Below are positions 1 through 50,561 of a DNA stretch of 50,561 nt, piece by piece (the stretch's first letter is position 1; each line of letters opens with the position of its first letter). The position numbers were made by a program, and so were the translations under genes. Under the pieces are notes generated by a model. The model ran no database searches. It was not told the DNA's origin and was given only the letters and a program-made list of their open reading frames with translations. The stretch covers positions 1 to 50,561 of the forward strand of contig NZ_ML636815.1 in the NCBI RefSeq assembly GCF_006476605.1, read 5' to 3'. Source of the DNA: Brucella gallinifaecis (lineage in GTDB: Bacteria > Pseudomonadota > Alphaproteobacteria > Rhizobiales > Rhizobiaceae).

Positions 1-726
1 GGTGGCGGCATAATCGCGGCGGAAATCCACTTAACGAAACGCCCGAAACTGTTCAGACAAACCGAACCACCTCTGTTCATGCTGCCGGAATCTCTGCCAA
101 AAGAAAAACGCACAAAACTAAACCTGGATTTTGTCGCCCGTGCATATGTAGAAATCTTATCCGACCGGCACTTTCTTACTCCGGCTCTCGCATTGGCAGT
201 GACCTTTATATTTCTATTCGCATATATAGGCGGCTCGGCTTTCGCTTATCAGGAAGCATATGGGCTTTCAGCATCAAGCTTTGGTCTTGTTTTCGGTGGA
301 ACTGGCTTTGCCGTGCTTTTAGGGGCAATGTTAAGTGCAAAACTGGTCTCCCGCATTGCTGTTGAACGATTGGCTTTGATAGGGTCTTTTGCCATTTTAT
401 GTGGCGCTATCATCGCGTGCTTTTCTGCGATCACCTTTGTCAAACTGCCGGGAATTGTTGTCGGCATGTTTATTTCGCTTGCGGGGCTGGGCATTGCGGA
501 AACAACGTTGATGTCAATTGCTTTGGCGACACGCAAACGCGCTTTAGGATCAAGCGCTGCCGTTCTTGGTGCTGTACCATTGATGCTTGGTGCCGCTGCC
601 ACGCCATTGGCAGCATATCTTGCAGTTCTCAACCCACTGGCATGGCTTGGTAGCCTTGCAATCATGGCATTTGTTGGCACTTATCTATCTTGGCGAACGA
701 TGAAACTGACACAAAGAAGCAATTGA
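1..726 (+). CDS. Bcr/CflA-type MFS drug efflux transporter, C-terminal part
   Basis: The reading frame is open from base 1, so the gene begins before the window and only its C-terminal half is seen. The Met at 79 is internal. The first visible stretch ends in a charged linker with the sequence PESLPKEKR, which is typical of the cytoplasmic loop between helices 6 and 7 in the Bcr/CflA family. About six hydrophobic segments follow, as expected for the second half of a 12-helix inner-membrane transporter. The family exports drugs or metabolites using the proton gradient. The substrate cannot be told. The stop is at 724-726 and I see no strong terminator after it. Confidence 0.8.
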   Translation, partial: GGGIIAAEIHLTKRPKLFRQTEPPLFMLPESLPKEKRTKLNLDFVARAYVEILSDRHFLTPALALAVTFIFLFAYIGGSAFAYQEAYGLSASSFGLVFGGTGFAVLLGAMLSAKLVSRIAVERLALIGSFAILCGAIIACFSAITFVKLPGIVVGMFISLAGLGIAETTLMSIALATRKRALGSSAAVLGAVPLMLGAAATPLAAYLAVLNPLAWLGSLAIMAFVGTYLSWRTMKLTQRSN

Positions 727-943
727 ACCAATAATATTAAAAAGTAGAGTGGAAATCTATTAAGTATTAATCAGAATACGCATTCTGGTATTAAAGTGCC
801 ATCCTTTTAAATCACGATATGAATATCACTGTTTAGTTTCTGTAGACACTCTGTTTTTCGGGATAAAAAAAACGTTATGATCGAATATCAAACTTAAGCT
901 GTATAAATATCTCTAATGAACCAAATTGTTTAAACGGGATCAA

Positions 944-1813
944 ATGCTACAATCCATCATCCTTAAAGTCATTGCGTTCCCCTTGCTGCTTGGCGTAATT
1001 ATTGCGCTTGCATCATACCGATTTGAGCGACAGAAAAATCTGGTTCTCGCTTTTCTCGCTCCGTTGTTTGCTTGTATTATCATACTTGTTTTAGATGGTT
1101 TTCCAGCATTTCCACCGGTTAGGGCTGCGCATAAATTTCCATATATACTTTTTGCTGGAAGTTTATTTTTTGCATTCTTCGCATGGCGTTCTCCGCGTTT
1201 AAATATCATTTATTCAAGCCTTGCTTTTGTATTGATGATTGTTCTGCCAATCTGGTGGATGGGTAAATCAATCTTAGTGAATAACGGTCAAAAAGCGACC
1301 GTCGTCATGATCCTGGTTCTGCTAACCGTAGCTGGTGCTGTGCTGTACAGATATTTTGCTGTGGCTAAGGCCAAGCCTCTGCCTAACGTTCTTCCACAAG
1401 CTCTGTTCGCCACGTCAATTGCTGGTGCTTTGATTGCTATAATGGGTGGATATATGGGCATGTTGATGTTCAATACCGCACTTGCTGTTATGTTTGGTGG
1501 CTATCTGTTCATTTCATATGTGCGCTATCTCAGAGGCGATGCACAAGCTTTTGCACTTAATGGGCAAGGCGCACTGGCAATGAGCTGGGTCGCTTTTATT
1601 GGCGTGCTCGTTACTGGCATTCTTGCTCCCAAAGCCTCAGGTTTGGCACTCGTTCTGGCTGTTTTTACCCTTGCAGCCGTACCATTGGCTTATATTTACG
1701 CGCCTGTTGCTGCTCGTATTCCTTATATGCTTCGACCACTCCTTTTAGGAGTAATAGTGGCCGTCCCTGCACTTGCAGGTATTCTCGTTGCTGGCATGCA
1801 ATTTGCTGGCTAA
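944..1813 (+). CDS. Multi-spanning membrane protein, unknown function
   Basis: I do not recognise this family. The product is about 289 residues and almost entirely hydrophobic, with eight or nine likely membrane helices. The only clearly polar patches are short loops, for example around SYRFERQK near residue 27 and YLRGDAQAF near residue 200. I place the start at the ATG at 944, preceded by CGGGA. A TTG at 926 in the same frame would add six residues but has no visible ribosome binding site. A YceI gene begins 28 bases downstream on the same strand and the two may be co-transcribed. YceI-type proteins elsewhere often sit beside cytochrome b561-like membrane proteins, but I see no conserved haem-ligand histidines here, so that role is not supported. 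Confidence 0.75.
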   Translation: MLQSIILKVIAFPLLLGVIIALASYRFERQKNLVLAFLAPLFACIIILVLDGFPAFPPVRAAHKFPYILFAGSLFFAFFAWRSPRLNIIYSSLAFVLMIVLPIWWMGKSILVNNGQKATVVMILVLLTVAGAVLYRYFAVAKAKPLPNVLPQALFATSIAGALIAIMGGYMGMLMFNTALAVMFGGYLFISYVRYLRGDAQAFALNGQGALAMSWVAFIGVLVTGILAPKASGLALVLAVFTLAAVPLAYIYAPVAARIPYMLRPLLLGVIVAVPALAGILVAGMQFAG

Positions 1814-1840
1814 TATTTTCAATCAAAAAAGGAAAACCAA

Positions 1841-2419
1841 ATGAAATTTCTTGCGACAACCGCAACTGTACTCGGGCTGTTAATGGCCGGAAATGCCCTT
1901 GCCGCAGACGCTTATGATATTGATCCTACTCATGCATGGGTTAGCTTCAAGACCAATCACAATGGTTGGGCTAATGCGCATGGCACATTCAAAGATGTAT
2001 CCGGTGCAATTTCATTTGATAAAGATAATGTTGAGAATAGCTCGATCGATCTGAAAATTCAGGCAGCAAGCATCGACACCAATCACGAGCAGCGTGATAC
2101 GCATTTGAAAAGCCCTGATTTTCTAAATGCTGAAGAATTCCCTGAAATTACCTATAAGAGCACGAAAATCGAAAAGACCGGAGATAAGACTGCTAAAGTT
2201 ACCGGAGATCTTTCGATTGCAGGAAACAGCAAGCCTGTAACCCTTGAAGTGGTCTGGAATGAGGAATCCGGTTTGCCTTGGGATGCAAGCAAGATTAAGA
2301 CCGGTTTTTCAGCAACCGGAGAGTTCGACGCAACGGAATTCAGCATTCCAAAACTCGCTGAATCCGGTCTTGGACCTAATTTCAAGCTCGATATTGATGT
2401 TGAAGCTTTGAAGAAGTAA
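1841..2419 (+). CDS. YceI family periplasmic protein
   Basis: A 192-residue secreted protein. It has a clear Sec signal peptide, with a hydrophobic core and a cut expected after NALA near residue 21. The mature part starts DAYDIDPTHAWVSFKTNH, the characteristic opening of the YceI lipocalin-like beta barrel, and continues with typical motifs (FDKDN, TNHEQRDTHLKSPDFLNAEEFP). YceI proteins are thought to bind isoprenoid or other lipophilic molecules in the periplasm; the ligand here is unknown. AAGGA lies upstream of the ATG at a normal distance. The gene converges on uxuB with only six bases between the two stop codons. Confidence 0.92.
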   Translation: MKFLATTATVLGLLMAGNALAADAYDIDPTHAWVSFKTNHNGWANAHGTFKDVSGAISFDKDNVENSSIDLKIQAASIDTNHEQRDTHLKSPDFLNAEEFPEITYKSTKIEKTGDKTAKVTGDLSIAGNSKPVTLEVVWNEESGLPWDASKIKTGFSATGEFDATEFSIPKLAESGLGPNFKLDIDVEALKK

Positions 2420-2425
2420 TTCTTC

Positions 2426-3943
2426 CTAACGACTATTGAACATTGTGGTGCTCCTGGCTTTAATCGGAGCGCCACAGCAATTTATTTCTGCTGCTTCCTT
2501 CTTGATAACGGCCGACATTCCTTCAGATAAAATGGCCGACAGCATTGCTTGTAGAGCTGAACCGAAAAGGCCATTCGTCAATTCAGCAGGCAAGATATCG
2601 GGGCAAATGCGTGCGACTGCATGTATAATAGTTTCGGGCGTCTTTGCAGCACTGAGTGCGGTCTCAAGCTCTGAAGCTTTTGGGTCGTTCAACGGCATGA
2701 GTTGATCGGCAGGGTTTCTGCGGACGAGATAGGCAAGCCAGGATGCCAGCGAAAACACAAAAGGATGGGTTGATCCGCCCGCTGCAATTGTCTCCAATGC
2801 GGGTGCCGTTATTCTCTGGGGAAGCTTTTGGGTGCCATCCATTGCGATCTGTGCTGTAGAGTGAGCTATTTCCGGATTGGAAAATCGTTCACACAAGGCA
2901 GATGCATAATCGTCGAGATCAATAGCCAATCCTTCAACTGTGGCCGCAGCCGCCGCAAGATGACGACGGACAAGAGCCGCATGATCAGTATCCGCCATAA
3001 CGTCACGCACCAATATTTTGCCTGACAATTGTCCACTGTAAGCCAGCATGGAATGCGTGCCATTCAGCATACGAAGTTTCATGCGTTCATAAGGGGTAAC
3101 GTCATCGACGAACAGAGCGCCTGCACATTCCCACTCCGGTCGTCCAGCACAGAATTGATCCTCGATTACCCACTGAGTGAATGGTTCGGTTTCAACTGCA
3201 GCCTGATCCTCCAGCCCTGTCAGTTCTGCAGCAAGTTTGATCGTCGCGGCACTTGATGCCGGAGTGATGCGATCCACCATGGATGATGGAAAGCTGATAT
3301 TGCTTTCTATCCAGCTGGATAGCTGTTCACCATGAGTTTCCTGCGCGAAACTCAGCGCTGTGTTTCGCAGTTTCTGGCCATTATGAGATAAGTTATCGCA
3401 ACTCAGCACAGTGAATGGCGACAAGCCCAACACCATTCTACGGGCGAGAGCTGCGACAATCAAACCGATCACTCCAGTGGGTGATTCAGGATTTGCAAGA
3501 TCGGCAGCGACTGCGGGATGGTTGCGATCAAGCTGACCGTCACTGGTGATACCATAGCCTTTTTCCGTCACACTCAGACTAACGATGCGACAGTCGGGTG
3601 ACAGCATGGCATCCAATGCGTCGCGGATGACATCAGGCCCGGCCAATACTCGATCAAGCGCACCGATCACACGCGCCTGTGTAGACGAGCCGCGTGTAAT
3701 CATCGTGTAATAACCATTCTGCGGGTTCAAACTGTCAGCAACCACAGTTCCACGCAATGACACGCCGACTATACGCCAGTCACCACCCGTTTGTGCAAGA
3801 ACAGTATCAGTATAAGCCAGAAGATGAGCACGCGCAAAATTGCCAAGCCCTAGATGGACGATGCCAACTCCATGGTTTTCCGGTCTATATCCGGGCCAAA
3901 TGGCTGCTGTTCCATTACTCGCCGATGCTGAAAGTCTTTTCAT
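2426..3943 (-). CDS. uxuB: Fructuronate reductase (D-mannonate oxidoreductase), mannitol dehydrogenase family
   Basis: Predicted to reduce D-fructuronate to D-mannonate with NADH in the cytoplasm. The 505-residue length fits polyol-specific long-chain dehydrogenases. The N-terminal Rossmann fold shows HLGLGNFARAHLLAYTD near residue 31. The family motif DRITPASS is in the middle, and KLRMLNGTHSMLAYSG carries the Lys and His expected at the active site. The start ATG overlaps the uxuA stop by four bases (ATGA), so translation is probably coupled. It is the last gene of the leftward sugar-acid operon. Mannitol or altronate dehydrogenase would be possible from sequence alone; the neighbour uxuA decides for fructuronate. 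Confidence 0.9.
   Translation of the reverse strand: MKRLSASASNGTAAIWPGYRPENHGVGIVHLGLGNFARAHLLAYTDTVLAQTGGDWRIVGVSLRGTVVADSLNPQNGYYTMITRGSSTQARVIGALDRVLAGPDVIRDALDAMLSPDCRIVSLSVTEKGYGITSDGQLDRNHPAVAADLANPESPTGVIGLIVAALARRMVLGLSPFTVLSCDNLSHNGQKLRNTALSFAQETHGEQLSSWIESNISFPSSMVDRITPASSAATIKLAAELTGLEDQAAVETEPFTQWVIEDQFCAGRPEWECAGALFVDDVTPYERMKLRMLNGTHSMLAYSGQLSGKILVRDVMADTDHAALVRRHLAAAAATVEGLAIDLDDYASALCERFSNPEIAHSTAQIAMDGTQKLPQRITAPALETIAAGGSTHPFVFSLASWLAYLVRRNPADQLMPLNDPKASELETALSAAKTPETIIHAVARICPDILPAELTNGLFGSALQAMLSAILSEGMSAVIKKEAAEINCCGAPIKARSTTMFNSR
2445..2475 (+). terminator. Hairpin after the YceI gene, inside the uxuB 3' end
   Basis: A 10-base-pair stem (2445-2454 with 2466-2475, one G-U pair) with an 11-base loop lies 25 bases after the YceI stop. 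It is embedded in the last codons of uxuB on the other strand. The following tract is only weakly T-rich, so termination is plausible but not certain. Confidence 0.4.
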
Positions 3944-5157
3944 CCTGCAACTCTGACCTCTGGATGCGATAGCGCAGTCATGATCCCGCGCAGCTCTGCC
4001 AAGCCTTTCAGTCGTCCAATGGAAGGATAACCGGGCTGCGCCTGTCTGTTCAAATCATCGAGAATATCCTGACCATGATCAGGCCGCATTGGAATTTGCC
4101 AGTCTTTACGGCCTGTGGCTTTACGGCGGTTTTCTTCAGCGAGAATAGCTGCAATCATGGCAACCATATCGGTGTGACCTTCCAGATGAGCCGCCTCGTG
4201 AAAAGATCCGCCAAGATGCGGTTCTTCAAGCGCGACATTGCGCAAATGCAGGAAATGTACCCGATCACCCAAATGTTTCATCATTCCCGGCAGATCATTA
4301 TCGGCGCGAGTTCCCAGTGATCCGGTACAAAGCGTAATGCCATTTGCCGGAATATTCACCGCGTCCATCACGGCCTTATAATCGGCCTCAGTCGACATGA
4401 CGCGCGGTAAACCCAGTAGCGGAAAAGGAGGGTCATCCGGGTGGCAACATAACCGCACGCCGAGTTCTTCTGCCAGCGGAGTTACCTCGGCTAGAAAATC
4501 AATAAGATGCCCGCGCAGGCGCTCAGGCGATATATGGTCATAATGTGCAAGGTGAGCTTTCACGTCCTCCATCGACATGCGTTCGGCAGCACCAGGTAAG
4601 CCAAATACAACATTGCCCGAAAGCTCCAGACGTCGGGCGTCAGACATAGCTGCAAAACGCTTATGTGCCGCTTCAAGAACTTCGGAACTGTAATCATCGG
4701 ATGCGCCTTCGCGCTGCAAAAGAAACAGATCAAAAGCCGCAAAATCGATGGCATCATAACGCATGCAGGTAGCGCCGTTTGGCAAGCGATAAGCCAAATC
4801 GGTGCGTGTCCAATCCAGGATCGGCATAAAATTATAGCATATGACCTCAATACCTGCGTCATGCAGATTTCGCATTGAGGTTTTCCAATTCGCGATATGC
4901 GTTTTCCAGTCACCCGTCTGGCGTTTGATATCCTCGGAAACCGGGAGGCTTTCAACAACTTCCCATTTAAGACCGGAGGCATCTCCGTTCTTCATCTGAG
5001 CGATGTCTGCTTTTCGCTTTTCTATTTCCGCAGGCTGCCAAACCGCGCCAGTTGCTACATGGTGCAGGGCTGTTACAACACCTTCCACACCCGCCTGTAG
5101 CATGTCATCAATGGATACCAGGTCCTTGGGGCCGAACCAGCGCCAGGTCTGTCTCAT
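3940..5157 (-). CDS. uxuA: Mannonate dehydratase
   Basis: Dehydrates D-mannonate to 2-keto-3-deoxy-D-gluconate. The 405-residue product is the usual UxuA length and opens with the family signature MRQTWRWFGPKDLVSIDD. Further conserved blocks are ICYNFMPILDWTRTDL, LCCHPDDPPFPLLGLPR and HFLHLRNV, which supply the metal-binding His and Cys residues of the TIM barrel, and MRPDHGQDILDD near the C-terminus. It lies 18 bases after the dehydrogenase gene and overlaps uxuB. The enzymes for the next steps (KDG kinase and KDPG aldolase) are not in this window. Confidence 0.96.
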   Translation of the reverse strand: MRQTWRWFGPKDLVSIDDMLQAGVEGVVTALHHVATGAVWQPAEIEKRKADIAQMKNGDASGLKWEVVESLPVSEDIKRQTGDWKTHIANWKTSMRNLHDAGIEVICYNFMPILDWTRTDLAYRLPNGATCMRYDAIDFAAFDLFLLQREGASDDYSSEVLEAAHKRFAAMSDARRLELSGNVVFGLPGAAERMSMEDVKAHLAHYDHISPERLRGHLIDFLAEVTPLAEELGVRLCCHPDDPPFPLLGLPRVMSTEADYKAVMDAVNIPANGITLCTGSLGTRADNDLPGMMKHLGDRVHFLHLRNVALEEPHLGGSFHEAAHLEGHTDMVAMIAAILAEENRRKATGRKDWQIPMRPDHGQDILDDLNRQAQPGYPSIGRLKGLAELRGIMTALSHPEVRVAG

Positions 5158-5175
5158 ATTGTCGTCTCTCTATTG

Positions 5176-6258
5176 TCAGTGCCTTGCGGATGCATCGGCA
5201 AAAGTGATTTGAACCTTGACCGATTGCGATCGATCAGTAGCCGCATGAAATGCGGAAAGCGCCTCATTTACAGGAAGTGTGGCCGTGATGATCGGGCGCG
5301 GATCGATTGCGTGCGATCCGATCAGACGTACTGCTTCGGCGAATTCAGTATCGAAACGCTGCGACCCGATGAATTGAATTTCCTTACCAACCATCACATT
5401 CAACGGTATGGTGGTTGGCCCGGCAACTCCCACTTGCACCATTGTGCCGAGTGGCCGAAGACACGAAATCGCATCATTGATTGCAGGTGCTGCAGCCGAG
5501 CATTCAAATACCAGATCAATCTTTCCTTTGCCCTCTTTCCATCGCTCAAGACCAGAAGGATCGGTCATAATGTTGACGGTATGATCGGCGCCCATTCTTG
5601 CAGCAATCGCCAGTGTTGCGTCCTGAATATCTGTCACGATAATCTCGGAAGCGCCCCGCATTCGCGCAACGGCCACACAAAGCGCTCCAATCGGCCCCGC
5701 TCCTGTCACCAGCACGACTTTGCCAGACAAGCTGCCGGCAATTGCTTCGCCACGATTGGCTGCATGCAAACACACTGCCAGCGGTTCCGAACAGGCCGCA
5801 GCACCCGGGTCAATGTCATCAGGCACTGCAAAGCATTGATCCGCAGCAATCACCATTTTGTCACGAAACATACCCTGCTGATGTGGAAGGTACATTGCTG
5901 AACCTTTAAAACGCATCGCATTGCAATGGCGCGGCAGGTTTTGCTGGCAAAAACTGCAATTCCCGCAAGGCTGGGATGGGTTCATGGCAACAAGCTGGCC
6001 GATGGCGAGGTTTGTTACACCCTCGCCAAGTGCTTCGACATATCCCGATGCCTCATGCCCGAGGATGATTGGTTCACGAACACGAATTGTTCCAATTCCA
6101 CCCTCCTGCCAGTAATGCAGGTCAGAGCCGCAAATACCGCCAGCCTGAACACCGACCATGACTTCGCCGGGGCCTGGTGCTTCGAAAGCCCTGTTTTCTA
6201 TTCTCAGATCATCTTGCGCATGAAGGCAAACGACACGTGTTACCAATTGTTCTGTCAT
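5176..6258 (-). CDS. Zinc-dependent L-idonate/L-gulonate 5-dehydrogenase-like enzyme
   Basis: A 360-residue medium-chain dehydrogenase of the L-idonate 5-dehydrogenase/sorbitol dehydrogenase type. The catalytic-zinc Cys lies in GGICGSDLHYW near residue 43, followed by GHEASG. The structural zinc site is CGNCSFCQQNLPRHC. The NAD fold has VTGAGPIGALCVAVAR and an Asp at the end of the second strand (IIVTD), which favours NAD over NADP. Two ATG codons are adjacent; GAGG is only two bases before the first and five before the second, so I use the second (6258). In this operon, oxidation at C5 of L-gulonate to D-fructuronate, or of L-idonate to 5-ketogluconate, are the natural readings. The first would feed directly into UxuB and UxuA. 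Confidence 0.82.
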   Translation of the reverse strand: MTEQLVTRVVCLHAQDDLRIENRAFEAPGPGEVMVGVQAGGICGSDLHYWQEGGIGTIRVREPIILGHEASGYVEALGEGVTNLAIGQLVAMNPSQPCGNCSFCQQNLPRHCNAMRFKGSAMYLPHQQGMFRDKMVIAADQCFAVPDDIDPGAAACSEPLAVCLHAANRGEAIAGSLSGKVVLVTGAGPIGALCVAVARMRGASEIIVTDIQDATLAIAARMGADHTVNIMTDPSGLERWKEGKGKIDLVFECSAAAPAINDAISCLRPLGTMVQVGVAGPTTIPLNVMVGKEIQFIGSQRFDTEFAEAVRLIGSHAIDPRPIITATLPVNEALSAFHAATDRSQSVKVQITFADASARH

Positions 6259-6265
6259 CATAACC

Positions 6266-7543
6266 TCAAGGCATCAAAGTGTTTGGCAACCACGTCGCCA
6301 GAGGCGGGAAATAGCTGACCATCAGAAGAACAATAATATTGGTGATGATATAGGGAATGATTGCCTTGATCACCGGTGACAGAGGCAGTCGCGCTATATT
6401 GGACGCGACAAACAAACAGACGCCAACCGGGGGAGTCGTCAGACCGATCATCAGGTTCAAAACTGCAAAACAGGCAAAATGTATCGGATCAATACCGACC
6501 GCGAGAGCCAAAGCCTGCAAGGGCACAAACAGAATGATCAATGCAGCAATTGTTTCCATGAACATGCCAACAAACAAAAGCAGAATATTGATCAACAGGA
6601 TGACAAGAAACTTGTTGTCTGTAATGGAGAGAACTGCGTTCGCAAGTGTTTGCGGAATGCGCTCTGCGACCAGAATCCAACCAAAGACATTGGCAGTACC
6701 AACCAGTACCAGAATGCCAGCCGAACTGATTGCACTGTCGATGATAATCTTGGGGATCCGGCTTACCGGTAATTCCCGATAGATAAACAGACCGACAAGC
6801 GCTGCATAAAGACATGCCACAACAGCTGTTTCTGTCGGTGTGGTAACGCCAATCAGCAAGCCGCCGACGATCAAGGCAGTCATTGCAATAGCCCAGATCG
6901 CACCTGTGAACGATGTGAGCAGCTCTTTAATGCCCTTCCAGTCTTCGCGCGGGAAGCTTTTTTTCTTTGCAATGAAATAGGTTGTAACCATCATCGCAAA
7001 GCCCATCAGCAAGCCGGGCATTGCGCCAGCCAGAAATAGTTTTCCAACCGAAAGACCGGAAAGAGAACCGACAATAATCATGGGAACGCTTGGTGGGATC
7101 ATCGGGCCGACGGTCGATGAAGCAGCGGTGACGGCAGCGGAGAAATCTGCGGGATATCCCACTTTTTTCATGCCGGGGATCATCATGCCGCCAACTGATG
7201 CCACATCCGCGACCGCAGTTCCGGAAATGCCACCAAAGAGCATGGAGGCTGCGATATTGGCTTGTGCCAAGCCGCCGCGCATCCAGCCAACCAAAGCATT
7301 GGCGAAGCGAATGATCCGCTCGGTAATGCCGCCGGAATTCATCAGGTTTCCGGCCAGAATGAAACCCGGAATACACAGCAATACGAAACTGTCCATCCCG
7401 GCATACATTTTCTGGGGAATGACAACCAGCGGGATATCGGCAAACAACAGATATGCCATTGAGGACAGACCCAATGTCACAGCTACGGGCAAGCCAATGG
7501 CTAGGCCCAGCACAAAGGTGCCAAGAAGAAGGGTCAGACCCAT
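6266..7543 (-). CDS. TRAP transporter large permease (DctM family)
   Basis: The ion-coupled channel subunit of a TRAP importer: 425 residues with about 12 hydrophobic helices. Family landmarks include FVLLCIPGFILAGNLMNSGG, the glycine-rich GGISGTAVADVASVGGMMIP, and IPPSVPMIIVGSLSGLSVG. Near the end GLTTPPVGVCLFVASNIA is the second conserved hairpin. The start ATG shares one base with the stop of the small permease gene (TGATG), so translation is probably coupled. The dehydrogenase gene follows within ten bases. Confidence 0.95.
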   Translation of the reverse strand: MGLTLLLGTFVLGLAIGLPVAVTLGLSSMAYLLFADIPLVVIPQKMYAGMDSFVLLCIPGFILAGNLMNSGGITERIIRFANALVGWMRGGLAQANIAASMLFGGISGTAVADVASVGGMMIPGMKKVGYPADFSAAVTAASSTVGPMIPPSVPMIIVGSLSGLSVGKLFLAGAMPGLLMGFAMMVTTYFIAKKKSFPREDWKGIKELLTSFTGAIWAIAMTALIVGGLLIGVTTPTETAVVACLYAALVGLFIYRELPVSRIPKIIIDSAISSAGILVLVGTANVFGWILVAERIPQTLANAVLSITDNKFLVILLINILLLFVGMFMETIAALIILFVPLQALALAVGIDPIHFACFAVLNLMIGLTTPPVGVCLFVASNIARLPLSPVIKAIIPYIITNIIVLLMVSYFPPLATWLPNTLMP

Positions 7544-8043
7544 CAGTTTTCCTCCGAATTGGGGATGGGGCGCCCGTCATGGCGACCTGTCAGCATCTCG
7601 ATGATACGCATCAGCGCCCAAATGGTCAGCGCAACGATGAGAATAAGCTGCGATGCGTGGATGAAATCCATACGCCAGCCAAGAGAAGGCGCCGTTTGAC
7701 GGCTGCCGATGGTGGTGTAGTCCCATGCGGCGGGCAAAAGAACGACTGCAAATACCACTGTCAGGATTGCGCTGACCAGTCGTAAGAGCCAGGGCATACG
7801 TCCGGGCAAGCTTTCACATAAGAGGTCAACATTGACCATATCTCCGCTGCGCAAGGAAAGACCTGCGCCGAGTGCTCCGATATAGAGCAGGCAGAACCTT
7901 GTCAGTTCTTCCGTCCAGACTGGAGCTGTACTCAAAAATGTGCGGGCGTAAACCTGCAGCAAAACAGATCCCATAAGCACAAGAAATGTTGCGAGTATCA
8001 GAAGGCGACACACGCCCTCCAATCCTTTGAATGTTTTTGTCAT
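7543..8043 (-). CDS. TRAP transporter small permease (DctQ family)
   Basis: The small membrane subunit that joins DctM. It has 166 residues with four predicted helices and the family's conserved stretch TEELTRFCLLYIGALGAGLSLRSG split around helix 2. The gene is 50 bases after dctP and overlaps the large permease gene by one base. Confidence 0.92.
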   Translation of the reverse strand: MTKTFKGLEGVCRLLILATFLVLMGSVLLQVYARTFLSTAPVWTEELTRFCLLYIGALGAGLSLRSGDMVNVDLLCESLPGRMPWLLRLVSAILTVVFAVVLLPAAWDYTTIGSRQTAPSLGWRMDFIHASQLILIVALTIWALMRIIEMLTGRHDGRPIPNSEEN

Positions 8044-8093
8044 GGTGTCCTCGACAGGCTGGCTGCCGGATTAAATCCGGCAGAGCCTTTATC

Positions 8094-9068
8094 TCAGTCG
8101 TTGAAAACCTGCTCGGCCAAAGGTCGGATTTCCTGCGGCACAGATGCAATGACTGCGTCTTTTGCCTTGTTCGCAAATGCCGTCTGGTCCACTTCCACGA
8201 ATTTCACACCATGGGCTTCAAGATCAGCAACCAGCGCTTTTTCGTCAGCTGTAAACAATTCACGTTCATAAGCTTGCGTGATTTTAGCTGCTTCCTTCAA
8301 AGCAGCCTGATCTGCTTCCGACAATTTGTCCCAGCTGCGTTCAGATATCGTCAAGTAAATCCACGAACGAACATGTTCAGTCTTGTTAACGACCTTTTGC
8401 ACTTCATAAAAGCCACCCGACTTGAAGAGAGCGAGCGGATTTTCCTGCCCTTCGATAGTGCCGTTCTGAAGCGAGGTGAACACTTCCGAGAAAGCCATTG
8501 GGGTTGGGTTGGCACCAAGCGCCTGCCATGCAGCCACGAAAATTGGAACATTCGGTACGCGAACCTTGAAGCCTTTCAGATCTTCCGGCTTTGTTATCTC
8601 ACGATTGGCCGAAAGGTTGCGAGGCCCGCGCGCGAAGTAAGTCAGGGGGCGGATACCCGCCTTTTCAATGATCTCGGCTTCGATCTGCTGGCCAATTTCA
8701 CCCGATGCAACCTTGTCCATATGTTCAAGCGATTTGTATCCATATGGCAAAGCCAACAAGGCAGCTTTCGGCGCCCAGTTTTGCAGGCTCTCGCCAGTGA
8801 TTGTCATGTCGGCAGTACCAAGCTGCATCCCGTTGATGACGTCGATTTCCTTACCGAGCGATTCATTCGGATAGACTTCAACCGCTACACGCCCTTCGGT
8901 GCGGGCCTTAACTTCGTCGGCAAATTTCAACGCTGCTTTGTGCCAGATATTTTCTTCATTGGCGAGGTGGCCAAGTTTAAGCGTAACCTCCTGTGCCAGC
9001 GATGTACCGCCCATCAATGCGAATAAGGCACAGGTTGCTGCTATGTGTTTAAGGTTCTGAAACTTCAT
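8094..9068 (-). CDS. TRAP transporter substrate-binding protein (DctP family)
   Basis: A periplasmic binding protein of 324 residues with a Sec signal peptide ending in GTSLAQ. The mature part begins EVTLKLGHLANEENIWHKAA, typical of DctP proteins. LKGFKVRVPN holds the conserved Arg that clamps the substrate carboxylate, and SLQNGTIEGQENPLALF is the second family motif. Because the operon encodes UxuA, UxuB and a C5 dehydrogenase, the ligand is probably a hexonate or hexuronate such as D-mannonate, L-gulonate or D-fructuronate; this is inference. A strong GAGGAGGAAAGA precedes the ATG, and a perfect palindrome lies directly upstream of it (9081-9094). Confidence 0.94.
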   Translation of the reverse strand: MKFQNLKHIAATCALFALMGGTSLAQEVTLKLGHLANEENIWHKAALKFADEVKARTEGRVAVEVYPNESLGKEIDVINGMQLGTADMTITGESLQNWAPKAALLALPYGYKSLEHMDKVASGEIGQQIEAEIIEKAGIRPLTYFARGPRNLSANREITKPEDLKGFKVRVPNVPIFVAAWQALGANPTPMAFSEVFTSLQNGTIEGQENPLALFKSGGFYEVQKVVNKTEHVRSWIYLTISERSWDKLSEADQAALKEAAKITQAYERELFTADEKALVADLEAHGVKFVEVDQTAFANKAKDAVIASVPQEIRPLAEQVFND

Positions 9069-9080
9069 TCTTTCCTCCTC

Positions 9081-9094
9081 TTGAATGCATTCAA
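9081..9094. promoter_or_regulatory. Perfect 14-bp palindrome, candidate GntR operator
   Basis: TTGAATGCATTCAA reads the same on both strands. It sits in the 42-base gap between the regulator stop and the dctP start, touching the dctP ribosome binding site (9071-9080). Its position suits repression of dctP transcription or of translation initiation. The link to the neighbouring GntR protein is inferred from location. Confidence 0.5.
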
Positions 9095-9110
9095 TGCCGT
9101 TTGTCCGGCG

Positions 9111-9785
9111 CTATAGAAAATACTCCGGCCTCTCCTGCTCGATGACGGGAAGATCGATCAGAATCCCTTGCAGGTGCTGCCGCATAAATTGTTCAGCCCG
9201 CGCAGCATCTCCCGTTGCAATGGCTTCAACAACGTCACGATGCTGGGCAATCAGGCGGGCAACCGGAAAATGCATACTTGAAAGAAAACGCACCCGATCC
9301 ATCTGCGCTTTCATCTCAACCACAACGCGCCAGGCTTTCCCTTTGTCAGCTCCTTCAGCCATGGTGCGGTGAAATATTTCGTCAGCATCCATGAAATCCC
9401 GAGCTGAACCGCCAATGAGTTCTTCCTGACGAACGAGTTGCATCCGCAGCTCTCTCACAAGCGCCTCGTCCGGTGCCCGGGCCAGAAGCTTGACAATGTC
9501 GGCTTCAACAGCTTCGCGCACAAAACGCGCATCCATGACAGCCTGAAGTGAGATTTTCGCGACAAAGGTTCCCCGCTGCGGACGAACTTCAAGCAGACCC
9601 TCATTGGCCAGCGTAATAAACGCCTCGCGAACAGGCTGGCGGCTGACACCATATTGTTGCGCCACTTCAGCCTCGGAAATCCGCGTACCGGGCGATAATG
9701 CATTATCAATGATGGCCGCCCGCAATGCAGCATATAGCTGATCCACCACACTGACGTGCTTTGGGCGCAACAATGAGCTTTGCAT
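9111..9785 (-). CDS. GntR family regulator with FCD effector domain
   Basis: A 224-residue repressor of the FadR subfamily. The N-terminal winged helix (about residues 8-75) includes LSPGTRISEAEVAQQYGVSR and PVREAFITLANEGLLE. The C-terminal helical FCD domain has the His and Asp residues that usually bind a metal and a carboxylate ligand (DADEIFHRTM, AQHRDVVEAI, FMRQHL). A Met seven residues upstream (9806) is possible, but GAGGAGG lies six bases before the ATG at 9785, which I choose. It is the promoter-proximal member of the leftward sugar-acid operon and is probably its regulator, with a hexonate or hexuronate as inducer. Confidence 0.92.
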   Translation of the reverse strand: MQSSLLRPKHVSVVDQLYAALRAAIIDNALSPGTRISEAEVAQQYGVSRQPVREAFITLANEGLLEVRPQRGTFVAKISLQAVMDARFVREAVEADIVKLLARAPDEALVRELRMQLVRQEELIGGSARDFMDADEIFHRTMAEGADKGKAWRVVVEMKAQMDRVRFLSSMHFPVARLIAQHRDVVEAIATGDAARAEQFMRQHLQGILIDLPVIEQERPEYFL

Positions 9786-9809
9786 GATTTCCTCCTCAAT
9801 TTTCATTAT

Positions 9810-9825
9810 ACCATACTACCATACC
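9810..9825. promoter_or_regulatory. Tandem repeat of ACCATAC upstream of the GntR gene
   Basis: ACCATACT followed directly by ACCATACC, 25 to 40 bases upstream of the GntR start codon. The position overlaps where the promoter or 5' leader of the regulator should be, so it may be an autoregulatory site. It does not match the 9081-9094 palindrome. Confidence 0.3.
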
Positions 9826-10269
9826 AGTCAATACAGAGATATGTTCAATTGACCGGTGCCATTGCTCTACGCCGGTTGAAAAGAAACGGATAGGTTCGGC
9901 ACAAATTGCACCGGTAGTAAGTAAAGATTTTCTGAAATGGGAAAAGTGGCGCCGTTACACCACACTTAATGTCATGGTGGCAATTGCAACACTTCGTATC
10001 AATTTTCTCAGCTGCCAGAAACCACTTTGTTCCTGCAATTTCTAATTTTTCCGCTGATCAGAGCCCAGTGCGTTGCAAAAACGTTATCGCTGGATGAAAA
10101 GTAATGTTGCTCAAAGTTGCCTGAGTTTCACCGAATGGCTTTAACACTTATGAGCTTCATACCATGTGGCAGCGCTTCACATCATGGTTGTTACATTTTG
10201 CGCTGCGGTTAATAAAGTAAATATCAAGGGTCTTGGTCGCTATTTTAAAATAAGACAAATAAGATGTAT
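9826..10269. other. Intergenic stretch without a recognisable gene
   Basis: About 440 bases between the GntR regulator and the aldehyde dehydrogenase 3' end. Open frames here are short or run into the antisense of the dehydrogenase gene, with no plausible ribosome binding site. It should contain the promoter of the sugar-acid operon at its left end. I see no RNA gene or repeat, though a small RNA cannot be excluded by eye. Confidence 0.5.
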
Positions 10270-10298
10270 GCAACGGCGCTTTTCAATAACGCCGTTGC
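10270..10298 (-). terminator. Hairpin downstream of the aldehyde dehydrogenase gene
   Basis: A perfect 9-base-pair GC-rich stem (10270-10278 with 10290-10298) and 11-base loop, starting 19 bases after the dehydrogenase stop. The T tract on the minus strand is poor, so it may act as a 3' stabiliser rather than a strong terminator. Confidence 0.5.
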
Positions 10299-10316
10299 TT
10301 GTTTATTATATAAAGA

Positions 10317-11831
10317 CTATTCGAAATCTTCTGGCAAAAGATCTTTCGGGAAATTCTGATAGGAAACAGGGCGCAGGAAGCGACGGATCGACATGGTGCC
10401 TACGCTGGTTGCTCCAAAGTTTGTCGAGGCCGGGTATGGTCCGCCATGAACCATTGAGTCAACCACTTCAACACCAGTTGGAAAACCGTTGACGAGAACG
10501 CGGCCTGCCTTGCGTTCCAGAACGGGCAGAAGCTTTTGTGCCTCACCAATATCGCCAGCATCCATGTGGATGGTAGCAGTCAGCTGACCTTCAAAGCCGC
10601 GTGCAAGCTTTTCCATTTCATCAACAGAACCGACGCGCACAACCAGACCGAGAGGCCCGAATACTTCCTCACCCAGAGCATGATCGGAAAGGAAACGCTC
10701 GCCTGTTGTTTCAAAAAGGTTTGGTGAAGCCTGACGGCCTTTTGACTGAGTTTCATAAAGTGGCTTGACGGCATTGCGTGTATCAAAACGCTCTTTACCC
10801 TCATGATATGCCTGCGCAATACCGTCCGTCAGCATGGTTTGCGGAGCGACCTTCTTGAGACCTTCAACGGTCGCTGCTGTAAATCGGTCAGCATCTGCTC
10901 CGTCGAGCACAACAGCGATGCCAGGATTGGTGCAGAACTGGCCTGCACCCATGGTCAGCGAACCAGCCCAGCCTTGTCCTAGTGTTTCGGCGCGTGCCTT
11001 CATTGCTTCTGGCAACATAAACATTGGATTGACTGAACCAAGTTCACCAAAGAATGGAATTGGCTCAGGACGTGCCGCACAAAGATCGAACAGTGCACGA
11101 CCTCCCGCAAGCGAACCTGTAAAGCCTACAGCTTTGATATAGGGGTTCTGAACCAGTGCATGACCGACATCACGGCGACCTCCCTGGATAAGCGAGAACA
11201 CGCCCGGATGGATACCGGTCTTTTTGATCGCAGCTTCAATAGCCTGTGCTACGATTTCACCCGTTCCCGGATGTGCTGAATGGCCTTTTACAACCACGGG
11301 GCAACCCGCAGCAAGGGCGGCTGCGGTATCGCCGCCAGCGGTTGAAAATGCCATCGGGAAGTTTGATGCGCCAAAAACCGCTACAGGTCCGATTGGACGC
11401 TGAACCAGACGGATTTCAGGGCGTGGTGCCGGCTGGCGATCAGGTAGCGCTGCATCAAAGCGGCGATCAAGATAGTCACCTTTTTCAATATGATCAGCAA
11501 ACAATCGCAGTTGGCCGGTGGTGCGCCCGGTTTCACCTTGAAGACGGGCTTCTGGCAAACCGGTTTCCTGCGAGCCGATCACCACAATATCAGCAATGCG
11601 CGATTCAATTTCGTCAGCAATTGTGCGCAGGAATGTAGCTCGCTCTGCGCGCGTTGAATAGCCATAAGACCAGAAAGCATCTTCTGCTGCTTCGCAGGCC
11701 TGTTTCACCAGGTCGACTGTACCGACTGCAAACGAGTGGGCTGGCCCGGTCGCTGGTGAAGATTCAAAAGTGCCAGCTCCATCGAGCCATTCACCAGCAA
11801 CAAGGTGTTTTCCTTTAGGTATAAAGGCCAT
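10317..11831 (-). CDS. Aldehyde dehydrogenase, 2-ketoglutarate semialdehyde dehydrogenase type
   Basis: A 504-residue NAD(P)-dependent aldehyde dehydrogenase. The cofactor region has FGASNFPMAFSTAGGDTAAA; the general-base Glu is in PFFGELGSVNP and the catalytic Cys in GAGQFCTNPG. These variants are characteristic of the subgroup that oxidises 2-ketoglutarate semialdehyde at the end of hydroxyproline, glucarate or pentonate catabolism. AGGAGG precedes the ATG. The gene is divergent from an Ldh-family reductase, a pairing that favours hydroxyproline-type degradation; other genes of that pathway (epimerase, D-amino-acid oxidase, deaminase) are not nearby. Confidence 0.85.
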   Translation of the reverse strand: MAFIPKGKHLVAGEWLDGAGTFESSPATGPAHSFAVGTVDLVKQACEAAEDAFWSYGYSTRAERATFLRTIADEIESRIADIVVIGSQETGLPEARLQGETGRTTGQLRLFADHIEKGDYLDRRFDAALPDRQPAPRPEIRLVQRPIGPVAVFGASNFPMAFSTAGGDTAAALAAGCPVVVKGHSAHPGTGEIVAQAIEAAIKKTGIHPGVFSLIQGGRRDVGHALVQNPYIKAVGFTGSLAGGRALFDLCAARPEPIPFFGELGSVNPMFMLPEAMKARAETLGQGWAGSLTMGAGQFCTNPGIAVVLDGADADRFTAATVEGLKKVAPQTMLTDGIAQAYHEGKERFDTRNAVKPLYETQSKGRQASPNLFETTGERFLSDHALGEEVFGPLGLVVRVGSVDEMEKLARGFEGQLTATIHMDAGDIGEAQKLLPVLERKAGRVLVNGFPTGVEVVDSMVHGGPYPASTNFGATSVGTMSIRRFLRPVSYQNFPKDLLPEDFE

Positions 11832-11907
11832 TCGTTCATCCTCCTGTAGAAATCGATGTGCAATTTAGGCCGTGTTTGGCTGCATCTAAATTGCATTTGC
11901 CTAATGA

Positions 11908-11934
11908 TTGTATATCCTGAATCTTTGTATACAG
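11908..11934. promoter_or_regulatory. Two TTGTATA half sites in the divergent promoter region
   Basis: TTGTATA occurs at 11908 and again 17 bases later at 11925, where it continues as the near-palindrome TTGTATACAG (inner TGTATACA is perfect). The sites are about 77 bases before the dehydrogenase start and 65 before the reductase start. The shape resembles FCD-type GntR operators, but no such regulator is adjacent; control from elsewhere is inferred. Confidence 0.4.
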
Positions 11935-11998
11935 TGTGTGCGCAGATATCAATTGTTTGTGGGCTCTTCCCGCCGGGCAAAGTTATGAAAGATGCATG

Positions 11999-13036
11999 AT
12001 GAGCGAAACTACCATACTGAGCATTTCCAAGCTTCACGAACGCGTAGAGGCCATTTTTCGTAAGGCAGGTTTAAATGCCATACAAGCCGGGGCCGTTGCT
12101 CGTGTGATTGTTGCGGGCGAACGTGATCACTGCAAATCTCATGGCATATATCGTATTGAAGGTGCGCTTCGCACAGTCAAGGCGGGGAAGGTCAAAGCAG
12201 ACGCAATTCCTGAAATTGTAAATGATGAAGCCTCCGGTATTGTGCGGGTTAATGCAAATTACGGTTTTGCGAATCCCGCTTTTGAATTAGGTGTACCAGT
12301 TCTTGCCGAGCGTGCACGTAAAAATGGTATCGCAGCGCTTGTTATCAATGACTGCACGCATTTTTCAGCACTCTGGCCGGAAGTTGAAGAGCTAACGAAT
12401 GAAGGGCTGGCTGCCATTGTCATGTGTCCAAGCTATGCAACAGTAGCGCCTACCGGTGGAAACAAGCCGTTGCTTGGCACCAATCCTTTTGCTTTTGGCT
12501 GGCCGCGCAAGGACACTCCGCCTTACGTCTTTGATTTTGCGACCTCTGTTGCAGCACGAGGCGAGATAGAATTGCATCGCCGCGCTGGTAAGCAATTACC
12601 GGAAGGCTGGGCTATTGATGCAGACGGTAACCCAACGACCGACCCGGAAATTGCACTTGCGGGTGCCATGTTACCGTTTGGTGGGCATAAGGGATCAGCA
12701 ATCAGCACAATGGTTGAATTGCTGGCTGCTATTATGATTGGCGATCTGACCAGCCCGGAAGTGCTGGATTTTCTGGGTACGACGACATTGTCACCAGTTC
12801 ATGGTGAACTCATAATTGCATTTTCACCGGAAGCTTTTGCAAAAGGGCGCTCTGGCGATCCGTTCGTCCGTGCGGAAAACTTCTTCGAGGCAATTGTTGG
12901 TCAGGGCGCACGTTTGCCATCACAGCGCCGTTTCAAGGCGCGTGCGGAATCGGAAATTGAAGGCGTGCGACTTACAAAAGCAGAAATTGACCAGCTCGAT
13001 TATCTATTAGAGAAGGGTCTGGACGCAATTCATTAA
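11999..13036 (+). CDS. Ldh family (malate/L-lactate dehydrogenase type 2) oxidoreductase, probable cyclic imine reductase
   Basis: A 345-residue NAD(P)H enzyme of the family that includes ureidoglycolate dehydrogenase and delta-1-piperideine/pyrroline-2-carboxylate reductase. Visible landmarks are HGIYRIEGALRTVKAGKV, the active-site His in NDCTHFSALWPEVE, the glycine-rich PTGGNKPLLGTNPFAFGWPR and PFGGHKGSAISTMVELLA. The HFSALWPEVE form resembles the imine reductases that turn pyrroline-2-carboxylate into L-proline, used in trans-3-hydroxyproline breakdown. Start sites at 11996 and 11999 are adjacent ATGs; the frame also extends upstream to a GTG without a binding site. A malate or other 2-hydroxyacid dehydrogenase role cannot be excluded. 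Confidence 0.8.
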   Translation: MSETTILSISKLHERVEAIFRKAGLNAIQAGAVARVIVAGERDHCKSHGIYRIEGALRTVKAGKVKADAIPEIVNDEASGIVRVNANYGFANPAFELGVPVLAERARKNGIAALVINDCTHFSALWPEVEELTNEGLAAIVMCPSYATVAPTGGNKPLLGTNPFAFGWPRKDTPPYVFDFATSVAARGEIELHRRAGKQLPEGWAIDADGNPTTDPEIALAGAMLPFGGHKGSAISTMVELLAAIMIGDLTSPEVLDFLGTTTLSPVHGELIIAFSPEAFAKGRSGDPFVRAENFFEAIVGQGARLPSQRRFKARAESEIEGVRLTKAEIDQLDYLLEKGLDAIH

Positions 13037-13053
13037 ATAGACTTTGAAATCCA

Positions 13054-13065
13054 GGGTCCTGACCC
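13054..13065. repeat. GGGTC-CT-GACCC palindrome, copy 1
   Basis: A short inverted repeat with two-base centre, 18 bases after the reductase stop. Related palindromes occur at 15653-15670 and 42105-42128, each time at a gene end. Confidence 0.55.
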
Positions 13066-13067
13066 CT

Positions 13068-13098
13068 GATACACTGCGTTTCTTTATGGCAGTGTATC
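13068..13098 (+). terminator. Intrinsic terminator after the Ldh-family gene
   Basis: A perfect 10-base-pair stem (13068-13077 with 13089-13098) and 11-base loop, followed by AATTTTG. A second GC-rich hairpin follows at 13109-13130. Confidence 0.65.
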
Positions 13099-13108
13099 AA
13101 TTTTGCGG

Positions 13109-13130
13109 ACCTCCTCTTCCAGGAGGAGGT
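13109..13130. terminator. Second hairpin, 8-bp stem
   Basis: Stem 13109-13116 with 13123-13130 (ACCTCCTC/GAGGAGGT), six-base loop and a short T run. It may back up the preceding terminator on the plus strand. It lies 109 bases beyond the metallopeptidase stop on the minus strand. Confidence 0.5.
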
Positions 13131-13238
13131 TTTGCGCTTTATTGACTAAAGGATGAGCTGAGCCGGCAACTGTTCAGTTTCAGGAGGACAGCGGAGTTTT
13201 GCAGCAGAAGCGTGATCATCCAAATCAGTAATGAGACG

Positions 13239-13712
13239 TTATTCAGCCTGCGCTTCAAGCGCTTCCATATCGTCATCTGAAAGACCGAAATGGTGGCCGA
13301 TTTCATGGATTAATATATGAGTGATGACGTCGCCGAGAGTTTCTTCATTCTCAGACCAATAATCCAGAATTGCGCGCCGGAAAAGTGTGATACGGTTTGG
13401 GCTTTCGGCATTTTGCAAACTAAATCGTTCACCAATGCCGGCACCTTCAAATAGACCCAGAAGATCAAAAGGCGTTTCCAGACCCATATCTTCGACGATC
13501 TGCTCTTCGGGAAAGTCCGAAATCTGGATAATGATGTCGCCGCAAAGCGCACGAAATTCCTGCGGAAGATGCGCAAGCGCTTCGATCGCTATCGATTCCA
13601 CTTCATCAAGCGAGGGCGAAAGACGTCCCGCCCAGTCACCGCTTTGATCTTCTCGGGCCATTTCAGCCAACCGTGTCCTATTCAATGGTTCAGGCCACCG
13701 CGCATAGGTCAA
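13239..13712 (-). CDS. Small zinc metallopeptidase-like protein (DUF1025/zincin-like family)
   Basis: A 157-residue cytoplasmic protein of the short zincin-like family. The HExxH zinc motif is seen as HEIGHHFGLSDDDME near the C-terminus, and the family stretch TLFRRAILDYW lies about 25 residues before it. There is no signal peptide. No well-established substrate is known for this family. It begins 21 bases after the leuD stop and is probably co-transcribed with it. Confidence 0.88.
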   Translation of the reverse strand: MTYARWPEPLNRTRLAEMAREDQSGDWAGRLSPSLDEVESIAIEALAHLPQEFRALCGDIIIQISDFPEEQIVEDMGLETPFDLLGLFEGAGIGERFSLQNAESPNRITLFRRAILDYWSENEETLGDVITHILIHEIGHHFGLSDDDMEALEAQAE

Positions 13713-13733
13713 AAGTGCACAACGCCATTTCCA

Positions 13734-14339
13734 TTATGCCCAGGGACGCTGTTGAACGTTCTTGGCCTCAAATGTATCGATGTTTGTCACTTTTTCCATT
13801 GTCAGGCCAATGTCATCCAGGCCATTGAGCAGGCAGTGGCGTTTGAAATCATCCAGATCAAATGCAATCGAGCCACCATCGGGACCGTGAATTTCTTTTG
13901 TTTCAAGATCGATAGTCAAGGTGGCGTTGGCACCACGTGATGCATCGTCCATCAGCTTGTCGAGATCTTCCTGACTGACCTTGATCGGCAGGATGCCATT
14001 CTTGAAGCAGTTATTGTAGAAGATATCAGCGAAAGATGTCGAGATCACGCAGCGGATACCGAAATCGAGGAGCGCCCATGGTGCATGCTCCCGCGAGGAG
14101 CCGCATCCGAAATTATCACCTGCAACAAGGATCTGCGCATTGCGATAGCCGGGTTTGTTAAGCACGAAATCCGGATTTTCAGTTCCGTCTTCATTAAAGC
14201 GCATTTCGGCAAAAAGCCCCTTGCTCAAACCTGTACGCTTGATCGTCTTTAGATAATCTTTCGGGATAATCATATCCGTATCGATATTGACGATTGGCAG
14301 GGGGGCGGCGACGCCCGTGAGCTTGGTGAACTTGTCCAT
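13734..14339 (-). CDS. leuD: 3-isopropylmalate dehydratase small subunit
   Basis: The swivelling-domain subunit of isopropylmalate isomerase, which interconverts 2- and 3-isopropylmalate in leucine synthesis together with LeuC (not in this window). The 201-residue length is normal. The N-terminus has [15 protein letters not shown], and the substrate-loop motif [16 protein letters not shown] is intact. The gene is divergent from the CitE-like lyase. Confidence 0.97.
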
Positions 14340-14520
14340 GTTCCTGACCTGTCGGTTGGGTATTGTAAATTGACAGTCTGATTTACATCAGCATAGCACA
14401 GAGTCAATCTTTGAGGCGGAAAGTGCCCAATAGGTCGCAACCCTGTTGCTTTCATGTCTGAGCATATAATGCTTCTTTGAAGTGCTTGCACAAGGCTGCC
14501 GTTCGGTGCACAAATCGGGT

Positions 14521-15390
14521 ATGAAAACCATTGCTCGTTCCCGCCGCTCCGTCTTGTTTGTACCTGCATCTAATCCTCGTGCACTTGAAAAGTCGCTGGT
14601 GCTTGAAGCGGACTGCATCATTTATGATCTGGAAGATTCTGTCGCGCCAGAGAGTAAAAATGCGGCGCGTGAAGCACTGGTCGCGCATTTTGGTGCACAT
14701 CCGCAGGTTGGCTTCGAACGTATCGTGCGTGTCAATGCACATGATACGCTATGGGGTAATGCCGATATGATTGCGGCAGCATCGGCTGGTGCAGACGCGA
14801 TTTTATTGCCCAAGGTTGAGCGGCCGCAGGATGTTATTGATGCAGCCAGCCTGCTTGATCGTCATGATGCGGATCCTGCAATGCGTATATGGGCGATGAT
14901 CGAAACGCCACGCGGTATTCTTAATGCGGATGAAATTGCAATTCTGGGGCATCGGTCTGCGGCGCGTCTTGGCTGTTTTGTGGTGGGGCCAAACGATATC
15001 GCTCTTGCAACAGGGGTGCGCAGCCAGGCGGGACGACCTTATCTGGTTCCGTGGCTGATGCAGATATTGCTGGCTGCACGTGCTGGCGGCATTGATATTC
15101 TGGATGGCGTTTATAATAATTTTCGCGATAGCATTGGTTTCGAGGCTGAATGTCAGCAGGGGGCCGCAATGGGTTTTGACGGGAAAACACTCATTCATCC
15201 CTCACAAATTGAAACGGCCAATCGTGCTTTTTCGCCATCTGATAAAGATGTGGCTTATGCCCGTGCGGTGGTTGCTGTATTTGAACAGCCGGAGAATGCA
15301 GATAAAGGCGTTGTTTCTCTGGAAGGCCAGATGGTTGAGCGTTTGCATCTTGAAATGGCCAAGCGTGTTCTTGCTAAAATAAAGTCGTAA
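14521..15390 (+). CDS. HpcH/HpaI aldolase/citrate lyase family protein (CitE-like)
   Basis: A 289-residue TIM-barrel lyase or thioesterase of the CitE/malyl-CoA group. It opens with RSVLFVPASNPRALEKS, binds Mg through a Glu in AMIETPRGI and an Asp near YDLEDSV, and carries GPNDIALATG and the late block GKTLIHPSQIETAN. The family splits (or hydrolyses) CoA esters such as malyl-CoA, methylmalyl-CoA or citramalyl-CoA; the substrate is not decidable here. I use the ATG at 14521; a TTG 39 bases upstream extends the frame without family similarity. A DUF1737 gene follows 21 bases later. Confidence 0.88.
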   Translation: MKTIARSRRSVLFVPASNPRALEKSLVLEADCIIYDLEDSVAPESKNAAREALVAHFGAHPQVGFERIVRVNAHDTLWGNADMIAAASAGADAILLPKVERPQDVIDAASLLDRHDADPAMRIWAMIETPRGILNADEIAILGHRSAARLGCFVVGPNDIALATGVRSQAGRPYLVPWLMQILLAARAGGIDILDGVYNNFRDSIGFEAECQQGAAMGFDGKTLIHPSQIETANRAFSPSDKDVAYARAVVAVFEQPENADKGVVSLEGQMVERLHLEMAKRVLAKIKS

Positions 15391-15411
15391 TTGCTGGAAG
15401 GACGAAAATTT

Positions 15412-15618
15412 ATGAAGCTGTATCGTTTTATCACCGGACCGGACGATTCCGCATTCTGCCATCGGGTCACAGCAGCATTGAACAAGGGTTGGCAGCTTCA
15501 TGGTTCGCCAACCTATGCATTTAATGCGGCAACTGGCACTATGCATTGTGGACAGCCGGTTATCAAGGAAGTTGAAGGCGTTGAATATACGCCGGATATC
15601 AAGCTGGGCGAATATTGA
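15412..15618 (+). CDS. DUF1737 domain protein
   Basis: A 68-residue soluble protein. The sequence KLYRFITGPDDSAFCHRVT, then LNKGWQLHGSPTYAFN, is the DUF1737 signature, which is mostly found as a stand-alone small protein. GGAAGGA lies before the ATG. It probably shares a transcript with the CitE-like gene; its function is unknown. Confidence 0.88.
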   Translation: MKLYRFITGPDDSAFCHRVTAALNKGWQLHGSPTYAFNAATGTMHCGQPVIKEVEGVEYTPDIKLGEY

Positions 15619-15627
15619 GAAGATAAA

Positions 15628-15649
15628 AAAGGCCGGTTTCCCGGCCTTT
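15628..15649. terminator. Bidirectional intrinsic terminator
   Basis: A 9-base-pair stem (15628-15636 with 15641-15649) with a four-base loop, A-rich on the left and T-rich on the right. It lies between the convergent DUF1737 and M3 peptidase genes and should serve both. Confidence 0.85.
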
Positions 15650-15652
15650 CTT

Positions 15653-15670
15653 TTAGGGTCGGGACCCTAA
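15653..15670. repeat. TTAGGGTC-GG-GACCCTAA palindrome, copy 2
   Basis: An 18-base inverted repeat that contains the stop codon of the M3 peptidase gene (TAG at 15667-15669 on the minus strand) and abuts the terminator. It is related to the copies at 13054 and 42105. Confidence 0.6.
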
Positions 15671-17715
15671 TTTAATCCACGTTTTTCAATCATTGCATCC
15701 GGGGTCGGCATTTTGCCGCGAAAGGCTTTGTAAAGCTCTTCCGGATCGCGGCTGCCGCCGGCCGAATAAATATATTGTTTGAGCTTTGCAGCCAATTCCG
15801 GGTTGAAGGCATCACCAGTTTCTTCAAAGGCCGAGAATGCATCTGCATCGAGCACTTCCGACCACATGTAGGAATAATAACCGGCGGAATAGCCGTCACC
15901 GGAGAAGACATGGGTGAAGTGTGGTGTGCGGTGGCGCATGATGATTGCATCAGGCATCGACAATTTTTCGAGCGTTGCTGTTTCAAAAGCCAAAGGGTCA
16001 GTGATTTTTTCTGTACCGGTATGAAATGCCATATCAACAAGTGCAGATGAGGTGAACTCGACCGTATTGAAGCCTGCATTGAATGAGCGTGCGGCCAATA
16101 GCTTGTTGAGCAATGCCTTTGGCATTGCTTCTCCGCTGCGATAATGCACGGCATATTTTTCGAGCACGCTCGGCACGGTCAGCCAATGTTCATAAAGCTG
16201 CGATGGTAATTCGACAAAATCACGTGAAACGGCGGTGCAGGAAATAGCTGGCCATGTCACTTCTGACAAAAGTCCATGCAATGCATGGCCGAATTCGTGA
16301 AACAGCGTGCGGGCATCATCAAGCGAAAGAAGCGCAGGCTCTCCCGCCTTTGGTTTTGCAAAATTCATGACATTATAGATGATCGGATTTTGCCCCTCAT
16401 CAAGCTTGTGGCTTGATTGCAATGCACTCATCCATGCGCCGGAACGCTTGGATGTACGGGAAAAATAGTCACCAAGAAAAAGGCCGCGTTCACTGCCATC
16501 GGCGTTCAGAACCTGAAAGACCCGAACGTCCGGGTGCCATGTGGCAATGTCTTTTTTCTCTTTAAAACGAATTCCGAAAAGACGGGTTGCGACATCGAAG
16601 CTTGCTTCAATGATTTTTTCAAGTTGCAGATAAGGCTTCAATTCCGCCTCGTCAAAAGCGAAACGTTCGGCGCGAAGCTTTTCGGCATAAAAACGCCAGT
16701 CCCAAGGCGCGACCTTGTGATTGTGACCATTGGCAGCGATAAGACGTTGGAGTTCAGCCTCTTCTTCACCAGCCTTCGCACGTGCCTTGACCCATACCGG
16801 CTCAAGCAGATCCATAACCGCTTTTGGCGTCTTGGCCATAGTGTCGTCAAGCTTGTAGGCAGCGAAATTAGCATAACCGAGCAGTTGCGCTTTGCGTTCC
16901 CGCAACTCCAGCATCTCACGTACAATTTCGCGATTATCGGTTTCGCCGCCATTTTCACCGCGTTGGCTCCATGCTTTGAAAGCCTGTTCACGCAATGCTC
17001 TGTTTTCCGAGAATGTCAGGAATGGTTCGACGATTGATCGCGATAATGTAACCGCCCATGCGTCTGGCTGGCCGCGCTCGGCGGCGGCACTCTGCATGGA
17101 ATTTTTCAGAAAATCCGGAAGGCCTGCAAGGTCGGCATCATTGGTAATGAATAACACCCAGCTTGATTCATCCTTCAAAACATTTTGCCCAAAACGTGCA
17201 CCAAGGCCAGCAAGCTTTTCATTAATGTCGGCGAGTTCTTTTTTTCCAGTTTCGTCAAGTCTGGCGCCAGAACGGACAAAGCCTTTCCATGTCTTTTCCA
17301 GTACACGTTTTGTTTGTGTATCCAGCCCGAGATGGTCGCGCTTCTCATAAAGCGTATCAACACGTGCAAACAGCTTCGGGTTCATCATAATATGCGAATA
17401 ATGACGCGACATTTTTGGTGCGATTTCCCGCTCCAGTGCCTGAATGCTATTGTTGGTGTGAGCGCCGGCACGCAGCCAGAAAATTGAAGAAATACGGTTA
17501 AGTGGCTTGCCGGAAAGCTGCAAGGCTTTGAGTGTGTTATCTATAGTTGGCGCGGCCGGGTCATTGATGATCGCTTCTATTTCGGCGAGGTTTGAAACAA
17601 GGGCCATATCAAAAGCACCAGCGAAATCTTCATCGCTGAAGGCTGTAAAATCCGGTAGGCCAAGTGGTCCGTTCCATTCGGTAAGCGCATGATTATAAGC
17701 TTGTTTTACGGACAT
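15667..17715 (-). CDS. M3 family oligopeptidase (thimet/Dcp/PrlC type)
   Basis: A cytoplasmic zinc endopeptidase or dipeptidyl carboxypeptidase of 682 residues that degrades short peptides, for example those released from proteolysis or signal peptides. The zinc motif is in LFHEFGHALHGLLSEVTW, and the third ligand lies in the family helix ending in CTAVSRDFVELPSQLYEHW. The block GYSAGYYSYMWSEVLDADAF with conserved Tyr residues helps substrate binding. There is no signal peptide. GGAG precedes the ATG. The length matches bacterial Dcp/PrlC proteins; I cannot separate these two activities by eye. Confidence 0.95.
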   Translation of the reverse strand: MSVKQAYNHALTEWNGPLGLPDFTAFSDEDFAGAFDMALVSNLAEIEAIINDPAAPTIDNTLKALQLSGKPLNRISSIFWLRAGAHTNNSIQALEREIAPKMSRHYSHIMMNPKLFARVDTLYEKRDHLGLDTQTKRVLEKTWKGFVRSGARLDETGKKELADINEKLAGLGARFGQNVLKDESSWVLFITNDADLAGLPDFLKNSMQSAAAERGQPDAWAVTLSRSIVEPFLTFSENRALREQAFKAWSQRGENGGETDNREIVREMLELRERKAQLLGYANFAAYKLDDTMAKTPKAVMDLLEPVWVKARAKAGEEEAELQRLIAANGHNHKVAPWDWRFYAEKLRAERFAFDEAELKPYLQLEKIIEASFDVATRLFGIRFKEKKDIATWHPDVRVFQVLNADGSERGLFLGDYFSRTSKRSGAWMSALQSSHKLDEGQNPIIYNVMNFAKPKAGEPALLSLDDARTLFHEFGHALHGLLSEVTWPAISCTAVSRDFVELPSQLYEHWLTVPSVLEKYAVHYRSGEAMPKALLNKLLAARSFNAGFNTVEFTSSALVDMAFHTGTEKITDPLAFETATLEKLSMPDAIIMRHRTPHFTHVFSGDGYSAGYYSYMWSEVLDADAFSAFEETGDAFNPELAAKLKQYIYSAGGSRDPEELYKAFRGKMPTPDAMIEKRGLN

Positions 17716-18025
17716 GATTAACTCCGGATAAAATGAATTCTATAGATATGAGACTTAGGATTTTGCAGCGAATGAGACAAGGGTGTAACCGGATTATGAA
17801 AAACCTTTCATGATTGGGGGCAGGGGTTGACTTTCGGGGCAACCCGGCGCAAATCAGCTGTGCAGCCGCATTTCTTAAGCTGCATTTCAACCGGAGTATT
17901 ATTCTCTTATGCCAAGCGACAGTCACAGTCGATTGTTTCAGCCGTCAAGGCAGTTCGTGATCTGATCGCTTGCGGTCGGCTTGCACGATCAGCCTTGGAC
18001 GGCGGATCGACAGAAAGGCAAGCCC
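17716..18025. other. Divergent intergenic region before mgtE
   Basis: About 310 bases between the M3 peptidase and mgtE starts. It should hold both promoters and a fairly long mgtE leader. A small stem (GGGTTG with CAACCC around 17824-17842) is present. I looked for an Mg-sensing leader but could not recognise an M-box. Confidence 0.4.
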
Positions 18026-19408
18026 ATGACCGACAACAACTTCACTGAAGTTCTCAATGTTGCCGACCTCTCTGCTGCTGCAATTGCCAGCCGCATTGCT
18101 GATGTCCGTACTGGTGACGCAGTAGAAATCGTCAATGAACTGGATGCTGATGACGCAATTGCCGTTATTGCCCAGCTTTCACACGAAGATGCTATCCGCC
18201 TGCTCGATCAGCCGGAACTTGAACGTGCGACCGATATTCTGGCAGCTTTGCCACCTAATACTGCCAGCCAGTTATTGGATGGCATGTCTGCTGACCGTGC
18301 AACCGATGTGTTTCACGAGCTCGATGATGCTGATCGCGCACGCCTGTTTCCAATTCTTGCGCCAGAGACAAAAGCTGCGCTCAAGAAGCTGATGGGTTAT
18401 GCGCCGAATACGGCTGGCAGTCTGATGACGATTGAGTTCATCACTGTTCCTTCAGACTGGAAGGTCGGGCAGACGCTTGACCATATTCGCCAGGTCGAGC
18501 GTACGCGTGAGACTGTTTATGCAATCTATGTGGTTGATCCAAAGACCCGGGTTCTGCTTGGCGTTGTCAGTCTTCGTCGTCTGATTGTTCGCGAATTGGA
18601 TGAACCTATCCTTTCGCTTGCGCGTGATGATGATCCGATTACGATTTCGCCGCTTGAAGATCGGGAACATGTTGCGCGCCTTTTCCGCAAGCACGATCTA
18701 CTGGCCGTTCCTGTCGTTGATGACAGCCGCCACATCATCGGCATTGTTACTGTCGATGATGTGCTGGATGCCATGACCGAAGAAGCCAGTGAAGACGCCT
18801 ATCGCTTTGGTGGTATGGAGGCGCTCGACAAGCCCTATATGCGCATCGGTTTTGGCGAGATGCTAAAAAAACGCGGTGGCTGGCTTGGAATTCTTTTTCT
18901 GGGAGAAATGCTCACGGCAAGTGCCATGCAGTATTTCGAGATGGAGCTGGAAAAAGCGCTCGTTCTGACACTTTTCATTCCGCTCATCATGTCGTCGGGC
19001 GGCAATTCCGGCTCGCAGGCAACATCACTGATCATCCGTGCGCTGGCTTTGCAGGAAGTCAAATTGAAAGATTGGTGGCGGGTTGCTGTTCGTGAAGTTC
19101 CAACCGGTCTGGCGCTGGGTGCATTTCTCGGCCTGATCGGTATTGTCCGTATTGTGATTTGGCAGATGCTGGGTATTTACGACTATGGCGAACACTGGAT
19201 TCTCGTTGCCGCAACGATTGGTATGGCGCTGGTCTGTATTGTGACATTTGGTTCGGTAACGGGTTCTATGCTGCCATTTGTTCTTAAAAGAATGGGTTTT
19301 GATCCGGCGAGCGCGTCTGCACCCTTTGTTGCCACATTGGTGGATGTGACAGGTCTGGTGATTTATTTCAGTGTAGCGCTTGTTATATTGTCGGGTACAT
19401 TGTTGTAA
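18026..19408 (+). CDS. mgtE: Magnesium transporter MgtE
   Basis: An inner-membrane Mg2+ channel of 460 residues. The N-terminal superhelical domain (about 10-130) has the repeated acidic helices of MgtE. Two CBS domains follow (about 130-260; IPSDWKV-like start, then HLLAVPVVD-type and GIVTVDDVLDAMTEE). Five membrane helices come last, with the pore signature IPLIMSSGGNSGSQATSLI and the conserved Asp in MGFDPASASAPFVATLVDVT. A TTG 45 bases upstream is in frame, but AAAGG precedes the ATG at 18026. The family is gated closed by cytoplasmic Mg2+. Confidence 0.96.
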   Translation: MTDNNFTEVLNVADLSAAAIASRIADVRTGDAVEIVNELDADDAIAVIAQLSHEDAIRLLDQPELERATDILAALPPNTASQLLDGMSADRATDVFHELDDADRARLFPILAPETKAALKKLMGYAPNTAGSLMTIEFITVPSDWKVGQTLDHIRQVERTRETVYAIYVVDPKTRVLLGVVSLRRLIVRELDEPILSLARDDDPITISPLEDREHVARLFRKHDLLAVPVVDDSRHIIGIVTVDDVLDAMTEEASEDAYRFGGMEALDKPYMRIGFGEMLKKRGGWLGILFLGEMLTASAMQYFEMELEKALVLTLFIPLIMSSGGNSGSQATSLIIRALALQEVKLKDWWRVAVREVPTGLALGAFLGLIGIVRIVIWQMLGIYDYGEHWILVAATIGMALVCIVTFGSVTGSMLPFVLKRMGFDPASASAPFVATLVDVTGLVIYFSVALVILSGTLL

Positions 19409-19487
19409 AATGTCTCAATCTATTCGGCAAAACTGTCATAATTGCAGTGTAAATAAACGCGCAATTCTGGATTTTCTGCGTTAATTG

Positions 19488-19510
19488 AGGGGCAGTTTCG
19501 CGCTGCCCCT
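19488..19510 (+). terminator. Terminator after mgtE
   Basis: An 8-base-pair GC-rich stem (19488-19495 with 19503-19510), seven-base loop, followed by TTCT. It lies 80 bases after the stop. Confidence 0.7.
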
Positions 19511-19606
19511 TTCTAAAACGCAAAAAAACCTGTAAGAGCGGCCCATTGATTTTCCGTGCATCCCATTCTGGCGCGGCTCCAAACCCATAAAAGAAGTGAT
19601 CTCCAT

Positions 19607-21433
19607 ATGGAATTGCGTAATATCGCTATTATCGCACACGTCGATCATGGCAAAACAACACTGGTCGATGAACTCCTGAAACAGTCCGGCTCGTTCCGTG
19701 ACAATCAGCGCGTTGCAGAACGCATGATGGACTCAAACGACATCGAAAGAGAACGCGGCATTACCATTCTTGCCAAGGCCACTTCTGTGGTCTGGAAGAA
19801 TACCCGCATCAACATTGTCGATACGCCTGGTCATGCCGATTTCGGCGGTGAAGTCGAGCGTATTCTTTCGATGGTTGACGGTGCTATTGTTCTCGTTGAC
19901 GCTGCTGAAGGTCCGATGCCTCAGACGAAATTCGTCGTTGGCAAGGCGCTGAAAGTTGGCCTGCGTCCGATCGTTGCGATCAACAAGATTGACCGCCCGG
20001 ATGGCCGTCATGAAGAAGTCATCAACGAAGTCTTCGACCTTTTCGCCAATCTCGATGCAACCGATGAACAGCTCGATTTCCCGATCCTTTACGGTTCAGG
20101 CCGTAATGGCTGGATGGCCCTTGGCCCTGATGGCCCAAAGGATGAAGGTCTGGCACCTTTGTTTGATCTGGTGCTCAAACATGTGCCTGCGCCCAAGGTT
20201 GCTGAAGGTCCGTTCCGCATGATCGGTACGATCCTTGAAGCCGATCCTTTTCTGGGTCGCATCATTACTGGCCGTATTCACTCAGGTTCAATCAAGCCCA
20301 ATCAGGCGGTGAAGGTTCTTGATCAGGAAGGAAAACTTCTTGAAAATGGCCGTATCTCGAAGATTCTCGCTTTTCGCGGTATCGAGCGTCAGCCGATTGA
20401 AGAAGCCCATGCAGGCGACATTGTTGCGATTGCAGGCCTTTCCAAAGGTACGGTCGCAGATACGTTCTGCGATCCTTCTGTGACTGCACCATTGGAAGCG
20501 CAGCCGATTGATCCGCCAACTGTAACCATGTCGTTCATTGTCAATGACAGTCCGCTGGCAGGAACAGAAGGCGACAAGGTAACAAGCCGTGTTATCCGTG
20601 ATCGCTTGTTGAAAGAAGCTGAAGGCAGTGTTGCGCTCAAAATTGAAGAATCTGGTGAAAAGGATTCCTTCTTTGTTTCCGGGCGTGGCGAATTGCAGCT
20701 TGCCGTTCTGATTGAAAACATGCGTCGTGAAGGCTTTGAACTTGGTGTTTCGCGTCCGCGCGTCGTCATGAAGGAAGGCGAAAACGGCGAAATGCTGGAA
20801 CCGGTGGAAGAAGTCGTCATCGATGTCGATGAAGAATATTCCGGTACGGTCGTTCAGAAGATGTCCGAGCGCAAGGCTGAAATGGTCGAATTGCGCCCTT
20901 CAGGTGGAAGCCGCGTTCGTATGGTGTTCTATGCACCAACCCGTGGTCTTATCGGTTATCAGTCGGAACTTCTGACCGATACACGCGGTACGGCGATCAT
21001 GAACCGTCTGTTCCATGATTATCAGCCCTTTAAGGGTGAGATTGCTGGTCGCAACAACGGTGTTCTGATTTCCAACGATCAGGGTGAAGCGGTTGCTTAC
21101 GCATTGTTCAACCTTGAAGATCGCGGCCCGATGATCATCGATGCCGGTGTCAAGGTTTATCAGGGCATGCTGATCGGCATTCACTCGCGCGATAACGATC
21201 TGGAAGTGAACGTGCTGAAAGGCAAGAAGCTCACCAATATTCGTGCTGCGGGTAAGGATGAAGCTGTGAAGCTGACGCCGCCGATCCGTATGACGCTGGA
21301 ACGCGCTCTGTCATGGATTCAGGACGACGAATTGGTCGAAGTAACGCCAAAATCGATCCGTTTGCGCAAGCTCTATCTTGATCCAAATGAGCGTAAGCGT
21401 TTTGAAAAAAGTGGCAGATCGGGCGTTGCCTGA
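19607..21433 (+). CDS. typA: Ribosome-associated GTPase TypA/BipA
   Basis: A translational GTPase of 608 residues that binds the 70S ribosome and assists 50S assembly, notably at low temperature and stress. The G motifs are all present: [10 protein letters not shown] (G1), RGITI (G2), [14 protein letters not shown] (G3), NKIDRPD (G4). The elongation factor-like domains and the BipA-specific C-terminus ([17 protein letters not shown]) follow. A GTG at 19556 would add 17 residues not found in the family; I take the ATG at 19607, which starts [15 protein letters not shown]. Confidence 0.97.
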
Positions 21434-21454
21434 TCGGTAATATATTATCAAATT

Positions 21455-21480
21455 GAGATGGCGCCTTCGGGCGCCATCTC
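21455..21480 (+). terminator. Terminator after typA, UUCG tetraloop
   Basis: An 11-base-pair perfect stem (21455-21465 with 21470-21480) closed by a TTCG tetraloop, 21 bases after the typA stop, followed by TGTATTATT. A very AT-rich stretch after it (21481-21620) should contain the next promoter. Confidence 0.85.
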
Positions 21481-21638
21481 TGTATTATTAAGTAAAAATC
21501 ATATCTTCGTAAGAAGAGTTTATATTAGTTTTCTGTAATATTTGCACAATATTTTTATTTATTGATTTGTTTAGAGTTTTGCTGTTCATTTGTCTGTGTA
21601 ATTTATATTATAATTTATAGTTGTAGGAGTTGCGAAAG

Positions 21639-23396
21639 ATGTGTCTAGCTTGCAATCCTGGAATGATGGCTGTTTTCCAGCACACGACTTCACGACGTGA
21701 TTTTTTGAAATATATGGGTGGAGCTGCGGCTTCCGCTTTTGCAGCAACGGCAGTCCAACCGGCCTTTGCTATGGGAAATTCGGTAGCGGTTAATACGCCA
21801 GCCGATATAATTTTTCATAAAGGAACGGTCCTGACGCTTGACGATGAAAATCCGCGTGCGGAGGCAATTGCTGTGCGTGGAAACCGTATTATAGCGGTCG
21901 GCTCTTTGGAACATGTTGAGAAATTTCGGGGAAAGACCACGCAGCTTGTCGAACTGGAAGGCAGAACATTGATGCCGGGTCTGATTGATCCGCACATGCA
22001 TTCGGTTTTTGTTGTGATGGATGACTGGATTGATGTCGGCCCTATTATCACGCCGACATTTGATGATGTGTGGTCCAAGCTGCGTAGCAATATCGATAAG
22101 GCCAAAGAAGGCGAATGGGTTCGCGCCAAGCAGTTTGATCCAAGCATCACGAAAGGTGCTCATATTCCGACATTGGCGGAACTTGATGCGCTCGCACCCA
22201 ATAACCCTTTTTTCATGATGGAAAATAACGGTCATATTGCCTATGCGAATAGCAAGGCATTCGCACTGGCTGGCATCACGGATGCGACCCCCAATCCGGC
22301 TGAGGCACGTTATGGCAAAGCCAGTGATGGCAAGCTGAGCGGGCGTCTGGAAGAGTCACCTGCATTTAATGCATTTATTGAAAAAATGCCTCTGCCAACG
22401 GCTTCTGAAGTTGCAACAAATATCCGGCATATGCTGGATAATGCTGCCTCAGTCGGGTGCACAACATTGCATGATTGCGGCGTAGGCATGATGGCTCCGG
22501 CGCAACATCTGGCCTTACTTGATGAGGTCATGGCGCAGAATCCACCGGTCCGCTATCGCGGCATGCTGGTATCAACTGCCATGGACCAATGGGAGAAGAT
22601 GAATATCAAGCCGGGCCGTGGCAATGATCTTTATCGGTATGATGGTATCAAGGCCTGGGCAGATGGTTCCAATCAGGCGCGTACAGGTTATCAGCGCGAA
22701 AACTATCTTGGTACTGATGCGCGTGGTGCGATGAATTACACGCCCGAGCAACTGACGGCTGCTATTCGTCGCGCCCATCAAGGTGGATGGCAGGTCGGGG
22801 TTCATACAAATGGTGATGCGGCAATCGACGTTGTCATTGCAGCATATGAGAGCGTGCTGAAAGAGACGCCACGTGATGATCATCGCCACCGCATTGAACA
22901 TTGCAGTGTTTTTCACCTTGAGCAAATGCAAAAAATGAAAGAGCTGGGCTTGCAGCCGACATTTCTCATTGGGCATGTCCGCTGGTGGGGTAAAGCGTTC
23001 CGCGATGAAATTCTTGGGCCTGATCGGGCAAAATTCTATGATCCCTGTGCGACTGCATTGGCTCAAGGGTTGCGTATTTCCTTCCACTCTGACTGGAATG
23101 TGACGCCGATTGAACCATTGCGCTATGTTGAAGATGCGGTTGCACGTATCATGAATGACGGGGGCGATGTGTTTTTTCCCGATGAACGTATTCCGGTTGA
23201 AGCAGCCCTTCGTGGTGTGACAATTGATGCTGCCTATCATTGCAGAATGGACGATCTCGTGGGTAGTCTGGAGGAGGGCAAATGCGCAGATTTCGCCATT
23301 CTCGAAGAGGATCCAACACAAGTCGAGCCGACCAGGATCAGTAAAATCAAGGTTAGTGAAACCTGGATGGATGGTCAGAAACGCTATAGTGCTTGA
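21639..23396 (+). CDS. Tat-exported YtcJ-like amidohydrolase
   Basis: A metal-dependent amidohydrolase of 585 residues. The twin-arginine signal is TSRRDFLKYMGG followed by an alanine-rich core ending in AFA, so the protein probably folds with its metal before export. The TIM barrel has the HxH motif in DPHMHSVF, then HTNGDAAID and HRIEHCSVF, and a conserved Asp in FHSDWNVTP. YtcJ relatives hydrolyse amide or formyl bonds of varied small molecules; the substrate is unknown. AGGAG precedes the ATG at 21639 by nine bases. A short Cys-containing segment, MCLACNPGMM, stands before the Tat signal. Confidence 0.88.
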   Translation: MCLACNPGMMAVFQHTTSRRDFLKYMGGAAASAFAATAVQPAFAMGNSVAVNTPADIIFHKGTVLTLDDENPRAEAIAVRGNRIIAVGSLEHVEKFRGKTTQLVELEGRTLMPGLIDPHMHSVFVVMDDWIDVGPIITPTFDDVWSKLRSNIDKAKEGEWVRAKQFDPSITKGAHIPTLAELDALAPNNPFFMMENNGHIAYANSKAFALAGITDATPNPAEARYGKASDGKLSGRLEESPAFNAFIEKMPLPTASEVATNIRHMLDNAASVGCTTLHDCGVGMMAPAQHLALLDEVMAQNPPVRYRGMLVSTAMDQWEKMNIKPGRGNDLYRYDGIKAWADGSNQARTGYQRENYLGTDARGAMNYTPEQLTAAIRRAHQGGWQVGVHTNGDAAIDVVIAAYESVLKETPRDDHRHRIEHCSVFHLEQMQKMKELGLQPTFLIGHVRWWGKAFRDEILGPDRAKFYDPCATALAQGLRISFHSDWNVTPIEPLRYVEDAVARIMNDGGDVFFPDERIPVEAALRGVTIDAAYHCRMDDLVGSLEEGKCADFAILEEDPTQVEPTRISKIKVSETWMDGQKRYSA

Positions 23397-23410
23397 TCGG
23401 AGACAAAAAC

Positions 23411-23435
23411 GGCGGCAAATACGCCGCCATTTTTT
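23411..23435 (+). terminator. Terminator after the YtcJ-like gene
   Basis: A GGCGGC/GCCGCC stem (23411-23416 with 23423-23428), six-base loop, then six Ts at 23430-23435. It lies 14 bases after the stop and just before the end of the convergent permease gene. Confidence 0.8.
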
Positions 23436-23437
23436 GA

Positions 23438-24382
23438 TCAGCGCTCGCCGCGGCGATAGGGCTGCATCAGTGCTTGGGGCACACGTGCACGACGCGCCAT
23501 GACAACAAGTGCGATAATCGACATGATGTAAGGGATCATCAGGAAAAGCTGGTAGGGCACAAGCTTGCCATAAATCGTCTGCAAGCGCAGCTGAAATGCA
23601 TCAAACAGTGCAAAGAGCAATGCCCCCAGAAGTGCACGCGCTGGTCTCCACGAAGCGAAGACAACAAGAGCGATACAGACCCAGCCGCGTCCCTGCATCA
23701 TGGTTGGGAAGAAAGAGTTGAACGCGGAAAGCGTTAGAAATGAACCGCCAACAGCCATAAGTGCACTGCCGAACATGATTGTGAAAATACGTACCCGGAT
23801 GGGGTTGATGCCTTGCGCTTCTGCGGCATGTGGATTTTCGCCGGTCATGCGAATGGCAAGGCCCAGAGGTGTACGAAACAGCACATAGCCAAGCAGGAGT
23901 GCCAGCGGAATGGCAAGCCATGTCAGCGCAGTCTGTGTGCCAAGAACCTGTCCGATAAACGGAATATCTACAAGCCATGACGGATTAACCGGCTGGAACG
24001 GCGTAATGGATGGTGGTGTTGAAGACAGGGGCACCAGAAGGCGAAACAGAAAATAGCTGAGGCTTGATGCAAACAGCGTGATACCGAGACCAACTACATG
24101 TTGTGAGAGACCCAGCGGTACGGTGAGTGCTGCATGAAGCAGGCCGAACAATGCGCCGGATGCTGCGGCTGCTAATACGCCTACCCAAAGATCGGCCCCG
24201 TTATAAACGCTCAGCCAGCCGATCATAGCGCCGAAGGTCATGATACCTTCAATGCCAAGATTAAGAACGCCTGCACGTTCACAATAAAGCGCACCCAATG
24301 TGCCGAAAATGAGTGGCGTTGCAATGCGCAGGACCGAGACCCAAAGGCCAGCCGAAAGCAGGATATCCATCAACTCGTTCAT
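23438..24382 (-). CDS. ABC transporter permease, nucleoside/BMP type (second permease)
   Basis: An inner-membrane permease of 314 residues in the BPD_transp_2 family, with about eight or nine helices. It is of the subtype that pairs with BMP binding proteins (GALYCERAGVLNLGIEGIM near residue 30 is the family landmark, as is NPHAAEAQGINPIRVRI). The start overlaps the stop of the first permease gene by four bases (ATGA). It is the last gene of the importer operon. Confidence 0.93.
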   Translation of the reverse strand: MNELMDILLSAGLWVSVLRIATPLIFGTLGALYCERAGVLNLGIEGIMTFGAMIGWLSVYNGADLWVGVLAAAASGALFGLLHAALTVPLGLSQHVVGLGITLFASSLSYFLFRLLVPLSSTPPSITPFQPVNPSWLVDIPFIGQVLGTQTALTWLAIPLALLLGYVLFRTPLGLAIRMTGENPHAAEAQGINPIRVRIFTIMFGSALMAVGGSFLTLSAFNSFFPTMMQGRGWVCIALVVFASWRPARALLGALLFALFDAFQLRLQTIYGKLVPYQLFLMIPYIMSIIALVVMARRARVPQALMQPYRRGER

Positions 24383-25422
24383 CGGGCGATCCTGTATTGG
24401 GTGAAGAAAAGAGCAACCAGCATGGTTAGCAAAGAAAGCGCCACTGTAACATCAGCGATAAAGCTTGGAATGCCAATGGCGCGGCTCATGCCATCAGCAC
24501 CAACAAACATGGCAGCGGCAAAAAGTGCAGAGAAAATTGCTCCAATCGGGTTCAGGTTGGCGAGCATTGCAACAATAATGCCCGAATAGCCAAAGCCCGG
24601 TGAAAGATCGGTTGTGACATAGCCTTTGACGCCCATGACCTGAATTGCGCCTGCAAGACCTGCAAGGCCACCGGAAATGCAGGCAACTTTTACCAGTGTC
24701 TTGCTAAGTGGGACACCGGCAAACCGAGCTGCTTGCGGGTTAAGCCCGGCTGCCTTGGTTTCAAGGCCAAACACAGTTCGCTTCTGCACATAGGCAATGA
24801 TGAGGGCGAGAATTATTGCGATCACGATGCCGATATGCAAACGCATGCCTGACATGATTTTTGGCAATATGGCTGCATCTGGTATGGGTTCTGACTGGGG
24901 CCAGCCGAAAGCAAGCGGGTCTTTCATTGGACCTTCAATCATCATGGATACGAACAGAACAGCCACAAAATTAAGCAGCAAGGTTGTCACGACTTCATCG
25001 ACGCCAAAACGCAGGCGCAGACCAAGCGGGATCAGCAGAAAAATCATGCCAGCAATTGCGCCAGTGATCAGAAGGAGCGGAATAAGCAAAGGTGTCGGCA
25101 GCGCCAATTGTGTGCCGCAAGCGACAACTGCAAGCGCACCCATGTAAAACTGTCCTTCAGCACCGATATTCCAGAGTTTGGAACGGAAAGCGACTGCGGC
25201 AGCAAGGCCAGTCAGCATCAGAGGAGTTGCGCGGGTCAGTGTTTCGGTGATTGAAAGCTTTGTGCCAAAGGCTCCAATTGCGATTTGTTTAAAGGCTTCA
25301 AACACTGGAGCACCGGCGGCTGCAATCAACAGTCCAGCAAGAACAAATGCAGCAAGAACAGCCAGAACAGGAGCCGTTGCCACGAGAGCCATGGGCCGCG
25401 TTTCGCGTCGTTCAATACGCAT
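24379..25422 (-). CDS. ABC transporter permease, nucleoside/BMP type (first permease)
   Basis: The partner permease, 347 residues, with the same fold and landmarks such as SKLWNIGAEGQFYMGAL and GLNPQAARFAGVPL. A Met 11 residues upstream (25455) is in frame, but the ATG at 25422 shares one base with the ATPase stop (TGATG) and has AAAGGG before it. I choose that coupled start. Confidence 0.93.
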   Translation of the reverse strand: MRIERRETRPMALVATAPVLAVLAAFVLAGLLIAAAGAPVFEAFKQIAIGAFGTKLSITETLTRATPLMLTGLAAAVAFRSKLWNIGAEGQFYMGALAVVACGTQLALPTPLLIPLLLITGAIAGMIFLLIPLGLRLRFGVDEVVTTLLLNFVAVLFVSMMIEGPMKDPLAFGWPQSEPIPDAAILPKIMSGMRLHIGIVIAIILALIIAYVQKRTVFGLETKAAGLNPQAARFAGVPLSKTLVKVACISGGLAGLAGAIQVMGVKGYVTTDLSPGFGYSGIIVAMLANLNPIGAIFSALFAAAMFVGADGMSRAIGIPSFIADVTVALSLLTMLVALFFTQYRIAR

Positions 25423-26951
25423 CAGTTGAGCCCTTTCGCTGTAGTATTCTGCCATTCGCCAGCCATCATCAGTCCAAGCTTTTGCGCATTGGCTTCATCT
25501 GAATCAATTGGTGGCGACAATCTGCCCTTGACGATTGCCTGTACGCGGTCGGCAAGGCCGAGCACTTCATCGAGGTCTTCCGAGATCAGTAATACGGCGG
25601 TGCCATTGCTGCGTGCTTCCAGAATACGGGCATGAATGGCTGCAACTGCTCCTTCATCAAGTCCGCGAGTTGGTTGCGCTGCAATCAGAATGCGCGGCGC
25701 TGTTTCGAGATTCCGGCCTAGAATAAGCTTTTGCATATTGCCTCCCGAAAGCAGACGGATACGGCTATCGGGAGTTCCTCCACGCACATCGAAATCTTTG
25801 ATGATGCGGTCAGTAAATTCACGCGCCGCTGTGCGATTGACCAGAATTCCATTGGAAAATTTGGGCTCATATATGCGTTCAAGCACAGCATTTTCCCAAA
25901 TGGTCAGATCACCGATTGCACCTTCAGCATTGCGATCTTCCGGGATGCGGCCAATGCCTTTTGCTACAAACTGGCGGGGATCAAATTTTTTTACTGCCTG
26001 CCCAAACAGGATAAGCGAGCCGCTGGCAGGTTGGCTGAGGCCAGCTACCAGTCGTCCGAGTGCAGCCTGTCCATTGCCCGAAACGCCAATGATGCCCAGC
26101 GTTTCGCCAGCGCGCAAATGAAAGTCGAGGTTTGTCAGGCGCATCGCGCCATCCTCAACCACGCTCACATTTTGTGCTTCAAGCATGGTTTTGCCAGGGG
26201 TGGCTGCAGCCCGTGAGGGACGTGAAACACGGCGCCCGACCATAAGTTCGGCCAGTTCTTCTTTTGAAGTCTCGTGAGTCTTGCGTTCAGCCACGAGTTT
26301 TCCGCCGCGCAGCACCACAACCCGGTCCGCAGCAGACATGACTTCATGCAGCTTGTGCGAGATAAAAATAAGCGACAGGCCTTGACGCGCCATTTCTTTA
26401 AGCGTTGCAAACAGACCTTCGGCTTCCTGTGTGGTCAGAACTGCGGTTGGTTCGTCAAGGATCAGGATGTCGGCATTGTTATAAAGCGCTTTGAGAATTT
26501 CTACCCGTTGCTGCTCGCCAACTGAAAGATCACCAAGTCGCGCATCCGGATTGACCTGTAAGCCAAAACGTTTGGCAATATCTGTGATTTTTGTACGGGC
26601 CGTACCATGCGCCGATTTCAGCTTCCAGAGGCTTTCGGTGCCGGTGATAATGTTTTCAAGAACTGTGAGATTGGGCGCAAGGGTAAAGTGCTGATGCACC
26701 ATGCCAACGCCCGCATGAATTGCAGCACGTGGCTTGCCATGAGGTATTTCCGCACCTTTGATAAAAACGCGGCCTTCATCCGGGATATAATGGCCGAAGA
26801 GGATGTTCATCAGCGTGGTTTTGCCAGCACCATTTTCACCCAGAAAAGCGAGTATCTCACCGCGTTCAAGTTTTAATGAAATATCGTCATTGGCCACCAG
26901 TGTGCCAAAGCGCTTGGTGATGTTTTGCAGTTCGAGAACTGTGGTGGTCAT
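25422..26951 (-). CDS. ABC transporter ATP-binding protein with two nucleotide-binding domains
   Basis: The energising subunit, 509 residues, with two ABC domains as usual for sugar and nucleoside importers. The first is canonical: Walker A LGENGAGKTTLMN, signature LSVGEQQRVEI, Walker B ILILDEPTAVLT. The second is degenerate in the way normal for this family: its Walker A reads GVSGNGQAALG without the Lys, and Walker B reads ILIAAQPTRGLD with Gln for the catalytic Glu; its signature LSGGNMQKL is intact. The start overlaps the amidase stop by four bases. Confidence 0.95.
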   Translation of the reverse strand: MTTTVLELQNITKRFGTLVANDDISLKLERGEILAFLGENGAGKTTLMNILFGHYIPDEGRVFIKGAEIPHGKPRAAIHAGVGMVHQHFTLAPNLTVLENIITGTESLWKLKSAHGTARTKITDIAKRFGLQVNPDARLGDLSVGEQQRVEILKALYNNADILILDEPTAVLTTQEAEGLFATLKEMARQGLSLIFISHKLHEVMSAADRVVVLRGGKLVAERKTHETSKEELAELMVGRRVSRPSRAAATPGKTMLEAQNVSVVEDGAMRLTNLDFHLRAGETLGIIGVSGNGQAALGRLVAGLSQPASGSLILFGQAVKKFDPRQFVAKGIGRIPEDRNAEGAIGDLTIWENAVLERIYEPKFSNGILVNRTAAREFTDRIIKDFDVRGGTPDSRIRLLSGGNMQKLILGRNLETAPRILIAAQPTRGLDEGAVAAIHARILEARSNGTAVLLISEDLDEVLGLADRVQAIVKGRLSPPIDSDEANAQKLGLMMAGEWQNTTAKGLN

Positions 26952-28348
26952 GTGTTCAACCCCGCAACGCCAAATTTGTGCTGCCAGCGCTGGTCCTCTT
27001 CCAACTGCTCGCCAAGGTTCAAGAGAAGATTGTCTTCTCCCATTGGTCCAATCAACTGAATTGCAACCGGCATCCCCTGTGAATCTGTACCAAAAGGCAT
27101 GGAAAGCGCCGGGAAGCCGGAAATATTTGCCAGTGCTGCATAAGGCGCAAACGCATTCATCTTATGCCAGTGGGCATCCACATCGTCATGATCCATTGAA
27201 TAAGAACCGACAGGCTGCGGCCCGCTTGCCAGCATTGGCGTGATCAGAACATCAATATCATGGAAAATCTGCCAGAGCTGATAGGCTGTTAATACGCCGC
27301 CATTCATGGCGTCATAAAGTGCGACTGCGCTCATCTTTCGCCCACGAGATGCGACGGCCTGTGTGAGTTTCTCAAGCTGTGTTTCATCAATCGATAGCGC
27401 ATCGATTGCTGATGCAAGATTAGTCGAAATGATATGGTCAAAGCTTATTGCACTGGCATCAATAAGCGGTGTTAGCGTCGCTGCATCAATATTGCGGATC
27501 CTATGGCCTTGTGCCTCTAGAAAATGGGCTGCATCGGCAACCACTTGCCGGCGTTCGTCATTGACTGGATATTTGGCCAGATTGCCAGTAACAATGCCGA
27601 TACGCAATTTTGAAGGCACAGTATCGGATATGAGCGTTACATCGGGCAAAAAGCTTTCAATCTTTCCTGCAACGAGCGGGAACAGTGTTTTTGCATCGCG
27701 GATTGAACGGCAAATGGCAAATTCGCTTGCTATCCCTGCAAGATAATTACCGAAAATCGGGCCAGCTGGCATTGCGCCGCGGCTGGGTTTGAGACCTATC
27801 AGCCCACATGTTGCTGCCGGAACGCGGATGGAGCCGCCTGCATCGGTTGCATGTGCAATCGCAACAATTCCTGCTGCAACGGCTGCGGCTGCACCACCCG
27901 ATGACCCCGCAGGCGAGAGTTTTTCATCAAATGGGTGGTGGGCGAGGGGGCCATCTATCGGCTCACTTGAAAGCGCCAGACCGAATTCTGGCACAGTGGT
28001 TGTACCGAAGAAATTAAGACCGGCTTTGCGCAGACGAGCGGCGAGTTCGGAATCAAGCTCGCGTGGTGCGTTTGCACAAGCGCGGGAGCCAAGGCGGATC
28101 GGTAAGCCAGCGCACGGCCCGCCAAGATCCTTGAACAATGATGGGACACCGGCGAAGGGGGCTTTTTTATCAAGCGTAGTTGTATTTCGACGGCCCAACT
28201 CAACATCAAGATATGTAATGGCGCCCAATGGGCGCCATTTTTTGGCGGCTTCGATCGCGGCATCCACAGCCTCTTGTGCACTCAAAGCACCTTTTGCAAT
28301 AGCGAATGCGAGCGCTGTTGCATCCTGTTGCTTCATATCGAGTGCCAT
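26948..28348 (-). CDS. Amidase signature family hydrolase
   Basis: A 466-residue serine amidase. The catalytic Ser-cisSer-Lys triad is visible: Lys in GVPSLFKDLGG near residue 69, cis-Ser in the glycine-serine loop of LSPAGSSGGAAAAVAAGI, and nucleophile Ser in TDAGGSIRVPAATCGLIGLK. It lies between the binding protein and the ATPase of the importer and overlaps the latter, so it probably acts on the imported compound. The family covers fatty amides, ureides, allophanate and peptide amides; the substrate is not readable from the sequence. GatA is unlikely, as there are no gatB or gatC neighbours. Confidence 0.9.
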   Translation of the reverse strand: MALDMKQQDATALAFAIAKGALSAQEAVDAAIEAAKKWRPLGAITYLDVELGRRNTTTLDKKAPFAGVPSLFKDLGGPCAGLPIRLGSRACANAPRELDSELAARLRKAGLNFFGTTTVPEFGLALSSEPIDGPLAHHPFDEKLSPAGSSGGAAAAVAAGIVAIAHATDAGGSIRVPAATCGLIGLKPSRGAMPAGPIFGNYLAGIASEFAICRSIRDAKTLFPLVAGKIESFLPDVTLISDTVPSKLRIGIVTGNLAKYPVNDERRQVVADAAHFLEAQGHRIRNIDAATLTPLIDASAISFDHIISTNLASAIDALSIDETQLEKLTQAVASRGRKMSAVALYDAMNGGVLTAYQLWQIFHDIDVLITPMLASGPQPVGSYSMDHDDVDAHWHKMNAFAPYAALANISGFPALSMPFGTDSQGMPVAIQLIGPMGEDNLLLNLGEQLEEDQRWQHKFGVAGLNT

Positions 28349-28368
28349 GTCTGCGGTCCTGAAATCGG

Positions 28369-29358
28369 TTACTTTGGTTCAGCCGGGTTTGGCTCGACCT
28401 TGAAAGTCCCAGCCTTGATCTCGGCGCGACGTGCTTCCATCCTGGCCTCAATTTCTGCTGGTGCTGAGCCTTTGACATAGACGATGTCGTTGCCACCTTC
28501 CTTCATCAGGCTGAACGGCGTGTAATCCTTGCCAGTCGGTTTTCCTGCCTTGACGTCAGCAATGGCTGCATTGAGGATCGGGCGGAAATACCACATCGCA
28601 TTGGCGAAGACGGTATCAGGATAACGTTGAGTGTAATCGATCAGCGAACCGATTGCCTTGACGCCGCGTTCCTTGGCAGCATCTGCCGTGCCAATGCGTT
28701 CGCCAAACAGGATATCTGCCCCGGCATCGATCTGTGCAAGACCTGCTTCACGTGCCTTGGGTGGATCGAAAAAGGTGCCGATATAAGAAGCATTGAATTG
28801 AGCATCCGGCCGGGTTTCCTTCACGCCGTCCTGAAACGCATTGATCAGCATGTTGACTTCAGGAATTGGAATTGCGCCGACTGAGCCAAAAGTGCCGGTC
28901 TTGCTCATCCCGCCTGCCAACATGCCAGCAAGGTAAGCTGCTTCAAAATTCCATGTGCCGAAGACACCGAAATTATCACCCTGCTCCTTGCCGGAGGAGC
29001 CCATAATGAATGTTGTCTGCGGATAATCGGCTGCAACCTGACGTGCTTCACGCTCAACTGCATAGGATTCACCAATAATCAGCTTGATGCCCTGTTCGGC
29101 ATATTCACGCATGGCGCGCGGATAGTCGCTGGCCGATACGCCTTCCGAGAAGACATATTCAATAACGCCTTCGTCATTGGCTTGCTTGAGTGCTTCATGG
29201 AGGCGCGAATTCCATGCATTTTCAACAGGCGAAGCATGAATGCCTGCAACTTTAAGCTTTTCATCGGCAGCAAAAACATTGCTCGTGAGAGCACTCGCAC
29301 TCAGTGCTGCCGCCATTGCGAGAACGCTGCGGCGAGAGAATTTGGACGTAATGGTCAT
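28369..29358 (-). CDS. BMP family ABC transporter substrate-binding protein
   Basis: A 329-residue periplasmic binding protein of the basic membrane protein/PnrA family, which mostly binds purine nucleosides. The N-terminus has a Tat-like SRRSVLAMAAALS signal cut near NVFA. The mature part has LKVAGIHASPVENAWNSR, MGSSGKEQGDNFGVFGTWNFE and ADILFGERIG. There is no lipobox Cys, unlike many Gram-positive and spirochaete members. It starts the importer operon (binding protein, amidase, ATPase, two permeases). Confidence 0.93.
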   Translation of the reverse strand: MTITSKFSRRSVLAMAAALSASALTSNVFAADEKLKVAGIHASPVENAWNSRLHEALKQANDEGVIEYVFSEGVSASDYPRAMREYAEQGIKLIIGESYAVEREARQVAADYPQTTFIMGSSGKEQGDNFGVFGTWNFEAAYLAGMLAGGMSKTGTFGSVGAIPIPEVNMLINAFQDGVKETRPDAQFNASYIGTFFDPPKAREAGLAQIDAGADILFGERIGTADAAKERGVKAIGSLIDYTQRYPDTVFANAMWYFRPILNAAIADVKAGKPTGKDYTPFSLMKEGGNDIVYVKGSAPAEIEARMEARRAEIKAGTFKVEPNPAEPK

Positions 29359-29534
29359 AGGAACCCCTCTTGGGTGAGTTTAGACGTGCAATTATGCGCA
29401 ACTGATTGCTTTGCCTTTTTTCATGAGGCTTATGAACAATGTCACGTATTTCAGACGAGTCTGCCTTTAATTCAAGCGCTTTTATCAGATGATTGAAAAA
29501 CAGGCATCAGTTATCCGGTGCATTTCTGTGGGTA

Positions 29535-30824
29535 TTATCCGCGTGGTGCATAATTTGCACCGTCGACAGATGATGGGCGTCCTTCGAGGTTGAGCGTGCT
29601 GATACGTGGTGGCGTTTCAGCAATGATCTTGCCACGTTTGACGACTGTGAGACGATTGGCTTTCAGACGCAATGCTTCCAGCGGGTCGCGTGCCTGAAGC
29701 ACGACAAAATCTGCATTGCAACCCTTTTCAAGACCGTAACCTTCAAGGCCAAGGGCTTTTGCCGAATTGACTGTAAGCGCATTAAAGACCTGTTTTTTGC
29801 CTTCAATCGACGTCATCTGTGCTACATGAACCGCCATATGACCGACTTCCAGCATGTCACCAGAACCCATTGAATACCATGGGTCCATAACGCAGTCATG
29901 GCCAAATGCAACATTAACACCGGCAGCCATCAGTTCCGGCACCCGGGTCATGCCACGGCGTTTTGGATAGGTGTCAGCGCGGCCCTGCAATGTGATGTTG
30001 ATGAGTGGATTGGGAATGGCATTCATCCGGGCTTCCGCAATCAGCGGAATGAGTTTTGAGACATAGTAATTGTCCATGGAATGCATGGAAGTGAGATGCG
30101 AACCGGATACGCGACCTTGCAGACCAAAGCGCATTGTCTGTGCGGCCAGTGTCTCGACATGACGCGACATCGGATCGTCGGTTTCGTCACAGTGAATATC
30201 GACTGGCAGACCACGTTCGGCGGCAATGCGGCAAAGTTCTTCAAGAGAGGCCGCCCCGTCTGACATTGTGCGTTCGAAATGCGGAATGCCGCCCACAACA
30301 TCAAGACCCATATCGAGCGAGCGATTGACCAGATCGACTGCACCCGGCGAGCGATAATAGCCATCCTGCGGGAAAGCCACGAGCTGCAGGTCGATATAAG
30401 GTTTCACCTTTTCGCGTACTTCAATCATCGCTTCGGCGGTCAGCAGGCGTGGATCGCTGACATCGACATGGCTGCGAATGGCAAGCAGTCCCTGACTGAC
30501 TGCAAGATCGCAATAGCGCAAGGCACGTTCGACCATGGCTTCAACCGTCAGCATGGGCTTTAATTCACCCCAGAGCGCAATGCCTTCCAGAAGTGTGCCT
30601 GAGCGGTTGAGACGTGGTAGCCCGAGCGAGAGGGTCGCATCCATATGGAAATGCGGATCGACAAAAGGTGGTGTGACGAGGCGATCGGAAGCATCGATTT
30701 CCCTGATTGCCTGAAACTCGCCCTTTGATGGAACGATGTCGGCAATCTTGCCATCCTTGACCAGAATATCCTGTTTTTCACGTCCGTCGGGCAGATTGGC
30801 ATTTTTCACAATCAGGTCGAACAT
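29535..30824 (-). CDS. Cytosine deaminase-like amidohydrolase
   Basis: A 429-residue cytoplasmic deaminase closely following E. coli CodA in length and motifs. Metal ligands: HxH in DPHFHMD, His in DIHCDETDD (with the catalytic Glu), His in SGSHLTSMHS, and Asp310 in FGHDCVMDPWY. The block LQGRADTYPKRRGMTRVPE is almost as in CodA. The residue after the metal-binding Asp is Cys311, where E. coli CodA (from memory) has Asp314, so the substrate may not be cytosine. I use the ATG at 30824, preceded by AAAGG; a start 13 codons upstream is also open. It lies upstream of the BMP importer on the same strand. Confidence 0.88.
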   Translation of the reverse strand: MFDLIVKNANLPDGREKQDILVKDGKIADIVPSKGEFQAIREIDASDRLVTPPFVDPHFHMDATLSLGLPRLNRSGTLLEGIALWGELKPMLTVEAMVERALRYCDLAVSQGLLAIRSHVDVSDPRLLTAEAMIEVREKVKPYIDLQLVAFPQDGYYRSPGAVDLVNRSLDMGLDVVGGIPHFERTMSDGAASLEELCRIAAERGLPVDIHCDETDDPMSRHVETLAAQTMRFGLQGRVSGSHLTSMHSMDNYYVSKLIPLIAEARMNAIPNPLINITLQGRADTYPKRRGMTRVPELMAAGVNVAFGHDCVMDPWYSMGSGDMLEVGHMAVHVAQMTSIEGKKQVFNALTVNSAKALGLEGYGLEKGCNADFVVLQARDPLEALRLKANRLTVVKRGKIIAETPPRISTLNLEGRPSSVDGANYAPRG

Positions 30825-30976
30825 TGATAAACCTTTCATAGTCTGGGCAGAATGCACGTTCACTTTTCATTGCCTTATACCCAACTTTGTACGGGCGCAA
30901 TGCAAAGGCAGGCGGAAGGGGTCGTCATCAGCCACGTAAAATGCTAGTCCGCAAAAATACTATTTGCAGGGTCGTC

Positions 30977-31564
30977 ATGTTTACCATCAGCCGCATTGAA
31001 ACCATCTCGCAGGAGATAAAGAAAAGCCGTTTTTTGTGTCTGGCCGCGCCGGTGATAAATGAGCAGGCAGCGAAGGATTTTCTCAATGGGCATTCGGATC
31101 TAGCTGCCACCCATAATTGCTGGGCATGGCGTATCGGGCAGAATTATCGTTTTAGCGATGATGGGGAGCCGAGCGGAACGGCAGGAAAACCCATCCTGCA
31201 AGCGATTGATGGACAGCAGCTTGATAATATTGTGGTGCTTGTCACGCGCTGGTTTGGCGGTATTCTGTTAGGAAGCGGCGGTTTGATGCGTGCTTATGGC
31301 GGCACGGCAGCAATGTGTTTGCGGCAGGCGGAAAAGACCGAAGTAATCCCTATTATTGGTTTTGCACTTGCCTGCAATTTTTCGGATCATGCGCTTTTAA
31401 AAGCGCGTCTGTCAGCTGTGGAGCACGTCAAGATTGAGAATGAAAACTTCACTGCAACGGGTGTAGAAATGATTGGTACCATGCCACTTGCGATGCAAGC
31501 TGAACTGGCGCAGCTTGCCACCGATCTTACACGCGGGAAGACGATTATCAAATTCGATGAATGA
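30977..31564 (+). CDS. YigZ/IMPACT (UPF0029) family protein
   Basis: A 195-residue cytoplasmic protein. The N-terminal domain has the IMPACT landmarks KKSRFLCLAAPV, DGEPSGTAGKPILQAI and TRWFGGILLGSGGLMRAYG, and a small C-terminal ferredoxin-like domain follows. Relatives bind RNA or the ribosome; the exact bacterial role is unsettled. In-frame starts upstream (30941 and earlier) add residues not usual for the family, so I use 30977. It is divergent from the deaminase gene and converges on the diguanylate cyclase with no gap. Confidence 0.9.
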   Translation: MFTISRIETISQEIKKSRFLCLAAPVINEQAAKDFLNGHSDLAATHNCWAWRIGQNYRFSDDGEPSGTAGKPILQAIDGQQLDNIVVLVTRWFGGILLGSGGLMRAYGGTAAMCLRQAEKTEVIPIIGFALACNFSDHALLKARLSAVEHVKIENENFTATGVEMIGTMPLAMQAELAQLATDLTRGKTIIKFDE

Positions 31565-33028
31565 TCAGGAAGTTTGCGCTTTTCGTATAGTTTCCGCGGA
31601 ATAATGCTGGCGTTTGTCTTTATACATTTCAAGATCAGCGCGTTTTGCAACAGTTTCGAGTTTTTCGCCGGGCATGCTGGTCGCAGCCCCCATCGACAGT
31701 TCGATCCTGAGTTGCGAATAATATTGATTGTTGATGTCTATCAACCGGCGGATATCTTCCATGATTGTCTCTGCGCCGCGTTCATCCACATAAGGCAGGA
31801 CGACTGCAAATTCGTCGCCACCGATACGGGCGGCATGTCCGGGCAGCTTTACAGCTTCGTTCAAAACTTCGCCAATACGGCGCAGCAAGCTGTCACCACT
31901 TGCATGTCCAAGCTGATCATTGGCTTTTTTCAGGCCATTGAGATCAATAATAATGATGGAAACCGGCGTGTGGTTTTTGCGCTCAAGCCGGTTGAGTTCA
32001 TCGACATAAAATGCGCGATTATGCAGCTTGGTCAGCACATCGTGTTTTCCAAGATATTCGAGATAAGCTTCTGCTTTCTTGCGTGCCGTAATATCGGTGA
32101 GCGCCACCTGAACCAGCGACCAGTCTTTCTCGTGGCCGGGCAAAACAGAAAGTTGCAGAAGCAAATGCCTTTCCGAGCCATCGAGCGCATAATTGACCAC
32201 TTCACGGCGCTGAAACAAAATGCCATTCCACAAATCAATCAATTGTTCCCGAAAATTCGTTTCCATATCTGCCTTGAATATATTTGGCAGATTTTTGAGA
32301 AGGGTTGGTTTATCGGAGGCGAGAAACAGCGAGAGTGTTTCATGATTGATGTCGAGAACACGAATTTCGCTCATACACTGACGTACAAATTCAGGATGCA
32401 CATCGGTAAAGACACGGAAATCGACAATACCGCGTTCGCGAATATCGTCCATCATTTGTTTGATACGGCTGAAATCTTCAACCCAGAGCGAGACAGGTGA
32501 ATGCTCAAACAGCCCTTCGGCATGTTGCTTGTGCTTGCTCTGTTCACGCCGTGCTTCTTCGCGGGCAGTTACATCTTCAATGGATAAAAGAACGCGGTCC
32601 CAGCTTTGTTCATGGCCGGGCAAAACCACGCCCTTGAGCTGGATATCAAGGCGCTTGCCACCAAGGGAGTAATTTACAGTGTCGCTCATAAAGGCGTTGT
32701 CGCCGTTCCAGAGCTGGACCATTTCTTCGATATGGGGATCAACCATATCATCACGAAAAACATGTCTGAGGTTTTCAACCAGATGAGGAAGATCACGTGC
32801 CTCGTAGAGCGACAATGTCTTGCGATTAACCTTGAGAACACGGATATGACTTGTACAGATGCGCAGGCGGCTTGTGTCTTCTTTAAGAAATGCCCGTAAA
32901 TCCGTAACACCAAGTTGACGCCATTGTTCGAATTGCTTACGCAATCCGCTATAGTCTTCGAGCCAGAGAGAAATTGGTGCAAGTTCGAAAATATTGGCAC
33001 CGTCAGTCAAAGCGAATTCAATATTCAT
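31565..33028 (-). CDS. Diguanylate cyclase with duplicated PAS-like sensor module
   Basis: Predicted to make cyclic di-GMP. The 487-residue protein is soluble, with no membrane helix. Residues 14-156 and 174-316 are two copies of one PAS-like module, offset by exactly 160 residues; each starts FE(L/H)(A/S)P(I/V)SLW and ends with an LPGHE-containing strand pair. A helical linker leads to the GGDEF domain (about 323-480). The active-site motif RIGGDEFAVVLP is intact at 401-412, and KHDVLTKLHNRAF is the domain start. The usual inhibitory RxxD site would fall at residues 394-397, which read KLPG, so product inhibition through that site is not expected. I use the ATG at 33028. Confidence 0.92.
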   Translation of the reverse strand: MNIEFALTDGANIFELAPISLWLEDYSGLRKQFEQWRQLGVTDLRAFLKEDTSRLRICTSHIRVLKVNRKTLSLYEARDLPHLVENLRHVFRDDMVDPHIEEMVQLWNGDNAFMSDTVNYSLGGKRLDIQLKGVVLPGHEQSWDRVLLSIEDVTAREEARREQSKHKQHAEGLFEHSPVSLWVEDFSRIKQMMDDIRERGIVDFRVFTDVHPEFVRQCMSEIRVLDINHETLSLFLASDKPTLLKNLPNIFKADMETNFREQLIDLWNGILFQRREVVNYALDGSERHLLLQLSVLPGHEKDWSLVQVALTDITARKKAEAYLEYLGKHDVLTKLHNRAFYVDELNRLERKNHTPVSIIIIDLNGLKKANDQLGHASGDSLLRRIGEVLNEAVKLPGHAARIGGDEFAVVLPYVDERGAETIMEDIRRLIDINNQYYSQLRIELSMGAATSMPGEKLETVAKRADLEMYKDKRQHYSAETIRKAQTS

Positions 33029-33346
33029 AACCAGGCTCTCGGACCGAAGCAAAATGGTAACTGATGCATGGCAGGTGCTGCACCGGAAACGCCTTATATG
33101 ATGGATATCTATAATTAACCAGCGTTTATATAGCTGCGGGTTTATTAACCAAAACCATAAGTGTTTTCGGTAATATCAGATTGATAGAGACAAACAGGCC
33201 GATAACAATTATCGATTGTATCGGGGGTTTTATATATTTTATTTATGTTCACATTCTATAGGTGCGGATTAATGCACGCTGTGAATATATGAAGCGTTTT
33301 TCGGGCAAAGATGCGCGTTCAAATGATGGATTAGAGCGCTAATCTG
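33029..33346. other. AT-rich intergenic region
   Basis: About 320 AT-rich bases between the divergent cyclase and HAD-UbiA genes. It contains a CGATAA-CAA-TTATCG inverted repeat at 33200-33214, a possible operator. No gene is evident. It should hold the promoters for both flanking genes. Confidence 0.4.
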
Positions 33347-33363
33347 ATTTGATCAGATCAAAT
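33347..33363. repeat. ATTTGAT-CAG-ATCAAAT palindrome followed by a T run
   Basis: A 17-base inverted repeat 38 bases before the HAD-UbiA start, followed by TTTTT. It could be a leader hairpin or an operator. With the preceding TTAGAGCGCTAATC it also recalls, from memory, palindromic repeats scattered in Rhizobiales genomes. Confidence 0.4.
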
Positions 33364-33400
33364 TTTTTAAAGCGGGTTTATATCAGGGGGATAAACGATC

Positions 33401-34837
33401 ATGGATGAACGGCTTAAAAGCCATGAAGTGCCTTTGGCCGTTGATCTTGACGGAACGCTGGTTGCAACAGATCTGTTGTGGGAAAGCGTTTTTGTGTTGC
33501 TGAAGAAAAATCCCTTATATCTGTTTTGTTTGCCTGTCTGGTTACTTTCCGGCAAGGCTAATTTGAAACTTCAGATTGCCAAACGTATTGTACTGGATGC
33601 TTCACTGCTTCCATATCGGCAGGATTTTCTGGAATATTTGCGTCTTCAACATAAAAACGGGCGCAGACTTGTGCTGGCGACAGCGGCTGCAGAACCTTTG
33701 GCGCAGTCCGTTGCTGATGAACTTGGGCTGTTTGAAACCGTTTTTGCAACGCGTGAGCGGACTAATCTTTCGTCTCGATTAAAAGCACAGGCTCTGACTG
33801 AACATTATGGAGCCAAAGGCTTTGACTATGCCGGCAATGATCGTGCTGATCTTGCGGTTTTTGCTGCTGCACGCAAGGCGATTGTGGTGGCGCCTGATCG
33901 TGCTGCATCGCGTTTTCAAAAGGCTAGTGAAAGTCATTTATTTGAGCAGCCTGTTACTGGAATTAAGCCATATCTGAAAATGCTTCGTGTCCATCAATGG
34001 CTTAAAAATCTGCTTGTGTTTGTTCCGGCTATTCTGGCGCATACCATTTTTCTGCCAGATGATTTAATTGCTTCAATTCTTGCCTTTATCGCTTTTTCCT
34101 CAGCTGCATCTGCGATCTATATTCTCAACGATATAATCGATCTTCCGCTTGACCGACAGCATGTCAAAAAGAAATTGCGGCCTTTTGCAAGCGGCACATT
34201 GAGTATTCCATTTGGCCTTAAAATATCGGTTTTGCTTTTGTTGATTGCAGGAGTATTATGCTTTTTTCTGCCACTGGAGTTCAGTTTTGTTATCGGTCTT
34301 TATCTGATTGCAACGACGGCTTATTCGCTGGCATTGAAGCGTATGTTGCTGGTCGATGTGCTCTGTCTGGCAGCGCTCTACACCTTGCGTCTGTTGGGTG
34401 GTACGGCGGCGACTGAAATTCCTCCATCATTCTGGCTGATGGCTTTTGCGATGTTCTTTTTCCTGTCACTTGCGCTCGTCAAACGCTATGTGGAGCTTGA
34501 TAATTCAATGGTGACTGAAAAAGACCGTATTGCTGGGCGGGGGTACAGACCTGAAGATATTGGTATTGTTGGTCAGAGTGGTGTTGCATCCGGCTTTACG
34601 GCTGTGGTGGTTTTGGCACTTTATATCAACAGCGCTGCTGTTCAGCAGCTCTATACATACCCTTGGCTTGTTTGGCCGCTTGTGCCGATCGTTCTTTATA
34701 TCGTTATGCGTGTCTGGATTCTCGCACATCGCAAAGAGGTGGATGACGATCCGGTTGTCTTTCTTGCTCATGACTGGCGCAGTCAGGTGGTGATAGCAAT
34801 TGGTGTGGTCTTGCTGTTCGTAGCCGGAATAAGGTGA
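33401..34837 (+). CDS. HAD phosphatase-UbiA prenyltransferase fusion (decaprenyl-phosphate phosphoribosyltransferase type)
   Basis: A 478-residue two-domain protein. Residues 1-190 form a HAD hydrolase with AVDLDGTL (Asp15 and Asp17, the phosphatase DxD form), the Thr motif LATAAAEP and GNDRAD (145-150). Residues 195-478 are a UbiA prenyltransferase with about eight or nine helices and the Asp-rich motif NDIIDLPLDR (243-252). In mycobacteria the UbiA relative Rv3806c joins phosphoribose to decaprenyl phosphate, and a separate phosphatase removes the 5-phosphate. Here both steps may be in one protein; this is inference from the fusion and from the DprE1-like neighbour. The stop shares one base with the next start. 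Confidence 0.88.
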   Translation: MDERLKSHEVPLAVDLDGTLVATDLLWESVFVLLKKNPLYLFCLPVWLLSGKANLKLQIAKRIVLDASLLPYRQDFLEYLRLQHKNGRRLVLATAAAEPLAQSVADELGLFETVFATRERTNLSSRLKAQALTEHYGAKGFDYAGNDRADLAVFAAARKAIVVAPDRAASRFQKASESHLFEQPVTGIKPYLKMLRVHQWLKNLLVFVPAILAHTIFLPDDLIASILAFIAFSSAASAIYILNDIIDLPLDRQHVKKKLRPFASGTLSIPFGLKISVLLLLIAGVLCFFLPLEFSFVIGLYLIATTAYSLALKRMLLVDVLCLAALYTLRLLGGTAATEIPPSFWLMAFAMFFFLSLALVKRYVELDNSMVTEKDRIAGRGYRPEDIGIVGQSGVASGFTAVVVLALYINSAAVQQLYTYPWLVWPLVPIVLYIVMRVWILAHRKEVDDDPVVFLAHDWRSQVVIAIGVVLLFVAGIR

Positions 34838-36141
34838 TGGAACAGTTTTTCGACAGTTTTGGGCGCATTGACCGCAGAAAACGAAGTTCGATCGTTTTCG
34901 ATGAGGTGTTTTCCAGACTGGAAGGGCCGGAAAGCTTGCTTGCTTTCGGTAATGGACGCTCTTACGGCGACAGTTGCCATAATGATGCAGGTTTGCTTGT
35001 ACCTATGCAGGCGCATAACCGCATTGTGAGTTTTGATCCGCATACCGGAGTTCTGGAAGCGGAGAGCGGTGTGCTATTGAACGAGATTATCCAGAAGGTT
35101 GCCCAATATGGTTATTTTCTGCCGGTAACACCAGGTACGTGCTTTGTGACGCTTGGTGGTGCAATCGCCAATGATGTGCACGGCAAGAACCACCATGTGC
35201 GCGGAACATTTGGCGCCCATGTCGAGAGCCTGGAGTTGCTTCGCTCTGATGGTGTGCATTATCATTGTTCCAGTTCTGAAAATGCTGAGCTATTCGCGGC
35301 AACAATTGGCGGTATGGGTCTGACAGGGCTTATCCTCAATGCTCGTATTCGTCTGATGCCGGTTGGTTCTTTGGATGTCGAGGAACGCATCACATCTTTT
35401 GAGAACCTGTCTGAATATTTTGAGATCGCGGAAAGATCAGATCGCGACAATGAATATGCCGTCGCATGGGTTGATCAGTTGGCACGCGGACGCTCGGAAG
35501 GGCGTGGTGTTTTGATTACCGGTAATCATGCCATCAATGGCAATCGTAGCGCAAGCAGTGGAACAGCACGGCTGGGTGTACCCTTTGATCTTCCGTTTTC
35601 TATGCTCAACAAGCTGAGCCTGACTGCGTTCAACACCCTTTATTTTCATGGCAAAAGACGCAGGCAGGAAGCGCATCTGACAGGTTTTTCGAGCTTTTTC
35701 TATCCGCTGGATGGACTGCGTAACTGGAACCGTTTCTATGGCCCATCCGGGCTGTATCAGCATCAAAGCGTCATAGCTTTTGATATGGCTGAGAAGACAA
35801 TTCCGGCAATGCTGGCAGCAAGTCGTGATGCCGGACAATCCTCTTTCCTGACAGTTCTCAAGCGTTTCGGCAATCTGCACTCTCCCGGGCTGCTGTCATT
35901 TCCAAAGCCCGGCTATACGCTGACAATGGATTTCCCCAATAAAGGACGCAAGACGCTGGATCTGCTTGATCAGCTTGACAGTCTGACAATTGAGGCTGGC
36001 GGGCGCGTCAATCCATATAAGGACCAGCGCATGAGTTCTGAAACATTCAAGGCTGGCTTTCCGGAATGGCAGCAACTTGAAGACATGCGCGATACACGGT
36101 TCTGCTCTGATTTCTGGCGGCGTACCGCATTAAAAAATTAA
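34837..36141 (+). CDS. DprE1-like FAD-dependent oxidase (decaprenylphosphoryl-ribose 2'-oxidase family)
   Basis: Resembles mycobacterial DprE1, which oxidises C2 of polyprenyl-phosphoryl-ribose as the first half of ribose to arabinose epimerisation. The 434 residues have the FAD-binding blocks FGNGRSYGDS (38-46), VTPGTCFVTLGGAIANDVHG and KNHH (117-120, His matching the FAD-contact His of DprE1). YHFHGKRRRQ-type, FFYPLDGLRNWNRFYGPSG and the catalytic-site Lys (Lys395, in NPYKDQR) follow. The position of the mycobacterial benzothiazinone-reactive Cys387 is Thr363 (GYTLTMDFP). There are no membrane helices. The start ATG overlaps the upstream stop (TGATG). Confidence 0.88.
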   Translation: MEQFFDSFGRIDRRKRSSIVFDEVFSRLEGPESLLAFGNGRSYGDSCHNDAGLLVPMQAHNRIVSFDPHTGVLEAESGVLLNEIIQKVAQYGYFLPVTPGTCFVTLGGAIANDVHGKNHHVRGTFGAHVESLELLRSDGVHYHCSSSENAELFAATIGGMGLTGLILNARIRLMPVGSLDVEERITSFENLSEYFEIAERSDRDNEYAVAWVDQLARGRSEGRGVLITGNHAINGNRSASSGTARLGVPFDLPFSMLNKLSLTAFNTLYFHGKRRRQEAHLTGFSSFFYPLDGLRNWNRFYGPSGLYQHQSVIAFDMAEKTIPAMLAASRDAGQSSFLTVLKRFGNLHSPGLLSFPKPGYTLTMDFPNKGRKTLDLLDQLDSLTIEAGGRVNPYKDQRMSSETFKAGFPEWQQLEDMRDTRFCSDFWRRTALKN

Positions 36142-36153
36142 ACCACGGGACAG

Positions 36154-36576
36154 ATGATGAAATATATCCCATTCATTCTTTTCACGGTCATGACCAATGC
36201 AGCCGCACAGTTGCTGCTCAAATATGGCATGATGTCATTCAGCAATGCCAGCTATACAGCGGATACGCTGATTTACCGGATATTTCAGATTGTCTTTAAT
36301 CCGTGGGTTTTCGCTGGTCTGACCATGTTCGTAATTTCCATGGCATCCCATATGTATGTGCTTTCAAAGGTTGATTTGTCTTTTGCCTATCCTTTTTTGA
36401 GCCTTGCTTATGTCGCCGTGGCAGTTTTCGCATGGCTTTTATTCAAGGAAGAGTTGGGCGCTTACAAGATTGCGGGTATCGCTTTCATCTGCATTGGAAC
36501 AGTGCTGATTGCACAGAGCGGCAAAACAACCAATGCCGAACAGAGTGCAGCGGTCCATGACCGCTCAGCACTATAA
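36154..36576 (+). CDS. Small multidrug resistance/ArnE-like four-helix membrane protein
   Basis: A 140-residue inner-membrane protein with four hydrophobic helices of the EmrE/ArnE/ArnF fold. The conserved helix 3 stretch DLSFAYPFLSLAYVAVAVFAW resembles ArnE/ArnF and EamA proteins. ArnE and ArnF form a flippase for undecaprenyl-phosphate-aminoarabinose. Here, directly after a DprE1-like gene, a role in flipping the lipid-linked pentose is the simplest inference. The C-terminus (about 25 residues) is polar. It starts 12 bases after the preceding stop. Confidence 0.8.
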   Translation: MMKYIPFILFTVMTNAAAQLLLKYGMMSFSNASYTADTLIYRIFQIVFNPWVFAGLTMFVISMASHMYVLSKVDLSFAYPFLSLAYVAVAVFAWLLFKEELGAYKIAGIAFICIGTVLIAQSGKTTNAEQSAAVHDRSAL

Positions 36577-36591
36577 TCATTTACTTTAATG

Positions 36592-36626
36592 CTATCCCGC
36601 AAAGCGTTTCACACTTGTCGGGATAG
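36592..36626. repeat. Rhizobiales-type intergenic palindrome
   Basis: CTATCCCG (36592-36599) pairs with CGGGATAG (36619-36626), with a loop containing GCGTTTCACACTTGTC. The layout resembles, from memory, a palindromic element common between genes in Brucella, Agrobacterium and Rhizobium. It splits the five-gene row between the SMR-like and SDR genes and could modulate read-through. Confidence 0.55.
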
Positions 36627-36655
36627 ATTCTAATTTTAAAAGTCGGGGCAGAATT

Positions 36656-37639
36656 ATGAGACATATTATTTTCGGCGGTGATGGCTTTGTGGGACGTTAT
36701 CTGGCTCCCATGCTTCTCGCTGATGGTCATGAAGTGATCGTGGCGGATATTGTGAAAAGCGATCTCGAGCATTATGGCCAGGTAACTTTCGTGCAAACGG
36801 ATGTGACCGACCCGCAGGCCATTCGCAAGCTCGGCCTGCGTGCCGATGATATGGTCTATAATCTCTCGGCCAAGATGCTTTCGCCGCTTCAGGTGCGGGC
36901 CAAGCGTCATGATTTCTTCTTTCCGGTCAATTATTACGGCACAGAAAACATCATCAAGGCTATGGACGAGGCCGGTGCAAAGCGTCTTGTGCATTTCACC
37001 ACTGATATGGTGTATGGTCACACCTATGTCTGGCCGCAGAAGGAAGATCACCCGTGCAACCCGCTCGGTGAATATGGACTGTCAAAGCTCAAGACCGAGG
37101 AACTGGCTGCCGAATGGCGCAATCACGGCATGAATATTACTCTGTTTCGTCCGCGCCTGATTATCGGTCCGGGACGCCTTGGTATTTTGGAAAAACTGTT
37201 CAAGCTGATCGATAACAATTTGCCGGTACCGATGATCGGGTCCGGGAAAAACCCTTATCAATTCATTTCTGTTTTTGATTGTGCATCTGCATGCTATGCA
37301 GCTTTCAAGGCAGGCGTGCCGAACGAGGTATATAATCTCGGCTCGCTCAACCCGCCGCCAGTACGAAAATTGCTCGGTGATCTGGTCAAGCATGCTGGAT
37401 CAAAATCCATTCTGGTGCCGACACCAGCCTGGGCGGTCAAGCGCACACTGGATTTTCTCGACTGGCTTAACAAGCCTTTGATGGACCCGGAGCAATATCT
37501 GATTGCCGATGAAATGTGTGTTCTCGATGTGTCGAAGGGCGAGCGAGAACTTGGCTGGGTACCGCAATATCGCGATGAGGATATGCTGATTGCAGCCTAT
37601 AGCGAATATCATAAAAAGCTTGCATCGAAGGAAGCATGA
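36656..37639 (+). CDS. Extended SDR (NAD-dependent epimerase/dehydratase family) protein
   Basis: A 327-residue Rossmann protein. The NAD motif is GGDGFVGRYL near residue 6 (GxxGxxG form). The catalytic Ser/Thr-Tyr-Lys set is visible as HFTTDMVYG and, downstream, YGLSKLKTEEL. The substrate domain has FRPRLIIGPGRLG and FISVFDCASACYAA. The family acts on nucleotide- or lipid-linked sugars. In this row it could reduce the 2-keto intermediate made by the DprE1-like oxidase, as DprE2 does in mycobacteria, although DprE2 is a classical rather than an extended SDR. The exact reaction is open. The aminotransferase gene follows after nine bases. Confidence 0.85.
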   Translation: MRHIIFGGDGFVGRYLAPMLLADGHEVIVADIVKSDLEHYGQVTFVQTDVTDPQAIRKLGLRADDMVYNLSAKMLSPLQVRAKRHDFFFPVNYYGTENIIKAMDEAGAKRLVHFTTDMVYGHTYVWPQKEDHPCNPLGEYGLSKLKTEELAAEWRNHGMNITLFRPRLIIGPGRLGILEKLFKLIDNNLPVPMIGSGKNPYQFISVFDCASACYAAFKAGVPNEVYNLGSLNPPPVRKLLGDLVKHAGSKSILVPTPAWAVKRTLDFLDWLNKPLMDPEQYLIADEMCVLDVSKGERELGWVPQYRDEDMLIAAYSEYHKKLASKEA

Positions 37640-37648
37640 GGACAGGCC

Positions 37649-39073
37649 ATGACCAATCAAATCCTGACAAACACCACGCCTAAGCCGAAGCTTCTGACAG
37701 TAGAAGACGCCAAGGCACTTGATTTGCCACGTATGACCGAGCTGTTCACCAGCCATCTTAACCCGGGTCAGTTACACTTCATGAAGCTGCTCGGTTTCCA
37801 CAAGGTGAAAATTGAACGTGCCGAGGGCATGTATTATTTTGACCAGGATGGTCGCAAGATATTAGATTTCTTTGGTGGCTTCGGCTCGCTGGCACTGGGG
37901 CATAATCATCCGCGTATTCTTGAAGCGCGTCGCAAGTTTCAGGAAGAAATGCGGCATGAAATCGCCATTGCCTTCATGTCGCAATATGCGGCAGCCCTTG
38001 CCTATGACATCGCAGCCTGTTCGCCGGGCGATCTTGATATGGTGTTTTTAGGCTCATCCGGTTCGGAAGCGATGGAAGCGGCAATCAAGGTTGCAGAACG
38101 TGCCGCAGGCCCGAAAAAACCGAAGATCGTCTATGCTGAAAACTCGTTCCATGGAAAGACCAAAGGCGTGTTATCGATCACCGATGGCGGGCTTTATCGT
38201 GGCGAGTTCAAACTGGTTGATCACACGGTGCGCGTCCCGTTTGGTGATATTGATGCTATTGAAAATGCTTTCCGTGCAGACCCGGAAATTGGTGTCATTG
38301 TGCTGGAAACCGTTCAGGGTGGCGGCGGCATCATTCAGGCCGATATGGCATTCTGGCAGAAACTTCGCCAGCTTTGTGATCAGTATGGCGTGATCTGGGT
38401 TGCCGATGAAGTACAATGCGGTTTTGGCCGCACTGGAAAATTCTATGCCTTTGAACATTATGGCGTTATTCCCGACGTCACCGCTTTGGCCAAGTCACTT
38501 GGCGGCGGCAAGACGGCAATGGCCGCAATGATTGCCAGGCGCGACGTCTATATGAAAGCTTACGGTACACCGAAGACGGCAATGATTCATGCAATGGCGA
38601 CTTTTGGTGGTATTGGTGAAGCCTGTATCACCTCCATTGAAACGATCAACATACTTTACGACGAGCATTTGATCGATAACTCAGCGGAAACGGGCGACTA
38701 TCTGCTCGAACGTTTGAATGAGTTGCATGCGCGTTACCCGAAACTCATCAAAGAAGTGCGCGGCAAAGGCATGATGGTCGGGCTGGAATTCCACGACTTC
38801 TCCAATGCCATGCCAATCGTGCTGCGCCCTGTGCTGGCTATGCTTGATGACAAGCTGAAAGGCTCTTTGCCTGGCTTTATCGGCAGTCACCTTTTACGCG
38901 ATCACGGTGTTCTTGTGGCTTTCACGGAATATAATCGTAATGTTATCCGGCTAGAGCCGCCATTGATTTGTGGCCGCGTGCATGTTGATGCGTTTATCAA
39001 CGCTCTTGACGAAGTTCTCGGACGCGGAATTGTCCGCATTGTCAAAGACTTCGTTAAAGCGCAGATCAAATAA
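37649..39073 (+). CDS. Class III PLP-dependent aminotransferase
   Basis: A 474-residue aminotransferase of fold type I, subgroup III. GSSGSEAMEAAIKVAERAAG binds the cofactor phosphate, WVADEVQCGFGRTGKF holds the ring-stacking Asp, and Lys282 in TALAKSLGGGKTAM is the Schiff-base Lys. The N-terminal 45 residues and the C-terminal region are longer than in ornithine-type members. Subgroup III enzymes move amino groups between omega-amines and aldehydes or ketones, including sugar-derived ones (HpnO in aminohopanoid synthesis is one). Placement after the oxidase and SDR suggests an amino-sugar or amino-polyol product; the substrate is unknown. It ends at a strong terminator. Confidence 0.9.
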   Translation: MTNQILTNTTPKPKLLTVEDAKALDLPRMTELFTSHLNPGQLHFMKLLGFHKVKIERAEGMYYFDQDGRKILDFFGGFGSLALGHNHPRILEARRKFQEEMRHEIAIAFMSQYAAALAYDIAACSPGDLDMVFLGSSGSEAMEAAIKVAERAAGPKKPKIVYAENSFHGKTKGVLSITDGGLYRGEFKLVDHTVRVPFGDIDAIENAFRADPEIGVIVLETVQGGGGIIQADMAFWQKLRQLCDQYGVIWVADEVQCGFGRTGKFYAFEHYGVIPDVTALAKSLGGGKTAMAAMIARRDVYMKAYGTPKTAMIHAMATFGGIGEACITSIETINILYDEHLIDNSAETGDYLLERLNELHARYPKLIKEVRGKGMMVGLEFHDFSNAMPIVLRPVLAMLDDKLKGSLPGFIGSHLLRDHGVLVAFTEYNRNVIRLEPPLICGRVHVDAFINALDEVLGRGIVRIVKDFVKAQIK

Positions 39074-39079
39074 TGAATA

Positions 39080-39103
39080 AAACCGGGTGATTTCACCCGG
39101 TTT
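39080..39103. terminator. Bidirectional terminator between aminotransferase and GT-C genes
   Basis: A 10-base-pair stem (39080-39089 with 39094-39103), four-base loop, flanked by A-rich and T-rich tracts. It directly adjoins the stop codon of the convergent membrane glycosyltransferase-like gene. Confidence 0.9.
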
Positions 39104-40795
39104 TTATCTGGGCAGCATATTGCGCCGCAACAGAATGTCCCAGCAAGGGGTGAGCGCAATGATATCGCGGTTTTCAAGCGCATCAGCATAGATTTTTTGC
39201 AAGGCAAGACGCGAGGATGTCATTGGGCATTTTGGGCGCAATATGCCATCTGTTGCTTCAATTGCGGCCTTGGTCTCCGGTGTCATTGCCCCCACTGTGC
39301 GAAATGGATCAGCGCCGATCTGGATTTTTCGTGTTGGCTCTCTGTTGAGAAGCCATGGAAAGGGGTCGGTGAAATCAAGCGTCATCAGCGTGTCAAGATG
39401 TATGCCTGTTTTTGCTTCAAACAAATTTAAGGCCTTGAGTGCCTCATCGGCTGAAATGAGCCAGTACATCTGATAATCAAGTTCGGAATAAAGTTGCCAG
39501 CTTGGCAATTGCCCCTGTTTGGCAAGCGCTTCATAAGGCTCTGGATAGTCGGCATAATGCTCTGGCAGAAGCTTTGCGCGATCCATGATGTCAGGTCTGG
39601 CCGAAACCTGACGCATATTCTTCAATTCGCTCACAGGTGGCTGGATATAGGTTGGTGCCACGGCAATTGCGCGTAAGGTTCTGTGTGTTACCTTGCTGAT
39701 AGTGGGAATAACACAGAAGGCAGCGAGCACTATGAAAGCGGCTTTTGATTTTCCTTCAATATGCTTGATGCGCTGATAGATCATAAGCAATACGGGCCAG
39801 AGGAAGATGAATTCCTGACTGCCGGTATTTTGAGTTTCTAAAACAATACCTCCGATAAGGGTGATCGCAAGCCATACTGATCCGCGATCAAAGAAGTGTG
39901 CTGAAGTGATATTGTGCGTCGTCTCAAACCAGAAGAGAAACAGCACAAGTATTGCTGCTGGCAATATGACGTCAAATTTACCGGAAATAACGGTGAGGAA
40001 GCGTGGTAGCAAATCGCTTTCATTCAACGATAAAAGCTGCTGAATATCGGCCATATAGGCCGAAATCATATGGTTGTTTAATTCAAGTAAAGCGAAAACT
40101 ACAAGAACGATAGCTGTTGCGATCAATATGCTCTTGATAGATATCCGCCCAGCAAGAAGAGCAGTCAAGCCAAACAGACCGCCGACCAGAAAGCCTGTAA
40201 TTTTTGTTAGAAACAGCGCGAGCATTACAGCTGCACAAAAAGCTGCAAGTTTGCGGCTATCGGTAATGAAGATCAGCCCGCAAGTCAGGACATAGAGCAG
40301 TAGCGCTGCCTGACGATTATAAATGCCAAAACCGTCAAGCCCGGGATAAGATGAATAGCTTTGCACATTGACCGGGGAGATTGCAAAAACCAGAAATGGA
40401 ATGAGAAGTGCGAAGCTTAGTGCTTTGCTTTTTCTCTCCGTTTCCAGCAGCACGATTGTCATTAGTGGCGCTGCAATTGCAAGGAAGGACCATTGCGCAA
40501 GCAGCATTGATTGCGCTTGTGGAAAAAGCTTCATGCCCCATGTGAAAAGATAATATCCCAGCGGTCCGGCAGGTGTTGAAAAATCTACTGACGGTATTTG
40601 TCCGCTATTGATGCGCTGTGCAGCATCGAGATAGAGATATGTGTCCCAATACATCGGGCCGATTGGAACGGTGAGCGTGATGCTTAACAGACCAATAAGA
40701 GCTACAAGAATGAGCAGCATCCAGAAGACAGCTCCGAACGGAAAACAGGGCTTTCCCCGCGCTGTTCCTGATGATGTCGAGGCTAAAATTTTCAA
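39104..40795 (-). CDS. Polytopic GT-C-like membrane protein, probable lipid-linked sugar transferase
   Basis: A 563-residue integral membrane protein with about ten or eleven helices over the first 370 residues and a soluble C-terminal part of about 190. After helix 1, PIGPMYWDTYLYLDAAQRI gives the acidic first extracytoplasmic loop expected for GT-C transferases using polyprenyl-phosphate sugars; STPAGPLGYYLFTWGM also fits the ArnT/GT39/GT83 layout. I could not assign a named family. It starts at TTG (40795): GGGGGAG lies about five bases upstream, which decides for this codon over an ATG at 40720. It faces the pentose-lipid row and could be its transferase; this is inference. Confidence 0.72.
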   Translation of the reverse strand: MKILASTSSGTARGKPCFPFGAVFWMLLILVALIGLLSITLTVPIGPMYWDTYLYLDAAQRINSGQIPSVDFSTPAGPLGYYLFTWGMKLFPQAQSMLLAQWSFLAIAAPLMTIVLLETERKSKALSFALLIPFLVFAISPVNVQSYSSYPGLDGFGIYNRQAALLLYVLTCGLIFITDSRKLAAFCAAVMLALFLTKITGFLVGGLFGLTALLAGRISIKSILIATAIVLVVFALLELNNHMISAYMADIQQLLSLNESDLLPRFLTVISGKFDVILPAAILVLFLFWFETTHNITSAHFFDRGSVWLAITLIGGIVLETQNTGSQEFIFLWPVLLMIYQRIKHIEGKSKAAFIVLAAFCVIPTISKVTHRTLRAIAVAPTYIQPPVSELKNMRQVSARPDIMDRAKLLPEHYADYPEPYEALAKQGQLPSWQLYSELDYQMYWLISADEALKALNLFEAKTGIHLDTLMTLDFTDPFPWLLNREPTRKIQIGADPFRTVGAMTPETKAAIEATDGILRPKCPMTSSRLALQKIYADALENRDIIALTPCWDILLRRNMLPR

Positions 40796-40931
40796 ACGCT
40801 CCCCCGTGCGGTATAATTGGTCAGACTTTTGTTCTTCTACCTTCTATACGGTTAAAAACTGCAAAACACACCTTGCGCTTGTAAATTCTCTGAATATGTT
40901 GCCGGTTTGGTCATCAAGCTGGAGTTGAATT

Positions 40932-42107
40932 TTGCAGAGCGTCGATGTTTTGATTATAGGCGCTGGTGCTGCTGGCATGATGTGCGCAATTCAAGCAGCT
41001 AAACGTGGTCGCTCGGTCCTTGTGCTTGATCATGCAAAAATGCCCGGTGATAAAATTCGTATCTCCGGCGGGGGACGCTGCAATTTCACAAATATTCATG
41101 CAAGTCCAAAGAATTTCCTGTCGCAAAATCCGCATTTCTGCATTTCCGCTTTAAGTCGCTATACCCAATCTGATTTCATCAAAATGGTAGAAAAGCATCA
41201 TATTGCCTATCATGAAAAGACACTTGGGCAGTTGTTTTGCGATGGATCAGCTACGCAAATTATCAATATGTTGCTTGATGAGATGAGGCATAACGGCGCT
41301 CGTTTGCAGCTTGAAACATCAATCGAGAGTGTTGAAAAAAATGAACGTGGTTTCGTGGTTAGCCATTCGGCAGGAAGAGTTAATGCCAAATCGCTGGTCA
41401 TTGCAACGGGTGGAAAATCCATTCCGAAAATGGGGGCAACAGGTTTTGGCTATAATATTGCCACGCAGTTTGGGCTGCGCCTTGTCGAGACGCGCCCCGG
41501 TCTTGTACCTCTGACTTTTGAGCCGCTTTTGCTTGAACGCCTGAAACCATTGGCGGGCATCGCAGTTGATGCAGTCGTTTCATGCAACAAAATGAAGTTT
41601 ACAGAGGCAATGCTGTTTACCCATCGTGGTATCAGCGGTCCGTCTATATTGCAGGTTTCGTCTTATTGGCGGGAGGGGGATGAAATCGCGATCTCCATGC
41701 TGCCGAAGCTCGATCTGTTTCAAGCCTTGCGTGATCAGCGTTCTAAAAATGGCAAGCAAGCATTGCAAACTGCCTTGTCATTGTATCTTCCAAAAAAGCT
41801 GGCTCAGCTTGTTGCCGCAGATTTTCCTCCAACAAATCTGGCCGACCTGCCGGATGCTGTGCTGCGTCAGGTTTCGACTGTTGTGAATGAGTGGCGTGTG
41901 AAGCCGGCAGGTTCGGAAGGTTATCGCACGGCAGAAGTTACACTGGGCGGCGTGGATACACGCGATCTCGAGTCCAAAACAATGGAATCAAAGACTGTTC
42001 GGGGCCTTTATTTCATTGGTGAAGTGATTGATGTTACCGGTTGGCTGGGCGGTTATAATTTCCAATGGGCATGGTCATCTGGCTGGAGTGCAGGACAAGC
42101 TGTTTAG
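40932..42107 (+). CDS. HI0933/BaiN-type NAD(P)/FAD-dependent flavoprotein
   Basis: A 391-residue flavoprotein of the HI0933-like family. The FAD dinucleotide motif is DVLIIGAGAAGMMCAIQAAK at the N-terminus, followed by GDKIRISGGGRCNFTN, which is diagnostic for the family, and ATGGKSIPKMGATGFGY. The C-terminal FAD motif is LYFIGEVIDVTGWLGGYNFQ then WAWSSGW. The cellular role is not well defined. Translation starts at TTG, seven bases after GGAG; no ATG upstream fits the family N-terminus. Confidence 0.92.
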   Translation: MQSVDVLIIGAGAAGMMCAIQAAKRGRSVLVLDHAKMPGDKIRISGGGRCNFTNIHASPKNFLSQNPHFCISALSRYTQSDFIKMVEKHHIAYHEKTLGQLFCDGSATQIINMLLDEMRHNGARLQLETSIESVEKNERGFVVSHSAGRVNAKSLVIATGGKSIPKMGATGFGYNIATQFGLRLVETRPGLVPLTFEPLLLERLKPLAGIAVDAVVSCNKMKFTEAMLFTHRGISGPSILQVSSYWREGDEIAISMLPKLDLFQALRDQRSKNGKQALQTALSLYLPKKLAQLVAADFPPTNLADLPDAVLRQVSTVVNEWRVKPAGSEGYRTAEVTLGGVDTRDLESKTMESKTVRGLYFIGEVIDVTGWLGGYNFQWAWSSGWSAGQAV

Positions 42108-42128
42108 GGTCCTGACCCTAGGGTCAGG
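42105..42128. repeat. Compound TAGGGTC/CCTGACCC palindrome, copy 3
   Basis: Two overlapping inverted repeats: TAGGGTC-CT-GACCCTA (42105-42120) and the perfect 18-base CCTGACCCTAGGGTCAGG (42111-42128). Together they hold the stop codons of both convergent genes (TAG at 42105 on plus, TGA at 42124 on minus). Confidence 0.65.
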
Positions 42129-43161
42129 AGACACTTTTAACCTCAGATGATTCTTCCTTAGCCGGCTTATCCTGTTGGATATAAAGGGTCTCGGATGTGA
42201 AGGCGAAGTCAGCTCCATGGGCGTGCACGATGTCAACAATTTTGAGATATATCTCCTGCTGGGCATCGAGCCATTCTGCCCAAACCGTGGTCTTGGTAAA
42301 ACAATAGATCAATATGTTAAGCGATGATCCGGCAAATTCATTGAAATAAACAAGAGTCGTCTGCTTCTGATCAATTTTTGGGTTGGCTTTCAGCATTGCA
42401 CGGATGTCATTGATGACAGGAGCGAGCTTGTCTGCATCCTCATAGCGCAGAGCAATTGTCGTTTTGATGCGTCGATTGGTCATGCGTCCGGGGTTTTCTA
42501 CGCTGATAGTAGAAAAGGCTGCATTGGGTACATATAGCGGGCGATGATCAAATGTGGTTATTTTGGTAAGACGCCAGCCAATTTCTACGACTGTGCCTTC
42601 TATATTTCTGTCTGGAGAACTGATCCAGTCCCCTATACTGAAGGGTCTGTCAAAATACAGCATGACGCCTGAGAATAGGTTGCTCAGCATATCTTTTCCG
42701 GCGATACCGATGGCAACGCCGCCAAGTCCGCCAAAAGCAAGCAGTCCTGAAAGCCCTATGCCAAAATGCTCGCCAAAAAGCAGTACAAGGATCATGAATA
42801 ATGCGAGTTTTAATATCCGCGCAATCATGCGTGCCGTAGTGGCATCGTTACCTCGGTTGATCTGGCTGTGGGTAAGGCGATTGATGAGCTGAAATAGCTG
42901 CTGCATAACAAGCAACGCCATGGCGAAAGCACATATTGTATTAATAAGATCGGGCGTAATCGCTGTAATCTTGTAATCACCCAGCAGCATATATGCTATT
43001 TGCCGGAAAGTCATAATCAATCCGCACATTGAAACGACGAATGCAATATGGGCGATGATGCTTCTTGCCCAGGTCCGCTTGCGACGGATCATAAACCAGA
43101 CAGCAAAGGCTACAATCGTCAAAAGCAGAATGATGCCTGCGGCTATCCAGTATTTTGTCAT
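42124..43161 (-). CDS. MscS family mechanosensitive channel protein
   Basis: A 345-residue inner-membrane channel. Four or five helices are followed by the pore helix region GLSGLLAFGGLGGVAIGIAGK, where the Gly/Ala pattern typical of MscS TM3 is clear. DMLSNLFSGVMLYFDRPFSIGDWI and a soluble beta/alpha vestibule domain come next. It probably protects against osmotic downshock or leaks small solutes. It lies 24 bases downstream of the tolC-like gene on the same strand, so it may be the last gene of the efflux operon. Confidence 0.92.
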   Translation of the reverse strand: MTKYWIAAGIILLLTIVAFAVWFMIRRKRTWARSIIAHIAFVVSMCGLIMTFRQIAYMLLGDYKITAITPDLINTICAFAMALLVMQQLFQLINRLTHSQINRGNDATTARMIARILKLALFMILVLLFGEHFGIGLSGLLAFGGLGGVAIGIAGKDMLSNLFSGVMLYFDRPFSIGDWISSPDRNIEGTVVEIGWRLTKITTFDHRPLYVPNAAFSTISVENPGRMTNRRIKTTIALRYEDADKLAPVINDIRAMLKANPKIDQKQTTLVYFNEFAGSSLNILIYCFTKTTVWAEWLDAQQEIYLKIVDIVHAHGADFAFTSETLYIQQDKPAKEESSEVKSVS

Positions 43162-43185
43162 TCTATTTCGCCTTAAGAATAGGTG

Positions 43186-44718
43186 CTATTGGCTGGATGC
43201 AACCCCGGGCAAGCCTGTTTTGGCACTTGATGTCAAACTGCCGGTTAAGAATGCGAGATTGGCTGCGGCAATGAGTGAAGTCGCATGGGCATCGGTTTGC
43301 GCCAGTTTTGCATCAAGCAGGGCATTGTTCGTTTCATTGACCACTGTAATTGTGCCAAGCCCGTTTTTGTAGGATTCGAGCGCCGCATCAAACGCAGTTG
43401 CCGACGTTTGCACAAGAACACCGGCTGCCTTGTTGGCAGCGAGTGATGTTTTGAGCAGGTTTGATGCAAGAACAATCTCTGCAACGGCATCAAGCTGCAC
43501 CTTGCGGAAGGTTTCGGTTGCTGCATTGTGTGTGGATTCTGCATTCTTTAGCTGCGCCGCTCTAAGACCACTGTCATAGAGCGGCATTGTTGCCCCGACA
43601 AGAATGCCTGCACCAGAGGATTGATTGCCAATTGATGGCAAACTTCCTGCATCAAAGCGATTGGACGTTGAAGCAAGGGCACCAGCCACAAATACTTTTG
43701 GCATAAACTCAGCCTGGGCTACCTTGATACCCGACTTGCTGGCCTGCAATGCTGCATAGCTGGCAATTACATCAGGACGCCTCGATAATGCTGTTTCAAC
43801 GACAGACTGTGTAATGCCTTCGAACTTGCCCGGCAGTGGCTTTTTCATAGAGCTTTCAATATTGATATTGAGCATCGCATTAACGCCCATCGATGCCAGA
43901 AGCGCCTGATAGGTGTTTTGTTTCTGCCCCTGTGCCTTGACCACACGCAATTCAGCTTGTGCTACCTGTTGTCTGGCCAGAGCCAGCTCAACAGTTGTGG
44001 CACGACCTTCATTCAACTTTGCCTGAACCGCCGCAAGAACCGCCTTGCTGTTGCGTAGTGTTTGTTCTGCAATGCGTTGTCCTGCAACAGCGGCGCTATA
44101 TTCATAATAGGTGCGTGTAACATCAAAAATCACTTTCTGATGCATCGCATTGAATGTCACATTGGCGGCAAATGAGACCTGTTTTGCAGCATCGGCCAGT
44201 GCCGCACGTTGTCCAAAGTCGAAAACCAGCCATTGAAGGGCAATCGAGGGAGAAACACCTTTGAGAGTTGTATTAATATTGCGCTCACCGATCAACGGAA
44301 CATCAACCGGGGTTGATGTTTTCTGAACACCACCGATGACATTGGCAGAAATGATCGGCAGCATGGTTGCCTCGACCATTCCTACAGCAAGAGCAGCCTG
44401 CCGTGCTTTTTCCCAGGCGTTACGTGTCGTGGGATTGCTGCGCTGTGCCAGGTCGATTAACTCTGCCAGATTGTAGGAGGGGCGTGTGTCAATAGACACC
44501 GGGCTTGAGATGAGCGCCAGTTCAGGATTAGCGGGAACACTAAAATCCTTTTCGCCTGCCGCAACTTTTTTGGCCGGAGCATTCTTGTCCTGCTCTGGCT
44601 GCCATGGTTCATCAGATGCTGCAGGCGCAAGCTTCAAGGCGTCGGTAGCACAACCGCTCAGCATAGTAGCGATAATTGCAATCATGGCAACAAAGCCCGG
44701 ATTGAAAGGCCTTTTCAT
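43186..44718 (-). CDS. TolC-like outer-membrane efflux lipoprotein
   Basis: The outer-membrane channel of a tripartite exporter, 510 residues. The signal peptide ends in a lipobox (MLSGCATD), so the mature protein is probably N-acylated like the NodT/OprM group. Two OEP repeats are seen, each with long Ala/Gln-rich coiled-coil helices (for example ATTVELALARQQVAQAELRV, and its counterpart near the C-terminus). The start overlaps the FUSC stop by four bases, with TAAGGA before it. Confidence 0.9.
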   Translation of the reverse strand: MKRPFNPGFVAMIAIIATMLSGCATDALKLAPAASDEPWQPEQDKNAPAKKVAAGEKDFSVPANPELALISSPVSIDTRPSYNLAELIDLAQRSNPTTRNAWEKARQAALAVGMVEATMLPIISANVIGGVQKTSTPVDVPLIGERNINTTLKGVSPSIALQWLVFDFGQRAALADAAKQVSFAANVTFNAMHQKVIFDVTRTYYEYSAAVAGQRIAEQTLRNSKAVLAAVQAKLNEGRATTVELALARQQVAQAELRVVKAQGQKQNTYQALLASMGVNAMLNINIESSMKKPLPGKFEGITQSVVETALSRRPDVIASYAALQASKSGIKVAQAEFMPKVFVAGALASTSNRFDAGSLPSIGNQSSGAGILVGATMPLYDSGLRAAQLKNAESTHNAATETFRKVQLDAVAEIVLASNLLKTSLAANKAAGVLVQTSATAFDAALESYKNGLGTITVVNETNNALLDAKLAQTDAHATSLIAAANLAFLTGSLTSSAKTGLPGVASSQ

Positions 44719-46637
44719 TCCTTACCATCCTTCAAAAGTGCTTCAAGATGCGCAAGATGCATATCGATTTTACTCGTCTCTGTATTTCCTGCTCCTGTGG
44801 CAGTATCGGTCTGTTCTTTCGGAGCAAACTTATCCTGGCGTTGCTCAGAACCAATATGCATCGAGATTGCGTTTAATCGTTCCACAGCCCCGGGCTGAGA
44901 ATCGCAAGAGAAGTAGACTTCCTTGTTAAGCGAGGCAAGCTGATCAGCAAAGCCCCTGAATGTTTTTTCAAGCTTTTCTGAAGGTCTGAGACCAGCCGGT
45001 TCAAAAGGCAACAAATAGAAACAATAACGTATTTCTCCCAGAAGGCGTTCTGTTTCTGCTGCGGTAGAAATCAGTTTCATACGCTCATCTGGAGCAACAC
45101 TTGCAACCTTTGCTATTTTGTTGAGCACATCTGACAGATGTTGCCGGATAATTGTTGCAACGGGGGCAGGCCATATGAGTGTTGAAACAATATAGACAGC
45201 AAAATTACCGACAAGAATACCGATGATACGATCACGTGCTGTATCCATGTCGGTTGTTGGGCCAAAACCTTGTAGAACGGTTAGCGTAAAGGCAAGGCCA
45301 ATTTGTACACCACCATAGGAAATCTTTTCGCTGCCTGCAGCAACCCAGGCAGCAACGAGCGCTACAGCAAAAACCAGCACCATAAGTCCGCCAACCGATT
45401 CAAGCTGTGGCATAAGGTAAATAAGCGACGCAATACCGATCGCAGCACCAATAAGACAGCCGCCTATGCGCAAAGCCAGTTTGTGAATTGTATCGCCAGC
45501 CGTGCCCATTGATGCGACATAGCATGTGACCATTGCAGTATGGATGCCTTGCCAGTTGATCGCAGCATAGAACATATAACACAGGATAGCGGCCAAGGTC
45601 GTTTTCAGCGCGAAACGTTGATAAACTGGGTTGGTGAAGGCATCAGCGGCGAAGAAACTGTCACCTGAACCTTTATTATATTCGGTTTTTTCAATCCCTG
45701 CGATGTTGCGCAGGGACTGAACTATCCCTTTCTCTTCTTGCGTAAGAGTGGCTTCTTCCTGAATTAAAGGCGCTGGTATCGGCGTTCCTTGATCTATGGC
45801 CTCAACCATTGAATCAATTTGCTGCGCATAGTGCTGCCGGCTCTCATCCGGTATATCCTCAGGCAGCGCTGACGTTGCAAAGAGTAACTGATAGGATGCG
45901 GGAATATCAGATTGAATTTTCGCTGATTTCCTGGCCGTCGTTTGATGCAATATTTTAACAAGCATTGAGCGCTTGTTTTCATCATCATTAGCCGCAGCAA
46001 GTTTTTCCTGCAGGGAGGTCTTGGCCTCAGAATCTTTGCGTAACAATGAATTACGGGCAACTAAAAGTCGCTCGCGCAGTTCATCGCGTAACAATGACAC
46101 GCTCCAGCGGCCAAAAAACAGGCTGAATCCCGCAATAACAAACATCGGCAAAATCGCCATTTCCCATGCATAACGCAAGGCGAGAGAAATAACGCCATTT
46201 ATGGGAACTTCGTTTATTAGGCTAAGAATAAATGCAATGATCAGTGCGACAATACTGCCGCCTTCACCAAGTTTGCTTGCAGCACCAAGAAATATAAAAA
46301 CAAATGATACAATGATCATGACAAGAATGCGCAGCAATGCAGATTCAATTGTCCATTGCAGCACCGGAACCATCAGCGCTACCAATAATGTAATGGCTAT
46401 AATGGCAGCGGTTGCCACAATGGTATTTTCAGCGCCGTCGGCTTTCATTAGAAAAATAACAAGATAACAGCTGATCGCGGATTCCGGGATGTGAAACATC
46501 ATGGCAATGCCCGCCACAAGGGCACATACAGCCGCTACGCGCCATGCAGTGGCCATTCGTCCAGGAAATGGCGCGAGATCCGCTAAAGTTTCACGGATCG
46601 CATCGAATAGATTATATTTAACACTTGTCGCCATCAT
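44715..46637 (-). CDS. FUSC family inner-membrane transporter (AaeB-like)
   Basis: A 640-residue pump of the aromatic acid exporter/fusaric acid resistance family. It has two groups of about five or six helices separated by a soluble domain (roughly residues 190-330). FUSC blocks include WRVAAVCALVAGIAMMFHIP at the N-terminus and, in the second half, KTTLAAILCYMFYAAINWQG and RIGGCLIGAAIGIASLIYL. It overlaps the HlyD gene by 20 bases and the tolC-like gene by four, so the whole exporter is translationally linked. Confidence 0.92.
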   Translation of the reverse strand: MMATSVKYNLFDAIRETLADLAPFPGRMATAWRVAAVCALVAGIAMMFHIPESAISCYLVIFLMKADGAENTIVATAAIIAITLLVALMVPVLQWTIESALLRILVMIIVSFVFIFLGAASKLGEGGSIVALIIAFILSLINEVPINGVISLALRYAWEMAILPMFVIAGFSLFFGRWSVSLLRDELRERLLVARNSLLRKDSEAKTSLQEKLAAANDDENKRSMLVKILHQTTARKSAKIQSDIPASYQLLFATSALPEDIPDESRQHYAQQIDSMVEAIDQGTPIPAPLIQEEATLTQEEKGIVQSLRNIAGIEKTEYNKGSGDSFFAADAFTNPVYQRFALKTTLAAILCYMFYAAINWQGIHTAMVTCYVASMGTAGDTIHKLALRIGGCLIGAAIGIASLIYLMPQLESVGGLMVLVFAVALVAAWVAAGSEKISYGGVQIGLAFTLTVLQGFGPTTDMDTARDRIIGILVGNFAVYIVSTLIWPAPVATIIRQHLSDVLNKIAKVASVAPDERMKLISTAAETERLLGEIRYCFYLLPFEPAGLRPSEKLEKTFRGFADQLASLNKEVYFSCDSQPGAVERLNAISMHIGSEQRQDKFAPKEQTDTATGAGNTETSKIDMHLAHLEALLKDGKE

Positions 46638-47670
46638 GCACTGTCACAACGGCTGACGCTCCTGAACGCGTAAGTTCTGCTGGAGGGTTGATTAATTTTA
46701 CACGCACTGGAAAACGCTGCGCTATTCTAACCCAGTTAAGATTTTTGGGCACGTAAGGAAGATTTCGCGGAATATTGATGAGATCTTCCGACGAAACACC
46801 CCAGCCAATTCCTTCAACACGGCCTTTCACGACAATCGAACTGTTGGCTAGAATTCGTACCTGTGCACAATCTCCGACCTTGATGCCGCTCAGTTCTGTT
46901 TCGGGAAAAGTAGCAGTGGCATACCAGCTGGAAGTATCGATGAGTGTAAACAAGGATTGCCCAGGTGCAACAATCTGGCCTGTGCCATTCGTCAGCCCAA
47001 CAACACGCCCATCATGGGGTGATTTGACAACACTGTTATCGAGATTGTGCTGCGCAAGAGCAAGGGCTGCTTGCCGGGCGCGGACCAGTGCCTGCGCACT
47101 GTCGAGTGTGCCGACCAGAGTGGTCGCAGTTTTAGCTTGTTTCACCGCCTGGTTAAGACTGATCTGTGCATCATTACGCAGGGTTTTTGCATCGTCAACT
47201 TGCTGGCGTGTTACATAGCCTTTTGGACTAAGTGCCTCCAAACGCTTCAATGTTGCCTCAGCAAGATCAAGGTTCGTTCTGGCCCGAGTGACTTGCTCAT
47301 CAGCGATCAGTGCATTTTGTGATTCAGCAGCGACAGCGCGTCTTTGAGAATCAAGGGCAGCTTCAGCAATAGCAAGGTCAGCCGTTGTCTGTTCAACCAG
47401 CAGTCTGAGCGGTTCAGGGTCAATGGAAAAAAGAGTATCGCCTTTTTTGACTGCCTGATTTTCAGTGACATTGATGGAGATAATTTTACCCGGAACTGTT
47501 GCCGCTATATTTACATAATTAGCACCAATCACAGCATCGTTGGAAAGCGGGTTCTTATAGGAATCACGTAGATAAAGCCATGCCATTACAAAGGCGACAA
47601 TAATCAGAATGCCGGTTAGCGCCACGCCAACAATACTGAATTCTTTTTTGCGGTAAGCGTTGGATTCCAT
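46618..47670 (-). CDS. HlyD family periplasmic adaptor of the FUSC exporter
   Basis: The membrane-fusion subunit, 350 residues, anchored by one N-terminal helix (SIVGVALTGILIIVAFVMAW). The lipoyl-like halves are seen as GKIISINVTENQAVKKGDTL and VVKSPHDGRVVGLTNGTGQI, separated by an Ala/Gln-rich coiled-coil hairpin of about 100 residues that should meet the TolC-like tip. It lies two bases after the DUF1656 gene. Confidence 0.93.
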   Translation of the reverse strand: MESNAYRKKEFSIVGVALTGILIIVAFVMAWLYLRDSYKNPLSNDAVIGANYVNIAATVPGKIISINVTENQAVKKGDTLFSIDPEPLRLLVEQTTADLAIAEAALDSQRRAVAAESQNALIADEQVTRARTNLDLAEATLKRLEALSPKGYVTRQQVDDAKTLRNDAQISLNQAVKQAKTATTLVGTLDSAQALVRARQAALALAQHNLDNSVVKSPHDGRVVGLTNGTGQIVAPGQSLFTLIDTSSWYATATFPETELSGIKVGDCAQVRILANSSIVVKGRVEGIGWGVSSEDLINIPRNLPYVPKNLNWVRIAQRFPVRVKLINPPAELTRSGASAVVTVHDGDKC

Positions 47671-47672
47671 AT

Positions 47673-47879
47673 TTATCGACCATACACAAAAAGCGCGAGA
47701 CCAGAGGCGATTGCTATGACAATAGCAGTGTAAGCAGTCAGGCGAAAAGGAAGAATGTCATCAAGACCAATGCGAATGAAAATCACACGCAGCAGGATCG
47801 TGATTACTACCGCAATTAATAGACATAGCATCCAGGATGGAAAATATGCTCCCATCAAAGAAAAGGATGGACCTGACAC
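47673..47879 (-). CDS. DUF1656 (AaeX-like) small membrane protein
   Basis: A 68-residue protein with two hydrophobic helices. DUF1656 proteins are the small first genes of AaeXAB-type efflux operons; their role is not established. It is the first gene of the DUF1656-HlyD-FUSC-TolC unit. No LysR-type regulator, common in such operons, is adjacent. Confidence 0.88.
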   Translation of the reverse strand: MSGPSFSLMGAYFPSWMLCLLIAVVITILLRVIFIRIGLDDILPFRLTAYTAIVIAIASGLALFVYGR

Positions 47880-48374
47880 CGACTAAAAATCTCCACTGAT
47901 TATGCTGTTCACACCGCGTGCGTGACAGATTCTAGCTCTATTGGAATGATTACGAAAAGGATGTGGCGGCTGCAAGCGACAATCAGCACTAAACGAAATA
48001 TATTAAAGTGTATCACAATGAACAGGTTGATTGTGGATGTCTGTTTTCTCAAAATAGATATTGTTTTTGAAAAACGAGCGTTTGCACAGCAATATTATGC
48101 AATGCGTCATGGTTTTTCAAAAAAACGGCAGAGCGGAAAACTGTCCACGGCAAGGCTCACCACAGCCTTTAATCTTGGCGCATTCGTTGAGACAGCCATC
48201 TGTTAACGGGTTTAAATCCTGCGCTCCCCACCAATAGATAAAACTCGGTTTCTCATACTAAAAGATAATAACTGTTTGAACCGATTCAGTTCATCATAAA
48301 CGGGTGGAGAAGTGTGCGGAAGTTGGAGGAGAACGCCCGCACATATCAGCAAAAATGCTGTTGGGAGGAACCCT
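47880..48374. other. Divergent promoter region without a convincing gene
   Basis: About 495 bases between the DUF1656 and MHS transporter starts. One frame of 94 codons (47922-48206) is open but has basic, low-similarity content and no good ribosome binding site, so I do not call it. The region should hold two promoters and their regulatory sites; none stands out. Confidence 0.5.
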
Positions 48375-50264
48375 ATGTCAATGCAATCAAGCGCCAAGGC
48401 TGGCGCACCTAAAATGACGCGTGAAGAAAAGAAGGTTATTTTCGCTTCTTCACTTGGTACTGTTTTTGAATGGTACGATTTTTATCTATATGGAACGCTG
48501 GCTGCCTTTATCGGCGCTGCGTTTTTCAATGAGTATCCTGAAACAACCCGTAATATCTTTGTTCTGCTTGCCTTCGCGGCTGGCTTTCTTGTCCGTCCGT
48601 TCGGTGCACTCGTCTTCGGACGTATCGGCGACCTCGTCGGTCGTAAATATACATTCCTTGTCACCATTGTTATCATGGGTGCTTCGACATTCCTCGTTGG
48701 CGTTCTTCCTGGATCGGCAACGCTTGGTATTGTTGCGCCCGCAATCCTGATCATTCTGCGTATGTTGCAGGGATTGGCACTGGGTGGCGAATATGGTGGT
48801 GCGGCTACTTATGTGGCTGAGCATGCGCCTAATGGCCGCCGCGGTTTCTACACGTCATGGATTCAGACAACCGCAACGCTTGGCTTGTTTCTTTCTTTGA
48901 TGGTCATTCTGAGCATCCAGAATGTAATGACCACAGAATCTTTCGCATCCTGGGGTTGGCGTATTCCGTTCCTGGTTTCTATCGTGCTTTTGGCCATTTC
49001 TGTCTGGATTCGTCTTCAGATGAGCGAATCGCCGGCATTCAAGAAAATGAAGGAAGAGGGAAAGACATCCAAAGCTCCGCTTTCTGAAGCTTTTGGTCAG
49101 TGGAAAAATGCAAAGATCGCATTAATTGCTCTTTTCGGACTAACCGCGGGTCAGGCTGTTGTCTGGTATAGTGGTCAGTTCTATGCCCTTTTCTTCTTGC
49201 AGAACGTCCTCAAGGTTGAGAACCAGTCGGCCAATATCATGGTTGCATCTGCACTGGTCCTCGGAACAGGCTTTTTCGTTGTGTTCGGTTGGCTCTCGGA
49301 CAAGATTGGCCGCAAACCAATTATTATGGCAGGGCTTCTTCTCGCGGCAGTGACCTATTTCCCGTTATTTAAAGCTCTTACTCAAGCGGCAAATCCGGCA
49401 CTTGCACATGCAGAACAGACAATTAGTGCAACAGTTACAGCCGCTCCCGGCGATTGTAATTTTCAGTTCAATGCAACCGGTACATCCAAATTCACCAGCT
49501 CTTGCGATATTGCGACCAGCTTCCTGTCGCGCAGTGCCGTGCCTTATGATGTCGTAACTGGCGCTGCGGGCCAGCCGGCAACCGTCAAGATTGGCGATGT
49601 AACAGTTGTTTCTTTCGATGCGAACCAGGCTGGAGCTGATGCAAAAGCAAAACAGGCTGCTCTAGCTCATGATATTAACCTTGCTCTGCAAAAAGCCGGT
49701 TGGCCATTGGTTCGTAGCCCGGCAAAGGTTGCAGATTCCAAGCTTGAGGCTTTCATTGCTGCAAATCCAGAGCTGGCTCTGAATGCAGATGCCGTTCGTG
49801 CGGGCGAAAGCACGACGATGACCAATGAGGAATTGGTAAAGGCAAATATCGTAACGCAGATCGAAGCGGATGCCGCAGGTGAACCAAGTCAGGCTGTTTA
49901 TACCATTCCAAATGCCGGTGCATTTAAAATGGTTGCAGACCCTGCACAGGTTAATTGGGTAATGACAATCGCGATCCTGACCGTTCTCGTAATCTATGTA
50001 ACGATGGTCTATGGCCCGATTGCCGCTATCCTTGTTGAAATGTTCCCAACCCGCATTCGTTATACCGGTATGTCGCTGCCATATCATATTGGTAATGGTT
50101 GGTTTGGTGGGCTACTGCCAGCAACAGTCTTTGCAATGAGTGCGGCCAAGGGTGATATCTATTATGGTCTTTGGTATCCAATCATCATTGCAACAATCAC
50201 GCTTGTGATTGGTCTCCTGTTCGTCAAGGAAACCAAAGACGTCGATCTTGATAAGGTTGAATAA
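48375..50264 (+). CDS. MHS family MFS symporter with a large extracytoplasmic insertion
   Basis: A metabolite/H+ symporter (ShiA/KgtP/ProP group) of 629 residues, against about 430-550 usual. SSLGTVFEWYDFYLYGTLAA near residue 25 is the family start, followed by FGRIGDLVGRKYTF, LRMLQGLALGGEYGGAATYV and GWRIPFL, and by WLSDKIGRKP after helix 8. Helices 9 (314-334) and 10 (527-550) are separated by an inserted, mostly polar domain at about 338-526, which topology places outside the cytoplasm; it has two Cys (361 and 377). GGAGGAA precedes the ATG at 48375; an in-frame extension to 48312 is unlikely. The substrate is not known, but organic acids are usual. Confidence 0.92.
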   Translation: MSMQSSAKAGAPKMTREEKKVIFASSLGTVFEWYDFYLYGTLAAFIGAAFFNEYPETTRNIFVLLAFAAGFLVRPFGALVFGRIGDLVGRKYTFLVTIVIMGASTFLVGVLPGSATLGIVAPAILIILRMLQGLALGGEYGGAATYVAEHAPNGRRGFYTSWIQTTATLGLFLSLMVILSIQNVMTTESFASWGWRIPFLVSIVLLAISVWIRLQMSESPAFKKMKEEGKTSKAPLSEAFGQWKNAKIALIALFGLTAGQAVVWYSGQFYALFFLQNVLKVENQSANIMVASALVLGTGFFVVFGWLSDKIGRKPIIMAGLLLAAVTYFPLFKALTQAANPALAHAEQTISATVTAAPGDCNFQFNATGTSKFTSSCDIATSFLSRSAVPYDVVTGAAGQPATVKIGDVTVVSFDANQAGADAKAKQAALAHDINLALQKAGWPLVRSPAKVADSKLEAFIAANPELALNADAVRAGESTTMTNEELVKANIVTQIEADAAGEPSQAVYTIPNAGAFKMVADPAQVNWVMTIAILTVLVIYVTMVYGPIAAILVEMFPTRIRYTGMSLPYHIGNGWFGGLLPATVFAMSAAKGDIYYGLWYPIIIATITLVIGLLFVKETKDVDLDKVE

Positions 50265-50283
50265 TTATCGATCTTGTTGAAAC

Positions 50284-50313
50284 GAAAACGGCGCTCCTGT
50301 GGGCGCCGTTTTC
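50284..50313 (+). terminator. Terminator after the MHS transporter gene
   Basis: A perfect 11-base-pair stem (50284-50294 with 50303-50313) and eight-base loop, 19 bases after the stop, with Ts at the end of the stem and ATTT after it. Confidence 0.85.
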
Positions 50314-50561
50314 ATTTGGACTTGTTGACGACCGAATCCACTTTTTAAAAGACCGCTTTTCATTTCTGTCGGGCAAAGCTTGTGACTGACTTTTGAGCGC
50401 GACTATAATGTTTTCAACAATAGGCTTATGCCTGTGGAAATAAATGCATATTATTTTAGAATTATCCGTTGACTTCCCTTCTAGGTGAGGTCTATATGGC
50501 GATCAACGAGGGCGGCGACGCTGCTAGCGGCAGACTGTTTCGTCCTTGTAGTTTAGTTAGA
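50314..50561. other. Window end, unassigned
   Basis: About 250 bases with no established gene. An ATG at 50496 with GAGG seven bases upstream opens a frame of 22 codons that runs off the window and could be the start of a gene. The last 20 or so bases also vaguely recall the 5' part of a tRNA. The two readings compete and neither is secure. Confidence 0.25.

What the first reader, a model, noticed from the sequence alone, without database searches (positions are those of the whole stretch)
33401..40795. Possible new pathway for a polyprenyl-phosphate-linked (amino)pentose
Seen: HAD-UbiA fusion, DprE1-like oxidase, ArnE-like four-helix protein, extended SDR and class III aminotransferase in a row, with a GT-C-like membrane protein convergent to them. 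Known: in mycobacteria UbiA (Rv3806c), DprE1 and DprE2 make decaprenyl-phosphoryl-arabinose, and Azorhizobium noe genes related to them arabinosylate Nod factors. ArnE/ArnF flip a lipid-linked aminoarabinose and GT-C enzymes transfer such sugars. Inferred: this row makes a lipid-linked pentose, perhaps aminated, flips it and attaches it to an envelope acceptor such as LPS or a glycan. The mix of arabinan-like and Arn-like parts with an aminotransferase is not one I recognise as described.
Basis: partly seen in the sequence, partly recalled or inferred. Interest (0 to 1): 0.8.

Follow-up and report, generated by a model that had tools for sequence, protein, structure and literature searches.

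The report
Lipid-linked amino-pentose gene cassette
A conserved set of genes in soil, plant and marine relatives of Brucella looks as if it builds a pentose sugar on a membrane lipid, swaps one hydroxyl for an amino group, and attaches it outside the cell; such an amino-sugar route was not found in the papers searched.

Summary
In detail: HAD-UbiA, DprE1-like oxidase, ArnE/F-like small protein, extended SDR and class III aminotransferase (AT3) lie in a row at 33401-39073, with a GT-C-fold protein convergent at 39104-40795. The set is conserved: of 43 fetched loci with close AT3 (72-96% identity), 42 carry all five; the 43rd is a truncated contig. In a sample of 297 genomes of the order, 44 have DprE1: 14 with AT3, 28 with an adjacent DprE2-like reductase, 2 with neither, none with both. 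The DprE1 tree largely splits by partner. Two genomes have AT3 and DprE1 but no SDR; one has SDR and DprE1 but no AT3, which speaks against a strict need for AT3.

Closest known: three-component pentofuranose systems (Kelly 2024: HAD-UbiA synthase, ArnE-like flippase, GT-C, optional SDR epimerase) plus the mycobacterial DprE1 step. The difference is that AT3 stands where DprE2 should be. Best reading: DprE1 makes a 2-keto pentofuranosyl lipid, AT3 aminates it, the small protein flips it, and a GT-C enzyme transfers it. Chemistry, amine position and acceptor are inferred. New variant of a known kind.

The parts
33401..34837 (+). HAD-UbiA fusion: polyprenyl-phosphate phosphoribosyltransferase (UbiA part) with a HAD phosphatase domain for the 5-phosphate
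   Evidence: Pfam; PRK08238 over its cut-off; NDxxDxxxDRxHxxKxxRPxAxG motif aligned to solved decaprenyl-phosphate phosphoribosyltransferase 8j8j, E 3.3e-24; NDxxDxxxD agrees in spacing with N247, D248, D251, D255 of ORF15
34834..36141 (+). DprE1-like FAD oxidase, proposed to oxidise C2 of the polyprenyl-phosphate pentofuranose
   Evidence: 4.8e-66 to solved DprE1; NCBIfam DprE1 332 bits, below the equivalog cut-off of 500; Asn-Pro-Tyr-Lys-Asp variant at the catalytic lysine
36154..36576 (+). small ArnE/ArnF/EmrE-like protein, proposed flippase of the lipid-linked sugar
   Evidence: EamA, ArnF 54.1 and ArnE 38.4 bits, both below cut-off
36656..37639 (+). extended SDR (GalE-like), proposed epimerase of the lipid-linked pentofuranose
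   Evidence: Epimerase 130.8 bits; best solved relative GalE-1 3ehe 1.4e-21; GGDGFVG and YxxxK motifs in the translation; a 45%-identical relative stands in a HAD-UbiA/small-transporter cluster without DprE1 or AT3 (L166)
37649..39073 (+). class III PLP aminotransferase (AT3), proposed to aminate the keto product of DprE1
   Evidence: Aminotran_3 293.8 bits; best solved relative 4ppm, 7.9e-75; PLP lysine motif in 57 of 57 orthologues looked at
39079..39104 (.). 26-base perfect hairpin between the convergent ends of AT3 and the GT-C gene, terminator-like
   Evidence: pattern scan, 11 pairs, loop of 4 (17 such sites in the region against 9.2 expected); consensus match only
39104..40795 (-). GT-C-fold membrane protein, proposed transferase of the flipped sugar

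Best explanation
The row is a pentofuranose-donor pathway in which an aminotransferase takes the place of the reductase DprE2. [quoted passage not shown] (2) the HAD domain removes the 5-phosphate; (3) DprE1 oxidises C2 to a ketone; (4) AT3 transaminates that ketone, giving a polyprenyl-phosphate-linked 2-amino-2-deoxy-pentofuranose; (5) the extended SDR, where present, changes a further stereocentre (C3, as ORF13 does in Citrobacter) before or after step 3; (6) the ArnE/F-like protein flips the lipid; (7) a GT-C enzyme transfers the amino-pentose to an envelope acceptor, which is not known. Steps 1 and 2 are well supported by homology to tested enzymes, 3 by homology, 6 and 7 by family or fold and context; 4 and 5 are inferred from gene content.
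For: Five genes together in 42 of 43 loci with close AT3. In the order sample (297 genomes) all 14 AT3 genomes have DprE1 and none has the DprE2 homologue at E <= 1e-40; of the other 30 DprE1 genomes, 28 have a DprE2-like SDR next to DprE1 (15, 13). The 60-genome relatives sample agrees: 24 AT3, 4 DprE2, 28 strong DprE1, no overlap. Both types occur inside the window's genus and inside genus g74 (G154 and G323 against G210). DprE1 tree of 59 rows: 17 DprE2-partnered rows are one side of a branch (SH-aLRT 88), with the AT3-partnered rows on the other side; L118 sits next to the DprE2 group (98). AT3 stays tied to DprE1 through rearrangement: order or strand changed in L121, L124 and L126, two contigs in G309, and outside the order in L165 with a UbiA lacking the HAD domain. 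Two genomes, G196 and G218, have AT3 and DprE1 without the SDR, so there DprE1 is the only oxidase seen inside the row that could supply the carbonyl. UbiA PRPP motif conserved. GT-C folds of both alternative transferases.
Against: G078 (L127) keeps HAD-UbiA, DprE1, small transporter, SDR and GT-C but has no close AT3 (best match in the genome 4.0e-45, 33%), so the rest can exist without it. SDR is as conserved as AT3 (mean 81.5% against 80.7% in 24 loci), so it may matter more than an optional epimerase. The DprE1 motif that marks the AT3 group is not needed for AT3: L118 (G196) and L165 (G534) have AT3 with the classical motif. The characterised relatives of AT3 (PigE, putrescine aminotransferase) act, as recalled, on aldehydes or terminal amines, not ring ketones. 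G196 has a Gfo/Idh oxidoreductase and a 2-hydroxyacid dehydrogenase nearby on the other strand, so a second oxidase is not excluded; G218 is 91% complete in 290 contigs, so its lack of the SDR is less sure. No enzyme was assayed; no amino-pentose of this kind turned up in the papers searched.
Confidence: 0.58

Rival explanations
1. The extended SDR, not AT3, replaces DprE2: DprE1 and SDR together make a neutral epimer (polyprenyl-phosphate arabinofuranose or similar), and AT3 aminates at another carbon, for example an aldehyde at C5 made by an enzyme not in the row.
For: G078 has DprE1 and SDR without AT3. SDR is present in 12 of the 14 AT3 genomes of the order sample and is equally conserved. 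Nearest characterised AT3 relatives are PigE and putrescine aminotransferase.
Against: G196 and G218 have DprE1 and AT3 but neither SDR (E <= 1e-60) nor DprE2 (E <= 1e-40). Relatives of the SDR occur without DprE1: L166 beside HAD-UbiA and a small transporter, L171 beside a large protein that matches none of the row's proteins. No dedicated C5 oxidase is in the cassette.
Confidence: 0.2
2. A plain three-component pentofuranose system with an unusual epimerase pair; AT3 acts on something that does not become part of the sugar (amino-acid or polyamine metabolism) and is only linked.
For: HAD-UbiA, small transporter, GT-C and SDR match the described three-component layout. AT3 is similar to general metabolic aminotransferases. 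G078 does without AT3.
Against: AT3 and DprE2 co-occur in none of the 44 DprE1 genomes; the DprE1 tree largely follows the partner; AT3 remains with DprE1 after rearrangement and outside the order.
Confidence: 0.1
3. The cassette makes a 3-amino-3-deoxy (or other non-C2) pentofuranose: the SDR oxidises C3, AT3 aminates there, and DprE1 acts only as half of an epimerisation.
For: The GalE-like epimerase ORF13 turns ribose into xylose on the same kind of substrate, a change at C3.
Against: Two AT3 genomes have no such SDR; epimerases of this type normally do not release the keto intermediate (recalled).
Confidence: 0.1

Closest known systems
Three-component pentofuranose side-chain systems (Citrobacter youngae O1/O2 ORF15, ORF14, ORF12, with ORF13 epimerase in O2; Kelly et al. 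2024, PMC11127046)
   Same: HAD-UbiA fusion making polyprenyl-phosphate ribofuranose from PRPP, small EmrE/ArnE-like transporter, GT-C transferase, GalE-like SDR.
   Different: The window adds a DprE1-like oxidase and a class III aminotransferase; the word aminotransferase does not occur in that paper's main text (supplements not seen). Whether the window GT-C belongs to GT136, and whether its SDR is close to ORF13, was not tested.
Mycobacterial decaprenyl-phosphate arabinose pathway (Rv3806c, Rv3807c, DprE1, DprE2)
   Same: UbiA phosphoribosyltransferase and DprE1 oxidase; GT-C fold like AftA.
   Different: No DprE2; HAD phosphatase fused to UbiA; aminotransferase and extended SDR present; DprE1 score under the NCBIfam equivalog cut-off; Tyr instead of Ala before the catalytic Lys.
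Azorhizobium noeCHOP (Nod factor arabinosylation)
   Same: Genes related to the mycobacterial arabinose pathway in a rhizobial relative (PMC2443382, passages seen).
   Different: The passages name no aminotransferase in noeCHOP; sequences were not compared here.
Arn pathway (ArnB, ArnE/F, ArnT; L-Ara4N on lipid A)
   Same: Amino-pentose on undecaprenyl phosphate, ArnE/F-like transporter, GT-C transferase with ArnT as the best Foldseek match.
   Different: In Arn the amino sugar is made on UDP before lipid linkage by a different aminotransferase family (recalled); here the sugar would be a furanose made on the lipid from PRPP.

Membership tests
Three-component pentofuranose system (Kelly 2024) | HAD-UbiA polyprenyl-phosphate phosphoribosyltransferase with the NDxxDxxxD motif and a HAD DxD | tested here: met
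   Motif aligned to 8j8j and compared by eye with the residues of ORF15 named in the paper; DLDGT in the translation; activity not tested
Three-component pentofuranose system (Kelly 2024) | small ArnE/EmrE-like transporter | tested here: met
   EamA over its cut-off; ArnF and ArnE matches under their cut-offs; transport not testable
Three-component pentofuranose system (Kelly 2024) | GT-C transferase of family GT136 | tested here: inconclusive
   GT-C fold supported; GT136 membership was not compared
Three-component pentofuranose system (Kelly 2024) | transfers a pentofuranose to a polysaccharide | not testable with these tools
   needs chemistry
Mycobacterial-type DPA pathway | DprE1 oxidase | tested here: inconclusive
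   Homologous at 4.8e-66 but 332 bits against the 500-bit equivalog cut-off; the DprE1 of a DprE2-bearing relative also stays under it (363.2 bits)
Mycobacterial-type DPA pathway | DprE2 reductase | tested here: not met
   No match in the window's genome at E <= 1e-30 or 1e-40, with a rhizobial DprE2 homologue as query
Arn (L-Ara4N) pathway | ArnE/ArnF flippase over the curated cut-off | tested here: not met
   54.1 of 99 bits for ArnF, 38.4 of 92 for ArnE
PigE aminotransferase | score over NCBIfam PigE cut-off | tested here: not met
   350.1 bits against 850, C-terminal part of the model only
GT-C glycosyltransferase fold | fold match to solved GT-C enzymes | tested here: met

The most novel reading that the evidence does not exclude
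DprE1's 2-keto product, until now known only as an intermediate that DprE2 reduces to arabinose, is here captured by a dedicated aminotransferase, giving a polyprenyl-phosphate-linked 2-amino-2-deoxy-pentofuranose: an amino-furanose donor made on the lipid carrier and used in the envelopes of many Hyphomicrobiales.
Probability: 0.5. Interest if true: 0.78.

Novelty: new variant of a known kind. Interest (0 to 1): 0.64.

Why it matters
If true, the epimerase pair DprE1/DprE2, whose oxidase is the target of antituberculosis benzothiazinones, has a natural variant in which the oxidase feeds an aminotransferase. It would add an amino-pentofuranose to the known lipid-linked sugars, predict a cationic sugar in the envelopes of Rhizobium, Devosia, Shinella, Roseibium and relatives that carry the cassette, and give a genomic marker for it. 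The prediction is directly testable by lipid and glycan mass spectrometry.

Tried and rejected
Hopanoid side-chain synthesis was considered because of a weak HpnA hit to the SDR (63.9 bits against a 367.65 cut-off) and set aside, since UbiA and DprE1 accompany the SDR in 42 of 43 loci. PigE-type pigment synthesis was set aside: only the aminotransferase part matches, far below cut-off. The distant AT3 relatives (14 loci, L077-L090, 27 to 34% identity) had no HAD-UbiA, DprE1 or small-transporter match beside them and were left out of the counts.

Led nowhere: DNA search of the region against plasmids (one 53-base match); HAD-UbiA against phages (no match at 1e-15); plasmid searches with SDR and AT3 (Neorhizobium for both, Azospirillum for the SDR only; the Neorhizobium record has no gene table there); promoter scan (12 found, 10.2 expected). 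The protein database searches listed only the best 120 of thousands of hits, all close relatives. Literature: searches listed no paper that I recognised as describing DprE1 with an aminotransferase or an amino-pentofuranose donor; the library holds open-licence papers only and listings were capped, so this is weak evidence of absence. PMC11127046: abstract and outline, passages, and sections 7, 11 and 12 read; its supplements, with further gene clusters, could not be read. PMC9045290 and PMC2443382: passages only. All other papers: search listings only.

Analysis faults: row L030 was cut on the wrong strand and is meaningless; it was not used. In one search sixteen loci were dropped before the tree (chiefly near copies, and L132), L046 (broken DprE1) was never in the set, and L165 and L167-L170, fetched later, are not in it. 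ORFs were called by a simple script, so starts are rough and the greedy list missed some genes (among them the alternative GT-C gene of L065); counts given come from the six-frame searches. DprE2 was sought with one rhizobial query, so distant DprE2s outside the fetched loci could be missed.
Full report
Observation. HAD and UbiA domains are in one protein, which NCBIfam places in PRK08238 at 639.7 bits, over its cut-off. The second protein's nine best solved relatives are all DprE1. The third scores to ArnF and ArnE, both under their cut-offs. The SDR and the class III aminotransferase (AT3 below) are clear. The first two genes overlap, the gaps after DprE1 and after the SDR are about ten bases and that before the SDR about eighty, so an operon is likely (inference). 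A perfect 11-pair hairpin lies between AT3 and the convergent gene.

Source.

Conservation. A scan of one genome per species with AT3 gave 57 loci. The 43 with 72 to 96% identity are from Brucella/Ochrobactrum, Falsochrobactrum, Rhizobium, Agrobacterium, Neorhizobium, Shinella, Devosia, Mesorhizobium, Phyllobacterium, Aquamicrobium, Consotaella, Roseibium/Labrenzia and unnamed relatives. All five genes are present in 42 of 43; the exception, L069, is a contig that starts inside AT3. In L046 and L052 several of the genes are split into pieces but count as present. The 14 remaining loci (L077-L090, 27 to 34% identity) do not have the set. Flanking genes differ between groups, also between two groups of Brucella. 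In 24 loci outside Brucella and Falsochrobactrum, mean identity to the window is 80.7% for AT3, 81.5% for SDR, 70.2% for the small protein, 61.3% for DprE1, 60.1% for HAD-UbiA, and 55.5% for the GT-C protein in the 14 that have it.

AT3 in place of DprE2. In the 60-genome relatives sample (window's genome included) 28 have a strong DprE1, 24 AT3 and 4 a DprE2 homologue; the last two sets do not overlap and together make up the 28. Of the 24, G001 has a broken DprE1 and G006 a stop inside AT3. In a sample of 297 genomes of the order, 44 have DprE1 (E <= 1e-40), 14 AT3 (E <= 1e-100) and 15 DprE2 (E <= 1e-40); all AT3 and DprE2 genomes are among the 44. The remaining 15 were all fetched: 13 have a DprE2-like SDR beside DprE1 (115 to 141 bits), G241 has a DprE1 alone, and G078 has HAD-UbiA, DprE1, small protein, SDR and GT-C without AT3. 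So 14 AT3, 28 DprE2, 2 neither, none both; with independent genomes the chance of no overlap would be 1e-9, but genomes are related, so this number overstates. The two samples share some genomes. Both types occur within the window's genus and within g74.

DprE1 largely follows the partner. In a tree of 59 DprE1 proteins the 17 DprE2-partnered ones are one side of a branch (SH-aLRT 88); the AT3-partnered ones lie on the other side, with L118 (G196) next to the DprE2 group (98). Around the catalytic lysine (Lys418 of the tuberculosis enzyme, recalled) 54 of the 56 DprE1s from AT3 genomes that were looked at read Asn-x-Tyr-Lys-Asp; the exceptions are L118 (Tyr-Pro-Ala-Lys-Asp) and L165 of G534 (Tyr-Leu-Ala-Lys-Asp). 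All 22 DprE2-linked ones looked at read Tyr-x-(Ala/Ser/Thr)-Lys-Asp, as does the tuberculosis enzyme. So the motif marks the main AT3 group but AT3 can pair with a classical DprE1. L118, with AT3, no SDR and no small transporter found, may be an intermediate state. G078 and G241, without AT3, have Asn-Pro-Tyr-Lys; G241, of the same genus as two AT3 genomes, may be a remnant.

Natural losses. AT3 without SDR: G196 and G218. SDR without AT3: G078 with DprE1, and G265, whose 45%-identical SDR stands beside HAD-UbiA and a small transporter without DprE1. The G265 layout is like that of the described xylofuranose systems. In a class-wide sample 1 of 288 genomes other than the window's has AT3: G534, outside the order, with small protein, SDR, a UbiA without HAD, and a more distant DprE1, in a different order; no DprE2 match on its 12.6-kb contig. 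So AT3 goes with DprE1 chemistry, and the SDR can go with the ribose lipid alone. This is why AT3 is read as acting on the DprE1 product and the SDR as an epimerase. G078 speaks against a strict need for AT3.

Mechanism. The first two steps rest on tested relatives: Kelly and colleagues showed that the Citrobacter HAD-UbiA fusion makes farnesyl-phosphate ribofuranose from PRPP, that N247, D248, D251 and D255 matter, and that replacing D18 of the HAD domain gave mainly the 5-phosphate product, with a little of the dephosphorylated one left. The window's UbiA keeps NDxxDxxxD and the adjoining motif of solved 8j8j. ORF13, a GalE-like SDR, changes the sugar from ribose to xylose, shown by deletion and complementation. 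DprE1 as the oxidase of the C2 epimerisation is established for mycobacteria (C2 also). Amination by AT3 at that carbon is inferred. The class III aminotransferases nearest to AT3 (PigE, putrescine aminotransferase) act on aldehydes or terminal amines as recalled, so C5 or C3 amination stays open.

Novelty. Donor synthesis, transporter, GT-C and SDR are a described kind, and candidate arabinofuranose systems with DprE1/E2 homologues are described too. DprE1 with an aminotransferase and no DprE2 was not found in the papers searched, a library of open-licence papers. Hence: new variant of a known kind, with a real chance of a new lipid-linked amino sugar.

Noticed in passing
   Followed up: partly
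L091, L092, L093, L094, L140; L141 and L142 in part: A second recurring arrangement: HAD-UbiA, DprE1, DprE2, an extended SDR of another kind and a PRK07233 FAD protein, not obviously needed for plain arabinose.
   Followed up: partly
L059, L061, L063, L065, L067, L068, L071-L073, L076: A family of about 400 residues without a Pfam match over cut-off (two members scanned) but with a GT-C-like model stands near AT3 where the window's GT-C protein is missing.
   Followed up: partly
L034-L040 against L041-L047 and L052: Within Brucella/Ochrobactrum the cassette sits between different flanking genes in two groups, and the DprE1s of the two groups do not form one supported group in the tree: possible horizontal transfer. 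Copies in L046 and L052 are broken.
   Followed up: no
   Followed up: no
L118, 9189-13133: Two LPG_synthase_TM proteins and a PMT_2 membrane protein beside a cassette in which the small transporter was not found; they may be the flippase or acceptor machinery there.
   Followed up: no
L171 (Azospirillum sp. B510 plasmid pAB510f), 5271-7966: A 45.6%-identical relative of the SDR directly after a large uncharacterised protein that by its hydrophobic stretches looks membrane-bound.
   Followed up: no
window 43186-47670: OEP, FUSC and HlyD genes in a row on the minus strand, an efflux-type operon next to a MscS channel gene.
   Followed up: no
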